64,000 nt of DNA from Candidatus Obscuribacterales bacterium (GTDB lineage Bacteria; Cyanobacteriota; Vampirovibrionia; Obscuribacterales; Obscuribacteraceae), in contig JAGVKG010000031.1 in NCBI GenBank assembly GCA_020050685.1, positions 1 to 64,000 on the forward strand, read 5' to 3'. The translations under genes and the position numbers were made by a program. Within the stretch, counting starts at the first letter, position 1, and the number at the start of each line of letters is the position of its first letter. The notes under the pieces are model-generated. The model searched no databases and had not been told where the DNA came from. It saw only the letters and a program-made list of their open reading frames with translations. Of this stretch, positions 1-64,000 are shown piece by piece.

Positions 1-65
1 GACATGAGGAGTGCAATCGTTTTTGATTACATTTCAAGTAGTATCACCCCTGGTGCCTGATAATT

Positions 66-95
66 TTGCATTTGTTTTGCCTGCTACTCTGTAAT
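66..95 (+). promoter_or_regulatory. Candidate sigma70-type promoter of ridA
   Basis: TTGCAT at 66-71 and TGTAAT at 90-95 are separated by 18 bases and lie about 20 bases before the ridA start. The match to consensus is only partial, so this is a suggestion from spacing and position. Confidence 0.3.
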
Positions 96-114
96 TTGTT
101 CAAAGGAGAATTCA

Positions 115-501
115 ATGTTGAAAACCATCTGTTGTGAAAGCGCACCAAAAGCAATCGGCCCATATTCGCAAGCAATCGTTGCCGGCGATTTTGTTTTTGT
201 CTCCGGACAAATTCCCATTGATCCCAAATCAGGACAAGTGTTGTCAGGATCTATTGCCGAAGAAACGAGGCAATCAATCAAAAACATCGCTGCTATATTG
301 GAAACTGCCGGAGCAAGTCTTGCGCAGGTTGTCAAAACCACAGTCTATTTGAAAGATATGAATGACTTCGAAGCAATGAACAATGTTTATGCGGAATATT
401 TTGCCGAACTCAAACCGGCACGTGCTACTGTGCAAGTAGCTAAGCTGCCCAAAGATGTTCGTGTGGAAATTGATGCTATTGCGCATCTGAAGAACTCGTA
501 G
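115..501 (+). CDS. ridA: RidA family enamine/imine deaminase
   Basis: This 128-residue protein has the full length of the RidA/YjgF/UK114 family. Members are trimeric cytosolic enzymes that hydrolyse reactive 2-aminoacrylate-derived imines to keto acids plus ammonia and so protect PLP enzymes. The family signature near the C-terminus, including PARATVQV with the substrate-binding arginine, is visible, as is the N-terminal AIGPYSQAI motif. The start is set by a strong Shine-Dalgarno AAAGGAG at 102-108, six bases before the ATG. The gene stands alone ahead of a prepilin peptidase gene, so context does not identify a specific pathway. Confidence 0.93.
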
Positions 502-555
502 TAAGTCCCGCCGTTAGTATTGAATAAAAGAAAACTAGATCGCCAGTAGGTTTTT

Positions 556-1143
556 TTGATCACATCACTCACACTCTTGCAAATTTGTGCATTGCTTGTG
601 GCAATTTCCGGTGCCACCACCGATTTGTTTACGCACAAGATTCCCAATCGCCTGACATTTTCGGCAGCCGTGATTGCTTGCCTCATGCAGTTTGCTCAGC
701 ATAGTTGGTATGGATTGATTGCTGCTGTGAGCGGGTGGTTATTGGCAGTGACCATTTGTGTTTTGCCATTGTTTATTGTCCAATGGCTCGGACTGATCAA
801 TACTGACGAACAAAATTTGGGATTTGGTGATGTGAAATTGATAGCGGCCATAGGTGCATTTCTTGGCCCGGTAGAACTTTTGTTTGTCTATTTGTATTTC
901 AGTTTTATTTTTGGCGGTACGCATTGCGTCAGAATTATTTGGGATATGCCCTGGAAGAAAGTTGGTTTGATGCTCAAACTCTTTTTTTCCGGACAAAAGG
1001 CTCAAGCGATAAAGATGCTTGCCCCGGGCCCGAAAGAAAGAAAAGTGAAAAAGCCGGTGCCAATTGCGCCTGCCATCGCCGGTGGTGTCATTCTGGCTTT
1101 TTTACTGGACACTCCAACCCGGCAATTTTTCGGCATTGGCTAG
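556..1143 (+). CDS. A24 family prepilin peptidase (TadV/CpaA-like)
   Basis: This 195-residue polytopic membrane protein carries the two aspartates of type IV prepilin peptidases: D23 in a TTDLFTHKIPN context and D92 in GFGDVK. These enzymes cleave prepilin leader peptides at the cytoplasmic membrane face. The N-terminal cysteine-rich methylase domain of PilD-type enzymes is absent, so it resembles the short TadV/CpaA form. The best start is TTG at 556 with a poor ribosome site, so the exact start is uncertain. No pilus genes lie nearby. Residues 150-170 form a basic loop (KERKVKKP) before the last membrane segment. Confidence 0.85.
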   Translation: MITSLTLLQICALLVAISGATTDLFTHKIPNRLTFSAAVIACLMQFAQHSWYGLIAAVSGWLLAVTICVLPLFIVQWLGLINTDEQNLGFGDVKLIAAIGAFLGPVELLFVYLYFSFIFGGTHCVRIIWDMPWKKVGLMLKLFFSGQKAQAIKMLAPGPKERKVKKPVPIAPAIAGGVILAFLLDTPTRQFFGIG

Positions 1144-1348
1144 GCGAATTACTGTCAAGTGGCAGATGTTTTTTGACAGGATTAAAATCTCGGAAAAGCC
1201 GGGCAATTGCCGGTTTGCTAGATAAAATTGGCGTTACGCGAAGCTGTCTTGGGGGTATATACTGAAGACGACAGACTGCTAGATCGGCACTCTGATCTGT
1301 CACTTATACTGCTTACACTGGGATTGTTTGTTAGAGAGGAATTGGCAG

Positions 1349-1846
1349 ATGTTTTTTGTTTCGCAAAAACAAGCACAAGGTTCATTTAGTCAATTGAGAA
1401 ACCTTGTGTTGCTGCTCGGTCTAAGTAGCCTGGTCGCGCTTCCTCCTGCAGACGCAAAAATATTCTATGCAACTTCTGCCAACGGTGCTACGTATGGATG
1501 TAGCCCGAATAAAAATGGTGGTTATTGGGCAACCATGAATACTGTTGGTGGACAAGTTACCCCTGGTGCTTCATTAAGCGCAGGCTTTCAGGTGCCCCAA
1601 GACGTCGTTAACAATGTGAACAGTCAGATCAGAAAGGACCCGCAGTACAAGAACAAGTGTCATTATTGTTCATCGGTACAGCAAGGCGCGCCGAAGAAGG
1701 GTGGCTATACACCGCCTAACACTGGTGGACAGTCACGCTTTGGTCAAGGCACAGGAAGTGCGCTGGGAAATTATGCCCAGCAAGAAGCCGCTTATGATCG
1801 CCTGCGGCAGCAAATGAGCCAGAATCAAGGCAACCGTAATCAATAA
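1349..1846 (+). CDS. Small secreted cysteine-containing protein, unknown function
   Basis: The protein has 165 residues. The start is fixed by GAGAGGA at 1334-1340, eight bases before ATG 1349; a longer reading from TTG 1328 would overlap that site. A signal peptide is evident: basic N-terminus, hydrophobic LVLLLGLSSLVAL, and a likely cut after PPADA. The mature part contains a CSPNKNGG segment and a CHYC motif, then a Gly/Gln/Asn-rich tail (QNQGNRNQ). I recognise no domain. It converges on the subtilisin-like protease gene. An exported structural or surface role is possible but not shown. Confidence 0.7.
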   Translation: MFFVSQKQAQGSFSQLRNLVLLLGLSSLVALPPADAKIFYATSANGATYGCSPNKNGGYWATMNTVGGQVTPGASLSAGFQVPQDVVNNVNSQIRKDPQYKNKCHYCSSVQQGAPKKGGYTPPNTGGQSRFGQGTGSALGNYAQQEAAYDRLRQQMSQNQGNRNQ

Positions 1847-1895
1847 GTTGGTTTGCGAAGGGCGTTTGGCGAATTTATTTTGAAAGCGTATTTAC

Positions 1896-3167
1896 TTACC
1901 TGCGACCGCCAGTTGGCTTAGTCACTTGAGCGACTGCGGCTTGTACATCGATAATTCCGTAGCCGGTTTGATCGTTGTGCTGACCCTTACCGGAGGCGCT
2001 GTTTTTCATAATATTCAGTACTTCGGTGCTAGTCATCTTGGGATTATTGCACCAAACAAGACTAGCAATACCGGCGACAATGGCTGCCGACGCAGAAGTT
2101 CCGTTAATTAAAACCGTTTGTCCAGAACTGTCTATTGCCTGAATACCAACGCCGGGCGCACCAAACCAAATGGCTTTGCCGTAGTTGGAAAAATTGGTCA
2201 ACTGTCCATTTTGATCGGTAGCCGATACTAGGATCAAATTAGGATCAAGATTCGATTTAATCGCCATACTGGCATTGCCGGCAGGTGCGAACAATATGCC
2301 GCCTTGCTCTCTGTAGATACCAAGCATGCCGTAAACAATCGGGTCATTGAGCATGGTCCAACCACTCGGCGCTGCTCCCACCCCAATTAAGCCGATACTG
2401 GCGCCGGACTTAATTAATTGAGCCAGTCCTAAAATGATTTGTTCGTCGTCTGTGCCGGAGGCATTACCAATTTTTATTGGGTAAATATAAGCCCAGGGAT
2501 TTACACCAGCAATTTGCTTGGCATTATTGGTGCGTGCTGCAGCAATGGTAGCAACTTTTGTACCATGTCCACCGTTTGGAGCGTCATCGGTAAGATAAGA
2601 GGTCTTTGGTAATGTAGCGACACCGGCCGTCATTTTCCCTCTCATCTCTTGTACGTGAGCGCAACCGGAATCTAATACGGCAATGTATTCACCGGTCGGT
2701 GTAGAAACTTTCCAGGAAGCCGGAAGATTAAGTTTGAAGAGATGCCATTGATCGGGGAAAAGCGGATCATTGGCTGCCGGTTGCTCACCTTCTCTTGGTT
2801 TTACTTGTGCCCAAGAAAAATGCCAATTGCGCTGGATGCCGTGAAAAAGCTTGTCGGTATTGAGAGCTTGCGCCGTTGTGTCCATTTTGCCGCTAGCCGT
2901 CTTGATTTTTAACATGCGCAAGAAACCGAGGTCATAATCATTAACCATACTGGCAGATACTTTGTTTAGGGCCTCTTTGATCTCATCGGGCTTGGAGTCC
3001 TTGGAGACAATTGCCAATAGTGTGTCTGGCTCATATTCCGCAGCTGACTGAGCAAAGACCGTGAGTGGCATCGTCATTGTGATCAAAAGCAAGGCAAGCG
3101 CGGGTACAGCAATCATGCGCTGCCAGACCCTCGTAAGAGATAATAATGCCATCTGCGAAGTCCTCAT
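1896..3167 (-). CDS. Secreted subtilisin-like serine protease (S8)
   Basis: This 423-residue protein starts with a signal peptide (hydrophobic stretch ending TVFAQS) and a propeptide-like region of about 100 residues. The S8 catalytic triad is in order: Asp in AVLDSGC (about residue 166), His in GGHGTKVA (about 197) and Ser in INGTSASAA (about 357). It should be an exported endopeptidase. No C-terminal anchor or extra domain is seen. It follows addA on the same strand after about 110 bases, so co-transcription is possible but not functionally suggestive. Its 3' end converges on the small secreted protein gene. Confidence 0.9.
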   Translation of the reverse strand: MRTSQMALLSLTRVWQRMIAVPALALLLITMTMPLTVFAQSAAEYEPDTLLAIVSKDSKPDEIKEALNKVSASMVNDYDLGFLRMLKIKTASGKMDTTAQALNTDKLFHGIQRNWHFSWAQVKPREGEQPAANDPLFPDQWHLFKLNLPASWKVSTPTGEYIAVLDSGCAHVQEMRGKMTAGVATLPKTSYLTDDAPNGGHGTKVATIAAARTNNAKQIAGVNPWAYIYPIKIGNASGTDDEQIILGLAQLIKSGASIGLIGVGAAPSGWTMLNDPIVYGMLGIYREQGGILFAPAGNASMAIKSNLDPNLILVSATDQNGQLTNFSNYGKAIWFGAPGVGIQAIDSSGQTVLINGTSASAAIVAGIASLVWCNNPKMTSTEVLNIMKNSASGKGQHNDQTGYGIIDVQAAVAQVTKPTGGRR

Positions 3168-3279
3168 TTTCTCTAAAATTTCAGCGAAGAGTGTCTATCA
3201 GCCAATCATGACTAGGTTGGTCATACCCAAGACCCTCTAAAATTAAACGGCAGTTATCTAAATTGTGCAAGGGCCAATC

Positions 3280-6200
3280 TTAGGTCCCGAGGCTATAGAG
3301 CATGCCGTGCTGAGCAAAGTAAATGTGTGGTTTGCAGGCGATATTGGCAATTTTTTGAATGTCTTGGACGTATTGAGATAGTTGAGAGTGATGACTGTGA
3401 GCATGAAAGTCAATGTCAGATAGATCGAAATGATCGGTTTTGAAATCGATTACATGCCACTGACCAAGTTCGTCCTGCAAGAGCAAGTCGGGACGTCTGG
3501 TATCTACTCGATTATCAGCTGCCACCATATATGGTGTCTCGTGGTATCTGGTTCTGGCATTTTGCATCAGGGACAAAAGTGGGCTGGCAAAAAATTTGTC
3601 TAAAAGATACTCGCCATCCTTAAGCAATAATTCCAACATCTGATTTTCGACAATGGCAATTTCGTTTCCGGAGGCAATTTCGATTAAGTCTTGGCGCGAT
3701 GGTTTGGCCAATTTGCCTTGCAGGCGTTGCATGATGGCGTGGAAGAAATTACCAATTACTGTCGGATGAATTTTGATTTCGCTTGTGGCTGGTGTGATGC
3801 GAAGCATTGCTTGCCAGGAAGATTTTGGCACGGAGATTGGTCGAGCTATTGGTTCAAGCAAATCAAGTTCGGCAAAGCCAGGACGCAGGTCTTGCTTTTT
3901 GAGATTGCTCACCAGGTGATTATCTTTTGACAGAGACTCCAGTTTTGCCTGATCAATAAACTTCAGGAGATAAGATCCTGAAGGCAATTGGATTTTTTTG
4001 TCCGATTGAAAGTCATAGTCTTCCAATTGTAAGAAATCCCAAAGCCAGCGCCGGAAAGAATAATAATCGCGAGCTTCGCTTGCCGCAAAAAATGCCAGAT
4101 AATCCCGTGCGCGAGTCATGGCAACATAGAAGAGTCTTTTCTTCTCGGCAATTTGCATGTCTTTGTCTAAATATCTAGCAATGCGATAAGAGCCCGGTTT
4201 TTCTTCGCGATTACGAGTGGTATCAAATGCCAAACCAAATTCACGATGGAAAATCAGCCGATTACCTCTTTCCTCTGAAGTGTTAAGCACGGGCAGAATG
4301 ACAGCCGGAAACTCCAAGCCTTTCGAGGCATGGATTGTCATAAGCTTGACGGCTTGACGGGAATCTAATGGTGCGTCAGCAACTTTGATATTCAGTGCAC
4401 GCATGTCTTCCAGACTGACCAAAAAATCTTTGATGGGCAACATGCTATTTTCTTCGGCAAGATGAATGAAGCGCCAGAGATTCCTTGCCCTCTGATGACC
4501 ATCCGGCAGAGCCAATAGACTAATATCAAATGATGTGTCGTGTATGATTTGAGCGACAAGCTCAGGCAAAGGTTTCGAACCGGAATGTTTGAGCAGGTTT
4601 GCTAAAACCAAAACTGCATTCTCAATAATTTCTAGGTCTAATGCCTGATTGTCTCTCAGTTGGAGAAGAGTCTTCCAAAGCGATTGTGTTCTGCCTTGGG
4701 CTAAGCCATGCAAGAGATCGTCGGATAAGCCAAACATTGGTGATCTAAGTATGGCAAAAAGGGATTGCGAGTCCTCAGGACAAGCTAGGAATGCCAAGGC
4801 ATTTTCTAAATCGTAAATTTCTTGCCTGTCCAGAAACCCGCTACCGGCTGCCGCAACATAAGGAATCTCAGCGTTAGCCAGTGCTTGAGCAATTGGTTTG
4901 AAATCTTTATTGCGTTGGACGAGAATGGCAAAATCGCCAAATTGAATTGGGCGGGTTTGACCGGATATTTGTACGGCGGCCTGACTGTTTATTTTTTCCA
5001 AGATCCAAGCGCAGATGGCTTTGGCTTCGAAGGCGGTGCTTGTATGTGACTCGGAAGGACTGTTGTAGATGATTACTTCGGTGCGACAGGAATCGGGATC
5101 GTCTGTGCGTTGTGGCGATAGGCTTTTGTATTCGGCCCGCCAGGGTGATCTGGGAGGAGTTTCGCTCAGGCTCGTGGGCAAGGGCATCAGTCTGGCGAAT
5201 ATGTCATTGACGAATCCGACAATTGACGGATGACTGCGGAAAGAATCTGAAAGTGATATGTTAAGGCGCGGGCCGGAAATTGACAGACTGTCTTTTGTCT
5301 TTAGATTTTCGGATGTGGTGCTGGCGAGGAATTGTTTCCATTCGTTGAATGTTGAAACATCTGCTCCCTGAAATTTGTAAATAGATTGTTTATCGTCGCC
5401 AATGAAAAAGATGCGAGTCTTTGCTCCAGCCAAGAGCAAGATCAAGCGCGAGAGTAGACGGTTAGTATCTTGAAATTCATCCACCAAAATCGCGGCAAGC
5501 TTGTTGTTATAGTTTGATTTGGCCTCTGAGCCTGCCTTGGACAAAAGATCATATGTCAGTTTGATTAGGTCGTCAAAGTCTAATTTCTGCAGGTGGTGTT
5601 TCTTGTCCTTATAAATTTGAATTGTTTGATTGGCCAAATTAGCCATAGCTCGAATGCAGGCAAAGGCTGCGTTGTCCGTATCATCTATCCGGCTTGGTAG
5701 ATCAGAGAGCAATTGTTTGATTACTAGTTTTAGCTCGGCAATTTTAGCCCGCATTTCTTTTGCTTTTTCGCTGGGTCCGCCGGCGGTGCCAACTTTGATT
5801 GCCAAAAGCGCGCGCAAATCGTCAATCGATTCGGCCAGCTCGTCTTGCGAATGTACAGAGCCGCGTGCTTTTGATAATGTCTTTTCGGCAATCGCGATAA
5901 TTTGTTTGCGGTAACCTTCAAGCTTGTCCGGTGCAGACGGCTTGCCAGGATCTCTTGGACTTTCTCTCAGATATTCAAGATTCTCTAGCCATCTTTGATC
6001 TTGGGAAAGCTCAAAAATGATATTTGCCTGTAGTTGCGTTAAGAGGAGAGAAAAATGTTGAGCCAGATCTTGATCGGATAAACCAAGCAAGGCTTGTTTT
6101 GCTTCATCAAACTGCAGAGGAGAGCGCACTAAAGAACCAATCAATTGCTTGATGGTGTCAGGCGGATAATTAAGTAGGAGCAAGTGCTCTTCGTTTAAAT

Positions 6201-6654
6201 CGGCCGATACTCTGAGTAAAGATTCTTCAATACTTGCATGCAGTGCTTCGGCTCGCTCAAGTTCATCCAAAATTTCGAAACCGGGATCGATACCTGCTTC
6301 TGCCGGATTGGCGCGCAAGATAGATTCGCAAAGCGAGTGAATTGTGCCAATCGGGGCCAGATCAATTTCTTGCCGCAGTTGATACCATCTGTCTTTGGAG
6401 GAGTCATCGAGAGATTCAGCTTTGAGCAGGGTCTCGATTTTTTGTTTTATGCGGCTGCGCATTTCGGCAGCCGCTTTTTTTGTGTAAGTAACAGCAATCA
6501 AATTGTTGGGGCGTAAGTCCGGGTTTTGCTGCAAGATGTGTATGTAGCGGTCAACCAGAACGCGTGTTTTGCCCGAGCCGGCGCCAGCAGAAACGAGAAC
6601 GTTGCTGTCTACCGATTCGACAGCCAGTCTTTGATTTGTGGTTAGTTCACTCAT
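3280..6654 (-). CDS. addA: AddA-type helicase-nuclease subunit
   Basis: This 1124-residue UvrD-superfamily (SF1A) helicase has a C-terminal RecB-type nuclease. Visible motifs are Walker A SAGAGSGKT near residue 25, motif II VDEFQDTN near 390, motif VI FYVAMTRARD, and the nuclease motif HVIDFKTDH near 1068. With AddB it would form the AddAB complex, which resects double-strand breaks and prepares the 3' end for RecA. The ATG at 6654 fits the family N-terminus and overlaps the end of addB by eight bases, indicating translational coupling. Further in-frame starts upstream lie inside addB and add only non-family sequence. Confidence 0.93.
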   Translation of the reverse strand: MSELTTNQRLAVESVDSNVLVSAGAGSGKTRVLVDRYIHILQQNPDLRPNNLIAVTYTKKAAAEMRSRIKQKIETLLKAESLDDSSKDRWYQLRQEIDLAPIGTIHSLCESILRANPAEAGIDPGFEILDELERAEALHASIEESLLRVSADLNEEHLLLLNYPPDTIKQLIGSLVRSPLQFDEAKQALLGLSDQDLAQHFSLLLTQLQANIIFELSQDQRWLENLEYLRESPRDPGKPSAPDKLEGYRKQIIAIAEKTLSKARGSVHSQDELAESIDDLRALLAIKVGTAGGPSEKAKEMRAKIAELKLVIKQLLSDLPSRIDDTDNAAFACIRAMANLANQTIQIYKDKKHHLQKLDFDDLIKLTYDLLSKAGSEAKSNYNNKLAAILVDEFQDTNRLLSRLILLLAGAKTRIFFIGDDKQSIYKFQGADVSTFNEWKQFLASTTSENLKTKDSLSISGPRLNISLSDSFRSHPSIVGFVNDIFARLMPLPTSLSETPPRSPWRAEYKSLSPQRTDDPDSCRTEVIIYNSPSESHTSTAFEAKAICAWILEKINSQAAVQISGQTRPIQFGDFAILVQRNKDFKPIAQALANAEIPYVAAAGSGFLDRQEIYDLENALAFLACPEDSQSLFAILRSPMFGLSDDLLHGLAQGRTQSLWKTLLQLRDNQALDLEIIENAVLVLANLLKHSGSKPLPELVAQIIHDTSFDISLLALPDGHQRARNLWRFIHLAEENSMLPIKDFLVSLEDMRALNIKVADAPLDSRQAVKLMTIHASKGLEFPAVILPVLNTSEERGNRLIFHREFGLAFDTTRNREEKPGSYRIARYLDKDMQIAEKKRLFYVAMTRARDYLAFFAASEARDYYSFRRWLWDFLQLEDYDFQSDKKIQLPSGSYLLKFIDQAKLESLSKDNHLVSNLKKQDLRPGFAELDLLEPIARPISVPKSSWQAMLRITPATSEIKIHPTVIGNFFHAIMQRLQGKLAKPSRQDLIEIASGNEIAIVENQMLELLLKDGEYLLDKFFASPLLSLMQNARTRYHETPYMVAADNRVDTRRPDLLLQDELGQWHVIDFKTDHFDLSDIDFHAHSHHSQLSQYVQDIQKIANIACKPHIYFAQHGMLYSLGT

Positions 6655-9600
6655 CTTGGCTGTCCTCGCTTGAGGCATACTCGGACTCGCCGGCAAAAGA
6701 AAGTTCCTGTATGCGGCAGACTTTTTTCTGCGGACAAGAGATGCAGACTTTGACATTGCTCGGCTCGACTCGGAAGTCACCGGCTGCAATGCCATTTGTA
6801 AATTGATGCACGTGTTCTTCAACCTTCTGCAAGAGGTCGCGTGTCTTTTCGTCATTTAGATCAATTGAGCCAACCGAATCGCCGGAACCAATGCTGAGAT
6901 AGTGCATTTCGGTGACTTTGCTACCAGGCAAAATGCTCCGTTCGACAGCTAAGGCATAAAGCGGTAATTGTATGTTGCGACCAGCATAAGCTTCTTTGAG
7001 AGAAATGGCGGTTTGCCCAGACTTGTAATCGATAATGTTCACAACTATTCCACCAGCGCTTGCACCGCCGACCTGGGAGAAAGTGATGTTAGGCGGCAGA
7101 TCCAGGCGGTCAATTACGCCTGCTACTGTGACAGTGCGTTCGGGAAACTTTAATGTCAGTGGTGCAAAACTTTCAGGGGAAGTTCTGCCGAAGGAAACTT
7201 CAAAGCCCGAGGGTACAACGCCATATTGGTTTTCCAATAAGCGCATTTTTTCTTTTTCGAAGAAGCGCCTAAGGCGAAACTTGATGTCGTGTTTTTCGTA
7301 TTCCCATAGCGGACCAGGTTGAAAGCCAGGGCGAGCTTGCAGGAAACGCCAACCCTGCTCAAGTGACTGAGCAAAAATTTCTTCAAACTTTGCCGGGTCA
7401 ATTGCGGCAAGTGATGCTCCTTGAGCCACCAAGCCCAAATAAAACTTTTCCAAAATATAGTGATAGGCCTGTCCAAGTTGTTTGGCATTAAGACCGGTAG
7501 CCGGTTCTTCTCGCGGTTCCAGACCGAGGTGGTGTTGTGTCCAGAAGCGAAATGGGCACTTGCCATAATCGCTCAAGCGAGAAGCGCTCCAATGTGGTGG
7601 CATCTCGACAACCAAGGCTTTGGCATGAACTAAATCCGTGAGATAACCATTGTATAGTGACTGTACACCGGAAAAGACACGCCCATAACCGCCGTTAACA
7701 ATGTTTCTTAAGCGCTGCCAGAAGTCTGCTAAAAGTTTTGATTGGGGGAATTCCAGATCGGTTGAAACTTTTGATTCCAGCCAGAGCTTGGCGACAAAGG
7801 CATTGTGCGGAGACAACGGTGCGTTAAAAGATTGGTGGTATGGATCTAAGAAAGCAATATTTGCTTCTGCCTCGCTTTTACCGGCTGTAAGAAAAAATGA
7901 TGGCATCAGCTCTTGTCCGATGATTTCCGTATGCGGGAAAGAGAGAAATAAGCGATGTCTAGCTCTGTCAGTTAGGGATTTGTATAAAGCCCATTCGAAT
8001 CCCGGATGGGCCCTGGGATTGTCTATCTTAATTTGAAATGAATTCCAAGAAGCCAAATCATCTTGGCGCATAAATGCGGGTTGTGATGAGAGCTGAGGAA
8101 ATTCGCCCTCATTCAGTCCAAGTATATGAACCTGATCGAAGCGCTTTGATGGTGCCAGTTCTGCATCGCAAACGCAAATTACATTTTGGGCAAGTTGTGG
8201 GCGGCGCAAATTTGCTTTCTCAAGTGCTCTTTCAAAATGACCAAGCCAAAAGCCAAAAGGTCTTTTCTCTTCGCCAAGAATGGTTTCTTCTTGAATCAGG
8301 CTGCGCAAAATCCCCCGCACTTGCACAACAGCTAACCTGTCGTCGTGCAGGACCAAGGCATCACTTTCGCTCATGTCCGACTCTAAATCGTTTGGCACGA
8401 CGAGAAAGGCTTGTAAGAGATTCTCCAGCCATAAACAAAAACCTTGGGCGGAAAGATCGTCTGTTGGATGATTGACCTGGTCGAACAATTTGTTAATGGC
8501 GTCCGCCTGATCGGTCGCATCTTGATCGCGGAAATAATGATGCCAAACAGTTCTGCCCGATACAAGGCGATACTTGAGCGAGCCATCGTCTATTTGATCG
8601 ACATCGCTTGCGGTTAGGCCTAAGCCTTCCCGATTGAAATAACGACTGCGTAAGCAAGCAATCAGATTTTTGCGGCTGAATTCGCTTGGCGATAAATTGA
8701 CGAGCTGAAGCAAAAACTGGACTAGGGGCAATGAGGACAATTGTCGTGTGTAATCCAAATAGTACGGCAAGCCGGCGCTGGTAAAAATTGCATCGATGGC
8801 TTGAACGTAAGGTTTTATGTGGCGGGCGACAACCAAAAGTTCATCGGGTTGGCGTTTTTCTCTGACGATAGCCTCTTTCAAGCGCCAGGCAGTTGCTTCG
8901 ATTTCTGCTATACGATCGGAAAAGGAAGATGTTTCCACGGATGGAGCGTAATCGTAATGGCTCCGATTTGCATAAGTGATTTTCGGGTTCAGAAGAGTGA
9001 CCAGGTCTTTATAATTTTCCTCTTTCCACTGGTATTCTTTTTGAAATTGCTCGCCATCTTCATAGTCAAAAATTATGCAGGCTTTTGTCGATAGGCGCGC
9101 CAAGCCTTCGAAAATCTGAATTTGCAAAGGATTTAAACGATCGAAACAATCGACCAAAAAGAAACCATAGCGAAGATTGTTTACACCGGAGTGCAAGATT
9201 TCGCGAGCTAAAAAGGCTATGCGTTTACTGTCCAAATAGCCGATGCGGTCTAATTCGTGAAAGTAGTTTTGATAAACACGGGCAATCTCCAAATGATATG
9301 AATCTTTGCTCGCGCTGGCTTTTAGTTTGGCTTGCACGTCGAAGGGAGCAAGGGCTGTCTTTTGAAACGAATCGATAAGCTCAAGCAGTGCTGAATGGGT
9401 TCCAGCAAAGTTGCGAATCGGAGACAAATATTTTAGGTCGCCCTTCTGAGCCATCTCATGCAAAACGCGAGAGATTAACACTGGACGCAGGGCTTTTGGC
9501 AGCGTACGGTAAGAAGTACCTTGCGCATCAAGCACCATTTTGCAAACTTCGTCAAAAGTAAGAATTTGCAGACCAAAGATGCCATTTTGTAAGGTGGACT

Positions 9601-9781
9601 GAATCTTTTCTCTGGTCAAAACACGGTAACGACTGGAAGGTACAACGACCAAAGACGGCTCAAACGGATTGGCTTTCACGTGCTCAAGCAACTCTTGCAA
9701 AGCAAGCGAAGTTTTACCGGAACGGTAAGGTCCGACTACCAGATCAATCGAAGATGTCTTTGTACTGCCTAATTGGCGCAT
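6647..9781 (-). CDS. addB: AddB-type nuclease subunit with Fe-S staple
   Basis: This 1044-residue protein is the partner of AddA. It has an N-terminal nucleotide-binding loop GPYRSGKTS near residue 17, a degenerate helicase body, and a C-terminal PD-(D/E)XK nuclease with IDYKSGQ near 918. Four cysteines match the AddB iron-sulfur staple: one in YGKCPFRFW (about 741) and three in CISCPQKKVC (about 1010-1020). It is the first gene of the addB-addA pair. A short uncharacterised gene lies just upstream on the same strand. Assignment to AddB rather than a generic exonuclease V relative rests on the cysteine pattern and the coupling to addA. Confidence 0.88.
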   Translation of the reverse strand: MRQLGSTKTSSIDLVVGPYRSGKTSLALQELLEHVKANPFEPSLVVVPSSRYRVLTREKIQSTLQNGIFGLQILTFDEVCKMVLDAQGTSYRTLPKALRPVLISRVLHEMAQKGDLKYLSPIRNFAGTHSALLELIDSFQKTALAPFDVQAKLKASASKDSYHLEIARVYQNYFHELDRIGYLDSKRIAFLAREILHSGVNNLRYGFFLVDCFDRLNPLQIQIFEGLARLSTKACIIFDYEDGEQFQKEYQWKEENYKDLVTLLNPKITYANRSHYDYAPSVETSSFSDRIAEIEATAWRLKEAIVREKRQPDELLVVARHIKPYVQAIDAIFTSAGLPYYLDYTRQLSSLPLVQFLLQLVNLSPSEFSRKNLIACLRSRYFNREGLGLTASDVDQIDDGSLKYRLVSGRTVWHHYFRDQDATDQADAINKLFDQVNHPTDDLSAQGFCLWLENLLQAFLVVPNDLESDMSESDALVLHDDRLAVVQVRGILRSLIQEETILGEEKRPFGFWLGHFERALEKANLRRPQLAQNVICVCDAELAPSKRFDQVHILGLNEGEFPQLSSQPAFMRQDDLASWNSFQIKIDNPRAHPGFEWALYKSLTDRARHRLFLSFPHTEIIGQELMPSFFLTAGKSEAEANIAFLDPYHQSFNAPLSPHNAFVAKLWLESKVSTDLEFPQSKLLADFWQRLRNIVNGGYGRVFSGVQSLYNGYLTDLVHAKALVVEMPPHWSASRLSDYGKCPFRFWTQHHLGLEPREEPATGLNAKQLGQAYHYILEKFYLGLVAQGASLAAIDPAKFEEIFAQSLEQGWRFLQARPGFQPGPLWEYEKHDIKFRLRRFFEKEKMRLLENQYGVVPSGFEVSFGRTSPESFAPLTLKFPERTVTVAGVIDRLDLPPNITFSQVGGASAGGIVVNIIDYKSGQTAISLKEAYAGRNIQLPLYALAVERSILPGSKVTEMHYLSIGSGDSVGSIDLNDEKTRDLLQKVEEHVHQFTNGIAAGDFRVEPSNVKVCISCPQKKVCRIQELSFAGESEYASSEDSQDE

Positions 9782-9803
9782 TTAGATTTGATGTACAGCT
9801 TGC

Positions 9804-10049
9804 TTAGTTGAAACTTACTTGCTGGGTAAAACCAGACTGTCCATAGTAAGCCAGCTTTGCATGAGCTTCGGCAAAGGGATGACCTTGGACTTCGTCTACT
9901 AAGTGTATCAACTCTTTAATTTGGACTCGCAGAATGCGCTTTAAATCCTGTGGCAGGTCCGCTACTTGATAGCCCCGCACTTCGTCGGTCGTACTAGTCA
10001 GGGTGTCAATCCATGACTTATTTGTATTGTCTGTAACTCGCGTCAACAT
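9804..10049 (-). CDS. Small protein of unknown function upstream of addB
   Basis: The protein has 81 residues and no recognised domain. The ATG at 10049 is preceded by AGGGGGTG with an eight-base spacer, a strong ribosome site; a TTG seven codons upstream would place that site inside the gene. The product is probably cytosolic and helical, with no signal peptide or membrane segment. The middle contains a DLPQDLKRILRVQIKELI helix-like stretch. It ends 22 bases before addB and probably shares its transcript. Confidence 0.6.
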   Translation of the reverse strand: MLTRVTDNTNKSWIDTLTSTTDEVRGYQVADLPQDLKRILRVQIKELIHLVDEVQGHPFAEAHAKLAYYGQSGFTQQVSFN

Positions 10050-10172
10050 GATTGATTCACCCCCTGACAAATTTCCTTTTGCTAACCTGAAAGACGTATG
10101 TGTTTATCTTATGTTTCCACTGAAAAAACCAGTACCGGAAAATTACTAGATTTGAGATGACAGCATGAAATC

Positions 10173-10246
10173 CGTGCCCGTTGGGATTCGAACCCAAGAC
10201 CTTCGGCTTCGGAGACCGACGCTCTATCCAGCTGAGCTACGAGCAC
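10173..10246 (-). tRNA. tRNA-Arg (anticodon CCG)
   Basis: Read on the - strand, the sequence folds as a cloverleaf. The acceptor GTGCTCG pairs with CGGGCAC with one G-T wobble. The D stem is GCTC/GAGC, the anticodon loop is CTCCGAA with anticodon CCG (reads CGG), and the T arm carries TTCGAAT. The discriminator is G, and CCA is not encoded after it. Confidence 0.93.
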
Positions 10247-10257
10247 TCAGGGGGATT

Positions 10258-10263
10258 ATTATA
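10258..10263 (-). promoter_or_regulatory. Probable -10 box of tRNA-Arg
   Basis: A perfect TATAAT on the - strand ends 11 bases before the tRNA 5' end, the expected distance for a short leader. No convincing -35 box is seen. Confidence 0.45.
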
Positions 10264-10326
10264 ATCGCTCCTCGTCCGAAATTGGGAAGAGTTCAAACCA
10301 AGCCTCAGTCTAGTACCTCCATTTCT

Positions 10327-10375
10327 GCAAGGCATCTGTTCATGTATGTAACCGCTTCGCCTTGCTTACATACAT
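10327..10375. other. Overlapping perfect inverted repeats between crp-type gene and tRNA-Arg
   Basis: Two perfect inverted repeats interleave here. GCAAGGC (10327-10333) pairs with GCCTTGC (10359-10365), and ATGTATGTAA (10342-10351) pairs with TTACATACAT (10366-10375). The pairings cross, so a transcript could form one hairpin or the other but not easily both. The site lies in the 3' region of the Crp/Fnr gene on the - strand. It may act in termination or regulation. Confidence 0.5.
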
Positions 10376-10437
10376 ATATAACTTGGCAATTGTGAATTAT
10401 GTTTGAAATTTCCCCAATTAGTTTTGGTGGATTTGAA

Positions 10438-11130
10438 TTAGTTTTGTCTGACGAGTTGCTCAAGAGCCGCACTGTCGTGGATCGTGACGCGCTTTGATTC
10501 AATGTCAATCCAATGACTGGAGCGAAATCGATTAATTACTTGAGTAACCGTCACACGTGAGGAACCGACTAAATCAGCAATGTCTTGATGGGTGAGGCGA
10601 AACTCAACGCGAATGCCTTTCGGTGTGACCTTGCCATAAGTTTCTGCCAGGCTGAGAAGCAGCCGGGCAATGCGGCTTGGCACTTGGCGAAAGACGAGAT
10701 CCTCAATGCGTGCCTGGGCGGATTTGAGGCGTAGACCAATCACTTCCAGTAAGCGCAAGGCAAACTCAGGATTGGTTTTTATCAGCCCTTCAAAGGCTTC
10801 CTTGCTGATTTCAAAAATCCGCGTGTCCTCGATAGTTTCAGCAAAACAATCATGAGAGCCATTGTCCCAGACAGCTTCTCCGATCAAATCACCAGGACCA
10901 AGCAAAGCTAAGAGTACAGTCTTGCCGTCGTTTGAGCTGCGGCCCAGGCGGACTCGTCCGCGCTCAATGAAGTAAATGGCTTTAGTGGGTGAGCCGGAAT
11001 GAAAGATCATATGATGCTTTGGTAGTTCCTGTTCTTCGGCAATCCCCATGAGGCGCGCCATTTCGACCGGATTGAAAGACTCAAAGATTTCGCTTTCTTT
11101 CAAACTGAAGAGATTTTGGACTTTTCGCAT
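10438..11130 (-). CDS. Crp/Fnr family transcriptional regulator
   Basis: This 230-residue protein has an N-terminal cyclic-nucleotide-binding-type beta barrel (about residues 20-130), a long dimerisation helix (about 130-165) and a C-terminal winged helix with the recognition segment THQDIADLVGSSRVTVTQVINRF. There is no N-terminal cysteine cluster like that of Fnr. The barrel has FIERGRVRLGR and LLGPGDLIGEAV but not a clear cAMP-binding RExxR signature, so the effector is unknown. It is divergent from recA across a 425-base region, and tRNA-Arg follows downstream. NtcA or a stress regulator are possible orthologues; the sequence does not decide. Confidence 0.88.
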   Translation of the reverse strand: MRKVQNLFSLKESEIFESFNPVEMARLMGIAEEQELPKHHMIFHSGSPTKAIYFIERGRVRLGRSSNDGKTVLLALLGPGDLIGEAVWDNGSHDCFAETIEDTRIFEISKEAFEGLIKTNPEFALRLLEVIGLRLKSAQARIEDLVFRQVPSRIARLLLSLAETYGKVTPKGIRVEFRLTHQDIADLVGSSRVTVTQVINRFRSSHWIDIESKRVTIHDSAALEQLVRQN

Positions 11131-11383
11131 AGTCGCCTCGGATTTAATCTAAATTGAGTTGTCAAAGTTTGAACTTTTTTGCCCCCTCGAACGTCTTTAT
11201 ATGTAAGGGTGGCAGGCAGGCACTTTTGTTAGGTAGCAACATGTTTATACCCAACAAATTTGCATTGAAAACAGGGAAAAAGATGTCTACTTTATATGCG
11301 GCAATAGGAAAGCGAATAGGTGGAAGCAGAGGCTCGCGCCGGAATATAGCCAGCTGTTTGGGTAGTCTGCCAAATAAAAAGCA

Positions 11384-11411
11384 TTGCGGACGCCTGCAAA
11401 ACCGCTATAAT
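11384..11411 (+). promoter_or_regulatory. Probable recA promoter
   Basis: A perfect TATAAT at 11406-11411 has TTGCGG at 11384-11389 sixteen bases upstream. Initiation near 11418 would give a leader of about 138 bases before recA. Confidence 0.5.
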
Positions 11412-11418
11412 TTTTGTC

Positions 11419-11428
11419 GGAGCGCTCC
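11419..11428. promoter_or_regulatory. Palindrome at the recA start site, possible operator
   Basis: GGAGCGCTCC is a perfect 10-base palindrome that begins seven bases after the recA -10 box, overlapping the expected +1. Its position would suit a repressor such as a LexA-type protein. It does not match the LexA boxes I know from E. coli or Bacillus. Confidence 0.35.
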
Positions 11429-11555
11429 AGGTGTGGTGGGCGTCTATTTAACATGCCTCTGGATTCCCAGAGACTTTCACTTGCTTGATACCACTTGATG
11501 AACGGTATGGGTAAGGAGCTAGGCAATAGAGCGTTTCTAAAAAGGAGAGATTGAC

Positions 11556-12662
11556 ATGGCTGTAGTTACTAAAGAAAAGACTGTCGAAAAAAATGGCAAG
11601 GCTAATGAAAAGACGTACAATCCAAAAGCAGCATCAGAAGAAGCTGGTGGCAAGCCCGGCGCAAATGCTGAGCGTAAAAAGGCTCTCGGACTAGCACTTG
11701 ATTCCATCAAGAAGACATATGGCGAAGGCTCGATTATGCGCCTTGGCGATTCTCGTAATGGACAAATTGAAGCCGTACCTACAGGTGCTTTGTCTCTCGA
11801 CGTTGCTCTTGGCATTGGTGGTTTGCCGCGCGGTCGCGTAATTGAAATTTACGGTCCGGAATCTTCCGGTAAGACAACTTTGGCTCAACACGTTGCTGCT
11901 GAAATACAAAAGGCCGGTGGCATTGCCGCAATTGTTGATGCTGAGCATGCTATGGATCCGGAATATGCCAGAAAGCTTGGTGTAAATGTTGATGAGCTTT
12001 TGATTTCGCAGCCGGATACTGGTGAGCAAGCTTTAGAAATTACTGAGCAGCTAGTGCGATCGGGCGCTGTGGATCTTGTGATCATTGACTCAGTAGCTGC
12101 CTTGGTTCCGAAAGCAGAAATTGAAGGCGAAATGGGTGACAGCTTACCGGGTCTGCAAGCCAGACTGATGAGCCAAGCTTTGCGCAAACTGACGGCGATT
12201 GTAAGCAAGACCAATACGATGGTGATTTTCATCAATCAATTGAGACAAAAAATTGGTGTGATGTATGGCAACCCTGAAACCACGACTGGTGGCAATGCCT
12301 TGAAGTTCTATGCTTCAGTCCGCTTGGATATTCGCAAGATTGAAACCTTGAAAAAGGACAATGTGGAAGTGGGCAATCGGGTTAAGGTCAAGGTTGTCAA
12401 AAACAAAGTGGCACCGCCATTTAGAATTGCCGAATTCGACATCATCTACGGACAGGGTATTAATAAGCAAGGCTCCGTCATTGATATGGCAGTTGAGCTT
12501 GAAATTATCAAACGCTCCGGTTCCTGGTTCAGCTATAAGGATGAGCGAATTGGCCAAGGTCGCGATACAGCCAAGCAATTCTTAGAAGAAAATCCACAAA
12601 TAATGGCTGAAATTGAGACTAGGGTTAAAGAGGAGTTGGCCAAATCCCAAATTAAAGGCTAA
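11556..12662 (+). CDS. recA: RecA recombinase
   Basis: This 368-residue RecA forms ATP-dependent filaments on single-stranded DNA, drives strand exchange and stimulates LexA-type autocleavage. Walker A GPESSGKT is at residues 100-107. The E. coli RecA start aligns near residue 39, so there is a lysine/alanine/glutamate-rich N-terminal extension of about 34 residues. The MAW-type loop region and [16 protein letters not shown] are intact. The usual acidic C-terminal tail is missing; the protein ends KSQIKG. AAGGAGAG just before the ATG fixes the start. AddAB upstream would supply its substrate. Confidence 0.97.
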
Positions 12663-12686
12663 ACTAGCACCACCAAAAGCTAGTTT
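12661..12686 (+). other. Hairpin between recA and lnt
   Basis: AAACTAGC (12661-12668) and GCTAGTTT (12679-12686) form a perfect 8-bp stem with a 10-base loop directly after the recA stop. The lnt ribosome site GGAG follows immediately. There is no T run, so it looks more like an mRNA processing or stability element than a terminator. Confidence 0.4.
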
Positions 12687-12695
12687 GGAGTTTGG

Positions 12696-14297
12696 ATGGC
12701 ATCCACGTCACTCAAGTCTGCAAAGTCCGGCAAATCAATTGGAGGATCAAAGCAAGGCGCTTTTAGTCGCTGGTCGATGGCGAGCGCCTGTGCATTCTCC
12801 GGGGCCATCTTGGGTTTGTCTGCGCCTGGCATTGACCAATGGTATGTTGCTTGGTTTGGCTTAGTACCGCTTTGTTTGCTTGTCGTCTCTTCGCCATCGT
12901 TTGTGCAAGCCTTTTTCCGTGGCTTTGTTTTTGGTACGGCTTACAATCTAGTTTATTTAAATTGGTATCTTGGTTTGCACCCGCTTTCTTGGCTGGGATT
13001 TTCGGCCATTGAAAGCATGCTCATGGCGGGCGGTATTTGGTTGGTCCTTGCCGTGCATCAAGGACTGATTATTGGATCCTTTGCTGCTATCTGCCGACTC
13101 TTGCCTTTAACCGGGAGCTTTTTGCCTGGCAAAGTAGAAGGAAAGTGGTGTTTGCCGGCATTTATTCTCATACCTTTATTGTGGGTAATTATTCAAAACA
13201 AACTTGGCAATGCGCATGACTTTCTGGGCGTGCCTTGGTCGATGATTGAGTATTCGCAATACAAGCAAGTGCCTGTGATTCAAATTGCCAGCTTGGTTGG
13301 TGGCATTGGTGTTGGCTGCCTAATTGTGCTTGCCAATGTTGTTATTGCTAGTCTGATTGCCACCATGACGACAAAACTGACTTTTAAGTCGCTTGCTGCT
13401 AAGAGTTTGCCGGTGTCTTTGTGTAACTTACTGGTGGTGGCATTATTTGTCACGGGTATTTATGCTTGGGGACTTTCAACCAGTACGACATATGCTCCTA
13501 AGCCGACAGTCAATTTAGCTGTTCTGCAAGCCAATCTTGAAGTGGAAAAACAAAAGTGCGAGCATCCGCCGACAATTTCCGATTTGCTTGGTTTGTATGG
13601 ACGCATGCTGAACAATTGTCCTCAAGGCATTTGTATTTGGGCAGAAAATGCTCTGCCGACATATTTGAAAAAAGAATCAACTGCGCTTGCCTACTTAACT
13701 CATCTGGCTGCCGAGAGACAATTGGCGATGGTGGTTGGCTCGCTTGATCGTGATAAGTCGGGTAAACCATTTAGTTCAGCATATGGCATCAACAGTTCGG
13801 GAACGCTCTTGCCCGATGTTTATCACAAGCGTTACTTAGTGCCATTTGGTGAGTACATGCCGCGCTTGGTTGAATATTTACCGGAGTGTTTGCAAAGGCT
13901 AACATGCACAGCCGCCGGTAAAGGACTTGCCGCTGGTGACAAGCCGGTTGTCTGGCCGATTTTTTCCGGACAAGTGGCACCACTGGTTTGTTTTGAGGCC
14001 ATTTCGCCGGAGATTGTATCTTCTAGTGTGCGCAAGGGTGGAACACTATTAGTCAACATCAGTGACTTGTGCTGGTTTCACAATACAATGATTGGTCAAC
14101 AGATGCTGGCCTTTTCCGTATTGCGCGCAGTGGAAAGCCGGCGCTATTTTGTTTTTGCTTGCAATACCGGACCGTCAGCCGTAATTAGCCCAACCGGCAA
14201 AATTACAAATTTTGTTGACACAGGTAAGCAAGGACTTTTGATCAGCAAAGCAGCCTATTGTTCGGAAATCACACCATTTACCTGGTGGTTTCGCTAG
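12696..14297 (+). CDS. lnt: Apolipoprotein N-acyltransferase
   Basis: This 533-residue protein has multiple N-terminal membrane helices (about residues 35-270) and a periplasmic nitrilase domain. The expected Glu-Lys-Cys triad is in WAENALPT (about 317), VYHKRYLVPFGEYMP (about 378) and VCFEAISPE (about 432). Lnt transfers the third acyl chain to the N-terminal cysteine of lipoproteins, a step typical of diderm cells that sort lipoproteins to an outer membrane. It follows recA after 33 bases with GGAG upstream of the ATG and may share its transcript. The N-terminal 30 residues are Ser/Lys-rich and non-conserved. Confidence 0.93.
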   Translation: MASTSLKSAKSGKSIGGSKQGAFSRWSMASACAFSGAILGLSAPGIDQWYVAWFGLVPLCLLVVSSPSFVQAFFRGFVFGTAYNLVYLNWYLGLHPLSWLGFSAIESMLMAGGIWLVLAVHQGLIIGSFAAICRLLPLTGSFLPGKVEGKWCLPAFILIPLLWVIIQNKLGNAHDFLGVPWSMIEYSQYKQVPVIQIASLVGGIGVGCLIVLANVVIASLIATMTTKLTFKSLAAKSLPVSLCNLLVVALFVTGIYAWGLSTSTTYAPKPTVNLAVLQANLEVEKQKCEHPPTISDLLGLYGRMLNNCPQGICIWAENALPTYLKKESTALAYLTHLAAERQLAMVVGSLDRDKSGKPFSSAYGINSSGTLLPDVYHKRYLVPFGEYMPRLVEYLPECLQRLTCTAAGKGLAAGDKPVVWPIFSGQVAPLVCFEAISPEIVSSSVRKGGTLLVNISDLCWFHNTMIGQQMLAFSVLRAVESRRYFVFACNTGPSAVISPTGKITNFVDTGKQGLLISKAAYCSEITPFTWWFR

Positions 14298-14315
14298 AAT
14301 CGACAGAAAAAACAA

Positions 14316-15902
14316 ATGAATATTCGGGCGTATCTTCAGGCTGCATCGCAACTGGCAATTTGGATTGTCATGTTTTTTGCCGGCTTGGTTTTAATTGGTT
14401 TTTGTTTGGACATTCTGGTTTTGAAACGCTTGCCACCAGTCGAAGTGGTAGTCCAGGCAAAGACAGCTGCTATGTTTCTCTTGTCGGGACTGGCGATTGC
14501 TTGCATTAGACAGTCGCAACGAGTAACTGGGCTTTGGTATCTCGGTAAAGTTTCGGCAGTGTTGGTTTTGTTCTTTGCTGTAACAAGCCTGTTAGGACAT
14601 TACCTGCATATGAACATCGGACTTGATCAAATATTGTTTTCCGATGGCGCCAAGATTGGGCGTTCTTTGCACAACCAAGCGCCAATCATTGCGTTGACCT
14701 TTCTTTTTGTTGCCGGCGGGATTTTGGCAATTGATCTGAAGTGGGGACGAGACACATATCCGCATCAATACCTCATACTTGCTGCTTCCGCGCTTTCCCA
14801 GTTATCGTTAGTTGGCTATGCATTCGGCATGCCAGTTTTATATTCTAGCGATCGTTTTACTTACTTAGCTTCGCCGGACGCCTTGGTTTTTCTGCTGCTT
14901 TCTTTGGGAATATTTTTGTACCGCTATGATGTCGGTTTGACGAAAGTGTTGGCTAGTGAGGGACTAGGTGGCGCCATGGCTAGACGGGTCATGTCGATGT
15001 GCGTTGTCTTGCCGCTCTTGCTAGGATCCTTGCGTCAGGCAGGACCAGACATTGGTTGGCCTGACACCAATATGGTTTTGATTTTTCTTTTGGTTCTGAC
15101 AATTTGGTCGTTTCCGGCGGTCTTGTTTTGGAATTGTGTAAAGCTGGACGAAATTGATTCGGCACGTGCAATGTATCAAAGGCAGCTTGAACACACAGTA
15201 GATAAACTTGCTCGGATTAACGCGGAGCTGGAACAATTTGCCTCCGTTGCGTCGCATGATCTGAAAGAACCACTACGTTCCATTTCCAATTCTCTGCAAT
15301 TGCTCTCACGCCGTTATGAGGGCAAGTTTGATCAAGATGCGAATCAGTTGATGCAATATGCTTGTGACGGTGCTTATAGAATGCACAATCTGGTAAACGA
15401 CCTTTTGATTTATGCGCGAGTCGGTGCAGAAGACGGTAATTTAGTTCTCTGTGATTGCCAACAAGCTGTGGACGAGAGTATAGATAATTTGAAGCTGGCT
15501 ATTGAAGATAGTGGTGCTACCATAACCTGCGATCCGTTACCAAAAGTTTTAGGCAATCAAGCCAAGTTGGTTGGCCTCTTCCAAAACCTGATTGCCAATG
15601 CTATAAAATTTCGCGGGGATGAAAGCCCCGTCGTGCATATTTCCGCTAAGAAAAAAGCATCAGAGTGGCTTTTTGTGGTGTCTGATAATGGCATGGGTAT
15701 CGATATGGAGTTTGCCGATAGGGCCTTTGTTATATTCAAGCGTTTGCATGGAAATAAGTATCCAGGTACTGGAATTGGATTGGCAGTTTGTAGGAAAATA
15801 GTAGAAACTTTTGGCGGAAAAATGTGGCTGCAGTCGGAAATAGGGAAGGGTACAACCTTTTACTTTACTTTGCCAGAGCCACGACAAAATAGCGGGGAAT
15901 AA
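14316..15902 (+). CDS. Membrane sensor histidine kinase
   Basis: The protein has 528 residues. About eight hydrophobic segments fill residues 10-275. A short coiled linker leads to a HisKA domain with VASHDLKEPLRS (His about 313) and a HATPase_c domain with N box NLIANAIKF, G1 DNGMGID and G2 GTGIGLAVCRK. The kinase core resembles phytochrome-type and other cyanobacterial kinases. Its membrane part is not a recognised sensor, so the signal is unknown. The stop is one base from the start of the response regulator gene, so the pair is almost certainly one two-component system. Confidence 0.9.
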   Translation: MNIRAYLQAASQLAIWIVMFFAGLVLIGFCLDILVLKRLPPVEVVVQAKTAAMFLLSGLAIACIRQSQRVTGLWYLGKVSAVLVLFFAVTSLLGHYLHMNIGLDQILFSDGAKIGRSLHNQAPIIALTFLFVAGGILAIDLKWGRDTYPHQYLILAASALSQLSLVGYAFGMPVLYSSDRFTYLASPDALVFLLLSLGIFLYRYDVGLTKVLASEGLGGAMARRVMSMCVVLPLLLGSLRQAGPDIGWPDTNMVLIFLLVLTIWSFPAVLFWNCVKLDEIDSARAMYQRQLEHTVDKLARINAELEQFASVASHDLKEPLRSISNSLQLLSRRYEGKFDQDANQLMQYACDGAYRMHNLVNDLLIYARVGAEDGNLVLCDCQQAVDESIDNLKLAIEDSGATITCDPLPKVLGNQAKLVGLFQNLIANAIKFRGDESPVVHISAKKKASEWLFVVSDNGMGIDMEFADRAFVIFKRLHGNKYPGTGIGLAVCRKIVETFGGKMWLQSEIGKGTTFYFTLPEPRQNSGE

Positions 15903-15903
15903 G

Positions 15904-16338
15904 ATGAGTCGTGCACTTTCAATACTGCTGGTGGAAGATAGTCCAACCGATACGGAGCTGACCAAAGAGGCTCTAAAAGTAGGATCGGTTGTGAACAACT
16001 TCCATGTGGTTGAAGATGGACCTGAGGCAATCGCCTTTTTGCGTCAGCAAGGCAAATTTGCCAATGTGCAACGCCCGGATTTGATTATTCTCGATCTTAA
16101 TTTGCCGAAGAAAGATGGTCGAGAAGTGTTAGCAGAAATTAAAAACGACGAGAAGTTCAAAGCAATTCCGGTTGTTGTGTTGACGACATCGAATGAGGAA
16201 TCAGACGTAAAGCGTGCTTACGAATTACATGCTAACTGTTATATTACGAAACCGTTTGATTTGGATAGATTCATTGCTGTGATCAAAGACATCGAGCGTT
16301 TCTGGTTTACTACAGTCCGCTTGCCCGTGGTTGATTAA
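15904..16338 (+). CDS. Rcp1-like single-domain response regulator
   Basis: This 144-residue protein is a lone receiver domain. It has the acidic pair E11/D12, phospho-acceptor D64 in LIILDLNLPKKDG, the conserved Thr region VVLTTS and the Lys in YITKPF. The LDLNLPKKDGREVL segment and the C-terminal DIERFWFTTVRLP resemble the cyanobacterial phytochrome partner Rcp1. With no output domain, it probably acts through protein contacts or a phosphorelay. It starts two bases after the kinase stop codon. Confidence 0.92.
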   Translation: MSRALSILLVEDSPTDTELTKEALKVGSVVNNFHVVEDGPEAIAFLRQQGKFANVQRPDLIILDLNLPKKDGREVLAEIKNDEKFKAIPVVVLTTSNEESDVKRAYELHANCYITKPFDLDRFIAVIKDIERFWFTTVRLPVVD

Positions 16339-16358
16339 AAGTTAAAACGAAGCCTTAG

Positions 16359-18218
16359 CTAATTCTCTTCCGGATCGACTTCTAATTGATCTAATAAGTC
16401 GTCGGACCAAGAGTTTGCATCCGCTTCCGGTGTTGTGTTGACATAGCCTTGAACAAGCTCCGCTCCCGATCCGCTTGTGCCAGTATAAATCGCTCTGCCT
16501 AAATCGAGCAAGGTTACATCCAGCCCGGCGACCAGCGATTTGAGAATCGATGGATCAACCTCATCCTTTAGACCGGTTTTCACAGCTTCGATAGATTGAT
16601 TTATCTTATCGATGAATTCCTTATCCATTTTGGAGCCGTATTTTTCAATTGAGCGCTCAGCTTCTGCGCAAAGAGATTCTGCTTTGATCTTCAGAGACAT
16701 CTGCTCTTTAAATTCCAGATCCTGTGTGGCAAATGTTTCGGCCTCTTTCTTCAGGCGTTCTACTTCCTTAGGATCTAAACCTTGTGTGCGTGTGACTTTT
16801 ACCGTTTGACTGATGCCGGTGGCCGCATCGCGAGCGTTAACTTGCAAAATACCGTCTGCATCTACTTGGAACGACACTTCAATGCGTGGTACTCCCCGCG
16901 GCGCGCGCGGAATGCCAGTAAGCGAGAACTTTGCCAGTGATTGATTATAGCGAGCTAACTCACGCTCGCCCTGCAAGACGTGTACATCAACCATCGATTG
17001 TCCATCATCGGAGGTTGTAAATGTCATTGTGCGACTAGTGGGAATGGTCGTATTGCGATCGATGACACGCGTAAATAGTTCGCCTGCTGTTTCTATGCCA
17101 AGCGAAAGTGGTATCACGTCCAAAAGCAAAACATCGCGCGTCTCACCGGACAAGATAGATGCTTGAATCGCAGCACCGAGGGCGACTGCCTCATCCGGAT
17201 TGATTGATTTTTCCGGCTCTTTACCAAGAATGGTTTTCAGTGCCTTTTGGACAGCCGGAATTCTTGTTGAGCCGCCAACCAAAAGAACGTGCTCGATGTT
17301 ATCCGGTGTCAATCCGGCATCGGAAAGTGCCGAATGCACAGGGCCAACTGTCGCATCAACCAAGTGGGCGGTCAGTTGATCGAACATTGATCTGGTGAGG
17401 GAAGTTTGCAAATGCTTGGGGCCGGTTGAATCGGCTGCCAGGAATGGCAAATGAATGTCGGAAGTCATAGCTGTTGAGAGTTCCATTTTGGTTTTCTCTG
17501 CCGCTTCTTTAAGTCTGGACATAGCCATTAGGTCGGAAGCTAAATCGATGTTGTGCACTTTCATGAACTCGGCTTTCAGCCAATCGATAACTCGTTGATC
17601 AAAATCGTCTCCGCCGAGGTGGTTGTTTCCTGATGTTGACTTGACTTCAAAAACGCCATCGGTAACCTGTAATATGCTTACGTCGAACGTGCCACCACCA
17701 AGGTCAAATACGAGGATGATGCTGTTTTCTTTGATTTTGTTCAGTCCATAAGCAAGTGAAGATGCGGTTGGTTCGTTGATGATGCGCAACACTTCCAGCC
17801 CGGCAATTTCGCCTGCATCTTTTGTTGCTTGACGCTGAGCATCGTTGAAGTAGGCTGGTACAGTGATCACAGCCTTGCTTATTTTTTCTCCCAGATGGGC
17901 TTCGGCGTCGGCCTTCAACTTTTGCAAAATCATGGCTGATATTTGTTCAGGACTGTAGTCAACACCGTCTATCTTGACTCGATAATTGGTGCCCATCTGT
18001 CTTTTGATGGAGCTAATTGTTTTTTCCGGATTGGTAATCGCTTGGCGCTTAGCTACCGAACCAACCAGGCGCTCGCCCGTGGAGGTAAATGCAACCACTG
18101 ACGGTGTGGTACGTGTGCCCTCGGAATTTTCCAAAATAATAGGTTGGCCACCTTCCACAATGGCCACGCAAGAATTAGTTGTTCCAAGATCAATTCCAAT
18201 GATCTTTTCGCTTGTCAT
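16359..18218 (-). CDS. dnaK: Chaperone DnaK (Hsp70)
   Basis: This 619-residue Hsp70 starts with the ATPase signature [13 protein letters not shown] and includes [14 protein letters not shown]-type phosphate loop and [13 protein letters not shown]. The [11 protein letters not shown] linker leads to the substrate-binding domain and a shortened helical lid ending VDPEEN. DnaK folds client proteins in ATP-driven cycles with DnaJ and GrpE, neither of which is encoded here. The missing neighbours leave open whether it is the main DnaK or a paralogue. It converges on the response regulator with 20 bases between stops. Two 12-base palindromes lie upstream. Confidence 0.95.
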
Positions 18219-18241
18219 CAGACTTGTCCTGCCTTTGCTCT

Positions 18242-18253
18242 AGACAATTGTCT
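18242..18253. promoter_or_regulatory. Palindrome upstream of dnaK (proximal)
   Basis: AGACAATTGTCT is a perfect 12-base palindrome about 24 bases before the dnaK start on the - strand. A second ACAATTG lies next to it at about 18260. It does not match the CIRCE element (TTAGCACTC-N9-GAGTGCTAA). Confidence 0.35.
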
Positions 18254-18353
18254 GAACCAATTGTTTCTCTCAAAGAGGCAAGTGTATCTTGCCCTTTTAA
18301 GGAGCTTCCCCCACTGATAAATCCCACCACTTATGTTATTTAATTACCCGCCC

Positions 18354-18365
18354 AGTATTAATACT
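18354..18365. promoter_or_regulatory. Palindrome upstream of dnaK (distal)
   Basis: AGTATTAATACT is a perfect 12-base palindrome in the AT-rich part of the hisC-dnaK gap, where a promoter would be expected. Its function is unknown. Confidence 0.3.
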
Positions 18366-18413
18366 ATATCATCTGACTAGTCTTCGCTTGCGCGCATCGA
18401 CCAAAAGGTTGAG

Positions 18414-19514
18414 TTAGGCAAAATAGGATTTGAGGGCGGCAATTAAGGCTTGATTCTCTTCTGGTAGGCCGATAGTGATTCGGACGCATGTAGGAAGACC
18501 GAAAGCCGTCAGCGGGCGAATTACCAGACCCTTTTTTAGCAGGGCTTGATGCAAGTCGGTAACTTTTTGAGTGTCTAATAAATCTAGACAAAGAAAATTG
18601 GCATGTGACGGAATGTAGCGTAAGTTAAGTGCTGCCAATTCCTTAATTAAGAGAGCCATGCCGGTCTTATTGTTGGCCAAGGTTTGTTCTAAAAACGCAT
18701 GGTCGGAAAGTGCTGCCAGCCCTGAGGCCTCGGCTAAAATATTCGGCTCAAAAGGCAATTTGATTTTGTTGACAAAGCTAATTAAATGGTCGTGACCCAG
18801 ACCATAGCCTAGTCTCAAGCCGGCCAAGCCGTATGCTTTGGAAAATGTACGCAAGGTAAGAACGTTGTCTAACCTATAAGACATGGAATCAGGAAAGCTA
18901 TCGCTTTGCCCGGTGAATTCGAAGTAGGCTTCGTCCAAGATCACCAAAACGTGTGGTGGTACACGCTGAATGAATTTCTCAAATTCAGCGCGAGTAAATA
19001 TCGTTCCTGTGGGATTGTTGGGATTGCAGAGATAAATGATTTTGGTCTTGTCTGTAATTGCGTTAGCAATTGCTTCGAGATCGAAGCGATAATTTTTTTG
19101 TGGTACACGCTTGAGCTTGACTCCCTGCGCAGCAATCAGGACGTAGAAGCCAATGAATGTGCCTTCCGAGGTCAGGGCTTCGTCGTCACCGTGCAGAAAT
19201 GCGCGAATGATATTAGCCATAATAGATTCGGAGCCGGAACCAACTGCCACATTTTCCAGTTTGACGTTATAACGTTCGGCAAGTGCTTCCCGCAGTGGTA
19301 CGTGACCAATTTCCGGATAGCGGCTCAAGTCGGAAAGTGCCTGCGCAATTGCATTTTTTACCGAGTCAGGCGCCCCTAAAGGATTCTCATTTGATGCTAG
19401 ATTGATGAACTTGTCGATGCCCAGCTCTTCTTTGAGCTTTTGCGGCGGGCGGCCAGGCTTGTAAGGCTCGAGGTCTTCAATGTGCTGGGGAACGAGGCGC
19501 TTGGATGTACTCAT
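18414..19514 (-). CDS. hisC: Histidinol-phosphate aminotransferase
   Basis: This 366-residue class I/II aminotransferase uses PLP to convert imidazole-acetol phosphate to histidinol phosphate. Visible family features are the N-terminal LEPYKPGRP, NLASNENPLG, CNPNNPTGT, the aspartate/tyrosine segment ILDEAYFEF and the PLP lysine in TFSKAYGLAGLRLGYG (about residue 222). The ATG at 19514 matches the family N-terminus; an ATG 14 codons upstream (19556) is possible, and neither has a clear Shine-Dalgarno. No other his genes are nearby. HisC-like enzymes can also act on aromatic amino acids. Confidence 0.88.
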   Translation of the reverse strand: MSTSKRLVPQHIEDLEPYKPGRPPQKLKEELGIDKFINLASNENPLGAPDSVKNAIAQALSDLSRYPEIGHVPLREALAERYNVKLENVAVGSGSESIMANIIRAFLHGDDEALTSEGTFIGFYVLIAAQGVKLKRVPQKNYRFDLEAIANAITDKTKIIYLCNPNNPTGTIFTRAEFEKFIQRVPPHVLVILDEAYFEFTGQSDSFPDSMSYRLDNVLTLRTFSKAYGLAGLRLGYGLGHDHLISFVNKIKLPFEPNILAEASGLAALSDHAFLEQTLANNKTGMALLIKELAALNLRYIPSHANFLCLDLLDTQKVTDLHQALLKKGLVIRPLTAFGLPTCVRITIGLPEENQALIAALKSYFA

Positions 19515-19676
19515 AAAGAAATCAAATGGATTAGTAACGAAAGTTGTGTGGTTCATGGCGAAAGCTCAGAAAGCTCTAATCTAAATAGGGGCATTTGAGG
19601 GCTAGGATTGTTGTTGCTTGGGTGTTGGCAACGATATCATATATATGCATTTGCCAGGTGGTTGAATTTTAAACCG

Positions 19677-21125
19677 ATGAGAGACTACATTGTTTTGTAC
19701 ATAAACGGTAAGGAGTGCCGCGTTGCGGGCGCTGATGCTTTCCTGCCGCTTTCCAGCTACCTGCGTTATGTGCAGTCGGCCACCGGCACCAAGGTTGTCT
19801 GCGAAGAGGGCGATTGCGGGGCATGCACGGTGCTTTCCGGAGCGGTGAGTGGCGATGAGATTGCTTACCGACCAATAAATGCCTGCATCCAAAATGTATA
19901 CCAGCTTGACTTGCGCCATGTAATTACAATCGAAGGATTGAAGGTTGATGGCGAATTGAATTGTGTGCAAAAGTCCATGGTGCAGAATCAAGGTGCGCAG
20001 TGCGGATTCTGTACGCCAGGAATTGTTGTGGCGATGTGTTCGTTGTTTGACAAAAAGTGCGAAAGCAAGACGCCGGCAACCGAAGAAGAAATTAGAGATG
20101 CGCTGACGGGCAATCTTTGCCGTTGCACGGGATATGAGCCGATTATTCGTGCTGGTCTTGAGACAAACACCGAAGAAGCAATTGCTTTGCGCGCGCTTTA
20201 TCCAAGCAGACAAATTATTGAATCGATTGGCAAGCATAAAGGCGATGCGCCTCTGGTTCAGTATGAGGAGAGAATATTTTTTGGGCCGCAGAGTATTAGC
20301 GAAGCTGTCGAGTTTAAGGCGAAGCATGCCGGCACGACAATTATTCAAGGTGGCACCGATGTCTGCGTGCAAATGAACAAGAGAGGATTTGATCCGAAAG
20401 TGATCATGAGCCTCAACAATGTCAGCGGCTTGAATGAATTGAATGTGGAAGATGGCATCTTGCGTGTTGGTGGCAGAGCCACGCTTGCCCAGTTGGAAGA
20501 GAAAGTTACGCAACTGATACCGGAGTTTGCCGACATTCTCTGGGTATTCGGCTCGCCGCAAATTAAGAACGCCGGTACGCTGGCAGGCAACATTGTCAAC
20601 GCTTCGCCCATTGCGGATACGATTCCTTTCCTTTATGTCATGGATGCAGAATTTGAATTGACTGGCAGCAAAGGTGTGCGCAAAGTAAAGGCAGATTCTT
20701 TCTACAAAGGTTATAAAAAGCTCGACTTACAATCAGACGAGATTGTCACGCAAGTGAATATTCCTTTGCCAAAGAAATCGAGCACGCTCAAGCTTTATAA
20801 AGTCTCGAAGCGAAAGAACTTGGATATCTCTACGTTTACTGCAGCCGTAGTAATGGAAAGAGAAAACGATCAAATTCGCTCGGCACGCATAGCTTATGGC
20901 GGTGTGGCTGAAGTGGTGCTGCGGCTGCCGAAGACAGAAGAATTTTTAGCCGGCAAGAAATTCACAGAAGAAACTTTTGTTGCAGCAGGCAAAATTGCCA
21001 GAGGTGAAATCAGACCAATCTCTGATGTGAGAGGCGAGGCTGATTTCAGACTTATTTTGGCTGAAACAATTCTTGAGAAGTTTTTTCATGAGTGTAATGA
21101 GGAGCAAGCGGCATGGGCTCGGTAG
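19677..21125 (+). CDS. xdhA: Xanthine dehydrogenase small (FeS/FAD) subunit
   Basis: The protein has 482 residues. The N-terminal plant-type ferredoxin domain has CEEGDCGACT, followed by a second [2Fe-2S] domain with QCGFCTPG and LCRCTGYEP. Residues from about 190 form the FAD-binding (CO dehydrogenase flavoprotein) domain with IIQGGTDVCVQ and AGNIVNASPIADT. It passes electrons from the molybdenum site to NAD+ or another acceptor. ATG 19677 fits the family N-terminus; an upstream in-frame start adds non-conserved residues. It overlaps xdhB by 13 bases, implying coupled translation. Confidence 0.92.
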   Translation: MRDYIVLYINGKECRVAGADAFLPLSSYLRYVQSATGTKVVCEEGDCGACTVLSGAVSGDEIAYRPINACIQNVYQLDLRHVITIEGLKVDGELNCVQKSMVQNQGAQCGFCTPGIVVAMCSLFDKKCESKTPATEEEIRDALTGNLCRCTGYEPIIRAGLETNTEEAIALRALYPSRQIIESIGKHKGDAPLVQYEERIFFGPQSISEAVEFKAKHAGTTIIQGGTDVCVQMNKRGFDPKVIMSLNNVSGLNELNVEDGILRVGGRATLAQLEEKVTQLIPEFADILWVFGSPQIKNAGTLAGNIVNASPIADTIPFLYVMDAEFELTGSKGVRKVKADSFYKGYKKLDLQSDEIVTQVNIPLPKKSSTLKLYKVSKRKNLDISTFTAAVVMERENDQIRSARIAYGGVAEVVLRLPKTEEFLAGKKFTEETFVAAGKIARGEIRPISDVRGEADFRLILAETILEKFFHECNEEQAAWAR

Positions 21126-23455
21126 GCAAAGACATCGCTCATGATTCGGCGGTTGGGCACGTTTCTGGTGAGTCTATTTATATAGACGATATGGCTTTTG
21201 CCAAAAACGAATTGATTGTCGATTTTTATGCTTCGCCTGTTGCCAATGGCAAGATCGTTTCTATTGATTTGACTCGTGCAAGTAATGTGCCTGGCATTGT
21301 TGGCTTGTACACGCACAAAGATATTGAGGGACACAACAAGTTTGGTCCAATTATTGCCGATGAATATTTGTTGGCAGAAGAGAAAGTGGAATTCATCGGG
21401 CAACCAATTGTTGTGATTGCCGGCGAAACTAGAAAAGCGGTACTCGCTGCACGTAAAGTCATCGATGTGAAAATCGACGTGCTTGAACCAACGCTGACGA
21501 TTGATCAGTCGATTGCTCGCAAGCAGTATTTGGCCGAGCCGCGATTCATCAAGCGTGGTGATGTTGATGCCGGATTTGCTGAGGCGGATCATATTCTTGA
21601 AGGAAGATTCATTAGTGGTGGTCAAGATCACTTTTACCTAGAAGGACAGGCTGCGATTGTTTATCCTGGTGAATACGATAATTTGGTCGTTCATTCATCC
21701 ACGCAGCATCCAAGCGAAGTGCAAGAAGTTATTGCCCACGTGCTTGGTTTGCAACAGAACCAAGTTGTTTGCATAACTAAGAGAATGGGCGGCGGATTTG
21801 GTGGCAAAGAGTGTCAAGCAACACATCCGGCTTGTATGGCCTCTCTCGTTGCTCATAAGACAAAACGGCCGGCACGCATTGTCTACAACAAAGACGATGA
21901 CATGAGCTTCACTGGCGGACGGCACCCATTTCAAAACGACTATAAAGTTGGTTTTACAAAAGACGGTGTGATTACGGCGTTGAAGACCGATTTGTATACG
22001 AATGGTGGCGCTGCCAACGACTTATCTACAGCAGTACTAGGCAGAGCCATGACTCATGCTGACAATGCCTACTTTATTGCCAATGCTCATATCAATGGTT
22101 ACGCCTGCAAAACCAATTTGCCACCCAACACAGCATTTAGAGGCTTCGGCGGCCCGCAAGGCGTGGTCAACATTGAAAACATTATGGAAGAGATTGCTCT
22201 TTTCCTGGGTAAAGATCCTTTCGATGTTCGCAGCGCAAATTGTTATGGCATTGAGGAAAGAAATACGACTCCTTATGGACAGATTGTTTACAACAACTTG
22301 CTTCCGGCATTGCTGAAGAAAGTTGCGGAGACTTCTGATTATAAGAATCGGCTTGAAGCTGTCAAAAAATTCAACCAAACATCGAAGACGCATCTCAAGG
22401 GTATCTCGATTACACCAGTCAAGTTTGGTATTTCTTTCACGACCAAGTTTCTCAACCAAGCTAACGCTATGGTCTTGATTTACAAAGATGGCACGGTGCT
22501 GGTATCAACCGGTGCAACTGAAATGGGTCAAGGTGCAAATACCAAGATTCGACAGTTGGTGGCAGATGAATTTGCTATCGATCCTAATATGGTGATCATG
22601 GCACCAACGGCAACAGACAAGAATAACAACACCTCGGCAACAGCCGCATCGGCAGCGACAGATTTGAATGGCAGCGCTGCCGTGGATGCTTGTGTCAAGA
22701 TCCGTCAAAGACTGGCTGAATGTGCAGCTAATTATTTATCCTCGGATGGTGCTGGTATTTCTCCATCACCAAGTCATATTGTTTTTGCCGATGGCAATGT
22801 TTTTGACAAGCGACGTCCGGATAAGAAACTTACTTTTGCTGAAATCGTCAGCGCTGCCTATCATGAGCGCATAAATCTTGGTGAGCGTGGATTTTATGCT
22901 ACGCCAGGAATCGATTTTAATTGGAAGACGGGCGTGGGACAGCCATTCTTGTACTATACGCAAGGAGCCGCGTGCTCTGAAGTCTTGATAGACAGATTTA
23001 CTGGCGAGCTGAAAGTTGTTCGCGCAGATTTGTGGATGGACATAGGCAAGTCAATCAATCCTGGTATTGATCGGGGACAAATTACTGGTGCTTATATTCA
23101 GGGAATGGGTTGGGTAACGACGGAAGAGTTGAGAAGATCCGAAGATGGTGTCTTGCTAAGCCATTCTCCGACGACTTACAAGATTCCCAATGTGCAAGAT
23201 ATGCCTCGCGTTTTCAATGTCGATTTGTTTGATAACGACAAGAACGATGTGAACATCAAGGGCAGCAAAGCGGTGGGTGAGCCACCATTTCTTCTGGCGA
23301 TTTCAGTTTGGACTGCAGTCAAGCAAGCAATTGCTTCTGTTTCCAAAGAAGCGGCACAGAAGTTGAAACTTCCGGCGACAAACGAAGAGATTATTATGTG
23401 CATGGCAACAAGCAAAAAATCCGCTCTTGCTTCAGCCAAACAAACCAAAGCTTAG
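21113..23455 (+). CDS. xdhB: Xanthine dehydrogenase molybdopterin subunit
   Basis: This 780-residue molybdenum hydroxylase large subunit contains GGFGGKE, FRGFGGPQG (with the arginine typical of xanthine dehydrogenases), EMGQGANTKI and the catalytic glutamate motif KAVGEPPFLLAIS near the C-terminus. It would hydroxylate purines such as hypoxanthine and xanthine. The set xdhA-xdhB-xdhC and the facing moa/moe operon support a Moco enzyme. Substrate specificity cannot be fixed by eye, so a related purine or aldehyde oxidoreductase remains possible. Confidence 0.92.
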   Translation: MGSVGKDIAHDSAVGHVSGESIYIDDMAFAKNELIVDFYASPVANGKIVSIDLTRASNVPGIVGLYTHKDIEGHNKFGPIIADEYLLAEEKVEFIGQPIVVIAGETRKAVLAARKVIDVKIDVLEPTLTIDQSIARKQYLAEPRFIKRGDVDAGFAEADHILEGRFISGGQDHFYLEGQAAIVYPGEYDNLVVHSSTQHPSEVQEVIAHVLGLQQNQVVCITKRMGGGFGGKECQATHPACMASLVAHKTKRPARIVYNKDDDMSFTGGRHPFQNDYKVGFTKDGVITALKTDLYTNGGAANDLSTAVLGRAMTHADNAYFIANAHINGYACKTNLPPNTAFRGFGGPQGVVNIENIMEEIALFLGKDPFDVRSANCYGIEERNTTPYGQIVYNNLLPALLKKVAETSDYKNRLEAVKKFNQTSKTHLKGISITPVKFGISFTTKFLNQANAMVLIYKDGTVLVSTGATEMGQGANTKIRQLVADEFAIDPNMVIMAPTATDKNNNTSATAASAATDLNGSAAVDACVKIRQRLAECAANYLSSDGAGISPSPSHIVFADGNVFDKRRPDKKLTFAEIVSAAYHERINLGERGFYATPGIDFNWKTGVGQPFLYYTQGAACSEVLIDRFTGELKVVRADLWMDIGKSINPGIDRGQITGAYIQGMGWVTTEELRRSEDGVLLSHSPTTYKIPNVQDMPRVFNVDLFDNDKNDVNIKGSKAVGEPPFLLAISVWTAVKQAIASVSKEAAQKLKLPATNEEIIMCMATSKKSALASAKQTKA

Positions 23456-23469
23456 GCTGGCTGGTTGCT

Positions 23470-24246
23470 ATGACGTTTATTGAGAAATTACAAGAATTGC
23501 TTGAGGCACATGTTCCATTTGTTTCAGTCACAGTTGTTGATACGCAGGGTAGTGCTCCGCAAAATCCTGGCGCTAAGATGCTTGTCACTGATGACGGACA
23601 TTTCTTTGGCACGGTCGGTGGTGGCAAAGTCGAAAAGCGCGCCATCGAGGAAGCAAAGCAATTACTAGAAGCAAGGGAAGAACGTACGCATTTCGCTCAA
23701 TGGAGCTTGACTCGCGATCTGGGCATGACTTGTGGTGGTGGCATCAAACTTTATTTCGAGACATACAACTGCACGATGTGGAAAATCGTCGTCTTTGGTG
23801 CAGGGCATGTGGCAAATGCTTTGATTGATCTTCTGATTAAATTGGATTGTCGCATCACCTGCATCGATCCCAGGCAAGAATGGCTGGACAAGCTGCCGCA
23901 GAGTCCAAAGCTAAAAAAGATTCTCACAAGCGAAATGCCGAGTGAAGTCGAGAGCATTCCTAATGATGCTTTCGTCTTGTTGATCACCATGGGTCATACA
24001 ACTGATAAGCCTATCTTGCTAAAAATTCTTAGCTCCGGCAAGAAATTCCAATACCTCGGAGTAATCGGTAGCAAAGCCAAAGCAATCCGTCTCAAGAAAG
24101 ACGTAATTGAAGCTGGCTTACCCGAAGAATTGCAATCCGCCTTCTATTGCCCAATCGGTTTAGATATCGGTTCTAACGATCCACAAGAAATCGCCGTCTC
24201 CGTAACCGCACAACTCCTGCAAGAAAGAGATAAGTTACGCAGTTAA
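23470..24246 (+). CDS. xdhC: XdhC-type Moco insertion/sulfuration factor
   Basis: This 258-residue XdhC/CoxI family protein has an N-terminal segment with TQGSAPQNPGAKM, a central GGG(K/I) motif and a C-terminal Rossmann domain starting WKIVVFGAGHVANAL. XdhC binds the molybdenum cofactor, promotes its sulfuration and delivers it to XdhB. ATG 23470 lies 14 bases after xdhB and matches the family start; the longer frame from 23308 overlaps xdhB. The gene ends just before two palindromic repeats and converges on the Gfo/Idh gene. Confidence 0.9.
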   Translation: MTFIEKLQELLEAHVPFVSVTVVDTQGSAPQNPGAKMLVTDDGHFFGTVGGGKVEKRAIEEAKQLLEAREERTHFAQWSLTRDLGMTCGGGIKLYFETYNCTMWKIVVFGAGHVANALIDLLIKLDCRITCIDPRQEWLDKLPQSPKLKKILTSEMPSEVESIPNDAFVLLITMGHTTDKPILLKILSSGKKFQYLGVIGSKAKAIRLKKDVIEAGLPEELQSAFYCPIGLDIGSNDPQEIAVSVTAQLLQERDKLRS

Positions 24247-24252
24247 GGCGTG

Positions 24253-24280
24253 GTAGGGGTCAGGCATGCCTGACCCGCAG
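24253..24280 (+). repeat. GTAGGGG-type palindromic element, copy 1
   Basis: The element contains the perfect 20-base palindrome GGGTCAGGCATGCCTGACCC (24257-24276), preceded by GTAG. It faces copy 2 across about 30 bases, between convergent xdhC and the Gfo/Idh gene. It could act as a bidirectional terminator. Confidence 0.75.
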
Positions 24281-24307
24281 TTGCTAACGTATACCATGTT
24301 GATCACT

Positions 24308-24333
24308 GCGGGCGAGGCTGGCCTCGCCCCTAC
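24308..24333 (-). repeat. GTAGGGG-type palindromic element, copy 2
   Basis: A 9-bp stem GGGCGAGGC/GCCTCGCCC with a 2-base loop is followed on the + strand by CTACGG. The same stem recurs in copy 5 at 62036-62061. Confidence 0.75.
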
Positions 24334-24360
24334 GGCAGCTGGCGGTTTACCGAATATTGA

Positions 24361-25467
24361 CTAGCAACATGAAGTTGCCAATGCGCCGGAAAGTTCTACG
24401 ACCTGTTTTTGTTTGGCGCTTTTCTTGGCGGCTTCGATTACTTGCATGGCGGTGATTACGTCTTGGGGGTTGACGGGCAGTGGGCCGCCTTTGGTGATGG
24501 CGTCACGCACCATTGTGTAGTAGCACTCCCAGGCGCCATCAACGGATTCGACGATTTGATCAATTTCTTGATCGTCTTTGGTGATGGCAATTCTGCCCCA
24601 CTTTTCTTTTGGTTCTTTGCCCCATTTTGGATCATCTGGACGCATGCCTGCGCGCAAGGCATCTTCTTCTGGATCGGCGCCCCATTTTTCGTAAGTGCCA
24701 TGTAATCCGGAAATGCGAATGCGTTGTCCGGGTATGCGAGCAACTACGCTTGCGGATAGGTGTGCGCGTACGCCATTCTCAAATGTGATGGCAATAAATG
24801 TGTCATCGTCCACTTGTGCAAAAGGACGGCGGATATCCATTTCTGCATAGACAGTTTTTGGTTGACCGAAGAGAACAAGGGCTTGGTCGATCAAATGACT
24901 GCCGAGATCAAAGAGTAATCCACCGGCTTCGTTGGGATCTGCGCTTTCGCGCCATGCTTGTGCTTTAGGTTGGGGACGAAATCTGTCCATGCGCGATTCA
25001 AAACGTGTGATTGGTCCTAATTTATTTTCGTCAACAATTTTTTTGACGGTGAGAAAGTCATTGTCCCAACGGCGATTTTGAAAAATCGTTACCAAGCGTT
25101 TTGTTTTCTTGCTGACTTCGACAACTGATTTAGCCTCTTCCACCGATGTTGCCATTGGTTTGTCTATGACTACATGTAGACCTAATTCCATTGCCTTGAT
25201 GGCAAATGGTGCATGTGTTTTGTTTGGGGTGGCAAGAACTACTAAGTCGAATTCGGAAGCGCGCTGCCAAACATCGTCAGCAGAGTTGAGAATGACCGCA
25301 TTAGGGAAATCTTTTTTGGCTTGTTGTTGGCGTTCTGGATTTGATGTGACAATAGCCGCGATTTTCATGCCTTGTGTGGCAGTGACGAGCGGAGCATGGA
25401 AGACTGATCCAGCAAGACCATATCCCAACAAAGCTACTCGAATCGTTTTATCACTCTGTGTTGTCAT
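24361..25467 (-). CDS. Gfo/Idh/MocA family NAD(P)-dependent oxidoreductase
   Basis: This 368-residue protein has an N-terminal Rossmann fold with VALLGYGLAGSVFHAPL, the family lysine motif VVIDKPMAT, and the C-terminal sheet domain with GGLLFDLGSHLIDQAL carrying the catalytic-type Asp/His. Relatives oxidise or reduce sugars, inositols and similar compounds. The substrate here is not evident. It is the last gene of the Mo-cofactor operon, 12 bases after moeA, which may be incidental. GAGGG ahead of ATG 25467 supports the start. Confidence 0.88.
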   Translation of the reverse strand: MTTQSDKTIRVALLGYGLAGSVFHAPLVTATQGMKIAAIVTSNPERQQQAKKDFPNAVILNSADDVWQRASEFDLVVLATPNKTHAPFAIKAMELGLHVVIDKPMATSVEEAKSVVEVSKKTKRLVTIFQNRRWDNDFLTVKKIVDENKLGPITRFESRMDRFRPQPKAQAWRESADPNEAGGLLFDLGSHLIDQALVLFGQPKTVYAEMDIRRPFAQVDDDTFIAITFENGVRAHLSASVVARIPGQRIRISGLHGTYEKWGADPEEDALRAGMRPDDPKWGKEPKEKWGRIAITKDDQEIDQIVESVDGAWECYYTMVRDAITKGGPLPVNPQDVITAMQVIEAAKKSAKQKQVVELSGALATSCC

Positions 25468-25479
25468 GTTTGCCCTCTG

Positions 25480-26700
25480 TCAATTGGCCGACCATTCTAG
25501 CAATTCAACTTGCACTTGGTCACCTGATTGTAAACTCTCGCTATCTTTTGCGAAATAAATCAAGCAATTGGCTTGAGCTAAACCACCAAGCATATGTGAA
25601 TCTTGTCCGATTGTTGGATGAACAACCAGTTGGTTGTTTTCTGTTCTCACAACTCCGCGGACAAATTCCATGCGTCCTGCTTTTTTCTTCAGTGGTTTTG
25701 TTAGGCGCGCCGGAAATAATTTTGCATCGGTTGATTCTGCACCCATCATTTTGAGCAATGCTGGTTTGACTAATTGATGGAATGTAACCAGTACGGATAC
25801 AGGATTGCCCGGCAATCCAAAAAGTAATTTATTGCCCAGTTTGCCAAAGTAAACTGGTTTGCCGGGCTTCAAGGCAATTCTCCAAAAGATTGTTTGGAAG
25901 TCGATTTGCTCGGCAGCGTCTTTGACAAAATCAAAATCGCCAACGGAAACTCCACCGGTAGATATGACGATGTCTGCTTTTGCTAGCGCTTGTTGAAGAG
26001 TCGTTTTGGTCGAAGCGAGATCATCAGCTGTATGCATCACTGAACACTTCTCCACCCCATGTGACACCAGCGCAGCACGTAATGCGTAGGAGTTCGAGTC
26101 GTAGATTTTTCCTGGAGTCAATTCCATTCCAGGTGAAAGCAGCTCATTGCCGGTGACTATTACGGCCACTCGCGGTTTGCGATAAACCGTGGCTTTATCG
26201 TAACCGAGGGTGGCGATTAGTCCTAATACAGCAGGTGTAATGCGAGTGCCTGGATGCAATACCGTTTGTCCGTGGGCAAATTCTCCGCCACGGCGACGAA
26301 TATTTTCACTGGCTTGCGCTGGTTGCTTGACGAGAACGTGGCCATTTTGTTCTTGGCAAAATTCACGCATCACAATCGCTTCCACATCGGCAGGCACAGT
26401 TGCACCGGTAAGTATTTTGATCGTTTGACCTTGCGATAGTCCCATGTCTCCAGGATCACCAGCAGAAATTGTGCCTGCAAGCGATAATTGTGTTGGACTA
26501 TTTTCCGAAGCGTTAGCTACGTCTTGCAAACGAACACCAAAGCCGTCAACTGCCGAGTTATCAAAAAGTGGAATATCTGTTTGGGCAATTAGTGGTTCAG
26601 CTAGATAGCGTCCCAACAAGCGATTGAGTCTAAGTGTTTCTGTGCCAAGCTTGCTTGCATGATCTACAACGGACTCACGTGCTTCTTCGAAAGATATCAT
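25480..26700 (-). CDS. moeA: Molybdopterin molybdenumtransferase MoeA
   Basis: This 406-residue protein inserts molybdate into adenylylated molybdopterin to give Moco. It shows PLFDNSAVDGFGVR, ILTGATVPADVEAIVMRE, the MoCF domain with STGGVSVGDFDFVKDA and GLPGNPVSVLVTFHQLV, and a C-terminal beta domain. Its start overlaps the moaCB stop by four bases (ATGA), so translation is likely coupled. The cofactor made here is presumably used by XdhB next door. Confidence 0.94.
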   Translation of the reverse strand: MISFEEARESVVDHASKLGTETLRLNRLLGRYLAEPLIAQTDIPLFDNSAVDGFGVRLQDVANASENSPTQLSLAGTISAGDPGDMGLSQGQTIKILTGATVPADVEAIVMREFCQEQNGHVLVKQPAQASENIRRRGGEFAHGQTVLHPGTRITPAVLGLIATLGYDKATVYRKPRVAVIVTGNELLSPGMELTPGKIYDSNSYALRAALVSHGVEKCSVMHTADDLASTKTTLQQALAKADIVISTGGVSVGDFDFVKDAAEQIDFQTIFWRIALKPGKPVYFGKLGNKLLFGLPGNPVSVLVTFHQLVKPALLKMMGAESTDAKLFPARLTKPLKKKAGRMEFVRGVVRTENNQLVVHPTIGQDSHMLGGLAQANCLIYFAKDSESLQSGDQVQVELLEWSAN

Positions 26701-27644
26701 TTTCTTGACGCTACCTTTGTTGTTCTTGTATCAGATTCGTGACCCGCACCTCTAAGCATTTTGAATGCGTGCAGGACGGCAGGAAATAACGCATCGAGAG
26801 AGTCTTTGACGCCACCACTTGAACCAGGCAAATTGATGACGATTGTCTTATTGCGAATTCCTGCCTGCGAACGTGAAATCATGGAATATGGCGTGCGTTC
26901 TTGACCGTATGCGTGAATTGCTTCTGCGATTCCAGGGATTTCGCGTTCGATGATGTCCTTCATCGCCTCGGGCGTGTTGTCGCGCGGGCTTACGCCGGTG
27001 CCACCGGTGGTGACCACGAGATCGATCTTTTCCTTGTCGGCATAAGCTTTGACGGCATCGATAATTTCTTGCGTATCATCGGAAACAATTTTGTAATCGA
27101 CGACATCCAAGCCTTCGTTCTTTAGTCGCTCGACAATCAATTGCCCAGACTGATCCGATTTCTTGCCGGCAGATATCGTGTCGGACATGACTAAGACTGC
27201 TGCTTTCAATGAATTGCTAAACGGTTGCTTGAAGTCCGATTTACCGCCAGTTTTGCTCACTAAATGCACGCCGGTTATTTCCATTTGTTCGTCGAGCATC
27301 TTGGTCATGTCGTAAATGGTTAGTGCGGCAACTGATGCTGCCGTCAAAGCTTCCATCTCAACGCCAGTTTTGTAGATTGCTTTGACTTCCACCTCGATTT
27401 CGATTGAATCTTCATTTAATTCAAAATTCACACCAACATAGTCAACTGGCAGTGGGTGGCAATATGGAATAATTTGACTGGTGTTCTTGGCTGCCTGAAT
27501 CGCGGCGACTTTCGCCACCGGCAACGGATCGCCCTTGGGCACGAGCCCATCTTTGATTGTCGTGATAGTCTTTGGGCTCACTCTCAACGTGGCTTTTGCT
27601 TTCGCTGTTCTTAGAGTTTTGATTTTGGCTGAAACGTCTCGCAC
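26697..27644 (-). CDS. MoaC-MoaB/MogA fusion protein
   Basis: This 315-residue protein joins two Moco enzymes. Residues 1-150 are MoaC (cyclic pyranopterin monophosphate synthase), with IIPYCHPLPVDYV, GVEMEALTAASVAALTIYDM and the HLVSKTGGKSD end. Residues about 155-300 are a MoaB/MogA domain with VVTTGGTGVSPRDNTPEA and NLPGSSGGVKDSL, which would adenylylate molybdopterin. The GTG start is preceded by AAGGA. Only 22 bases separate it from moaA, so the usual first 12-15 residues of MoaC (the LTHxDExG segment) are missing. The fusion links successive steps before MoeA. Confidence 0.9.
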   Translation of the reverse strand: MRDVSAKIKTLRTAKAKATLRVSPKTITTIKDGLVPKGDPLPVAKVAAIQAAKNTSQIIPYCHPLPVDYVGVNFELNEDSIEIEVEVKAIYKTGVEMEALTAASVAALTIYDMTKMLDEQMEITGVHLVSKTGGKSDFKQPFSNSLKAAVLVMSDTISAGKKSDQSGQLIVERLKNEGLDVVDYKIVSDDTQEIIDAVKAYADKEKIDLVVTTGGTGVSPRDNTPEAMKDIIEREIPGIAEAIHAYGQERTPYSMISRSQAGIRNKTIVINLPGSSGGVKDSLDALFPAVLHAFKMLRGAGHESDTRTTKVASRK

Positions 27645-27665
27645 GATTTTTTCCTTGTAGTGTAA

Positions 27666-28649
27666 TTAACCGCCAATTGAAATCATGGCGCGATTTTGAT
27701 CGGCTAAGATTTCTTCGGCGGGCGGGTGAGCCTCTGGTTTTTGCCAGACAGCATCCTGAATAATTTTTGCTAGCCCTTCGTCACTGATGCCGGCTCTCAA
27801 TGTATCTCGCAAGTTAAGCTCGGCAGGATAGAAAAGACACGACTTCATCGATCCATCGGCTGTCAAACGCAAGCGGTTGCAACTTGCGCAGAAACTCTCG
27901 GTCATCGAAGTAACAAAGCTTACTGTGCCGGCATAATCCGCAATGGCAAAGTCCTTTGCTACTGCTCCCTCTTCAAGCGAAAGTGCTGTTAGTTTGTGCT
28001 TGGTTTCGATAAGTGCTTTGGTATCGGCATAGGTGCATACGCCATCGGCGGACCAATGATTGTCCTTGAACGGCATGTATTCAATGAAGCGAATATTGAT
28101 TGGGCGTTCTTTGACATAATCAATGAAATCGAGAATCTCATCATCATTGAAACCTTTGATCAAAACGACATTTACTTTAAGTGGTGAGAAACCGTGATCT
28201 AGAGCAGCGTTAATGCCATTAATTACATTTTGGAAATCATCACGCTTGGTTATTTCTTTGAAGCGATCTTCTTTCAATGTATCGAGACTGATATTCAGTG
28301 CTTGCAATCCAGCATCTTTGAGAGCCTGTGCTTTATCTGCAAGCAATACACCGTTTGTCGTCATGGCGATCGTTTGAATGCCCGGCAACTCGGAAATTTG
28401 TTTGATAAAGAGGTCGAGATCTTTTCGGACAAGCGGCTCGCCACCAGTTATGCGAATCTTTTTGATCCCGAGATCGACAAATACGCGAGCAATGCGAAGC
28501 ATTTCTTCGTACGTGAGAATTTCGCTTTTCTTTTTCCAATCAAGTCCTTCGGGCGGCATGCAATATTGACAGCGCAGATTGCATCTATCTGTAACCGAGA
28601 TTCTCAGATAGGTGTGTTTTCTGCCAAAGCTGTCAACGAGCTTGTTCAC
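27666..28649 (-). CDS. moaA: GTP 3',8-cyclase MoaA
   Basis: This 327-residue radical SAM enzyme rearranges GTP in the first step of Moco synthesis. The N-terminal cluster C23-x3-C27-x2-C30 sits in TDRCNLRCQYC. The C-terminal cluster is FCASCNRLRLTADG followed by a cysteine in KSCLF, and the conserved C-terminal Gly-Gly is present. The GTG start shares one base with the stop of the rhodanese gene (TAGTG), so translation is coupled within the operon. Confidence 0.95.
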   Translation of the reverse strand: MNKLVDSFGRKHTYLRISVTDRCNLRCQYCMPPEGLDWKKKSEILTYEEMLRIARVFVDLGIKKIRITGGEPLVRKDLDLFIKQISELPGIQTIAMTTNGVLLADKAQALKDAGLQALNISLDTLKEDRFKEITKRDDFQNVINGINAALDHGFSPLKVNVVLIKGFNDDEILDFIDYVKERPINIRFIEYMPFKDNHWSADGVCTYADTKALIETKHKLTALSLEEGAVAKDFAIADYAGTVSFVTSMTESFCASCNRLRLTADGSMKSCLFYPAELNLRDTLRAGISDEGLAKIIQDAVWQKPEAHPPAEEILADQNRAMISIGG

Positions 28650-28954
28650 TATTTGGTGCCTTGCTTCGCGAATAGTTCTTCAATTGAACCGATGCCACCA
28701 ATTACCGAGAGCGTGTTTTTGTATCCGAGCTCATGCAGTTGCTCAACCAGATTTTTGCTGCGTACGCCACGCGCACAGAAAATCAAATATTTCCTTTCTT
28801 TGTCAAACGGCAAATTGTCCGCTGACATTTGACTGAGTGGTGAGCGATCGCATTCAAAAGATTGTACGGCTTCCCATTCACGTGGTTCTCTGATATCGAC
28901 TAGACGATATTGTTTGAGATCTTCTTTTGAAAGTGTGCTGATGTCGATTTCCAT
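28649..28954 (-). CDS. Rhodanese-like sulfurtransferase
   Basis: This 101-residue protein is a single rhodanese domain with VDIREPREWE and the active-site loop FCARGVRS carrying the persulfide cysteine. It lies between moaE and moaA. Sulfur for molybdopterin comes from MoaD thiocarboxylate, so a role as sulfur donor to MoaD is plausible but inferred. No MoeB/MoeZ-type adenylyltransferase is encoded in the window. Confidence 0.85.
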   Translation of the reverse strand: MEIDISTLSKEDLKQYRLVDIREPREWEAVQSFECDRSPLSQMSADNLPFDKERKYLIFCARGVRSKNLVEQLHELGYKNTLSVIGGIGSIEELFAKQGTK

Positions 28955-28990
28955 TACCTTTTTCCTTTCCTACTTAATTTGCTTGTTGGA

Positions 28991-29458
28991 TCATTCGTCG
29001 TGGTGAGGGCGGGGAGACCCCGCCCCTACGGGATGACTATCATGAGTGTGGTAGCAGTTTACCCAGCCGGAATTGCCGTCCACGTAATGTTCTTTTTTCC
29101 AGATTGGCACTCGGGATTTGATTTCGTCGATAATGTATTGGCAGGCATCAAATGCCGGTCCGCGATGATGAGCAGTAACGCCAACCCAAACTGCCAGTTC
29201 ACCAATCGCTAATGATCCTACGCGATGCACGCAAGACGCGTCGACAATTGCAAATTTTTCTTTCGCTTCGCTGATGATTTTTTCTGCTTCGCTTTTTGCT
29301 AAGGCTTCGTATGACTCGTACTCTAATTGTTTGACGGCAAGTCCTTCATTATGATTCCGCACCCATCCTTCAAACGTTGTTAGCGCGCCAGCTTGAGGAT
29401 TCGCAAGCAATTGCTTGAGTGGCTCGGCATTTATTGGTTCGGCAGAAAGGTGAAACAA
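28991..29458 (-). CDS. moaE: Molybdopterin synthase catalytic subunit MoaE
   Basis: This 155-residue protein forms the large subunit of molybdopterin synthase with MoaD. Family features are TTFEGWVRNHNEG, YESYEALAKSEAEKI, the conserved VHRVGSLAIGELAVWVGVTAHHRG and KSRVPIWKKEH with the active-site lysines. It starts at TTG; the AGGAGG site lies in the last codons of moaD. The final residues, HPVGAGSPRPHHDE, are not family sequence. They are encoded by palindromic repeat copy 3 and extend the natural C-terminus. Confidence 0.93.
   Translation of the reverse strand: MFHLSAEPINAEPLKQLLANPQAGALTTFEGWVRNHNEGLAVKQLEYESYEALAKSEAEKIISEAKEKFAIVDASCVHRVGSLAIGELAVWVGVTAHHRGPAFDACQYIIDEIKSRVPIWKKEHYVDGNSGWVNCYHTHDSHPVGAGSPRPHHDE
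29005..29029 (-). repeat. GTAGGGG-type palindromic element, copy 3, inside moaE
   Basis: Stem GGGCGGGG/CCCCGCCC (29007-29014 with 29018-29025) has a 3-base loop AGA, followed by CCTAC. It shares 26 consecutive bases with copy 4 in queA. Read in the moaE frame it encodes VGAGSPRP. Confidence 0.9.
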
Positions 29459-29459
29459 A

Positions 29460-29726
29460 TCAGCCTCCTGCCACAGGTGGAATGAAGACGACTTGATCGT
29501 CTGCTTTTAGTTCCGTGTCCCATGACTTGAACTCATTGTTGATTGCTACTTTCAATTTTTCGCTCGCGAGGCTGAAACCATGCTCAGCTCTCAGCTCGTC
29601 ATAGAGCGCTTTTGCCGTTTCGGCAAAAGTGTAGTAATAAGCCGATGTCGTGCCCGCCTCTTCGCGTAACAAGGCGTAATATTGCACGTGAATGGTTTTA
29701 GCAGCGTCTTGCCCAGTATCTTGCAT
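29460..29726 (-). CDS. moaD: Molybdopterin synthase sulfur carrier MoaD
   Basis: This 88-residue ubiquitin-like protein ends in the diagnostic Gly-Gly (IPPVAGG), which is activated to a thiocarboxylate and gives sulfur to MoaE-bound precursor Z. Central VQYYALLREEAG is typical of the family. The first ten residues are an extra polar extension. It is the first gene of the operon, and its last codons double as the ribosome site for moaE. Confidence 0.92.
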   Translation of the reverse strand: MQDTGQDAAKTIHVQYYALLREEAGTTSAYYYTFAETAKALYDELRAEHGFSLASEKLKVAINNEFKSWDTELKADDQVVFIPPVAGG

Positions 29727-29825
29727 GGAATTCCCGCATCAATGTCAAGGGACTTTATTGTCGCACATCTGGAGCCCGGATGCTTAGCCAGGGGGCGGTT
29801 TTGAAGTTTATTTTCGCAACAGGAT

Positions 29826-29853
29826 TTGATCTGGCAAATAGTTATGATATATT
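29826..29853 (+). promoter_or_regulatory. Candidate promoter of tRNA-Gly
   Basis: TTGATC (29826-29831) and TATATT (29848-29853) are 16 bases apart and end eight bases before the tRNA. An overlapping TATGAT at 29843 is an alternative -10. Confidence 0.4.
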
Positions 29854-29861
29854 GCCTGCAT

Positions 29862-29935
29862 GCGGGTGTAGTTCAATGGTAGAACGGCAGCCTTCCAAGC
29901 TGCACACGCGGGTTCGATTCCCGCTACCCGCTCCA
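29862..29935 (+). tRNA. tRNA-Gly (anticodon TCC), CCA encoded
   Basis: Acceptor GCGGGTG pairs with TACCCGC. The D stem is GTTC/GAAC, the anticodon loop CTTCCAA gives TCC (reads GGA), and the T arm is CGGGTTCGATTCCCG. Discriminator T is followed by encoded CCA at 29933-29935. Confidence 0.96.
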
Positions 29936-29940
29936 ATTTA

Positions 29941-30040
29941 TAAGCGCTCCCTCGGCTCATACTTCGCCTCGTCCGCGCGTTTTCCCGCTTCACTCCGCAC
30001 CCCTCGCTCGGGGCGCTGCGTTTTGCTGAGCTTTCGTTGA
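29941..30040 (-). repeat. Purine-rich intergenic repeat, copy A
   Basis: Read on the - strand, this segment begins TCAGCAAAACGCAGC and continues with an AGCG/AAAA/GCGGA/GAG/CGA pattern ending in GGAGCG. The same order of blocks is seen at 55064-55150. It lies just downstream of tRNA-Gly. No coding is evident. Confidence 0.5.
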
Positions 30041-30076
30041 TGCTGTCCAGCTTCCTTGCTTTATTTTCATTTGCGC

Positions 30077-30112
30077 AAAAAAAATAGAGGACCAAGGTGA
30101 CCTTGATCCTCT
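30077..30112 (-). terminator. Rho-independent terminator of tRNA-fMet
   Basis: On the - strand, AGAGGA and CAAGG pair with CCTTG and TCCTCT around a TCA loop, with one internal mismatch, and are followed by an eight-T run. It starts five bases after the tRNA 3' end. Confidence 0.85.
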
Positions 30113-30116
30113 GAAT

Positions 30117-30193
<77 letters not shown>

Positions 30194-30299
30194 TCATACG
30201 GGCAACAAAACGCCGCACCTAAGTGCTGACAATTGAATGGTAACATAATTCAGCACCTTGAAAATGCCGGAAGGTTAATAGTCGCTTAAATATAGAGAT

Positions 30300-30752
30300 A
30301 TGAAGGTAGTTTTACAAAGAGTTTCCCAGGCTTCAGTGTCTGTTAATGGGTCGATTGCCGGGGCAATCGGCAAGGGCTTTTTGCTCTTGGTTGGCGTGCA
30401 GCAAGGTGATACCAAGGAAGACTGTAAGTTTCTTGCCCAGAAGGTTGCGGATATGCGCATCTTTGCCGATGAGGCGGGCAAGATGAATAAGGCCATCAAA
30501 GATATTGGCGGGCAGGCATTGGTAATTTCGCAATTCACGCTGATGGCAGATTGGCGAAAGGGCAGACGCCCATCATTCATCACCGCTGCTGAACCAAAGA
30601 TTGGCGAAGAACTCTACGAATATTTTGCTCAATGCCTAAGCAAATTGGATGTGCCAGTCGAAAAAGGTATTTTCGCTGCCGACATGCAAGTGTCCCTCAT
30701 AAATGACGGACCGGTGACAATCATTCTAGAAAATCAGTTGTCGCCCAACTAA
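30300..30752 (+). CDS. dtd: D-aminoacyl-tRNA deacylase
   Basis: This 150-residue Dtd hydrolyses D-aminoacyl-tRNAs (and Gly-tRNA-Ala), a proofreading step in translation. The two family signatures are present: SQFTLMAD and the C-terminal NDGPVT, which contains the Gly-cisPro element. It is divergent from tRNA-fMet and its last bases converge on the ClC gene, with a 4-base overlap of the ends. No operon partner is visible. Confidence 0.95.
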   Translation: MKVVLQRVSQASVSVNGSIAGAIGKGFLLLVGVQQGDTKEDCKFLAQKVADMRIFADEAGKMNKAIKDIGGQALVISQFTLMADWRKGRRPSFITAAEPKIGEELYEYFAQCLSKLDVPVEKGIFAADMQVSLINDGPVTIILENQLSPN

Positions 30753-32083
30753 GCTGATTCGTCGGCGGACTCGGATGATGGTTTTGATTTTGGTTCGATG
30801 CCGAGAAAGACTACGAGGCGATCGTAGATTGAACCTTCTTTGACTTTTTCTCCGACTAGGTAGGCGACGATTGTGCTGACCATCAGAGGCAGTGCGATGT
30901 CGGTGTTGGCGGTCATCTCTAGGACGATGACGATTGCGGTCATTGGTACGCGGGCAACTGCTGCGAAGAATGCTCCCATGCCGGCAAGTGCGTAAACGCT
31001 GGTTGAACCGATGCCGAAGAATAAATGATTGTAGAAGCCTGTGAGATAACCGAGTGATGCGCCGAGCACCAAGCTTGGTGCGAAGAGTCCGCCCGGTGCG
31101 CCGGAACCGTAAGCGAGAATTGTCAGAATGAATTGCGAGCAAAATGCGGTAACGGCGATGTCACCACTGGCGGTGCCTTGGGTGATCATGTCGCGCAGGG
31201 CTGCGTAATTCCAAAATTGATCTGGCAGGTAACTCAAAAGCAGTCCGGTAAGCAATCCGGCTATACCGACTCGCAATGTTAGTGGTAACCATTTGAGCGA
31301 TTGATTTATCTTGAGACATTCGAGTATTCCCTGATTGAACAAGGCACCAAATAAACCGCAGGCGATGCCGAGAAAAATAAAGGCAGGAATTTCGTAGAGA
31401 GAAAATGATGTGGAGATTTGTGATTGCGAAAGGTGCAAATCAAGCGAGTGCGCTCCGAGCATTTGTGAAAGAACAGAGGCGATGAAACAAGCAAGAACGG
31501 CTGTGCCGAGTGTGAGTGATGAGACATCTTTGAGTAATTCTTCAATGGCAAATAGTGCACCAGCAATTGGTGCATGAAAGGCAGCCGCTAATCCAGCAGC
31601 TGCACCAGCGGCAATTAATTGGCGCTTTTGAGAATGCGTGTTTGGCATGAGATCGCTTAACTCTTTGCCGAGTGCCGCACCAATTTGTACGGTTGGCCCC
31701 TCGCGCCCGAGAGTCAATCCGGAACCAAGCGCAACAATACCGCCAACTAATTTAACTAAGGCAGTGCGCATGTTAAGCGGCAAAGTGACACCACCGATAA
31801 TGGCTTTGATTTGTGGTATCCCACTGCCGGATGTTTCCGGTCCAAATTTTTCTACAAGCCAACCAGCAATTAGTCCGCCGACAAAGCCAATAAGCGGCAG
31901 GACTATTTTGGCAGAGTGAATGTATGACTCGTGGACGCGCCAAGCGCCTAATTGTCCAACGCCGAAAGAAAGTAGATAGGCAGATAATCCCGAAGCAAGT
32001 CCGATTATGCAAGCCTGCATGATTGCCAGGCGTCTTTGAGGCTGAAGAGAAGGAGGGATAAATTTGCCTAATTGCATCTGCAC
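30749..32083 (-). CDS. ClC family chloride channel/H+-Cl- antiporter
   Basis: This 444-residue polytopic protein has the three ClC selectivity signatures: GSGIP, GREGPTVQIG with the gating glutamate, and GAPGGLFAPSLVLGA. The internal proton glutamate of exchangers is present in PIAGALFAIEEL, so it is probably an H+/Cl- antiporter rather than a channel. No C-terminal CBS domains are present. The start is GTG 32083 or ATG 32077. A TATAAT on the - strand ends at the GTG, so if that is the promoter the mRNA is nearly leaderless. Confidence 0.92.
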   Translation of the reverse strand: MQMQLGKFIPPSLQPQRRLAIMQACIIGLASGLSAYLLSFGVGQLGAWRVHESYIHSAKIVLPLIGFVGGLIAGWLVEKFGPETSGSGIPQIKAIIGGVTLPLNMRTALVKLVGGIVALGSGLTLGREGPTVQIGAALGKELSDLMPNTHSQKRQLIAAGAAAGLAAAFHAPIAGALFAIEELLKDVSSLTLGTAVLACFIASVLSQMLGAHSLDLHLSQSQISTSFSLYEIPAFIFLGIACGLFGALFNQGILECLKINQSLKWLPLTLRVGIAGLLTGLLLSYLPDQFWNYAALRDMITQGTASGDIAVTAFCSQFILTILAYGSGAPGGLFAPSLVLGASLGYLTGFYNHLFFGIGSTSVYALAGMGAFFAAVARVPMTAIVIVLEMTANTDIALPLMVSTIVAYLVGEKVKEGSIYDRLVVFLGIEPKSKPSSESADESA

Positions 32084-32178
32084 ATTATATCGAGAATTTA
32101 TTGGCTACTGAATGGCAAATCTAATTGTCTATTACCTGTTTAACAGTTAGAATTTCCTGGTTGAGTTCGGACGCGTGA

Positions 32179-32973
32179 GTGATCTCTGTGAAAGTTTCTG
32201 GTTCGACAAATTTTGGAAGAGCTAAGGCGGCAATTTCTCTAGTTGTGCTTGTGTTTGTGGGCGCGGGAGCTTATGCAGAAACTGGCTTGGGAACTAAGAA
32301 CGGGCAAGTAGGCCGGGCAAGTAAACAAGTAGCGTCGGCAAGTTATACAGAAAAGAAGATCGATCCGGTTCCCTACTACAAACGTGGTTTGGCTTACATA
32401 ACTGATAAAAAGTACGATGAAGCCGCCGATGAATTCAAACAAGCGCTCGATTGCAATCCGCATTATTACCAGGCATGGGTAAAGTTGGCGCTTGTTTATC
32501 AGCTCACTGGTCAGACAGATCGAGCAATTGACGAGTACAAAAAGATTTTGGAGTTGAGACCGGACATGGCTGATGCTCATGTTAATCTCGGCATTCTCTT
32601 GAGAGAAAAACGTCAGGACAGCCAAGCCTTGACTGAATTTCGCAAAGCAATCCAGATGAACTATTACTCTCTGGCTGCACATTACAACCTGGGTAATTTG
32701 CTTGCCAGCAACGGATATTTGAAAGAAGCTCTGCGCGAATTCCAAACATGTTTAACAATCAGTACTGATGCTGCACCGGAAAGTGCGCGTGTCCACAACA
32801 ATATCGGCGTGATTTATCAAAAGAGTCGATACCTGGAAGAAGCGGAAGAAGAATTTCTCAGAGCGTTAGTTCTGGATCCAGGCAACAAGACGTTTGAGAG
32901 CAATTTAGCTCTAGTGCGCCGCCAATTAAACAAGAAGCCGGTTGGTGCTTACGTCAAGCAATTGAATTTGTAA
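32179..32973 (+). CDS. Exported TPR-repeat protein
   Basis: The protein has 264 residues. It starts with a signal peptide or anchor (hydrophobic ISLVVLVFVGAGAYA) and then about five TPR units from residue 65 to 250, with typical patterns such as AWVKLALVYQLTGQTDRAIDEYKKILEL and AHVNLGILLREK. It has the appearance of a periplasmic protein-interaction scaffold. The GTG start has no clear Shine-Dalgarno and an alternative GTG lies three codons on. It is divergent from the ClC gene. The partner is unknown. Confidence 0.8.
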   Translation: MISVKVSGSTNFGRAKAAISLVVLVFVGAGAYAETGLGTKNGQVGRASKQVASASYTEKKIDPVPYYKRGLAYITDKKYDEAADEFKQALDCNPHYYQAWVKLALVYQLTGQTDRAIDEYKKILELRPDMADAHVNLGILLREKRQDSQALTEFRKAIQMNYYSLAAHYNLGNLLASNGYLKEALREFQTCLTISTDAAPESARVHNNIGVIYQKSRYLEEAEEEFLRALVLDPGNKTFESNLALVRRQLNKKPVGAYVKQLNL

Positions 32974-33002
32974 CGAATGATTCATTGTCAACGCATAGCT
33001 AT

Positions 33003-33092
33003 GTTGTCATCCTGAGCACAGCGAAGGATCTCTCATAGCGTTTTGTTGAAACATGAGAGGTCCTTTGTCGCGCTTCGCGCTCCTCAGACATG
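33003..33092. repeat. Long imperfect palindrome (GTCATCCTGAG family), full copy
   Basis: The left arm starts GTCATCCTGAG and ends GGATCTCTCAT. The right arm runs CATGAGAGGTCCTTTGTCG to GCTCCTCAG and is its approximate reverse complement. A transcript would fold into a hairpin of about 90 bases. The 3' half recurs at 61943-61995. Similar sequences are familiar as dispersed intergenic repeats in many bacteria. This copy abuts the 5' break of the VirD4-like pseudogene. Confidence 0.8.
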
Positions 33093-33093
33093 G

Positions 33094-34026
33094 AGGACAT
33101 GCAGGATCTTTACTTCGGAACGGCAGCAGCCAGGCAGCAAGCCGGGCACAAAATTTGTACGTTCAATCCAACTGATATGGCTTCAACCAGAATCAACCCG
33201 ATCGACAGAGTAAGAAACAAGCAATCGAGTTGAACTCGAAGCCGAAGCCTTAGCGGAACTTTTGATTTCAAATTCTTCCAAGGGAAACGCAAGAGTAGAT
33301 CCGATTCGCAGAAAGGCATGCTGTTTATACTCATCTTGCACGCGGTGCGCACCACGCTTATGAAAGGGCGGAATTGTTTGCGCAAGATGCTAAAAGGCAG
33401 CCCATGCAAAACCGCCGAAGAAGAATATGTCGCAATCAAAATGAACTCGTCGGAAAACTGGCGCTACCCCTGGCTTGTGCAAAAGTTGACACCGTGGTTG
33501 ACGCAACAGATCGTCAGCCTTACATGCAAATCTGATGTTGATGCCGAGCAGTCATGAAACGAGCTCTTCATGTTTTACCTTTCGGTGCCGCCACGCCGAC
33601 GAGACTTGAAAGCCCTAATCAGTTTGATATTCAATTACTTTTTAAACCTGGCTTTGGAAAGACACTTCACGTATCCGCTTGCGTTGATGCTTGACGAATT
33701 TACCAATTTTGGACACATACCAGGATTCACCGACACGTCAACAGTCATTCGCAAAACTGGCATCGGAGCGGTGCTGGGCTTTCAAGACTATATGTAGCTA
33801 CAGAAAGTTTATGGCGATGTTGACGCAACAATCATATTTTTGCAGCCAGGTACAAGAGTATTTTTCAGACCGAGAGCATTTCACACAACAAAGGAAATTG
33901 ACATCGAGCTTGGACCGGCCACAATTGAGCATGTGAGAATTACCGAAACCGGACGGACTGATACACCAGGGAGATCGACGGTTTGAACCGGATGAGGAAG
34001 AACAGCCGAAGAAGAAAGAAAGATAG
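33094..34026 (+). pseudogene. Decayed VirD4/TraG-type conjugative coupling protein
   Basis: Fragments in order across changing frames match the type IV coupling protein family. They are ARQQAGHKICTFNPTDMAS...RINPID (33094-33233), LELEAEALAELLISN with GNARVDPIRRKA (33232-33363), MLFILILHAVRTTLMKG (33318-33557), and LALMLDEFTNFGHIPGF with IGAVLGFQDYM (33570-33797). After an in-frame stop come LQKVYGDVDATIIFLQPGTRVFF (to 33938) and a final charged tail. The Walker B aspartate-glutamate is still readable (LMLDEF). The N-terminal membrane and Walker A part is absent. At least three frameshifts and two stops show it is dead, probably the trace of an integrated conjugative element. Confidence 0.8.
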
Positions 34027-34062
34027 AGGATTGCCGGAGTCCGATTTACAACCGTTGTCAAA

Positions 34063-34278
34063 TTACTGGGTTTCTTTTTGCTTTTGTAAGTCGAGAAGCA
34101 TGTTGCCTCGATAATGGATTTTTGTCCTGATTTTTTCTGCGCTGAAGTCCAGATCGATATTTTGGCTCATTGCCAAAACCACTGCTGCAAATCCCAGAGC
34201 TTGCAAGGCCCATTGCATTATTGGTGTGAAAAGACTTGCTAGCGTTGGTGTTTGAAGATTCTTCTCAGGTGGCTCCAT
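34063..34278 (-). CDS. Small single-span membrane protein, unknown function
   Basis: The protein has 71 residues. AGGAG lies seven bases before ATG 34278, so this start is firm; longer readings run back into the divergent regulator. One hydrophobic segment (PIMQWALQALGFAAVVLAM) is followed by a charged tail with DLDFSAEKIRTKI. I recognise no family. It is divergent from the XRE regulator and probably shares its operator region. Its size and membrane helix could suit an effector or immunity role, but that is speculation. Confidence 0.6.
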   Translation of the reverse strand: MEPPEKNLQTPTLASLFTPIMQWALQALGFAAVVLAMSQNIDLDFSAEKIRTKIHYRGNMLLDLQKQKETQ

Positions 34279-34305
34279 AATGCCGCTCCTAGATATATTC
34301 GATAA

Positions 34306-34323
34306 TCGCATATTATTATGCGA
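34306..34323. promoter_or_regulatory. Operator-like palindrome in divergent region
   Basis: TCGCATA-TTAT-TATGCGA is a perfect inverted repeat between the small membrane protein gene and the XRE regulator. The half GATAATCGCATAT reappears as GATAAGCGCATAT at 34366-34378, suggesting two binding sites for one protein. Confidence 0.5.
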
Positions 34324-34360
34324 AAATATCTCTTGTGTGTCAAGCCTTTTTGCGTTATGG

Positions 34361-34392
34361 TATGTGATAAGCGCATATATGTTTTTCACATA
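34361..34392. promoter_or_regulatory. Second operator-like site upstream of XRE regulator
   Basis: TATGTGA (34361-34367) and TCACATA (34386-34392) form a perfect inverted repeat with an 18-base spacer that contains GCGCATATATG. It lies just before the regulator's ribosome site, as expected for autoregulation. Confidence 0.45.
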
Positions 34393-34408
34393 TACGGAGG
34401 ATGGAAGA

Positions 34409-34789
34409 ATGGAGTGGCATGAATTTGGGCAACGTGCTCGGAAGCGCCGCGAGGATCTAAATATCTCGCAGCAAGAGATTGCAAACGCGCTCGGCATTGA
34501 TCAAGCGAAAGTTAGCTTGATTGAGAAAGGCGCTAGAAAAGTTGATCTTATTAAGGAGATGCCAGTGTTGGCAAAGGTGCTTCGCTGCTCGATTACTTTT
34601 TTGGTGCAGGATGAAACTGGGCCCGTAACAGATGACAATGACCCTATTAAACGGCTCATGCAGCAATATTTTCCAGGGGTGCAATTTGAAGAATTTGAAA
34701 TGCGACGGATCGCGCAATTCCTTGAACCCGTATTGCAGTCTTATGTTAAGAGTAGTCCCGAATTAAAAAAGAAAGTAACTAATGAATGA
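34409..34789 (+). CDS. XRE family transcriptional regulator
   Basis: This 126-residue protein has an N-terminal Cro/CI-type helix-turn-helix (residues about 6-62: RARKRREDLNISQQEIANALGI, then QAKVSLIEKG). The C-terminal part, from about residue 70, is a helical domain with FPGVQFEEFEMRRIAQFLEPVL. ATG 34409 is preceded by GGAGG and GGAAG. It is followed after eight bases by the coiled-coil protein gene, so the two are likely co-transcribed and controlled by the palindromes upstream. Confidence 0.85.
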   Translation: MEWHEFGQRARKRREDLNISQQEIANALGIDQAKVSLIEKGARKVDLIKEMPVLAKVLRCSITFLVQDETGPVTDDNDPIKRLMQQYFPGVQFEEFEMRRIAQFLEPVLQSYVKSSPELKKKVTNE

Positions 34790-34797
34790 GGTGATTG

Positions 34798-35436
34798 ATG
34801 TCAAAACGAGAAAATGAAGCCCAGCAAAAAATATACAATTTTACCGAAAGAATTCGTAACGTTGCCGAAGCAGCCGAAATGCCTGCCGACAGTCAAACTG
34901 GGCAACTGAAATTTCTCAATATAACGCCTGAATTGCAACCACTTGCAGATTTCTTTGCAAACAAATTTGAGGCTCAACAACAAGCCAATCAAACCCTTTC
35001 AAGTCAAGTTGGGCGTCTTAGCAATAGTGTTGCTAACTTAGCTGCAAAAATGGAAGATAAAGTAGTGCATGATAAAGCCCCTGATCTAGTGATAAGTCCC
35101 TTCTCTGATCCAGATGCGGCGGATGTTGCTTATGTTGATAGTGCATTGCCCGCTGAAGCCTGGTATCCGTGCACGACTGCGGATTTGGCTGGGCTTGTTG
35201 AACTAACTGCCAGCAGGCTCGGATATCTCTTCAGATTGGCTGGTATTCAAGGCAATCCGAAATTTCACTATCCTATAAGAACTGGTAAATCTGGCGTTCT
35301 TCAGCGATACCGTGCTACTGCTTTACGTGAATTATTTGATAAGGCTCGCGCTGGTAAAGTCAATGGCATAAAGCAATACGAGCTTGAGAAGCTAGAAAAA
35401 TATTTCCGTCTCCACCAATTGTTCGAGAACAAATAA
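34798..35436 (+). CDS. Coiled-coil protein of unknown function in accessory cassette
   Basis: The protein has 212 residues. Residues 1-90 are helical with a coiled-coil look (FEAQQQANQTLSSQVGRLSNSVANLAAKMEDK). Residues about 120-212 form a compact alpha-rich domain starting AWYPCTTADLAGLVELTASRLGYLF and ending in a basic helix (KQYELEKLEKYFRLHQL). That domain could bind DNA, but I recognise no family. It follows the XRE regulator directly (GAGGTG as ribosome site). No signal peptide or membrane segment is present. Confidence 0.65.
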   Translation: MSKRENEAQQKIYNFTERIRNVAEAAEMPADSQTGQLKFLNITPELQPLADFFANKFEAQQQANQTLSSQVGRLSNSVANLAAKMEDKVVHDKAPDLVISPFSDPDAADVAYVDSALPAEAWYPCTTADLAGLVELTASRLGYLFRLAGIQGNPKFHYPIRTGKSGVLQRYRATALRELFDKARAGKVNGIKQYELEKLEKYFRLHQLFENK

Positions 35437-35788
35437 ACATACGTATCATATACGATACCATATATAAAAGCTGCTGGCCTCTGGACAAATAAAAAAGAGG
35501 GTCTCAGCGTGAAGCGGCTTATAACAAAGCGCATAATTGAGTCGGATAATTTTTGATATAGAATTATCGGACAACCAAAATGGCAAAATTGTCCTCGTAA
35601 TTCAAAAACAAGCAAATGGCCGTCAGGTACAAGCCTTGAAAGCCTCATTCTGTGGGCGTCGCTCATGAAAATGAAATATAGTACTTATTATCGGGCAATA
35701 ATTGGCAACATCAGGAAACAAGGAGATTTTTAGCTTCTTCAGCAGGGTATGTCAGTTTAGTAAGCTTCCTTGCCTGAGGGTTACAAAA
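35437..35788. other. AT-rich spacer with repeats before the NYN-CSD gene
   Basis: These 352 bases hold no convincing gene. They contain the palindrome CGTATCATATACG (35442-35454), embedded in a GTATC/GATAC repeat, and two near-identical TTATCGGACAA/TTATCGGGCAA boxes at 35564-35574 and 35688-35698. A 22-codon frame at 35665-35733 is too short to support. The region probably contains the promoter of the next gene. Confidence 0.5.
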
Positions 35789-36733
35789 ATGACGGATTCT
35801 GCGAAACTAACTCGTGTTGGCGTTTTTTACGATGGAAATTTTTTTCTACATGTTAGCAACTATTATTGCTATCAGCACGACCGGCGTGCCCGTATTAGCA
35901 TTGAAGGATTGCATAACTATATCAGGCAAAAGGTAGCGGATGCGGAGTCAACTGATGTTAGACACTGTCAAATCGTTGACGCTCACTATTTCCGTGGCAG
36001 ACTACCCGCAGATGAAGCTCAAGAGCGTGATTTGCTCTATAGGGAGCGCGTCTTTGACATGGTTCTTATTGGAGAAGGGGTTGTCACCCATTACCTGCCC
36101 TTAGCTCCGACGGGTGAGAAAGGCATTGATGTATGGTTAGCGCTGGAAGCGTTAGAGTTAGCAATTCTAAAACGGTTTGATGTCGTAGTTCTTATTGCTT
36201 GCGATGGCGACTATGTTCCTCTGGCTCGGAAGCTAAATACTTTGGGAGCCAGAGTAATGGTTTTGGGATGGGATTTTAAATTCACGGATAATCAAGGGTA
36301 TGAGCGACAAACTGTAACAGCTCAGAATCTAATTAACGAAGTTACCTATCCCACCATGATGAACTCAGTCATCGATGATAAATCGAACAAGGAAAACAAC
36401 CTGGTGAATGGCCTTTTTTATAGGCCAACAAAAAACAAAGCTCCAGTAATGCCACGCGCGGAATTGTTTCCAAAACAATCAGGTGAAAGAGAAAATGGAT
36501 CTGTTCATTCGATTAAGCCTGGATACGGCTTTGTTACACCAGATACCGGTGGCGAAAACCTGTTTTTCTTCTACTCGGAGGTTCTAAATGTCGACTTCAA
36601 CGACCTAAAGCAAGGTGAGCGCGTTGAGTTTACTAGAGGAACAAATGAAAAGGACCTGCAGAAGAGGCCCTGTGCCCTAGACATAGAGGTCATGCGTGAC
36701 TCCAAGAAGGCCCTAGCTTCTACTGCTGTGTGA
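35789..36733 (+). CDS. NYN-domain nuclease fused to a cold-shock domain
   Basis: This 314-residue protein has two recognisable parts. Residues about 8-190 are a NYN/LabA-like PIN-fold ribonuclease domain with acidic motifs GVFYDGNFF, KGIDVWLALEAL and ACDGDYVPLARKL. Residues about 235-305 are a cold-shock-type OB fold with RNP1-like PGYGFVTPD and RNP2-like ENLFFFYSEV. The expected activity is cleavage or processing of RNA bound by the CSD; this follows from the families and is not shown. ATG 35789 has GAGGG nine bases upstream. Longer readings add non-family sequence. Confidence 0.82.
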   Translation: MTDSAKLTRVGVFYDGNFFLHVSNYYCYQHDRRARISIEGLHNYIRQKVADAESTDVRHCQIVDAHYFRGRLPADEAQERDLLYRERVFDMVLIGEGVVTHYLPLAPTGEKGIDVWLALEALELAILKRFDVVVLIACDGDYVPLARKLNTLGARVMVLGWDFKFTDNQGYERQTVTAQNLINEVTYPTMMNSVIDDKSNKENNLVNGLFYRPTKNKAPVMPRAELFPKQSGERENGSVHSIKPGYGFVTPDTGGENLFFFYSEVLNVDFNDLKQGERVEFTRGTNEKDLQKRPCALDIEVMRDSKKALASTAV

Positions 36734-36739
36734 ATTAGG

Positions 36740-36776
36740 AAAAAAGAAATCCCGTGATCAAATCGGCTCACGGGAT
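36740..36776 (-). terminator. Rho-independent terminator, - strand
   Basis: A perfect 9-bp stem ATCCCGTGA/TCACGGGAT with a 10-base loop is followed on the - strand by TTTCTTTTTT. A second hairpin CCGGG-GAATA-CCCGG (36790-36804) precedes it on that strand. It would end transcripts from the gene at 36938-37453, and the stem may also serve the NYN gene from the other side. Confidence 0.65.
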
Positions 36777-36937
36777 CAAAAGCCCATCACCGGGGAATAC
36801 CCGGCTACCTTATATCTTCTTTTCCTATTTTATTAGGTTTTGAAGGACTAACCTATTAGAGCTAGTCATATATATCCTAGCATGCTGTGTCTTCTCTGCA
36901 AAGCGGATTTAAGGCTATTTTTAGGCTTTTATGGGCT

Positions 36938-37453
36938 TTATACGTACTTCCAAATGCATTGGCCGACCAAAACTTTGTTTTTAATATATTTCGGAAAAGC
37001 TGGGAACGCACTCATAAATTTCCATCGAACCTCGTCTGTGTTCGAGCGTGGCTCTAACCAGACAAGGTAGCTTTCCCGTTGCGCTACGTAGACGCGATTT
37101 GGCGTTCCGGGGCGACCACTGGCTGATACAACTTCCCAGCATGACGAACTAGGTATCTCCCCTTTTATGAGATGTCCTATCCATCTGACACGCTCTACTC
37201 TCTCATCGTCAAGCACGTCTTTACGCTTCGGATAGAGGGTATAGTTGCTCGATTTATAGAATGCGTGGTCGAATGTTGTGCCGTGAAAAATGACCTTTTC
37301 GCCATCATGCAGTGTGTGAATGCCAATATTTTTTCCAGCCTGCAATAGATAAAGCTGCTTGTATAAATCCCAACCTTGCTTGCGTTTGTCCTCTTGAGTC
37401 AGTCCGCGTAAAACTAGTTTGATACTTAGTAGGTCAATTTGCTCGATGTTCAC
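36938..37453 (-). CDS. Uncharacterised protein, possible BECR-fold nuclease
   Basis: This 171-residue protein has no signal peptide. The central segment VIFHGTTFDHAFYKS, followed by DDERVERVRWIGHLIKG and a late beta segment RVYVAQRESYLVWLEP, resembles phage-type Barnase/EndoU/Colicin/RelE-like (PBECR) nuclease domains by its order of conserved His, Arg and Trp residues. This is a weak, by-eye similarity. The GTG start lacks a clear Shine-Dalgarno. It sits at the edge of the accessory segment, downstream of a secreted protein gene on the same strand, and no antitoxin is apparent. Confidence 0.5.
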   Translation of the reverse strand: MNIEQIDLLSIKLVLRGLTQEDKRKQGWDLYKQLYLLQAGKNIGIHTLHDGEKVIFHGTTFDHAFYKSSNYTLYPKRKDVLDDERVERVRWIGHLIKGEIPSSSCWEVVSASGRPGTPNRVYVAQRESYLVWLEPRSNTDEVRWKFMSAFPAFPKYIKNKVLVGQCIWKYV

Positions 37454-37513
37454 CGGGTTATGATTTTGATCCTTTCCGTTGCAGCCGCAAGATTAACCGG
37501 CCCCACCAGATTG

Positions 37514-38326
37514 CTAATTGATTTGCAGGCCGAGGTCGCCTGTTAGCAAGATTTCTAATTCTTGGCCGGGCTCTAGGCTGACGTTGTCGCCGGAGCGGAA
37601 GAGTGCGACTGCGGAACTACCAATGACGGTGGCAACTGCTGGTGCACCGAGTGTGGCGACGTTGGCGGCAATCAAAGCACCGCGAGTGGCGCCTTTGGAA
37701 TTGAGTCCGGTGACAGTCTTTACGTCTGATTCCACGCGTGTACCTAAGCTTGTACCAGGGTCCAGTTGACCGCGCACATTCGTTTTTCCTTTTTGAAATT
37801 CGAGACCAGCGTCTAAAGGAATTACTTCGCCAGTCGGCGTAACAATTTGCTCAAGGTGCAAACCAATTTTTGCTGCACGACTAATTAAGCGCGGCTTTGT
37901 CACTTCCGAGACTCGTCCGCGTATCAAACTTCCGCGTGGGAGCAACAAAGTGCGCCCAACAAACATATCGTTTTTAACGTGAGCTTCAAAAATATCACCA
38001 GGCACGCTGGTTTTTGCGTCAACGGGACATTCGACAACCAATGTCAAACGTGTGTCCGTTGGAATGGTTGTGGAAGCAAGGTTAGCTTGCAGTAAAGCTC
38101 CGGCAGAAGAAGTTTGTTGGGAAGGTTGAACATCGGTGGCAAAATCAGGAATGTTTTTCGGTTCCATAGTTCTGTCTGGCACCGCATATGGTGTTCCGTA
38201 CGAGATGCCCGAACGCGGTGCTTTTGAGCCATGGTCTGCTGCTAAGCCCGCGGATGACCAAGCCCCACACGCAAATGCGGCTGCTGATGCAATGGAAATG
38301 AGTTTATGCGTGTTGCGCGATTGCAT
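37514..38326 (-). CDS. Secreted protein with VirB10/TrbI-like features, unknown function
   Basis: The protein has 270 residues. AGGAG lies seven bases before ATG 38326, and a signal peptide follows (SIASAAAFACGAWSSAGLAA). The mature part has an SH3-like beta segment with GDIFEAHVKNDMFVGRTLLLPRGSLIRGRVSEV, faintly like the C-terminal domain of conjugation proteins of the TrbI/VirB10 type. It ends with a Gly/Ala-rich helix and VSLEPGQELEILLTGDLGL. No other secretion genes are intact nearby, so a general envelope role is equally possible. Confidence 0.65.
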   Translation of the reverse strand: MQSRNTHKLISIASAAAFACGAWSSAGLAADHGSKAPRSGISYGTPYAVPDRTMEPKNIPDFATDVQPSQQTSSAGALLQANLASTTIPTDTRLTLVVECPVDAKTSVPGDIFEAHVKNDMFVGRTLLLPRGSLIRGRVSEVTKPRLISRAAKIGLHLEQIVTPTGEVIPLDAGLEFQKGKTNVRGQLDPGTSLGTRVESDVKTVTGLNSKGATRGALIAANVATLGAPAVATVIGSSAVALFRSGDNVSLEPGQELEILLTGDLGLQIN

Positions 38327-38418
38327 TATGAATCTCCTCATGCCAACGGCGTTTCTAACCCGGTCCGATGATCTGAACGTAAGGGTGATTATAAGGGTGA
38401 CTGGCTGTCGAGGACAAC

Positions 38419-39174
38419 TTATGTGGATAAATTCGCAGCTTTGAGCGCCGATTCCACTTTGTCCAGGTCCTGCAAAATGTTTACTTCCGGCGAGAAACAG
38501 GACTTTTGCACCACGACTTTTATCCGAATGCCATTTTCCAAAGCGCGTAACTGCTCTAAAGATTCGGCAAGTTCGAGCAAGCTTGGGGGCAGCTTGGCAA
38601 ATGTGAGCAAGCAGTCGCGACGATAAACATAAAGCCCGACGTGGCCAAGATATGGCAACTGATTTTGAATTGCTTCATTGCGGAAATGAGGAATGGGCGA
38701 ACGGGAAAAATAGAGGGCAAATCCCTGAGCATCAAGCACCACTTTTACCGTATCCGGATTGTCAGCCTCGCGAATATCAGCAAGTGGAGCGGCGATGGTC
38801 GACATCTGGATGGACTTGTCTTTAGCCAAAGGGGCAATGGCGGCATCGATAGCATTCGGATCGATCATTGGTTGATCGCCTTGGACGTTTACTAAGATAT
38901 CGAACTCGGGCTTGAGGCTAGCGACTTCGGCCAGTCTGTCTGTGCCGGATAAATGATCCGGACTTGTCATTAGATGCTGTCCGCCAAACTCTTGCACTAC
39001 TTCGGCGATGCGTTCGTCTTCGGTGGCGACAATTACCTCGTCGACCAGTTTGGCTTGCTTGGCTTGCCGCCAGACACGCTCGACCATGGTTACGCCGGCA
39101 ATTTTAATTAGCGGCTTGCCGGGAAGGCGAGAGGATGCAAAGCGGGCTGGGATAATAGCTGCAATACGTGACAT
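38419..39174 (-). CDS. kdsB: CMP-Kdo synthetase
   Basis: This 251-residue cytidylyltransferase has the signatures IPARFASSRLPGKPL, ATEDERI, GTDRLAEV and VNVQGDQPMID. It activates 3-deoxy-D-manno-octulosonate with CTP for lipopolysaccharide inner core assembly in the cytosol, so the cell probably makes Kdo-containing LPS. ATG 39174 fits the family start, although no ribosome site is obvious. An upstream in-frame start adds 18 unrelated residues. Other lipid A or Kdo genes are not in the window. Confidence 0.92.
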   Translation of the reverse strand: MSRIAAIIPARFASSRLPGKPLIKIAGVTMVERVWRQAKQAKLVDEVIVATEDERIAEVVQEFGGQHLMTSPDHLSGTDRLAEVASLKPEFDILVNVQGDQPMIDPNAIDAAIAPLAKDKSIQMSTIAAPLADIREADNPDTVKVVLDAQGFALYFSRSPIPHFRNEAIQNQLPYLGHVGLYVYRRDCLLTFAKLPPSLLELAESLEQLRALENGIRIKVVVQKSCFSPEVNILQDLDKVESALKAANLST

Positions 39175-39410
39175 GCGGAATATGCTATTTGATTGGCATT
39201 CGATAAACGTGAGAAAAATCTTATCCAATTATGATGATAAAGTGGTTCTGCGGCACGGGTTGTGCTGTCAAGCGAATGAAACCAGCATAATGTCCGGATT
39301 TGAGTAAGTTCTCAAGTGTGTAGAATTTGGTAAATTGGTAGAATGAAGACCACTAGAATGTGGGTCCAGATCTGAACCGCCCCGCATATGAATAGTCAGA
39401 GAGGTCTTCT

Positions 39411-39956
39411 GTGAACTGTATCTGTACCGAACGACAACAGAATCAAGGTGTGCAAAAAATCGTACACGAAAAAATAGTTCATATTGAGCACGAGCTTGTT
39501 GATGGAGCTAAGCGGCTTCTGAAAACGGCAAGTGATCCATTTTCTGCTGTCATGCATTTCTTGCATGAGAGACCGGAAGGCGCGTCTATGTCGGGCTATG
39601 TGATCAACAAAGTTCTGATCGAAGCCTTTGAACATTCAGATAAGATTCCAGGACTAATCAAAGTTTTGTCCGGACACGTTGCAGAAGTGATTCGCCATTC
39701 GAACATCATTCACATAGTGAACGAGCATCCCATTGATGAGAAGTGGAACAAGTGGGTGATCCGCAAAAAGGATCGTGTGAAGTTTGAAATTGCTCGCGAA
39801 AAAGGCAAGCTGGTTATCAAAAACATTGTCGGTCTGCATGCAATTGAAAATGGCATGGAAGCACAATTAGAAAAAGTTGTAGTCAATCCGCCAAAATTAG
39901 AAGTTCATTTGCGCTTTGGCATTTTCAACCCGCAGCGCGTGGTTGATATCATCTAG
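39411..39956 (+). CDS. Uncharacterised cytosolic protein
   Basis: The protein has 181 residues with no signal peptide and no recognised domain. It is rich in His/Ile/Val, with repeated HI/HE patterns such as KIVHEKIVHIEHELV in the first third, and ends in a beta-rich segment KLEVHLRFGIFNPQRVVDII. The GTG start is supported by GAGG six bases upstream. The stop is one base before the GDPD gene, so the two are likely one transcript. Confidence 0.65.
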   Translation: MNCICTERQQNQGVQKIVHEKIVHIEHELVDGAKRLLKTASDPFSAVMHFLHERPEGASMSGYVINKVLIEAFEHSDKIPGLIKVLSGHVAEVIRHSNIIHIVNEHPIDEKWNKWVIRKKDRVKFEIAREKGKLVIKNIVGLHAIENGMEAQLEKVVVNPPKLEVHLRFGIFNPQRVVDII

Positions 39957-39957
39957 C

Positions 39958-40701
39958 ATGTCTTCTCAGAAGCCGAAAATCATTGCTCATCGTGGTGGTC
40001 GCAAGTGGGCTCCGGAAAATACCTTGGCGGCATTTGCTAAATCTTGCCAAGCCGGTTTTGACGGAGTGGAATTGGACATTCAGCGCGCCTCCACTGGCGA
40101 GGTAGTTGTATTTCACGATGATGATATTGGACGCACCACCAATGGTGTCGGTTTGCTCAAGGATATTAGCTTTGCAGAATTGCGCAGGCTGGATGCTGGC
40201 AGTTGGTTCGATGAAAAGTTTGTTGGTGAACAAATTCCCCTTCTGCAAGAAGTGTTTGATCTGGTTGATGGCAAACTAACATTGCACATCGAAATCAAAA
40301 ATGCTCCTTATGAGTATCCAGGAATTGAAGAAGATCTGCTGGATCTTTTGAATGGTTATCGTCATAAAGACAACGTGGTGATTAGTTCTTTTGATCACAC
40401 TGTGCTTGCCAGACTAAATAAGCTGGCTCCAGAATTGCCAACGGCATTTTTGGCTGAAGGAATTTTTGTTGATATTGGTGCATATGCAAAACGTTTTGGT
40501 GCGACGCATTGGCATCCGAGCTACCATAGCCTAACGAAGAAGGCAATTGATGACGCGCATCAGGCGGGGTTAACAGTAAATACTTGGACACCAAATGCAC
40601 CAAGGGAATGGTCGGAGCTAGTGAAGGCTAATGCCGATGGGATCATCACCGATGATCCAGTTGGTCTTTTGGAATTCCTGGCGAAAGTAAAGGCAGTCTA
40701 G
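39958..40701 (+). CDS. Glycerophosphodiester phosphodiesterase
   Basis: This 247-residue GDPD-family TIM barrel shows AHRGGRKWAPENTLAAF, the metal-binding GVELDIQ, VVFHDDDIGRTTNG and LHIEIK motifs, and a C-terminal VNTWTPN and ADGIITDDP. It hydrolyses glycerophosphodiesters to glycerol-3-phosphate and an alcohol. No signal peptide is seen, so it is probably cytosolic (UgpQ-like). ATG 39958 sits directly after the stop of the upstream gene. Confidence 0.93.
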   Translation: MSSQKPKIIAHRGGRKWAPENTLAAFAKSCQAGFDGVELDIQRASTGEVVVFHDDDIGRTTNGVGLLKDISFAELRRLDAGSWFDEKFVGEQIPLLQEVFDLVDGKLTLHIEIKNAPYEYPGIEEDLLDLLNGYRHKDNVVISSFDHTVLARLNKLAPELPTAFLAEGIFVDIGAYAKRFGATHWHPSYHSLTKKAIDDAHQAGLTVNTWTPNAPREWSELVKANADGIITDDPVGLLEFLAKVKAV

Positions 40702-40704
40702 TTT

Positions 40705-42552
40705 TTAAAAATTAAGTTTGCGCAAACCCTCGCGGGCTTTTTGTCCCAGATCAGAATTGGGCGAAAGTTGCATAACTTTGCGATAGTCGTTTGCGGCATT
40801 GCTGTATTGCCTAAGCATGACATAGGCAACAGCTCGTAAGTAGTGAGCATCCGGTTGATTGGGATTGCGGGTGAGGATGCGATTGAGCTTTTCTAAACAC
40901 TGATCATATTTTTTGGTGTTTAAATCAAACATTGCGTCTTTCAGAGCGCTGTAAGATTGTGTGGAGGTGTCGGTCTTCCTTGCTTTGCGTTCCTGTTCGG
41001 CTTTCTCTTTCTCTTGTGCCTCTTGTTCTTCTTTGGCCTTTTCCTCGTCCACCTTTTCGTCTGCCTTTTCTTCTGGCTTTGTTTCTTCGGCGGCAGCCGG
41101 TGTGGTCGATGTAGTTGTGGAGGTACCTGCTGGTGTACCAGCAGTTTCGCCGCCGGCGGGTGGTGTTTCGCCAGCCGGTGGTGAGCCTGTGGTTCCGCCA
41201 GGGGCTGTACTCGGTGCTGCGCTGGGTGGTGCAGCTTCTTGCATAAAGGTTGAGGGACGAGTAGCTAGCTGAATGCCTGTGCCTTCAAAATTGTTGTAGT
41301 GCTCAGCTAATGACTTAATATCTCTTGGGGAGAGATGCCGCGGTTCTACCAAGTCGCGCGCATTCAGACCATAAACACCACTGCACATCATATCGTTGGG
41401 ATTGGACGAGTGAGGCAAACCAAGCACATGTCCAAATTCATGGGTGATAACTTCCTCAAGCATGCGATCTTGCGATTCTAAAATTGCCGGCGAAACAAAA
41501 GATTTCTTTTGCGGCAAGGGTTTGCCATCGGCCAGAGCATTAGTGGCAATCCAGATGTGTGCTTTGTTTAGTATCGGGTTTCCATCACGGATGCGGCTTG
41601 TCCACGCCAGACCCAGTGCGCGATCGTTGCGCAGCTGTACCCCGTCTGACCAATGGATGTGTATATCACAAGGTACTGGGTCTTGCGGCATGTCCGACAT
41701 GCGAGATTGCAAGCGAGATAATACCGGTTTGGCTGCGTCAAGTCTGGCCCATTCTGCTTCGTTGCGACCGTCGTAACCTTCTAAGATAAATGTGATGGCG
41801 CCGCGCGAGGCGAGGCTCCAATTGTCCAATGCCTTTTGCACAAAATTGCGCATTTCCGGCCGGTAACCTTGCAGTCCATCGCCGTTGTCTACATAGACAT
41901 GAAGCGGCATATGTTTTAAATTCCACCAACCTAATCCTGCCAGGCCGAGGTCTGAGTCAATGGGAAAAAATGAATTGGTGCTTACAGCTTTTTCTGCGCC
42001 TGAGAGACGCTTCAATCTTGCTTGTGCCGATTTGGCTTGAGTGCTTGAAGGATGGTCTTTGACCAATTTTTGATAATACTCTTGCGCACCACCCAGGTCA
42101 TCCATGCCTTCGGATGAAACGCCGGCTCCCCAAAGCGCTTCCTTGTTGCTTCTGTCTTTGTTCAATACTTCCTGAAAGAGAGAATTAGCGTTTTGGTATT
42201 TCCCCTGATCGAGGTAGAAAAAGGCTAACTCGATTGTGTTATCGAGATTGGTCGGTTCAAGACTAATCAGTTCTTGAAACTCACTTTCTGCTTCCGAATA
42301 GCGGTGCAGTTTTTCAAAACTCCTTGCCAGACCCAAGCGGATAATTGGGTGGCGAGGAGCAAGCGACTTGGCCTTTTGTAACTCAACAATTGCGTCGTCA
42401 AATTCGTCTTGCTTGTAGAGCGCAAGACCACGCTCCATGTGCTCGGCATAACTTTGAGCATAGGCGGCTAAGTGGTTAGCAAAGAACGCCAAAACCAGGG
42501 CTATGATCAATAGCCCTCTCTGTTTGCCAGCCGCTCGTTTCTGAATTTGCAT
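40705..42552 (-). CDS. Exported TPR-matrixin-type metalloprotease-TPR protein
   Basis: The 615-residue protein starts with a signal peptide (LLIIALVLAFFANHLAAYAQ). About four TPR units fill residues 30-170. A matrixin-like peptidase domain follows, with the zinc motif HEFGHVLGLPH near residue 370 and a Met-turn-like NDMMCSG about ten residues later. A Pro/Ala/Thr-rich linker (about 435-480) and a Glu/Lys-rich helix (480-530) lead to two C-terminal TPRs. This order is unusual for M10 enzymes. Substrates are unknown. ATG 42552 is chosen over a TTG six codons upstream. Confidence 0.85.
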   Translation of the reverse strand: MQIQKRAAGKQRGLLIIALVLAFFANHLAAYAQSYAEHMERGLALYKQDEFDDAIVELQKAKSLAPRHPIIRLGLARSFEKLHRYSEAESEFQELISLEPTNLDNTIELAFFYLDQGKYQNANSLFQEVLNKDRSNKEALWGAGVSSEGMDDLGGAQEYYQKLVKDHPSSTQAKSAQARLKRLSGAEKAVSTNSFFPIDSDLGLAGLGWWNLKHMPLHVYVDNGDGLQGYRPEMRNFVQKALDNWSLASRGAITFILEGYDGRNEAEWARLDAAKPVLSRLQSRMSDMPQDPVPCDIHIHWSDGVQLRNDRALGLAWTSRIRDGNPILNKAHIWIATNALADGKPLPQKKSFVSPAILESQDRMLEEVITHEFGHVLGLPHSSNPNDMMCSGVYGLNARDLVEPRHLSPRDIKSLAEHYNNFEGTGIQLATRPSTFMQEAAPPSAAPSTAPGGTTGSPPAGETPPAGGETAGTPAGTSTTTSTTPAAAEETKPEEKADEKVDEEKAKEEQEAQEKEKAEQERKARKTDTSTQSYSALKDAMFDLNTKKYDQCLEKLNRILTRNPNQPDAHYLRAVAYVMLRQYSNAANDYRKVMQLSPNSDLGQKAREGLRKLNF

Positions 42553-42629
42553 ACTTAACCGCGTAAGCAATTACCAATTAAGTTATACCCAACCAAAAAG
42601 GGTTTCTTGGTTTGCGAAATTAATATATA

Positions 42630-43511
42630 TCAATGCCTTGCTTCGTCTTTTGCTTGGTCGGTGCGACCGAGGGCAGCACCCTTGGGAGAAAGCAGCTTTT
42701 CCACTTCCATTGCCAATGTCAGATAAGGCAGAAGCGAGTAGCTGACCATCGAAAGGTCCATCAAGTGACGGCCGGTCTGGGCTTGCAACTCGCCCATTAG
42801 TTCAAACTGGCTGCGATCAGGAATTACTGTTTTGAAAACCATGAACTCTTCTTCCAACGATCTCAGTCGTGCCTCCAGATCGACTTCCACTGTGCGATCT
42901 CGGCGGAATCTGGTGAGTAATACGCCAAGGATTTTTAGGTCTTCGTTTAACGGTGGATCGCCATAAACAATTTCGTGCACCTGCTCAAGCATTCTCTCCA
43001 GACCAGTTAAGCTGATTACAGAACACAAAGTTGGAATAATCACCCAAGTGCTTGCCACCAAGGCATTGAGGGTGAGCATGCCTTGATTAGGCGGACAATC
43101 GATGACGACATAATCGTATTGATTTTTGAGCGACTCAAGCGCATGACGCAAGATTGCTTCCGGTTCGGCAGAAAGTGATTCTGGATTGCTGTCCAGAGTT
43201 ACTTCCGTCATCACAAGATCCGGTGATGCGGCAATCAGATGTAAATTATCTCGTACGGCAAGCACGCATGATTGTGCATCCAAGCCTGATTCGTAAATGG
43301 CCGCCAAATTATTTTCTGAGGCAACTTCCTGCAAATTCTCTGGCAGCTCCATGCTGTAGGTAAGATTGCATTGTGGATCGGAGTCGATGATCAAAACTCT
43401 TTTGTGCAGGCGTGCAAGAGCTGTGCCAAGATAGGCAGTGGTTGTGGTTTTGGCCACGCCGCCTTTTTGATTGGCTATGCAAATTATTTGGGTTTTCTTT
43501 CGTTCTGCCAT
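42630..43511 (-). CDS. ParA/Soj-type ATPase
   Basis: This 293-residue deviant Walker ATPase has NQKGGVAKTTTT near the N-terminus, IDSDPQCNLT (Walker A') and VIDCPPNQGML. Such proteins position chromosomes, plasmids or protein clusters with a ParB-like or other partner. No parB or parS site is seen here, so an orphan ParA is a possibility. It is preceded by the Tic20-like gene eight bases upstream, indicating co-transcription. Confidence 0.9.
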   Translation of the reverse strand: MAERKKTQIICIANQKGGVAKTTTTAYLGTALARLHKRVLIIDSDPQCNLTYSMELPENLQEVASENNLAAIYESGLDAQSCVLAVRDNLHLIAASPDLVMTEVTLDSNPESLSAEPEAILRHALESLKNQYDYVVIDCPPNQGMLTLNALVASTWVIIPTLCSVISLTGLERMLEQVHEIVYGDPPLNEDLKILGVLLTRFRRDRTVEVDLEARLRSLEEEFMVFKTVIPDRSQFELMGELQAQTGRHLMDLSMVSYSLLPYLTLAMEVEKLLSPKGAALGRTDQAKDEARH

Positions 43512-43518
43512 TTTGTAA

Positions 43519-43929
43519 TCACATTTGTCGTCTGACTAAGTTGGAGATAAAGGGAATTTCTGCATATTTACCGAGGAAGGCAAAGAGCATGCCGTAAATC
43601 AACAAGAGAAAACATGCCTTCGTGATTGCGTCAAAAGCAATATTGAGACCAAAAGCAATTTGCATTGCTGCTGGTCCGATTGCGCCAGCTAACATGGAGA
43701 GCAACCCTCCCATTAAGCTCATGAAGACTTGAGCGGTCCAAGAAAGCAAAAGGCCAATAATGCCTAAGACAATTGATTGAAGAAAATGAAAGCGAAAGAA
43801 GGGAGATTGCGAGGAGCGTCCGGAAATAATGATGTAGAGAAGTCCAAGCAAGCCAAATGTCAGATAACAAAGACCGCCAATCACGCGTTCCGTGGTTGAG
43901 GGTTGGCTTGATTGATTAATCCAGGGCAT
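43519..43929 (-). CDS. Tic20-like four-helix membrane protein
   Basis: This 136-residue protein has four hydrophobic helices. The second, FFRFHFLQSIVLGIIGLLLSW, matches the RFxxMQA-type segment typical of cyanobacterial Tic20-family/DUF4870-like proteins. In chloroplasts Tic20 is part of the inner-envelope import channel; bacterial members are uncharacterised. It lies directly upstream of the ParA-type gene. Confidence 0.6.
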   Translation of the reverse strand: MPWINQSSQPSTTERVIGGLCYLTFGLLGLLYIIISGRSSQSPFFRFHFLQSIVLGIIGLLLSWTAQVFMSLMGGLLSMLAGAIGPAAMQIAFGLNIAFDAITKACFLLLIYGMLFAFLGKYAEIPFISNLVRRQM

Positions 43930-43965
43930 GCCTTTTGAATTCCTTTGCGCTTGTCCGTGTAACTG

Positions 43966-45234
43966 TTACTCTAGAATAACCTTACCCAAATAAGAAGCAA
44001 GTTCACTTTGCGAAACCACTTTCTGTGAACCGTCCTTCATATCCTTAATTGTTGCTTCGCCTTTGGCTAGCTCGTCCTCACCGAGAATTACGACATACGA
44101 GGCTTGCAGTTTATTGGCTTGTTGTATTTGTTTGGAAAAATTGCGAGCAGCTTGTCCCTGTCCGGCAAAATCCAATTCTGTTTGAATGCCGACACGGCGC
44201 AATTCCGTAGCCGTCGCCAGGGCGGCTTGCGGATTTGAGGAGACGACGAAAACAGGCAAAGCGGAAAGTGATTTATCCGGCAAGAGCATGAGCAATCTGT
44301 CGACGCCAAAAGCCCAGCCGACTGCGGGTGTTGGTGGGCCACCAAACATTTCTACGAGCTTGTCGTATCTTCCGCCGCCACCAATTGAACTTTGTGTGCC
44401 GAGACGAGAATCTTTGGCGACAAACTCAAAGGCTGTACGTGTGTAATAATCAAGTCCGCGTACCATGCGGGGATTAATTACCGGCTTGATGCCTTGTGCT
44501 TGCACCAATTCCACAAGTTTGAGCCAGTGCGTCTTACAGTCATCGCACAAATGATCAATTGCTGATGGAATGTCTTTGTATTGCTCCTGACAGGTTGGCA
44601 CCTTGCAATCGAGCATGCGCAGTGGGTTGCGCTCAAAGCGGTCGCGGCAATCCGCACAAAGTTTGTCTAAGCGAGCGCGCAATTTCTCACGCAAGAGTTC
44701 GCGGTAAGCCGGGCGGCAAGCCGCATCGCCCAAAGAATTTAATTGCACTTCGAAATCCTCAATCCCGAGCGCCTTGAGAAAATCGGAGGCAACGACAATT
44801 ACTTCCACGTCAATTAACGGGCCTTGAGAGCCGAAAGCTTCAATACCCAGTTGATGAAATTGTCTTGTACGACCAGTTTGAGGTCTTTCGTAACGATACA
44901 TCGGACCTTGATACCAAAGTTTTACTGGAGGGCTCTGTCTATGCAGCCCGGCATTGAGAAAGGCGCGCACGCAGCCGGCAGTTCCCTCTGGACGCAAAGT
45001 GAGGGAGCGGTCGGATTTGTCCGAAAAGGTATACATTTCCTTGCTGACAATATCGGTTGTCTCGCCGACGCCACGTTTAAATAGCTCGGTATGTTCAAAG
45101 GTGGGCGTGCGAATTTCCTTATAGCCAGCTCTTTGCAGGTGGGTCTTTGCTAGACTTTCCAGCCGTTGCCAATCGTCCGATTGGCCAGGCAAAATGTCGC
45201 TTGTACCGCGCGGTGGCTGGGTCGAGATCTCCAT
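43966..45234 (-). CDS. hisS: Histidyl-tRNA synthetase
   Basis: This 422-residue class II synthetase charges tRNA-His. It has PPRGTSDILPG at the N-terminus, motif 2 YRYERPQTGRTRQFHQLGIEAFG, the histidine loop GLDYYTRTAFEF and motif 3 GWAFGVDRLLML, followed by the anticodon-binding domain. AAGGA lies six bases before ATG 45234, so the longer reading to 45273 is not used. A CxxC-type cluster (LCADCRDRFERNP, CDDCKTHW) in the insertion is seen in a subset of bacterial HisS proteins and may bind zinc. Confidence 0.96.
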   Translation of the reverse strand: MEISTQPPRGTSDILPGQSDDWQRLESLAKTHLQRAGYKEIRTPTFEHTELFKRGVGETTDIVSKEMYTFSDKSDRSLTLRPEGTAGCVRAFLNAGLHRQSPPVKLWYQGPMYRYERPQTGRTRQFHQLGIEAFGSQGPLIDVEVIVVASDFLKALGIEDFEVQLNSLGDAACRPAYRELLREKLRARLDKLCADCRDRFERNPLRMLDCKVPTCQEQYKDIPSAIDHLCDDCKTHWLKLVELVQAQGIKPVINPRMVRGLDYYTRTAFEFVAKDSRLGTQSSIGGGGRYDKLVEMFGGPPTPAVGWAFGVDRLLMLLPDKSLSALPVFVVSSNPQAALATATELRRVGIQTELDFAGQGQAARNFSKQIQQANKLQASYVVILGEDELAKGEATIKDMKDGSQKVVSQSELASYLGKVILE

Positions 45235-45323
45235 TGAAATTCCTTGGCAAATGATGAATTCTAAAGACATCATTTTACCAGAATGGAGAACTTGTTCCTG
45301 AAAGCTTGGACTTTGTTGGAAGC

Positions 45324-45947
45324 CTAATTGGCACCGGAACTGTCGCGGATGTTCTTGATGTCCTTTTTGTTTTGCAGAATTGCCGGGCGTTGCTGTCCGA
45401 GCTCATTCAACATTTCCTTTTCGTATTGTTGTTGCTGTTGCTCTTTGATTTGCATCTGGGCTTGCTGATATTGCCTATCTAAGCGGCGCTGATCAACTTT
45501 CATCTTTTGTTTGAGCTTGCCGGCGTTTTGTGCACCGTCTTCGCCCGGCGTCCAATCAGCCCCCACGACGTTACCCGCCTTTACTTTTCTCTTGCCGGCA
45601 GCGCCAAAGCTGTCGATGATGCTAAGTTGTTGGTTTAACTGATTTTCGAAATCAGCTATTTGAGTCGGATTAAGAGCGCCCTTGTTAGACGTTCTTGCCC
45701 CATCTGCTTGTTTCTTGATGTCGGAAATGTCGGCGCGTAGCTTGGCTGCTTGATCTTTTGTAATTGTGCCTTGCTGTAATTGAAAGTCGACTCGCTTTGT
45801 CAGTCGTTCAACGCGAGCACAGATATTGTCACCTTTGGCATGGGCTGCACATTTGCCATTGCCACCGGCAAGTGATGGCTGCCAACCAAAACTAACCGTT
45901 AAGGCAGAAAGTATTGCCATCCGAATAAATCGCTGATAACCAATCAT
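45324..45947 (-). CDS. Exported coiled-coil protein, unknown function
   Basis: The protein has 207 residues. GGAGG precedes ATG 45947. A signal peptide (ILSALTVSFGWQPSLAG) is followed by two cysteines near the new N-terminus (GKCAAH...NICAR) and helical regions, with a glutamine-rich helix near the C-terminus (KEQQQQQYEKEM). I recognise no domain. It is probably periplasmic and elongated. It lies between hisS and a small TPR protein on the same strand. Confidence 0.65.
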   Translation of the reverse strand: MIGYQRFIRMAILSALTVSFGWQPSLAGGNGKCAAHAKGDNICARVERLTKRVDFQLQQGTITKDQAAKLRADISDIKKQADGARTSNKGALNPTQIADFENQLNQQLSIIDSFGAAGKRKVKAGNVVGADWTPGEDGAQNAGKLKQKMKVDQRRLDRQYQQAQMQIKEQQQQQYEKEMLNELGQQRPAILQNKKDIKNIRDSSGAN

Positions 45948-45991
45948 AAAAACCTCCACGGGAACTTGCTGACTTGAAAATGGAACCGAAT

Positions 45992-46016
45992 ATATGTAGG
46001 TACCATATGTAGTACC
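45992..46016. promoter_or_regulatory. Tandem repeat upstream of exported coiled-coil gene
   Basis: ATATGTAGGTACC is followed at once by ATATGTAGTACC, giving two near-identical direct repeats and an inverted GGTAC/GTACC pair. They lie 45 bases before the - strand start at 45947 and just after the TPR gene stop. This may be an operator. Confidence 0.35.
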
Positions 46017-46019
46017 AGT

Positions 46020-46436
46020 TTACTTGTGCTTGTGCGCAAGATTTGGATCTAATTGGCGCGCCTTTTTGAAATCGGCTGCGGCAAGTTCTTTCTCGCCGGC
46101 TTTGGCATGCGCCTTGCCTCTCCAGAGGTAAGCCTCTGCGTTTTGCGGATCAAAGTCGATTGCGTGTGTAAAGTCTTTAATCGCCATGTCATAAGTGGCT
46201 AACTGGAAGAAAGTTTTGCCGCGCATCATGTAGGCCAGAGTGTTGGTGTCATTAAGACCGATGGCTTCATCAAAAGCATTGATGGCGGCATTATATTCTT
46301 TGTTGGAATAATGCATCACACCTTTGTCGTACGCCTTGTTTCGATATGGTTGAGCTAGTGTCTGATTGGTGCAAAATATCACTGAACAAATCAGGACAAG
46401 CGATAAGCCAGTGCACCGACACAAGAAATTCCTCAT
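46020..46436 (-). CDS. Small exported TPR protein
   Basis: The protein has 138 residues. AGGA precedes ATG 46436. A signal peptide (LSLVLICSVIFCTNQTLAQ) is followed by about three TPR units (YDKGVMHYSNKEYNAAINAFDEAI and related) ending DLDPNLAHKHK-type sequence. It likely forms a periplasmic interaction module. It is divergent from the GGDEF gene. Confidence 0.78.
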   Translation of the reverse strand: MRNFLCRCTGLSLVLICSVIFCTNQTLAQPYRNKAYDKGVMHYSNKEYNAAINAFDEAIGLNDTNTLAYMMRGKTFFQLATYDMAIKDFTHAIDFDPQNAEAYLWRGKAHAKAGEKELAAADFKKARQLDPNLAHKHK

Positions 46437-46560
46437 AGTCTTCCTCTGGCGCTGTAAATTTTTCTTCCCAAATGTGTAATCCCCAGCATAGCAATGTTTA
46501 TGTCCTGCCAAAATCAAAATATACAATTCTTATTAGGATTGGGTATATCAAGGCCATAAG

Positions 46561-46575
46561 ATATTGGACCAATAT
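46561..46575. promoter_or_regulatory. Palindrome upstream of GAF-GGDEF gene
   Basis: ATATTGG-A-CCAATAT is a perfect 7-base inverted repeat around one base, ending 18 bases before ATG 46594. It would cover the leader or the ribosome site and may be an operator. Confidence 0.4.
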
Positions 46576-46593
46576 TTGCACTTAAGAAGGAAC

Positions 46594-48267
46594 ATGAGTG
46601 ACCCTGCCGAGCACAATCTGAAGCTCCTTGCCGCCAACGATTTGGAGGAGGTAATGGAGATTATCGGTCAGTTTGCCGTTTCTGCCAGCCCGGCTGAAGC
46701 GGTGGCGATCATGATCTGGGATCCGGATTTGGAAGATTTTTCCGATCGGGAATGCTTTGGTGCGAAGAAAAAGCAGTTGGCTGGGGTTGTGCAGGAACTG
46801 ACAGAGTCATTTCGTGACACGCTGCCGGATGCAGCATCGCAAAAATTCCAGGAAGTGGATGAGGATGAGCTTGATAGTGCTGTGCCAAAAGAACTCAGTC
46901 CTCTCTGTGTTTACCCTTTGTATTACGAGAAGGAACTTTGTGCCTGTTTGTTAATTGCCGGTGTTGAGGAAAGTCAGCTTGCTGCTCTTTGCCAAGATTT
47001 GTCGCATATGTCTTGCAGCCTGGTGATCACACACGCTTGGGAGTATCGGGAACTGTCACGCGAGAATCAGCGTTTGCGGACAAGATATGAAGAACTGGAA
47101 GACAGAATTGTTTCCATGGAAGAGCAAACCAGAAAGCTCATTCATGATGTTATGGCAAAAGATGCACTGCGCACAAAACACACCGAGCGCGAGCGCTTGG
47201 TTTATGGAATTTCCAACACGGTTCGCAGTTCTTTGGAAATTGAATCTGTATTGCAACGCGCGGTAGACAACATTGGCTCTACTTATCAAGTTAGTCGTTG
47301 TTTGGTTTTGCGTTTGGAAAAAGTTCCCGAGACTGTGGAAATTTATGAATATCATAGCTCCGGCATTTCCTCAATTCGCGAACACTTTGTTTCAGCTGAT
47401 GGACTGCACTTTGTGCGCGCTGCTTCCAGCAAGCAGGCTCCGCAATATTTGGCTGATCCGAATGAGACTGTCCAAGGCGATTTTGATTTGGAGTTTCTCA
47501 AACAATTAGATTATCGCTCTGGACTAATCGTGCCTTTGATCATGAGAGATCAAAGTTTGGGGGTTTTGCTTTTGCAGGATGCGATTGTGCCGAGGGAATG
47601 GGATATAGACGATCTCTCGCTCTTGGGCGCATTGGCGGATCAGCTCTCCGTTGGTATTGAGAATGCCCAGTTGCATGCGGAGAAAAAACAGCAAGCAGTT
47701 ATGGATGAATTGACTGGTGTGGCAAATCGCCGTCGCTTCATGGAGGTTTATCATTTAGAGTTTGAGCGCGCTAAGCGCTATTCGGAAAATCTTTCGCTTG
47801 TGGTTTTTGACTTGGACTTTTTGAAAAAAATCAACGACACGCACGGGCACCAAGCCGGTGATGCTGCGATTCGCTCGATTGGCAAACTTTTGAAACAATC
47901 TTCACGCGCTGTTGATTTGCCGGCACGTTATGGTGGTGAGGAATTTTGTTTGCTTTTGCCAAACACAGATTTAGCTATGGCTGCACAAATAGCTGAGCGG
48001 GCTCGCAAACTAATTAATGAGACTCCGGTGGAAGGCTTGGGCCCAATTTCGGCCAGCGTTGGCGTGGCCTGTTATCCACAACACGCAGATGAGCCAGAAT
48101 CGTTATTTGAAAGGGCTGATGAAGCGCTGTACGAAGCAAAGCGCACCGGGCGCAATCGTGTCTGTTTGGCTGGTGCGGTATCACTGGAATATATATCGCA
48201 GGATTCTGGCTCTCAGGGAACCGGCGCGCCAGGAGGTGAGTCTACGTCATCGGCAAAACCGATTTAA
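46594..48267 (+). CDS. GAF-domain diguanylate cyclase (GGDEF)
   Basis: The protein has 557 residues. An N-terminal GAF-like region (about 15-150), a coiled coil (about 155-200), a second GAF domain (about 205-365) and a C-terminal GGDEF domain follow in order. The active-site motif is RYGGEEF near residue 448, so it should make c-di-GMP from two GTP. The inhibitory RxxD (RAVD) sits five residues before it, suggesting product feedback. No EAL or HD-GYP domain is present. AAGGAAC precedes ATG 46594. Confidence 0.92.
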   Translation: MSDPAEHNLKLLAANDLEEVMEIIGQFAVSASPAEAVAIMIWDPDLEDFSDRECFGAKKKQLAGVVQELTESFRDTLPDAASQKFQEVDEDELDSAVPKELSPLCVYPLYYEKELCACLLIAGVEESQLAALCQDLSHMSCSLVITHAWEYRELSRENQRLRTRYEELEDRIVSMEEQTRKLIHDVMAKDALRTKHTERERLVYGISNTVRSSLEIESVLQRAVDNIGSTYQVSRCLVLRLEKVPETVEIYEYHSSGISSIREHFVSADGLHFVRAASSKQAPQYLADPNETVQGDFDLEFLKQLDYRSGLIVPLIMRDQSLGVLLLQDAIVPREWDIDDLSLLGALADQLSVGIENAQLHAEKKQQAVMDELTGVANRRRFMEVYHLEFERAKRYSENLSLVVFDLDFLKKINDTHGHQAGDAAIRSIGKLLKQSSRAVDLPARYGGEEFCLLLPNTDLAMAAQIAERARKLINETPVEGLGPISASVGVACYPQHADEPESLFERADEALYEAKRTGRNRVCLAGAVSLEYISQDSGSQGTGAPGGESTSSAKPI

Positions 48268-48344
48268 CATAAGTTTGTGACTGTGTTGGATAAGGCGTCT
48301 TTAGTTGAGCAAACTGCTATGATCCAAAAAAGAGGAGATAGGCA

Positions 48345-48824
48345 ATGGGCATATTTGATGAGTTGGTAACAGGTTTAAACCGAGAAATTGGCAAAGTTCA
48401 AAATAAGACATCAGAGATGATTCAGTCATACACGATCTCGAGCCAAATCCGCGTGATTGAGCGGAGAAAGGCTGCCCTGTTTGTAGAAATTGGCCACCTC
48501 ATTTTTGACAAGTATCAACGAAACATTGACATATCCGACGAAGCGCTACGCTCAAAGACAATCGAGATTTCTGAATGCGAACGCGAAATAACAGCGTTGC
48601 AAGCCGAGTTGGAAGCTATGGAAATGGAGAGCAATCCCGATGTTTGCACGTCGAGAAAATCGGAAGCGAAAGCCGGATACAGACCTACTCCTGGTGCTGA
48701 GTGCCCGCACTGCCAAGCGCCTGCAGATTTGGACAAATCCTTTTGCCCTTCTTGTGGTGGCAAGCTCGAAGGAAATCGATCTACAGGCGAAGGTGGCAAC
48801 GGCTCTTCTTGCAGCAGCAGCTAG
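48345..48824 (+). CDS. Coiled-coil protein with C-terminal zinc ribbon
   Basis: This 159-residue protein starts with helices that look coiled (FDELVTGLNREIGKVQNKTSEM and SQIRVIERRKAALFVEIGHLIFDKY). A zinc ribbon CPHCQAPADLDKSFCPSCGG is near residues 123-142, followed by a Gly/Ser tail. A strong AGAGGAG precedes the ATG. It converges on an M48 protease gene whose product ends in a similar ribbon; the stops are four bases apart. Function is unknown. Confidence 0.7.
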   Translation: MGIFDELVTGLNREIGKVQNKTSEMIQSYTISSQIRVIERRKAALFVEIGHLIFDKYQRNIDISDEALRSKTIEISECEREITALQAELEAMEMESNPDVCTSRKSEAKAGYRPTPGAECPHCQAPADLDKSFCPSCGGKLEGNRSTGEGGNGSSCSSS

Positions 48825-48827
48825 AGA

Positions 48828-49766
48828 CTAGATGCGGGCGTTTTTGCCGCAGTCGGGACAGAAGAAAAATGACGGGCTGATTTTAGAACCGCAATGCACG
48901 CAGGTACGAATTGTTATACCGGGGTCTTCGGTTGGATAACGCCCTGCCATGATTTCTTGATATTGTTTGCTTTCCGACCAAGCCTTTAATTCTTTAGCGC
49001 GCGCCACAGGAATTGGGTGATCGAGCCAAAGTTCTTGCAAGAGTTTATAAACTTTGTTGAGCGAGCTGTAGTCCATTTCTTCATACGTATCTGCTTGGCG
49101 CAAAAATTCTTGCACATTGGTTTGGGCAAAGACTGTTTTGGATCCGCCTGCCAGTTTCATATGTAAGCGTAAGCAAATATCCGGGTCTTGCACGACGAGA
49201 AGTTCGGCCCGATCGGCGCTCAGCTCTGATTTGCGCGACCATTCAAATAGTGCCACAGCCAGTCCCATTGAGGCAATTCCGCCCAACCCAAGCATGCGGC
49301 TGGCTAATTGCGCCAGGAAATAGGCAATTGAGCGATAAAGCACGTGACCACATTTAACATGGCCTAATTCATGTCCCAGCACTGCCATCAATTCATCTTC
49401 GTCCAACAAGTCGACTAATGCCGATTGAATGACGATAAATGGGCGCTCGACGCCGAAAGTAAAGGCATTAACATACGGATTTGTCGTCAAAAACAAATCA
49501 GGCTCGTGCATATCGAGAATATCAGCAGCTTCCTTAAAGAGGCGATAAATTTTTGGGCACTGCTTTGGCGTTACATGAATTGCCTGCCCAATTAATTGAA
49601 TGCGAAAGACGCGTTCAACCCCAAGCTCCATTAATTTGCGAAAGGCTTTATCGATCATAGGCAACTTTTTAACTGCAGCAAGCGCCTGTGTGTCTTGTGG
49701 ATGCTCGAAGGCTGCCGAGGTTATGCGAGGAAATCGCCGCCTGGTCTTGGGTTCAGTAACGCTCAT
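48828..49766 (-). CDS. M48 family metalloprotease with zinc ribbon
   Basis: This 312-residue Ste24/HtpX-class protein has the active-site helix VLGHELGHVKCGH near residue 131 and a likely membrane segment soon after (LGLGGIASMGLAVALFEW). ELSADRAELL provides the third zinc ligand. The last 30 residues form a four-cysteine ribbon (CVHCGSK...FCPDCGK). Most HtpX proteins have more N-terminal membrane helices, so this is a shorter M48 form. The ribbon could bring it to a partner. Confidence 0.87.
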   Translation of the reverse strand: MSVTEPKTRRRFPRITSAAFEHPQDTQALAAVKKLPMIDKAFRKLMELGVERVFRIQLIGQAIHVTPKQCPKIYRLFKEAADILDMHEPDLFLTTNPYVNAFTFGVERPFIVIQSALVDLLDEDELMAVLGHELGHVKCGHVLYRSIAYFLAQLASRMLGLGGIASMGLAVALFEWSRKSELSADRAELLVVQDPDICLRLHMKLAGGSKTVFAQTNVQEFLRQADTYEEMDYSSLNKVYKLLQELWLDHPIPVARAKELKAWSESKQYQEIMAGRYPTEDPGITIRTCVHCGSKISPSFFFCPDCGKNARI

Positions 49767-49874
49767 TTTGAAGTCTCCACTAGCCGCCGCTTGTGTCGGA
49801 CTGATTCAGATCAGTCTTGCTGGGGATTTAATCTAGATTCTTTCTACCCGTTCTGCCCGTTTTTAACTTGATCT

Positions 49875-49903
49875 TTGCATCGTGTTATGTGATTAACTAT
49901 AAA
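49875..49903 (+). promoter_or_regulatory. Candidate promoter of unknown gene at 49983
   Basis: TTGCAT (49875-49880) and TATAAA (49898-49903) are exactly 17 bases apart, about 80 bases before the start codon. The -35 match is modest. Confidence 0.4.
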
Positions 49904-49982
49904 AAGGGTGCGACTTACTAACATCTGACTTGCTTGCATATTTATCTGTGTTGACGTTTCTAATGACGCGAGGATTTTGAAT

Positions 49983-50723
49983 ATGTCGAACGGCGATCGT
50001 CCAGAGTCCAATCCTGAGATTAAAAATCAACCCAGTAAGAAATTTTCTGAAAGCTTTGAGCGGGAGCCGTCTAGTGCTCGACACCAGAAGGCTAGTGCAC
50101 CTATTGAATTTACTACGAGCAACACAGAACAAATTCCATATAAACCCATTCCAAATGATGAACGTAAATTGGCCAAGCTTTTTGCCAGCATTTTTTCTGA
50201 GGTGCAAAAATTAGATATTGAGCCGGGATCGACAGTAAGTATTCACATACGGGACAAGAAATCTCGCGAGATCGAAAAAAATGACGTGATCAATGCCAAG
50301 CAAAAAGTAAATCTTCACCACATTAGTGTAGATGAAAAATTTACCCCGAAAGTGACGCGCGATCAAGAAGGACTTCATCTCCATGGCAATTTTGGAGAAA
50401 TGGATTTTAGAAAGTATCTGGTTGGTGGACCTTGGGATCCCGGATTTAAACTTGGGGCGCCTTTGTTACGGGCTACCCTCGATAAAAATGGGGATATCAA
50501 AATGACGTTTAAAACATTTGTTCCGAAAGACCGTCGAAATACCCCTGACGAGCTAGGCAATACCCACCCGTATGAGTATATGTGCAAGAATATCGGCCCA
50601 ATGCCATCAGATGCAGGTCAACTTCCTAAGGTGACTCTACAGCCAACCAAGGACATGGTAGCCCAAGGCAAGAAGTATCCGCCGGATCTTGATATTGTGG
50701 CAACAGATACCAAACAAAAGTGA
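49983..50723 (+). CDS. Uncharacterised hydrophilic protein
   Basis: The protein has 246 residues with no signal peptide, membrane helix or recognised domain. The first 45 residues are polar and probably disordered (Ser/Glu/Lys/Gln-rich). Later parts have beta-type motifs such as TVSIHIRDKKSREIE and ATLDKNGDIKMTFKTFVPKDR. AGGA eight bases upstream supports ATG 49983. It stands between M48 and the Tat-exported protein gene. Confidence 0.65.
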   Translation: MSNGDRPESNPEIKNQPSKKFSESFEREPSSARHQKASAPIEFTTSNTEQIPYKPIPNDERKLAKLFASIFSEVQKLDIEPGSTVSIHIRDKKSREIEKNDVINAKQKVNLHHISVDEKFTPKVTRDQEGLHLHGNFGEMDFRKYLVGGPWDPGFKLGAPLLRATLDKNGDIKMTFKTFVPKDRRNTPDELGNTHPYEYMCKNIGPMPSDAGQLPKVTLQPTKDMVAQGKKYPPDLDIVATDTKQK

Positions 50724-50764
50724 CACTGCAATTGTGTACCGATCTTTCTTGCCGACGATTTCGC

Positions 50765-52747
50765 TTAGCTAAGACTCAATATTTCCAAACCGCGGCCGAC
50801 GATAATCGCCAGGTTTTCTTTGATTGCTACGGCGGAGGCTGCATCAATCACAGGGAAGGAGGCAATCTCATTTGGCATTGAGGGTTGCGAGAAGTGAAAA
50901 ATTGATGCCAGATTTTTTCCTTCGGCGCCGCTACCGACGACAACGGCAGTTTGTCCAGCAACCGCAAGGGCAACACCGTCGGTTTTAAGATCGGTGGAAC
51001 CAAGTAATTTCAATTCCTGGCCGTCTTTGGAAAGTACAAGCAAAAATCCTTTTGAATTCTTATCGATGGCTGTAGCAATTAAATATTCATCGGCTATTGC
51101 CACATCACGAATCGCTAGATTGTCGAAATGGCGTGAGCCAATAAGCTCTGGCGTGTCGCCCATGCCGTATAAGGCAATATCGTTTAGCCCGGCCACACAG
51201 AGATATCCGCCGCTCGCTTGCACGCGGCGATAACCTTGAGCAACTTCAAAGGCAGTATCGGGTTCTAGCTTGTTGGCATAAACGGAAAATGGATTGACCA
51301 TAACCTTTTTGCCCTGAGCAGAAATTACATAAGCCTTTTGTTTCTGTGTATCAAAGGCAACTTGCTGTCCCGCGATTGTCGTTTGTGTAATCACTTCGCT
51401 GATGTTTTCAATCTTGCGCAACGATAAATTGTCCTTGCTCAAACAAAGTACAAAGCTACCGGCTCCGACCATGGATCTTATTGATCCGGTGAGTGCTGCA
51501 GTTTTTAGCAAAGCCGGCTTGTCTGGTTTGGCAATGTCATAAAGTTTGAGATCGGCAGCGGCAAGCACGACGAGATCATTCCAGCAAGCAACCTGCGATG
51601 CGGGCAAGTGAGGAATGTTGTAGGAGAAAATGTGTTGCCAACCTGTCTTGTTATCGAAGCTGACTACTTCAGCACCGCCGGCTCCTGGTGCAATGCAAGC
51701 AAAGCGTTCTTTAGCGGCAAAACGTGGGCGGGTGCCGGCAGATTTGGTGGCAGCAGGAATAACCAATGGTGTTGCACAATCAAGCTCCATTGTCTTGGTG
51801 ATTGTCAGCGGCACAAAAACCAATTCCGTTCCGCGTTGACCAAGCAAGGCTGAATAGTTTTTCTGTAGTACTATATCGTATACATCGGTTAAGCCGATAA
51901 GACGAGCGGTTTGTACCGCATGTGGCTGCGGTTCGAGTGAAACGAGGGTGGCTTGGCAGTCGGGTCCGTCTGGGGCTTTGCCGCCAACCACAACAAGATC
52001 TTTAATGCGTGCTAAAGCAGTATATTCGCCGTCCAAAATAACTTTTTTGCGTAATTGTGGCGAGCTGGGATAAAAGAGGCTGATGTAATCAAGCTGTCCG
52101 GTTTTGCCGGATTCCAAAACCACCAGGCTCTTGCTGGCCATGTCCATGCGCACGATAGTGGCATCCACGGTGAGAGCAGACAAGAATTGTGGTTGAACCA
52201 AGCGCGAACGTTTTGAACTGGTTGTAAAAAAGTTGATCAGGTTCTCGCCGTTCCGGCCTATGCCGCCAACTGCCACCATGTCCTGATAAGCACTAATGCA
52301 AGTTGGTTCGGAGAATTGTTCAAGCGGAATTTTGGCAAGCACAGACGGTTCGTCAAATGGCGCTAAGCTGATTGCCGTGAGCATTGGTTGAGTTTCGCCG
52401 ACTGCTGTTTCGACTACGGAAATAATGTAAGCACGATGGGTCAAAATAGCGGCATCAATAATTTTCTTGCCCAGACCGGTTAATTCACCGACAACTTTTG
52501 CGTCGCTGGCTCTTTTTAAATCGACAATCGCTAAATGACCAAACTCATCAGTTAAGCAAGTGTAGTTGCGGTCTGTTATGCCAACATGGTCCGGAACAAT
52601 TGCCGGCGGCCAAGCTTGCCTTGATAGCAGGTGCGGCCCGGCCTTAACCGGCGCTGCCTTGCGGGACTTTGCCAATGCCGGCAGGGCAAGCTCGGGCAGG
52701 AACGAAAAGCCAAGTGTGCTAAGGAGGAAGCGTCTGCGTGAGAGCAT
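50765..52747 (-). CDS. Tat-exported beta-propeller-type protein
   Basis: This 660-residue protein begins LSRRRFLLSTLGFSF, a clear twin-arginine signal peptide, with a probable cut after ALA. The rest is a chain of short beta repeats (for example AVGGIGRNGENLINFF and VVLAAADLKLYDIAKPD), like LVIVD-type or quinoprotein-like propellers. Tat export implies that it folds, perhaps with a cofactor, before translocation. Substrate or partner is unknown. It begins 11 bases after the YggT gene stop. Confidence 0.75.
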   Translation of the reverse strand: MLSRRRFLLSTLGFSFLPELALPALAKSRKAAPVKAGPHLLSRQAWPPAIVPDHVGITDRNYTCLTDEFGHLAIVDLKRASDAKVVGELTGLGKKIIDAAILTHRAYIISVVETAVGETQPMLTAISLAPFDEPSVLAKIPLEQFSEPTCISAYQDMVAVGGIGRNGENLINFFTTSSKRSRLVQPQFLSALTVDATIVRMDMASKSLVVLESGKTGQLDYISLFYPSSPQLRKKVILDGEYTALARIKDLVVVGGKAPDGPDCQATLVSLEPQPHAVQTARLIGLTDVYDIVLQKNYSALLGQRGTELVFVPLTITKTMELDCATPLVIPAATKSAGTRPRFAAKERFACIAPGAGGAEVVSFDNKTGWQHIFSYNIPHLPASQVACWNDLVVLAAADLKLYDIAKPDKPALLKTAALTGSIRSMVGAGSFVLCLSKDNLSLRKIENISEVITQTTIAGQQVAFDTQKQKAYVISAQGKKVMVNPFSVYANKLEPDTAFEVAQGYRRVQASGGYLCVAGLNDIALYGMGDTPELIGSRHFDNLAIRDVAIADEYLIATAIDKNSKGFLLVLSKDGQELKLLGSTDLKTDGVALAVAGQTAVVVGSGAEGKNLASIFHFSQPSMPNEIASFPVIDAASAVAIKENLAIIVGRGLEILSLS

Positions 52748-52758
52748 CTGCAGGACCT

Positions 52759-53016
52759 CTAGGGAAATACTTGTCTTGCAACACTGCCAACAAACTGAAT
52801 TACGAGAATGGCAATCATTGGTGAAAGGTCAATGCCAGAAATTGGCGGAATCAGACGGCGAAACGGTCCGACAATTGGTTGAACAACTTGGTCCAACCCT
52901 TTGAATGGTTGCTCGTACCAGCGAATATTTGGAAACCAGGAAAGTAGGCACCAAACAATTACCAGCATTGAGATAAGCTGTGTAAGGCTAAAAACTAGTC
53001 CGCCGATGTCTAACAC
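52759..53016 (-). CDS. YggT family membrane protein
   Basis: This 85-residue protein has two hydrophobic helices and the family segment LSWFPNIRWYEQPFKGLDQVVQPIVGPFRRLIPPISG in compact form, including PxxxPFRRLIPP. YggT proteins (YlmG/CCB3 in plastids) are linked to division and cofactor assembly in membranes; their exact activity is unsettled. It is divergent from thiL and leads into the Tat-exported gene. Confidence 0.88.
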   Translation of the reverse strand: MLDIGGLVFSLTQLISMLVIVWCLLSWFPNIRWYEQPFKGLDQVVQPIVGPFRRLIPPISGIDLSPMIAILVIQFVGSVARQVFP

Positions 53017-53099
53017 TTTTGTTTACCTGGACATTTGACCCTGAACATACTACAAATGCTGATTGTAACATTTGGCACTCCATTTTCCCTCAAGGCAAT

Positions 53100-54065
53100 A
53101 TGAATTTACAAACGCGTGAGCATAAGCTTATTGAAGAGATTAAGCAGTGGACTGGGGACACGGGCATTGGTGACGACTGCGCGATTCTTCCCAATGGGCA
53201 CTTGGTCACTTGCGATACTTTGGTTGAAGGTACACACTTTGTTACCGGACAAATTGATTTTGCTGATTTGGGTTGGAAATCGGTGGCTGTCAACTTGAGC
53301 GATATTGCCGCAATGGCAGGCCGCCCGCGGCAGCTTGTTGTCAGTTTGACAATGCCCAAGATGCTTCCGCATTTGGATTTTCAAAAGCTCTATCAAGCGA
53401 TGATTGATTGTGCGCGTGCTTACCGCTGCCAAATTATTGGTGGAGATCTCACCGCCGGTCCACAACTTGTCATTACCATTACTTGTTTGGGAGACGTGCA
53501 CGAGCAAGGTTGCTTGAAGCGCACGAGTGCAAAACCGGGCCATGTGGTTGTAGTGACTGGCGATTTTGGTGCAAGCGCTGCCGGACTTTGGCTTTTGCAA
53601 GCTGGCGAGTCAAATTGTGGAAAGTATTCCTACTTACTGGAAAGACATTGCCGTCCAAGGCCGCGGCTTGCCGACGCGTGGTCGCTTGTCAGCAAGACTG
53701 GATCTGCAAAGGCTGCATTAATGGATGCAAGTGATGGTTTGGCTGACGCGCTTGTACAAATTTCTCGCGGCAGCGGTGTGGGAATGGAAATTGATTTGGA
53801 TCGTCTGCCAATTCACAGCCAAACAAAAGAGGTTGCCAAACCGGCTCAAGTTGATCCGCTTGATTGGGCTTTATATGGTGGCGAGGATTATGAATTGGTG
53901 GGCACTGTTGACCCAGCGATTTGGAATGAATTCTCAAAAGCGCCGGAGACTGAGAATTTATTTTGGGCAATTGGCACCGTGACAGAAAAATCCGGTGTGA
54001 GCGCAAAAGGTGCTGGCAAAGCGAAAATGGAACTGGACTTATTGCAGAGCTTCCAGCATTTTTAA
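53100..54065 (+). CDS. thiL: Thiamine-monophosphate kinase
   Basis: This 321-residue PurM-like kinase converts thiamine phosphate to thiamine diphosphate. Motifs are GIGDDCAIL, CDTLVEGTHF, NLSDIAAMAGRP, DASDGLADAL and YGGEDYELV. ATG 53100 fits the family start. No TPP riboswitch or other thi genes are seen nearby, so it is probably regulated independently or made constitutively. Confidence 0.94.
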   Translation: MNLQTREHKLIEEIKQWTGDTGIGDDCAILPNGHLVTCDTLVEGTHFVTGQIDFADLGWKSVAVNLSDIAAMAGRPRQLVVSLTMPKMLPHLDFQKLYQAMIDCARAYRCQIIGGDLTAGPQLVITITCLGDVHEQGCLKRTSAKPGHVVVVTGDFGASAAGLWLLQAGESNCGKYSYLLERHCRPRPRLADAWSLVSKTGSAKAALMDASDGLADALVQISRGSGVGMEIDLDRLPIHSQTKEVAKPAQVDPLDWALYGGEDYELVGTVDPAIWNEFSKAPETENLFWAIGTVTEKSGVSAKGAGKAKMELDLLQSFQHF

Positions 54066-54075
54066 TTCTTCTTTT

Positions 54076-54116
54076 GCCTCTCACAAAGCCAGTGCGACAA
54101 ACTTTGTCATAGAGGC
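54076..54116 (+). other. Hairpin between thiL and folD
   Basis: GCCTCT and ACAAAG (54076-54088) pair with CTTTGT and AGAGGC (54102-54116), giving two 6-bp stem segments with a small internal loop. There is no T run after it. It may be a weak terminator or leader structure. Confidence 0.4.
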
Positions 54117-54167
54117 TTGTATGCTGCTTGCACATACGCTACGCTTTTCTTAAGCGGAGGTATCGTC

Positions 54168-55055
54168 GTGCCGAACCAACAAACTGCACAACTGCTTGAT
54201 GGCAAGTCGTGTGCGAATTCTTGTCGTGAAGAGTTAAAAATTAAAATCGATGAAGTGCGCAAACGTGGTTTTCGCGCTCCGGGTTTAGCCGTTGTTTTGA
54301 TTGGAGACAATCCTGCTAGCCAGGTATATGTGAAGAACAAAGTTGCTGCTTGTAAAAAGGCGGGCATCGAAAGTTATTTGCATCAATTTCCTAAAGATGC
54401 CACGGAGGCTCAGGTATTGAATGCAATTGAAGAATTGAATGATAGCGATGAAGTGGATGGCATTTTGGTGCAGCTGCCATTGCCTGGGCATCTTCCGACT
54501 GACAAAATTTTGCATGCTGTGCGTCCGGATAAAGACGTAGATGGTTTGCATCCGTACAATCTTGGATTGTTGATGGCTGGTAAGCCGGGACTTCGGCCGT
54601 GTACACCGCAAGGCGTGATGGTTTTGCTGGAACGTTATAACATACCGTTGGCTGGCGCGAATGCCGTCGTGATTGGCCGCTCGAATCTTGTGGGCAAACC
54701 GGTGGCATTAATGCTGCAAGAACAAAATGCCACCGTGACAATGTGCCATTCGAAAAGTAAGAATTTGGAAGCGATTACAAGAGCCGCGGACATACTTGTA
54801 GTGGCTGCGGGCAGAGAATGTATGGTCAAAGGATCGTGGGTGAAGCCCGGAGCGGTTGTGGTTGATGTGGGTATCAATCGCAGAGTGGCGGCAAGCGGCG
54901 AGTTCGAATTAGTGGGCGATGTGGATTTTCAAGAGGTTGTGCAAGTTGCCTCACTCGTCACGCCGGTTCCCGGTGGTGTCGGTCCGATGACTGTGGCGAT
55001 GCTCTTGAGCAATACATTTTTAGCTTACCAAGAGCATATACTGCCAAAAGGTTGA
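54168..55055 (+). CDS. folD: Methylenetetrahydrofolate dehydrogenase/cyclohydrolase FolD
   Basis: This 295-residue bifunctional enzyme interconverts methylene-, methenyl- and formyl-tetrahydrofolate. Family motifs are SQVYVKNKVAACKKAGI, LPLPGHLP, PCTPQGVM, VIGRSNLVGKPVA and PVPGGVGPMTVAML. A GGAGG seven bases before GTG 54168 sets the start; the longer TTG reading at 54117 would pass through that site and adds non-family residues. Confidence 0.95.
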   Translation: MPNQQTAQLLDGKSCANSCREELKIKIDEVRKRGFRAPGLAVVLIGDNPASQVYVKNKVAACKKAGIESYLHQFPKDATEAQVLNAIEELNDSDEVDGILVQLPLPGHLPTDKILHAVRPDKDVDGLHPYNLGLLMAGKPGLRPCTPQGVMVLLERYNIPLAGANAVVIGRSNLVGKPVALMLQEQNATVTMCHSKSKNLEAITRAADILVVAAGRECMVKGSWVKPGAVVVDVGINRRVAASGEFELVGDVDFQEVVQVASLVTPVPGGVGPMTVAMLLSNTFLAYQEHILPKG

Positions 55056-55063
55056 CATGAGCA

Positions 55064-55150
55064 CGAAGATTCAGCGAAACGCAGCATTGCGAGGAGCAAT
55101 CAGAAGCGAGCGTCAAAAAGAGCGGAGGAGCCGATAGGCGACGGAGCGAT
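55064..55150 (+). repeat. Purine-rich intergenic repeat, copy B
   Basis: This segment opens TTCAGCGAAACGCAGC and continues with AGCG, AAAA, GCGGAGGAG, CGA and GGAGCGATTA blocks in the same order as copy A (29941-30040, opposite strand). No coding or terminator is evident. It sits directly between folD and the next gene. Confidence 0.5.
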
Positions 55151-55153
55151 TAA

Positions 55154-55774
55154 GTGATACCCCAATCAGAAAATGTAACTAAGAAGAGATTGCCTACATG
55201 GGCAAAACTCGTCATCGGTTTAGTTTTGGCTGCGATGATCAGTACTTCTCTTTTGATCTTTGGCATGGCGGTCTTCTTTCAAAAGGTTGCCAAGGAAGCG
55301 CAAGATCCAAATGCACTCATCAATTGTGCAAGAGAGATCGCCAACATCGAAACTCCCCTGCCGCCAGGCTATAAGTTTTCAATGGGTTTCGGCATGTTTG
55401 GTATCAACACCATAACTGTTGATCATCAGCCGGACAACCAAATGATTATTCTCATCAGTTATCCGAGCAAAGGCGATGAGAATGCCCAGGTTTTAGTAGA
55501 CAAGCTTTACGATAGCGGTTTGAACACGCCACAAGCCTCGGCACGTTTTCAGGAAGTAAAAGAAAAGGCGCAAACGACAGTCGGTGGCGAAAATATGCCT
55601 TACATAGTTGGCGTAATGGAAGACAAGAGCGGTACGAAATTTGAGGGGCTTGTAGGCTGTATTTGTAGCAAGAAAGCCCAGAAGAGTATTCTCGTTTACG
55701 GAATGCAGCCGCCCGGAGCGCCTTACAACAAGGATGTTACGATGGGTTTTCTCAAAACCATAAAAGGCTTTTGA
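55154..55774 (+). CDS. Single-span membrane protein, unknown function
   Basis: This 206-residue protein has a short cytosolic N-terminus, one membrane helix (LVIGLVLAAMISTSLLIFGMAVFF) at about 17-40 and a globular exported domain with NIETPLPPGYKF and QMIILISYPSKGDENAQV. I recognise no family. It starts at GTG directly after repeat copy B, with no clear ribosome site. The next gene is another small membrane protein. Confidence 0.62.
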   Translation: MIPQSENVTKKRLPTWAKLVIGLVLAAMISTSLLIFGMAVFFQKVAKEAQDPNALINCAREIANIETPLPPGYKFSMGFGMFGINTITVDHQPDNQMIILISYPSKGDENAQVLVDKLYDSGLNTPQASARFQEVKEKAQTTVGGENMPYIVGVMEDKSGTKFEGLVGCICSKKAQKSILVYGMQPPGAPYNKDVTMGFLKTIKGF

Positions 55775-55817
55775 TTGGTAGAATTATTGATGCTTGATTG
55801 GTCGCAGGAGAATTGAA

Positions 55818-56030
55818 ATGTCAGAAGAAGCGCACTCGGATCCCAGCAGACGCTGGCTAACTTTCTTCTTTATTTGCTTTGTTATCGTACAGGCAATAGG
55901 CGCTTTCGCCATCTTTACTTATAACGTCAATGCTCCAGAGCCGGAGCCGGGTAAGGGCGGGCATGGTGGCATGATATTGCCGGTTGATGGTGAGTACGCA
56001 CCACATGCCAGAGTTTGGCCAGTAGCGTAA
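55818..56030 (+). CDS. Small single-span membrane protein
   Basis: The protein has 70 residues. AGGAG lies seven bases before ATG 55818. One membrane helix (WLTFFFICFVIVQAIGAFAIF) is followed by a Pro/Gly-rich exposed tail (PEPEPGKGGHGG). No function is known. The stop is three bases before cinA, so it is probably co-transcribed with it. Confidence 0.6.
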   Translation: MSEEAHSDPSRRWLTFFFICFVIVQAIGAFAIFTYNVNAPEPEPGKGGHGGMILPVDGEYAPHARVWPVA

Positions 56031-56033
56031 GCG

Positions 56034-57323
56034 GTGGCAACGGCCGAAATTATTTGCATTGGCACCGAGATTTTGCTCGGGCAAATCCTCAACACGAATT
56101 CGCAATACTTGTCGCAAGAGTTGGCAGCGTTAGGCATAGACTGCCGCTGGCATTCTGTCGTTGGTGATTGCCGCAAGGATATCGAAGAGGCTTTTCGCCA
56201 AGCGCTCAATCGTGTCGATCTGATTGTTACGACTGGTGGCTTGGGTCCGACTTATGATGATCTGACAATCGAATCGTGGGGAAAGTTCTTCGGTCGGGAA
56301 ATGGTGTTCGATCAACCGACGATGGATCTAATCGAATCTTTGTTTGCCAAGCGAGGCATGTCTATGCCTGAGTCCAATCGTCGCCAGGCTTATCGACCGG
56401 ACGGGTCTGACATTTTACCTAATCCGGTCGGCACCGCCCCTGGTATCATCTGGAAATTGGATGAAAGTCTTTTGCGCGTGCGGCAAATCAATGATCCGGA
56501 AAAGGCGCGTTATGTGTTGACGTTCCCTGGCGTGCCGTCAGAAATGAAGGCAATGTGGGCGCAAACCGGCAGACCATATTTGGTCAAAACATTTGGTGAT
56601 GGTGTGGTTTGGTCCTGCGAAGTGAAACACTATGGCATTGGTGAGTCGGCACTGGCTCAAATGCACTCGGAATTGTTTGAATTGAAAAATCCGATTGTTG
56701 CACCGTACGCCGGCACCGGTGAGTGCCGTCTCTGCGTAACTGCCCGGGCGGAGAATGAAGATGCGGCACGCAAACTCGCTGAGCCCGTGATCGAAAAGAT
56801 CAAGAGAAAGAGCGGCACGCTGTTTTATGGATATGATGGTGACACTTTAGAATCCGTTGTTGGAGATCTTTTGGTCAAGCGCGGATTGACGGTTGCTTTA
56901 GCCGAGTCCTGCACGGGCGGACTTGTAAGCAAGCGATTGACCGATATTTCTGGCAGCTCAAGATACGTCAAGCTGAATTTAGTCACTTATTCCAATGAAG
57001 CAAAAGCAAAAATGCTCGGTGTACACGAATTCATACTGAACACAAAAGGTGCTGTCAGTCTTGAATGTGCCCATGCAATGGCAACTGGTGCTGCTCGTGT
57101 TGCATCTGCCGATATTGGTATCGGTGTTACCGGAATCGCCGGCCCCGATGGCGGCACTGCAGAAAAACCAGTCGGTCTCGTGTACGTGGCATTGGTTGCC
57201 GGTCACTACCAAACCGACAAGACTCTAAACTTTTCCAAGGACATGTCCCGCGCTGAAATTCGCCACCGCACAGCTAACGAAGCATTGAACATGCTCCGCT
57301 TGTACTTGCTAGATAGACAATAA
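56034..57323 (+). CDS. cinA: CinA: pyrophosphatase/NMN deamidase-type protein
   Basis: This 429-residue protein has the N-terminal COG1058 (MoCF-like) domain with ICIGTEILLGQILNTN and TTGGLGPTYDDLT, and the C-terminal PncC domain with AESCTGGLVSKRLTDISGSSRY and GVTGIAGPDGG. CinA hydrolyses ADP-ribose-type compounds and deamidates NMN in the pyridine nucleotide cycle; in some bacteria it is induced with recA for competence. The GTG start begins three bases after the upstream small gene. Confidence 0.93.
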   Translation: MATAEIICIGTEILLGQILNTNSQYLSQELAALGIDCRWHSVVGDCRKDIEEAFRQALNRVDLIVTTGGLGPTYDDLTIESWGKFFGREMVFDQPTMDLIESLFAKRGMSMPESNRRQAYRPDGSDILPNPVGTAPGIIWKLDESLLRVRQINDPEKARYVLTFPGVPSEMKAMWAQTGRPYLVKTFGDGVVWSCEVKHYGIGESALAQMHSELFELKNPIVAPYAGTGECRLCVTARAENEDAARKLAEPVIEKIKRKSGTLFYGYDGDTLESVVGDLLVKRGLTVALAESCTGGLVSKRLTDISGSSRYVKLNLVTYSNEAKAKMLGVHEFILNTKGAVSLECAHAMATGAARVASADIGIGVTGIAGPDGGTAEKPVGLVYVALVAGHYQTDKTLNFSKDMSRAEIRHRTANEALNMLRLYLLDRQ

Positions 57324-57335
57324 GGTGCCTGGATT

Positions 57336-58652
57336 TCAAATCTGGAATGGGTGTTCTTGTATCCAGTGGAAGCCACGATTGAGTAGGAGGAATTCCGGTG
57401 TGCTTTGATGATGCAAGATAGCATGGACTTGTTTGCCAGCATAAGTCCCATCCAGAATTAAAGTCTTATCGTCTGGTTGTGTGAAGCTCAGCTTACCGAC
57501 AAGTTCCGGTGGCGCACCAACTTCAGATTGGTCCATGCCCCGTAATTCAATCTTTTTTACTTTGCTGTCAATTTCTCCGTAATACAGATTGAGCTTGTTA
57601 TCTGCTGTTAACACGGAAACCCCTTCTGATTCTTCAAAAACAAGGCGCTGCCATTTTAAACTATCGGGGATTGTTTGCTGTCCTGCGGATGAGAACTGAT
57701 TTACACCCCAAATTCCATATAGTGAGTGTGACGAAGCAACCTTAACCTCTGTTCCTTGACGAATCATGTAATTAATCGGGGTGACGATTAAGTAGATAGC
57801 TACAAGAATTTGCACAAATAATATGATTTTATTGGGAATTGCATTTTTGAATAATGGTGCAGCGAAACGTGGCTCTACCGGTCGATTCAACACAAAGAAA
57901 TTGAAGAAGCGTTTCAGATCTGGTGCCAAGATAGCAAGACTCATCAAAAGCAAGTGCAAGGAAAAGAGCTTAACGGGTACGTCATAACACATGTTGAGCA
58001 TGAACACATTTGTCAGTGTACAAGCAGCAATCACTGCTCCTAGTGTGCGCAAGGGCGGAAATAGAAGTAGAATTCCTGGGAGCACTTCGGCGAATCCTGC
58101 AAATATACAATAGCTTCTGGACGCGCCTATGAATGTCCAAAGAAGAGCCATGGGAGAAGAGTTGCCGTAGGGCTCGAGAAGTGTGGTAACTGCTGGAACG
58201 GAGAACTGACCAAGTTTGGTTATGCCGTAAGTTAGTAGGGTGCCGGCTAACAGGAATGAAACAAACATCCTGAGCCATTCATAAAGTTGCGAATATTCTT
58301 TGCGATTTCGATCGAGAATTGTCCAGACACCTGTTGCGATACTTGCGAACATGAGCAAGCACAAAATTTGCACATAGTTATAAGTGGTATCACCACTGCC
58401 GTTGGTGAAAACGGTGATGTCTTTGTGGAGGCTGAGGATATGTTTGGCAACCCAGGGAACGAGCGAGTGCCAGATGAGATCGAGTTGTTTACCGACAAGC
58501 CTGTCGTAAGGCAGCCAAAAAAAAGTTGTGGCAGTCTTGTATAAGAGAAAATACGCAAAGACAAATCTAAAAGCAATCAGACCAGCAACTGGCCAATTCT
58601 TGCCAGCCGTAGTTGTTGCTGCGACCACTGGAGTTTTAAAGGTAACCGCCAT
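57336..58652 (-). CDS. DoxX-like/HTTM-type polytopic membrane protein
   Basis: This 438-residue protein has about eight membrane helices in residues 20-320 with DoxX-like features (LLAGTLLTYGITKLGQF, FAEVLPGILLLFPPLRTLGAVI). The last 110 residues are soluble with beta segments (KLSFTQPDDKTLILDGTYAGK). Strong AAGGAG seven bases before the start supports ATG 58652. Relatives are not well characterised, so no reaction is assigned. It converges on cinA. Confidence 0.7.
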   Translation of the reverse strand: MAVTFKTPVVAATTTAGKNWPVAGLIAFRFVFAYFLLYKTATTFFWLPYDRLVGKQLDLIWHSLVPWVAKHILSLHKDITVFTNGSGDTTYNYVQILCLLMFASIATGVWTILDRNRKEYSQLYEWLRMFVSFLLAGTLLTYGITKLGQFSVPAVTTLLEPYGNSSPMALLWTFIGASRSYCIFAGFAEVLPGILLLFPPLRTLGAVIAACTLTNVFMLNMCYDVPVKLFSLHLLLMSLAILAPDLKRFFNFFVLNRPVEPRFAAPLFKNAIPNKIILFVQILVAIYLIVTPINYMIRQGTEVKVASSHSLYGIWGVNQFSSAGQQTIPDSLKWQRLVFEESEGVSVLTADNKLNLYYGEIDSKVKKIELRGMDQSEVGAPPELVGKLSFTQPDDKTLILDGTYAGKQVHAILHHQSTPEFLLLNRGFHWIQEHPFQI

Positions 58653-58744
58653 ACAATCTCCTTTGAATTAGTGATTAGAGTATCGCGTGTAGGCTGTTTT
58701 ATAATTTGCAATTTCTCAAAAACTCTTGTTTCTGAGACGCCAGC

Positions 58745-58771
58745 GTGCCCTTTATCTTTTTCTAAGGGCAC
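58745..58771. other. Hairpin in spacer between DoxX-like and toxin genes
   Basis: GTGCCCTT (58745-58752) and AAGGGCAC (58764-58771) form a perfect 8-bp stem with an 11-base loop. No T run follows on either strand. Confidence 0.35.
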
Positions 58772-58783
58772 AGGCGATATCAT

Positions 58784-58843
58784 GCTTCACAACACATGTC
58801 ATGATCGAAATTTCAAAAGGGGCCGAGCTATGAGTTGTGAAGC
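58784..58843. other. 10-bp inverted repeat flanking end of queA remnant
   Basis: GCTTCACAAC (58784-58793) and GTTGTGAAGC (58834-58843) are perfect inverted repeats 40 bases apart. The right arm lies within the last codons of the queA remnant. It could be a decayed terminator or an element end. Confidence 0.35.
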
Positions 58844-58925
58844 TCGATGGTGGTTTCGCCATAGCCAACGAAGCGATATCTTTTGTTAATTGCTTCTTGG
58901 TAGGCGCTTATGGCTTTATGGTAAT
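58832..58925 (-). pseudogene. C-terminal remnant of a second queA
   Basis: Read on the - strand directly after the DUF5615 stop, the sequence gives SAYQEAINKRYRFVGYGE, which parallels the end of the intact QueA (SAYKEAIDKRYRFFSYGD). The nucleotide similarity is also strong over about 35 bases. Only about 27 codons remain, followed by a non-QueA tail and a stop. A 5' part is missing. It may mark a duplication of the queA 3' end around the toxin-antitoxin pair. Confidence 0.65.
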
Positions 58926-59254
58926 CACCGGATTTCTACAACTTTTGCGCCTGAATTAATTGCCTCCAGAAGATCCGGAAGAATATTGTTAAAGGTGGCA
59001 ACAAGAGCAGCATTACGGCAATTGCCCAGTCGCACCCATACGAAGACAGGACCGCTCGGATCTTTTCCAGACAAGTGGAGAAAGTCTTCGTCTTTGCTCA
59101 CGATCACACAATTGTGAGTTTTCGCGTAATTCCAAATCTCTTCGTCGCTGGCACGTTCGAGTCCGCAATTCGAAACGTGGATCGCATTCAATCCATGCGT
59201 TTGAAGATGCCCGACCAAAGCGAGAGGAAGTTGATTATCGATGAGATAGATCAT
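58925..59254 (-). CDS. DUF5615 PIN-like toxin
   Basis: This 109-residue PIN-fold-like protein has an N-terminal acidic segment MIYLIDNQLP, VIVSKDEDFLHL in the centre and a terminal DLLEAINS helix. DUF5615 proteins pair with DUF433 antitoxins and are predicted RNases. Its ATG overlaps the antitoxin stop by four bases (ATGA), the usual toxin-antitoxin coupling. The stop is followed at once by the queA remnant. Confidence 0.85.
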   Translation of the reverse strand: MIYLIDNQLPLALVGHLQTHGLNAIHVSNCGLERASDEEIWNYAKTHNCVIVSKDEDFLHLSGKDPSGPVFVWVRLGNCRNAALVATFNNILPDLLEAINSGAKVVEIR

Positions 59255-59487
59255 GCGGATTGCAGGACGGTATGATCTGTTTGCCTAGCAGCATATTCAA
59301 GGCATGCAAGGATATCTTCTTGTTCAAGTGATGGATAATCACGTAGGATTTCGGCGTGATCGGCACCCGAGCTCAATAGTTGCAGGACATCCACTACGCG
59401 CATGCGCGTTCCGCGCACGCACGGTCGGCCACCGCATTTGCCAGGCTCTACGGTAATCCGCTTCAGTAAATCAGCCTTGTCATTCAT
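59251..59487 (-). CDS. DUF433 antitoxin
   Basis: This 78-residue DUF433 helix-turn-helix protein has KCGGRPCVRGTRMRVVDVLQLL and YPSLEQEDILACLEYA. It should bind DNA at its own promoter and neutralise the DUF5615 protein. AAGG about eight bases before ATG 59487 sets the start; a GTG three codons upstream is an alternative. The pair lies between queA and its C-terminal remnant. Confidence 0.87.
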   Translation of the reverse strand: MNDKADLLKRITVEPGKCGGRPCVRGTRMRVVDVLQLLSSGADHAEILRDYPSLEQEDILACLEYAARQTDHTVLQSA

Positions 59488-59586
59488 TGGTCTCACCTTA
59501 TGGTAATACTATTTAGTTTATCATTGTGCGCCAATTCATCAAAAGTTTTTATAAGTCACAGAAATCAAACTTCTGGGATTGGATTG

Positions 59587-60753
59587 CTACAAAATTAGCA
59601 TGGCATCGCCGTAGCTGAAGAAGCGGTATCTTTTATCGATAGCTTCTTTGTAGGCGGACATGATCAAATCGTATCCAGCGAAAGCGGAGACCAAGACTAG
59701 CAAACTTGATTTGCTTAGGTGGAAATTGGTTGTCAGACCCTTGATGATTTTGAAGTCGTAGCCGGGGCTGATGTACAAAGAAGTCTTGTCTGATTGTACT
59801 GGTTCAAGCAATCCTGTCTTGCCGGCGGATTCAAGTGCCCGACAGGATGTGGTGCCAACTGCGATTACGCGGCGCCCTTCTTTGAGGGCTTTGTTGATGG
59901 TAGTGGCTGTGGATTCGCTGATGGAGAGTTCTTCTGATTCTATGTGGTGATCTTGCAGCGTTGTCGTAATTGGTTTGAATGTTCCTGGTCCAACATGCAA
60001 TGTGACTTTGCACAATTCGATTCCGCGATTGGTTAGTTTGGATAGCAATTGATCGGAGAAATGCAATCCGGCCGTGGGTGCGGCAACGGCTCCCGGTGTT
60101 TCAGCAAATACGGTTTGATAGCGATTGAGATCGGATTGTCTTTGTTTCGCTTCGCCTGAGTCGTCACCATCTTTGTCCCGGTGAATATAGGGAGGCAATG
60201 GAGCAGAACCGGCTAAAGAAAAAATCTTGTAAACGTTTTCTTGCGATCCGAGGCTTAAGAGCAAGCGCTTCTCGCCTTGTTCGGTGTGGATTATGTCTTT
60301 TACGTGAATTGATAGCTCGTTGTTCTGCGTTATTTCTTGTTGCCCTTGAGGGCGGGGAGACCCCGCCCCTACAGTGTGCGTCGAAATGTCGATGAATAAT
60401 TCTTCGCCGGGCTTCAATCTTTTCAATGGTGTGGCCATTGCTTGCCAAACGCCTAGGGTGTGTGGCTCAGCTTTGATAAGCAATATTTCTATGATGCCAC
60501 CGGTTGATCGGCGCGCAGTCAATCTTGCCGGTATCACTTTAGTGTCATTCACGACAAGCACATCGCCGGGCTTCAACAAATCAGCAATATCCTTGAATTG
60601 ATGATGCGAAATTGTTTGAGCCTTCCTGTCGACAAACATCAAACGCGATTGATCTCGCGTTGGCAGCGGCTCTTGCGCGATGAGCTCGGCTGGCAATTCG
60701 TATTCGAAATCGGCTAAAGTATATTCGCGGTTTGCAGTTTCTTTCATGGACAT
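59587..60753 (-). CDS. queA: tRNA preQ1(34) ribosyltransferase-isomerase QueA
   Basis: This 388-residue enzyme transfers ribose from SAM to 7-aminomethyl-deazaguanine in tRNA, forming epoxyqueuosine. Family motifs are YELPAELIAQEP, RLMFVDR, VNDTKVIPARL, GAVAAPTAGLHF, HVGPGTFKPI and the C-terminal RYRFFSYGDAMLI. A short insert, TVGAGSPRPQG, about a third of the way in, is encoded by palindromic repeat copy 4; the family does not have it. Its start codon region overlaps that of queG on the other strand. A second in-frame ATG lies at 60747. Confidence 0.94.
   Translation of the reverse strand: MSMKETANREYTLADFEYELPAELIAQEPLPTRDQSRLMFVDRKAQTISHHQFKDIADLLKPGDVLVVNDTKVIPARLTARRSTGGIIEILLIKAEPHTLGVWQAMATPLKRLKPGEELFIDISTHTVGAGSPRPQGQQEITQNNELSIHVKDIIHTEQGEKRLLLSLGSQENVYKIFSLAGSAPLPPYIHRDKDGDDSGEAKQRQSDLNRYQTVFAETPGAVAAPTAGLHFSDQLLSKLTNRGIELCKVTLHVGPGTFKPITTTLQDHHIESEELSISESTATTINKALKEGRRVIAVGTTSCRALESAGKTGLLEPVQSDKTSLYISPGYDFKIIKGLTTNFHLSKSSLLVLVSAFAGYDLIMSAYKEAIDKRYRFFSYGDAMLIL
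60348..60372 (-). repeat. GTAGGGG-type palindromic element, copy 4, inside queA
   Basis: Stem GGGCGGGG/CCCCGCCC (60350-60357 with 60361-60368) and loop AGA, identical to copy 3 over 26 bases. It lies in frame in queA and encodes VGAGSPRP. Confidence 0.9.
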
Positions 60754-61906
60754 TATTTTGGATTTGAAGGCAACGATTGTTGATATTGCTCAGTCTCTAG
60801 GTTTCCAGAGAACGGTAATTGGTGGGCTTGAGCCTATGGAGCAGGAAAGAGCCGAGTATGAGGCTTGGCTTGCTAAAGGCTTTGCCGCTGATATGGATTA
60901 TCTGCAGCGTACCCCACATTTTATGACATCTCCCCGCCTCCTGTACCCAGAAGCGCGTTCTGTGATCATAGTTTCAGCAAGTTACTACACGGAATTACCG
61001 CCGGATCCGGGTCCAGGATTTGGTCGCGTTGCTCGATATGCGGTCGGGCTTGACTACCACAGCGTGCTGCCGGCCAAGCTTTTGGCATTGAAGGAGCGAA
61101 TTGAGGAAAGTATCGGCCGGCCAATTTCCGGCAAAGGTTACACGGACAGCGTGCCGCTTTATGAACAGGGCATGGCAAGCCTGGCAGGACTTGGCTTTGC
61201 CGGCAAGAACACTTTGATCATCGGCCCCAAGCTTTCAGGCTCATACAATTTTGTGGCAGAGCTATTTTGCGATTTGGATTTGGAGCCTGATGAACCATAT
61301 AAAGGTACATGCGGGCAGTGCTTTCGCTGCGGGGATATTTGTCCGACCGATGCGATTGTGGATGCGGGCGAAATTAACGCGGGTCTATGTATTTCATATC
61401 TGACAATTGAGAACAAAGGTGCAATTCCGCTTGAACTTAGATCCAAGCTGGGCGGTTGGGTGTTTGGCTGCGATCTTTGCCAGGAAGTTTGTCCCTACAA
61501 TCAAAAACCACCGGAGACACAGTGGCAGGAATTTTTTCCACAATCTGGAACCGGTCACTATTTGAATTTGCTGGAATTATTGGATGAAATTGCGCCAAGT
61601 GACAGTGCGGATGGAAAGTTTAAGCAACGATTTGGTAAGACGCCTCTCAGTCGGCCAAAGCGCCGCGGGCTTTTGCGCAATGCCTTGGTCGTGCTGGGAA
61701 ATCAGAAGCCGGATGGGGCCTTGGAAGTACTGCGGCGATTTATAGACAAGGAATCTAACCCCATGCTGAGGGAGCATGCCGCCTGGGCAATTGCTCAACA
61801 GGGAACTTTATCGGCAAAAAAGACTCTTGAATCAATGATAGGGAACGAGTCCGATGAATTGACCCGGCAAGCAATTGGTAACCATATTGAATGTATGAAG
61901 TTGTAG
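60746..61906 (+). CDS. queG: Epoxyqueuosine reductase QueG
   Basis: This 386-residue cobalamin and [4Fe-4S] enzyme reduces epoxyqueuosine to queuosine in tRNA, the step after QueA. Two ferredoxin-type clusters are clear: CGQCFRCGDICPTDAI and CDLCQEVCPYN. The N-terminal part has the family RYAVGLDYHSVL, and the C-terminus contains HEAT-like repeats (LREHAAWAIAQQGT). ATG 60746 fits the family start. It is divergent from queA with the two start codons interlocked, so both promoters must lie inside the partner gene. Confidence 0.95.
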   Translation: MDIILDLKATIVDIAQSLGFQRTVIGGLEPMEQERAEYEAWLAKGFAADMDYLQRTPHFMTSPRLLYPEARSVIIVSASYYTELPPDPGPGFGRVARYAVGLDYHSVLPAKLLALKERIEESIGRPISGKGYTDSVPLYEQGMASLAGLGFAGKNTLIIGPKLSGSYNFVAELFCDLDLEPDEPYKGTCGQCFRCGDICPTDAIVDAGEINAGLCISYLTIENKGAIPLELRSKLGGWVFGCDLCQEVCPYNQKPPETQWQEFFPQSGTGHYLNLLELLDEIAPSDSADGKFKQRFGKTPLSRPKRRGLLRNALVVLGNQKPDGALEVLRRFIDKESNPMLREHAAWAIAQQGTLSAKKTLESMIGNESDELTRQAIGNHIECMKL

Positions 61907-61942
61907 CCAATCAGAAAAATAACCAATCAGTTACATCAAGAT

Positions 61943-61995
61943 TTGTCGAAGCATGAGGGGTCTTTCGTCGCGCCGCGCGCTCCTCAGGATGACAT
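61943..61995. repeat. GTCATCCTGAG-family repeat, 3' half copy
   Basis: TTGTCGAAGCATGAGGGGTC to GCTCCTCAGGATGACA parallels the right arm of the 33003-33092 palindrome, with GTCGCGC and GCTCCTCAG blocks conserved. The left arm is missing here. Confidence 0.7.
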
Positions 61996-62035
61996 GTTGG
62001 TGGATAGTTGTATAAGAAGTTGTTCGTGCTTTTCC

Positions 62036-62061
62036 GCGGGCGAGGCGTGCCTCGCCCCTAC
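62036..62061 (-). repeat. GTAGGGG-type palindromic element, copy 5
   Basis: Stem GGGCGAGGC/GCCTCGCCC (62038-62046 with 62049-62057), loop GT, followed by CTACGG on the + strand. It matches copy 2 closely and ends two bases before the WD40 gene stop, where it could end transcription. Confidence 0.75.
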
Positions 62062-62063
62062 GG

Positions 62064-63518
62064 CTAACGCAAATTCCAGAGGCGGATGCTTTTGTCGTCG
62101 GAGCCGGTTAGGGCTTGTTGGCCGTTAGGTGAAAAGCCCATGCCCCAGATTCCCCATATCAGTCCATCATAATGTGCAAGCTCTTTTCCGCTTTGCAGAT
62201 CCCAAAGACGAATCGTTTTATCCAAGCTGCCGGATATGGCACGTCTGTTGTCTTGTAAAAAAGACACAGCTAAGACCCAGTCGCTATGCCCTTCCAGGCG
62301 ATGTGCAAGTTGGCCGCTTTGTATATCCCACATGCATATGGCGAGATCGCGTCCGGCCGACAGTGCATATTTTCCGTCCGGAGAAAATGCGCAGGAAAGA
62401 ACATATCCGGTGTGACCATTGAAGCGATGTAGCTCCGTGCCATTTTGCAAATCCCAAACACGAACCGATTTATCATCGGAGCCGGATAAACCTTTGGTGC
62501 CATCAGGCGAGATTGCCACTGATTCAACAGGACTTGTGTGTCCATCGAAGCGACGAATTTGTGTACCACTTGTGAGATCCCATAAGCGAACACTTTGATC
62601 GTAACTGCCGGAAAGTGCGCGATTTCCGTCTGGAGAGAAGGCTACACTCGAAACTATGTTCGCATGACCATCAAGTTGACGTAAAAGTTTGCCGGTCTCC
62701 AAATCCCAGAGCCTGACTGATTTATCGTCGCCGCCAGAAAGCGCGCGTTTTCCATCTGGAGAAAAGACTGCACAATTGACATCGCCATCGTGTCCTTGCA
62801 GAACAAAAATCTGTCGTCCAGAATCCAGATCCCACAAGCGAACTGTGCCATCAGATCCAGCAGACAAGGCTCTTCGACCATCGGGAGAAAATGTGACACT
62901 ATCCACCCAACTAATGTGACCTTCTAAATGACGTGCTTCTTCTAGTTGTCGTCCTGTCGATAGACCAGGTTGATTTGGATATTGGGCAATTGAACTTTCA
63001 TTTGATCTGGCAGCAGAATTTGTCGGCCCGGAGTTGAGGGATTGTAAATCGGTCATTGGTGTTAGTGGCGGTTGTGCATTAGCGGCAGAACCATTGGACG
63101 CAGAATTGCTTGGTGCTGATTCTTGTGGAAATGAAGGCGAGGTTTGCATACCACTGACCGCTTGTGGTTCATTCGACAAACTGAAGTTCGGATATTTTGC
63201 TTGCAGCAGGGCGATGCGTTTGTCCAAGGCTGCCGCATCTGATTGTTTGCTTTCTGCTTTATATACTTCTTGCAGAGCTTTAAGACTGGCCAAGAGTCTT
63301 TCGTCTTGCGGCACTAACTTTTCTGCCTCCTTGACGGCTTCTTTGAGATTCTGTTCTGCCAGCGGCAAGTTGCCTTCGCCAAGCAAGCGCAAGCCGTTTT
63401 GTTGGCAGGTTCGCCAAACCATGTCTTGGGCAAACGAGGGAGCGAAGAAATTGGATGATAGACAGGCTACCGTCAACAAAGAAAGTGTTGCCGATGTCCA
63501 CAGTTTTTGTTTGTTCAT
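62064..63518 (-). CDS. Exported WD40-repeat protein
   Basis: The protein has 484 residues. A signal peptide (LWTSATLSLLTVACLSS...FAQ) is followed by a helical TPR-like segment (about 30-105), a Ser/Asn/Pro-rich linker (about 110-165) and about seven WD40 blades from 170 to the end with repeated FSPDGxxALSGSxDxSVRLWDL patterns. It should be a periplasmic or surface interaction platform. ATG 63518 is the first start that leaves the signal peptide at the N-terminus. Copy 5 palindrome lies just past its 3' end. Confidence 0.85.
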   Translation of the reverse strand: MNKQKLWTSATLSLLTVACLSSNFFAPSFAQDMVWRTCQQNGLRLLGEGNLPLAEQNLKEAVKEAEKLVPQDERLLASLKALQEVYKAESKQSDAAALDKRIALLQAKYPNFSLSNEPQAVSGMQTSPSFPQESAPSNSASNGSAANAQPPLTPMTDLQSLNSGPTNSAARSNESSIAQYPNQPGLSTGRQLEEARHLEGHISWVDSVTFSPDGRRALSAGSDGTVRLWDLDSGRQIFVLQGHDGDVNCAVFSPDGKRALSGGDDKSVRLWDLETGKLLRQLDGHANIVSSVAFSPDGNRALSGSYDQSVRLWDLTSGTQIRRFDGHTSPVESVAISPDGTKGLSGSDDKSVRVWDLQNGTELHRFNGHTGYVLSCAFSPDGKYALSAGRDLAICMWDIQSGQLAHRLEGHSDWVLAVSFLQDNRRAISGSLDKTIRLWDLQSGKELAHYDGLIWGIWGMGFSPNGQQALTGSDDKSIRLWNLR

Positions 63519-63603
63519 TATTGTGTGCCCCGTTTGCAATCTTGACCTGTTAATCATAACGGAATTTAATTTTCCGGCAAATCACGGCAAGCGACTTTCT
63601 CGC

Positions 63604-64000
63604 TTACATGCCCGCAGTCAGCCCGCCATCTATTGGCAAAATGGCACCGTTAATGTATGCGGCATCGTCTGAGCATAAGAAGAGCACGACCTTCGCTACT
63701 TCTTCGGCGGTTCCGACGCGACGCATGGGAATGTTGTCTTCGACAAAATCCTGCAAGGCTTGCTCGCCGGTAATTCCTTTTCGGGCGCCGACTTCGGCGT
63801 TGAAACGTTCACACAGTGGTGTGCGAATGCAACCTGGGCATATGCAATTGGTGCGAATTCCTTCTGCGGCATAATCGAGAGACATCGAGCGAGTCAAATG
63901 AATGATTGCTGCTTTGGAAGAACTGTAAGCGGCATTTAGTTTGATACCGCGCAATCCGGCATCTGATGCATTGTTGATGATCACACCGAATTTATTCGGC
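63604..64000 (-). CDS. Short-chain dehydrogenase/reductase, cut by window end
   Basis: The frame is open to the window edge (64000) and covers the last 132 residues or so. It has the family AYSSSKAAIIHLTRSM (Tyr-x3-Lys), IRTNCICPGCIRTPL and a C-terminal INGAILPIDGGLTAG. The N-terminal NAD(P)-binding half lies outside the window. The substrate cannot be told from this part; the C-terminal pattern is typical of FabG-like classical SDRs. Confidence 0.88.
   Translation of the reverse strand, partial: PNKFGVIINNASDAGLRGIKLNAAYSSSKAAIIHLTRSMSLDYAAEGIRTNCICPGCIRTPLCERFNAEVGARKGITGEQALQDFVEDNIPMRRVGTAEEVAKVVLFLCSDDAAYINGAILPIDGGLTAGM

Follow-up and report, generated by a model that had tools for sequence, protein, structure and literature searches.

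A predicted single-gene RNase family in which an NYN nuclease domain is joined to a cold-shock domain

What might a gene do that joins a nuclease domain to a cold-shock domain (CSD) in one protein, and how does such a gene come to sit where it does? The example considered here lies in the window, by which we mean the whole 64,000-nucleotide stretch analysed from contig JAGVKG010000031.1 of a Candidatus Obscuribacterales bacterium; its features are collected in Table 1. The open reading frame begins with an ATG that has GAGGG 8 nt upstream and ends with the stop codon at 36731–36733; this start is preferred over the alternative longer one (TTG, 35702) because the homologues begin near the ATG. 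The G+C content of the gene (0.448, compared with 0.468 for the window) gives no sign of a foreign origin. A preliminary description had placed an NYN nuclease and an OB fold together in this one protein, an arrangement that the reading frame, the Pfam matches, an AlphaFold2 model and the homologues all confirm.

The N-terminal half is recognized as NYN by Pfam (PF01936; 3.2e-14, 54.1 bits against a curated cut-off of 24.2), as are 57 of 57 homologues, and both the family alignment and the AlphaFold2 model extend the conserved module past the Pfam match to about residue 212 (base 36424). The model, computed with 57 sequences (mean pLDDT 90.5, pTM 0.73), contains both folds at high confidence. 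Its NYN half adopts a PIN-like Rossmann-type alpha/beta fold, for which Foldseek returned Vpa0982 (PDB 2qip) as the top match (E = 6e-7). Vpa0982 is a single domain of ~165 residues with 20% identity to the window NYN, and in a profile alignment D114 and D139 coincide with its DxV and DGD aspartates. Counted over 73 aligned sequences, three of the four acidic residues are invariant and the fourth, D139, is kept in all except the divergent homologue L071, which has Asn at this position. The acidic motifs first noticed in the window protein thus hold across the family, and loss of catalytic acids was not seen in any homologue counted apart from this single substitution. The alignment also shows FYDGN.F.HVSNYY, VDAHYFRGR and GEKGIDVW, stretches specific to the family, to be conserved about as strongly as the catalytic acids. 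Of the original label "NYN/LabA-type", the first part agrees with Pfam and 2qip, and the second fits only roughly: matches to the LabA/NYN models of NCBIfam and PADLOC are weak, with the NYN family TIGR00288 giving a partial match of 22.5–23.5 bits, below its cut-off of 178.

The C-terminal half is a five-strand OB fold in the model, matched by the Pfam CSD family (PF00313; 2.6e-10, 40.5 bits against a curated cut-off of 27; residues 236–288) and, in Foldseek, by many cold-shock protein (Csp) structures after 2qip. The OB fold with RNP-like motifs that had been proposed is present in the model, its absence was not seen, and 56 of the 57 homologues match the Pfam CSD. Besides the aromatic residues of RNP1 and RNP2, F270 is conserved (89% in the family alignment); position 261 within RNP2 is His in 60% of homologues, while Phe, the residue of the window protein, has a share of 27% overall. 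The conserved CSD aromatics cover what we take, by our own mapping, to be the nucleobase-stacking positions F15, F17, F27 and F38 of Bacillus subtilis CspB. The position of CspB W8, mapped in the same way, is non-aromatic in most family members, so that the affinity for RNA may differ from that of CspA-type proteins. The domain resembles these proteins in its OB fold and its RNP1 and RNP2 motifs and differs from them in forming the C-terminal module of a predicted nuclease, in not keeping the W8 position, and in an RNP2 that reads LFFH or LFFF. Cold-shock domains bind single-stranded DNA too. The conserved RNP residues make it plausible that the CSD chooses which RNAs are cleaved. The two halves are connected by a disordered linker, which ranges from 16 to 166 residues in the family (median 31); given this variability a rigid docking of the two domains is improbable, and the placement of the NYN relative to the CSD in the model is uncertain at the pTM obtained. 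In Methylococcaceae homologues (L037, L039, L041, L044 and L045) the linker consists of ~100–166 low-complexity residues.

Table 1. Features of the NYN-CSD gene and its surroundings (window positions), with the NYN-only genes in the numbering of their own loci
Feature	Position	Strand	Basis or remark
NYN-CSD gene, 314 aa	35789..36733	+	ORF and domain matches; start from homologue alignment
NYN domain, Pfam match, residues 9–162	35813..36274	+	Pfam
Predicted catalytic D15 codon	35831..35833	+	Asp in 73/73
Predicted catalytic D114 codon	36128..36130	+	Asp in 73/73; aligns with Asp of KGDWDV in 2qip
D139-G140-D141 codons, DGD motif	36203..36211	+	D139 72/73, D141 73/73; aligns with SGDGDF of 2qip
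Disordered linker, residues 213–232	36425..36484	+	Low pLDDT
Cold-shock OB-fold domain, residues 233–301	36485..36691	+	Pfam, AlphaFold2, Foldseek
RNP1-like GYGFV, residues 245–249	36521..36535	+	G245 96%, Y/F246 98%, G247 99%, F248 100%
RNP2-like NLFFF, residues 257–261	36557..36571	+	F259 96%, F260 100%
Accessory islet, 4.5 kb, holding the NYN-CSD gene	32974..37513	.	Between TPR gene and 37514–38341 gene
NYN-only gene, L118	~5909–6560	-	Sister protein without CSD
NYN-only gene, L119	4168–4815		Sister protein without CSD
NYN-only gene, L092	5743–6417		Sister protein without CSD

Three homologues (L092, L118 and L119), 45–48% identical to the window NYN, carry no CSD and stop only a few residues away from the conserved F210 that closes the NYN module. 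In the tree they split from all 73 fusion proteins with a support of 91, which is not decisive. From this sister group the CSD seems to be a module and the NYN able to exist without it, and the group offers a natural control for the contribution of the CSD. The L118 and L119 genes sit between genes that appear, by eye from their translations, to be LOG-like and rhomboid-like.

Among bacterial NYN nucleases, Rae1/YacP of Bacillus subtilis is a ribosome-targeted endoribonuclease that acts on mRNA and has no CSD; set beside it by description, the window protein is likewise a bacterial NYN protein, predicted to be a nuclease, and differs in carrying a CSD. Proteins that join DUF88 (LK) nucleases to OST-HTH domains, and in some bacteria to S1/cold-shock-type OB folds, were described by Anantharaman et al. 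in 2010 (PMC2848206). The present family shares with them the union of a PIN-like nuclease with RNA-binding domains and differs in lacking OST-HTH (no match in the window protein at E values up to 1) and in keeping a short NYN-linker-CSD layout across many phyla. A fusion of DUF88/NYN with a cold-shock-type OB fold was already noted in 2010, and the family described here extends a known enzyme type. A CRISPR-associated NYN protein of Bacteroides fragilis is reported (PMC11346440) to be a Mn-dependent, sequence-nonspecific ssRNase that uses D13/D118/D143 and is inactive as D13A. The window family has the same NYN fold and matching aspartates: D114 and D139 correspond to D118 and D143 of that protein and to the 2qip residues numbered D92 and D115, and D15 corresponds to D13/D14 on our own assignment, made from its location where the first strand ends. 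The Bacteroides fragilis protein belongs to a type III CRISPR locus, and the passages considered mention no CSD, whereas the window family is solitary. No prior report on the NYN-CSD family was found in the literature searched, coverage of which is incomplete and leaves domain-architecture databases outside, and the family remains, as the preliminary description had it, without an assigned role.

Our preferred reading, which we hold to be likely, is that the protein is a solitary, horizontally spread endoribonuclease, dependent on metal, specific to single strands and held on unstructured RNA by its CSD. The N-terminal, PIN-like NYN domain would bind a divalent metal via D15, D114, D139 and D141 and would cut single-stranded RNA; the C-terminal CSD, on its flexible linker, would bind unstructured RNA via the RNP1/RNP2 aromatics, and, by raising the local concentration of substrate, could lead to the cutting of unfolded or untranslated transcripts. 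RNase biochemistry is the likely part of this prediction, metal-dependent ssRNA cleavage being carried over from relatives; a substrate preference supplied by the CSD, and a role in stress or transcript turnover, we infer only. The family offers a clean, testable predicted RNase that is encoded by one gene and brings along an RNA-binding module; cultured bacteria are among its carriers, and if the CSD does select substrates it would represent a simple route for bacteria to make targeted RNases. The solitary character is seen in the gene neighbourhoods: shared-neighbour clustering yielded no recurrent neighbour gene outside single lineages, so the gene behaves as a unit by itself, and the immediate, second and third neighbours are mainly housekeeping genes.

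Relatives are encoded at 75 genome loci and, at full length, on one viral contig. Full-length ORFs are present at 71 of the genome loci, under ~15 phylum labels and mostly 45–63% identical to the window protein, and all the carrier genomes examined (8/8) contain the full-length gene once. The fusion, with its active-site acids intact, occurs in ~1% of the bacterial genomes sampled (several phyla). It is full-length in 2 of 244 host-phylum genomes, where the remaining matches are to the CSD only, and was not found in 59 relatives; the family of the second carrier has it in 1 of 50 genomes, and other sampled sets gave 5 of 369 (two NYN-only) and 2 of 297. The gene can settle within a lineage, since among 80 relatives of one Phaeodactylibacter there are 17 carriers (one NYN-only), and the cultured carriers include Ectothiorhodospira, Derxia, Marinilabilia, Desulfatibacillum and Phaeodactylibacter. 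Phylum labels are intermixed in the NYN-CSD tree, which, together with the rarity of the gene, points to horizontal transfer; we do not put a number on the transfers, since part of the labels come from MAG titles, where binning errors may have occurred. On an IMG/VR contig (L002, 3465–5927) the NYN-CSD gene stands immediately after a tyrosine integrase gene, so that an integrating element may carry it along as cargo. A general link to integrases was rejected: the viral contig aside, a similar protein lies within 8 kb at two loci only. Matches in phage and plasmid collections were also rejected as NYN-CSD, being to the CSD part only, like stand-alone cold-shock proteins.

The very strong conservation of HVSNYY and VDAHYFRGR, in addition to the catalytic acids, suggests a specific partner or substrate, and some NYN/PIN relatives process RNA. 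Both observations would suit an enzyme that processes one particular structured RNA, be it a tRNA, an rRNA or an sRNA, and whose CSD opens this substrate in the role of an RNA chaperone. We consider this unlikely: a universal processing step is ruled out by the small fraction of sampled genomes that carry the gene, and no RNA gene or Rfam match lies close to it in the window, where tRNAs were the only RNA elements found by Rfam and a loose threshold added nothing credible.

The accessory genomic position claimed for the gene is confirmed, in that the islet holding it separates genes that lie side by side in relatives. In ~30 of the 35 relatives compared, the TPR gene (32179–32973) and the 37514–38341 gene adjoin convergently, and 20 of these have no more than 200 bp between the two (pairing read from coordinates and checked on 13 loci). 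Some relatives have other stretches of 0.6–2.1 kb between the same flanks, indicating a variable site; no direct or inverted repeats of at least 10 bases were found at the islet ends. Apart from the NYN-CSD gene, the islet contains an HTH gene, the gene starting at 34795 (not found in the 35 relatives) and a gene matching PDC-M04B. The latter (36938–37453, minus strand) encodes a 171-aa protein without a Pfam family, and its match to this PADLOC candidate defence model is at 1.2e-13.

A variable islet with such a neighbour, a patchy distribution with phylum mixing, and a viral-contig homologue adjoining an integrase would all be consistent with a standalone anti-phage or stress-shutdown RNase that is triggered by infection or damage, breaks down RNA of the cell or of the phage, and is transferred as defence genes are. 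Known defence systems also include NYN and CSD proteins, namely an NYN in CRISPR (PMC11346440) and a CSD in the retron Se72 effector model, a weak match. However, matches to known or candidate defence models are few among the immediate and the second and third neighbours (raw counts), most of which are housekeeping genes, and the PADLOC NYN defence models match the window protein only weakly. On the raw neighbour counts a defence island is not favoured, and we regard the defence role as improbable. We are similarly doubtful of a bolder proposal, that the protein is a self-contained, cross-phylum RNA-decay/immune effector and one-gene mobile unit in which the CSD would sense ssRNA exposed by arrested translation or by cold, or ssRNA of phage transcripts, and would license cutting by the NYN. 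A toxin of a toxin–antitoxin pair, to which the PIN-like RNase fold and the HTH gene pair upstream (34280–35436) might point, is very improbable, because solitary behaviour argues against it, no small adjacent conserved partner was found in the family, and a gap of 352 bp separates the NYN-CSD gene from its upstream gene in the window.

That upstream pair, an HTH regulator gene on the plus strand followed after 5 bp by a 213-aa gene not found in 35 relatives, may form a separate two-gene unit. On the other side of the NYN-CSD gene, a 9-bp perfect hairpin with a 10-base loop and a T-rich tail on the minus strand (36749–36776) could mark the end of the 36938–37453 gene; it was missed by the terminator scan, probably because of its 10-base loop.
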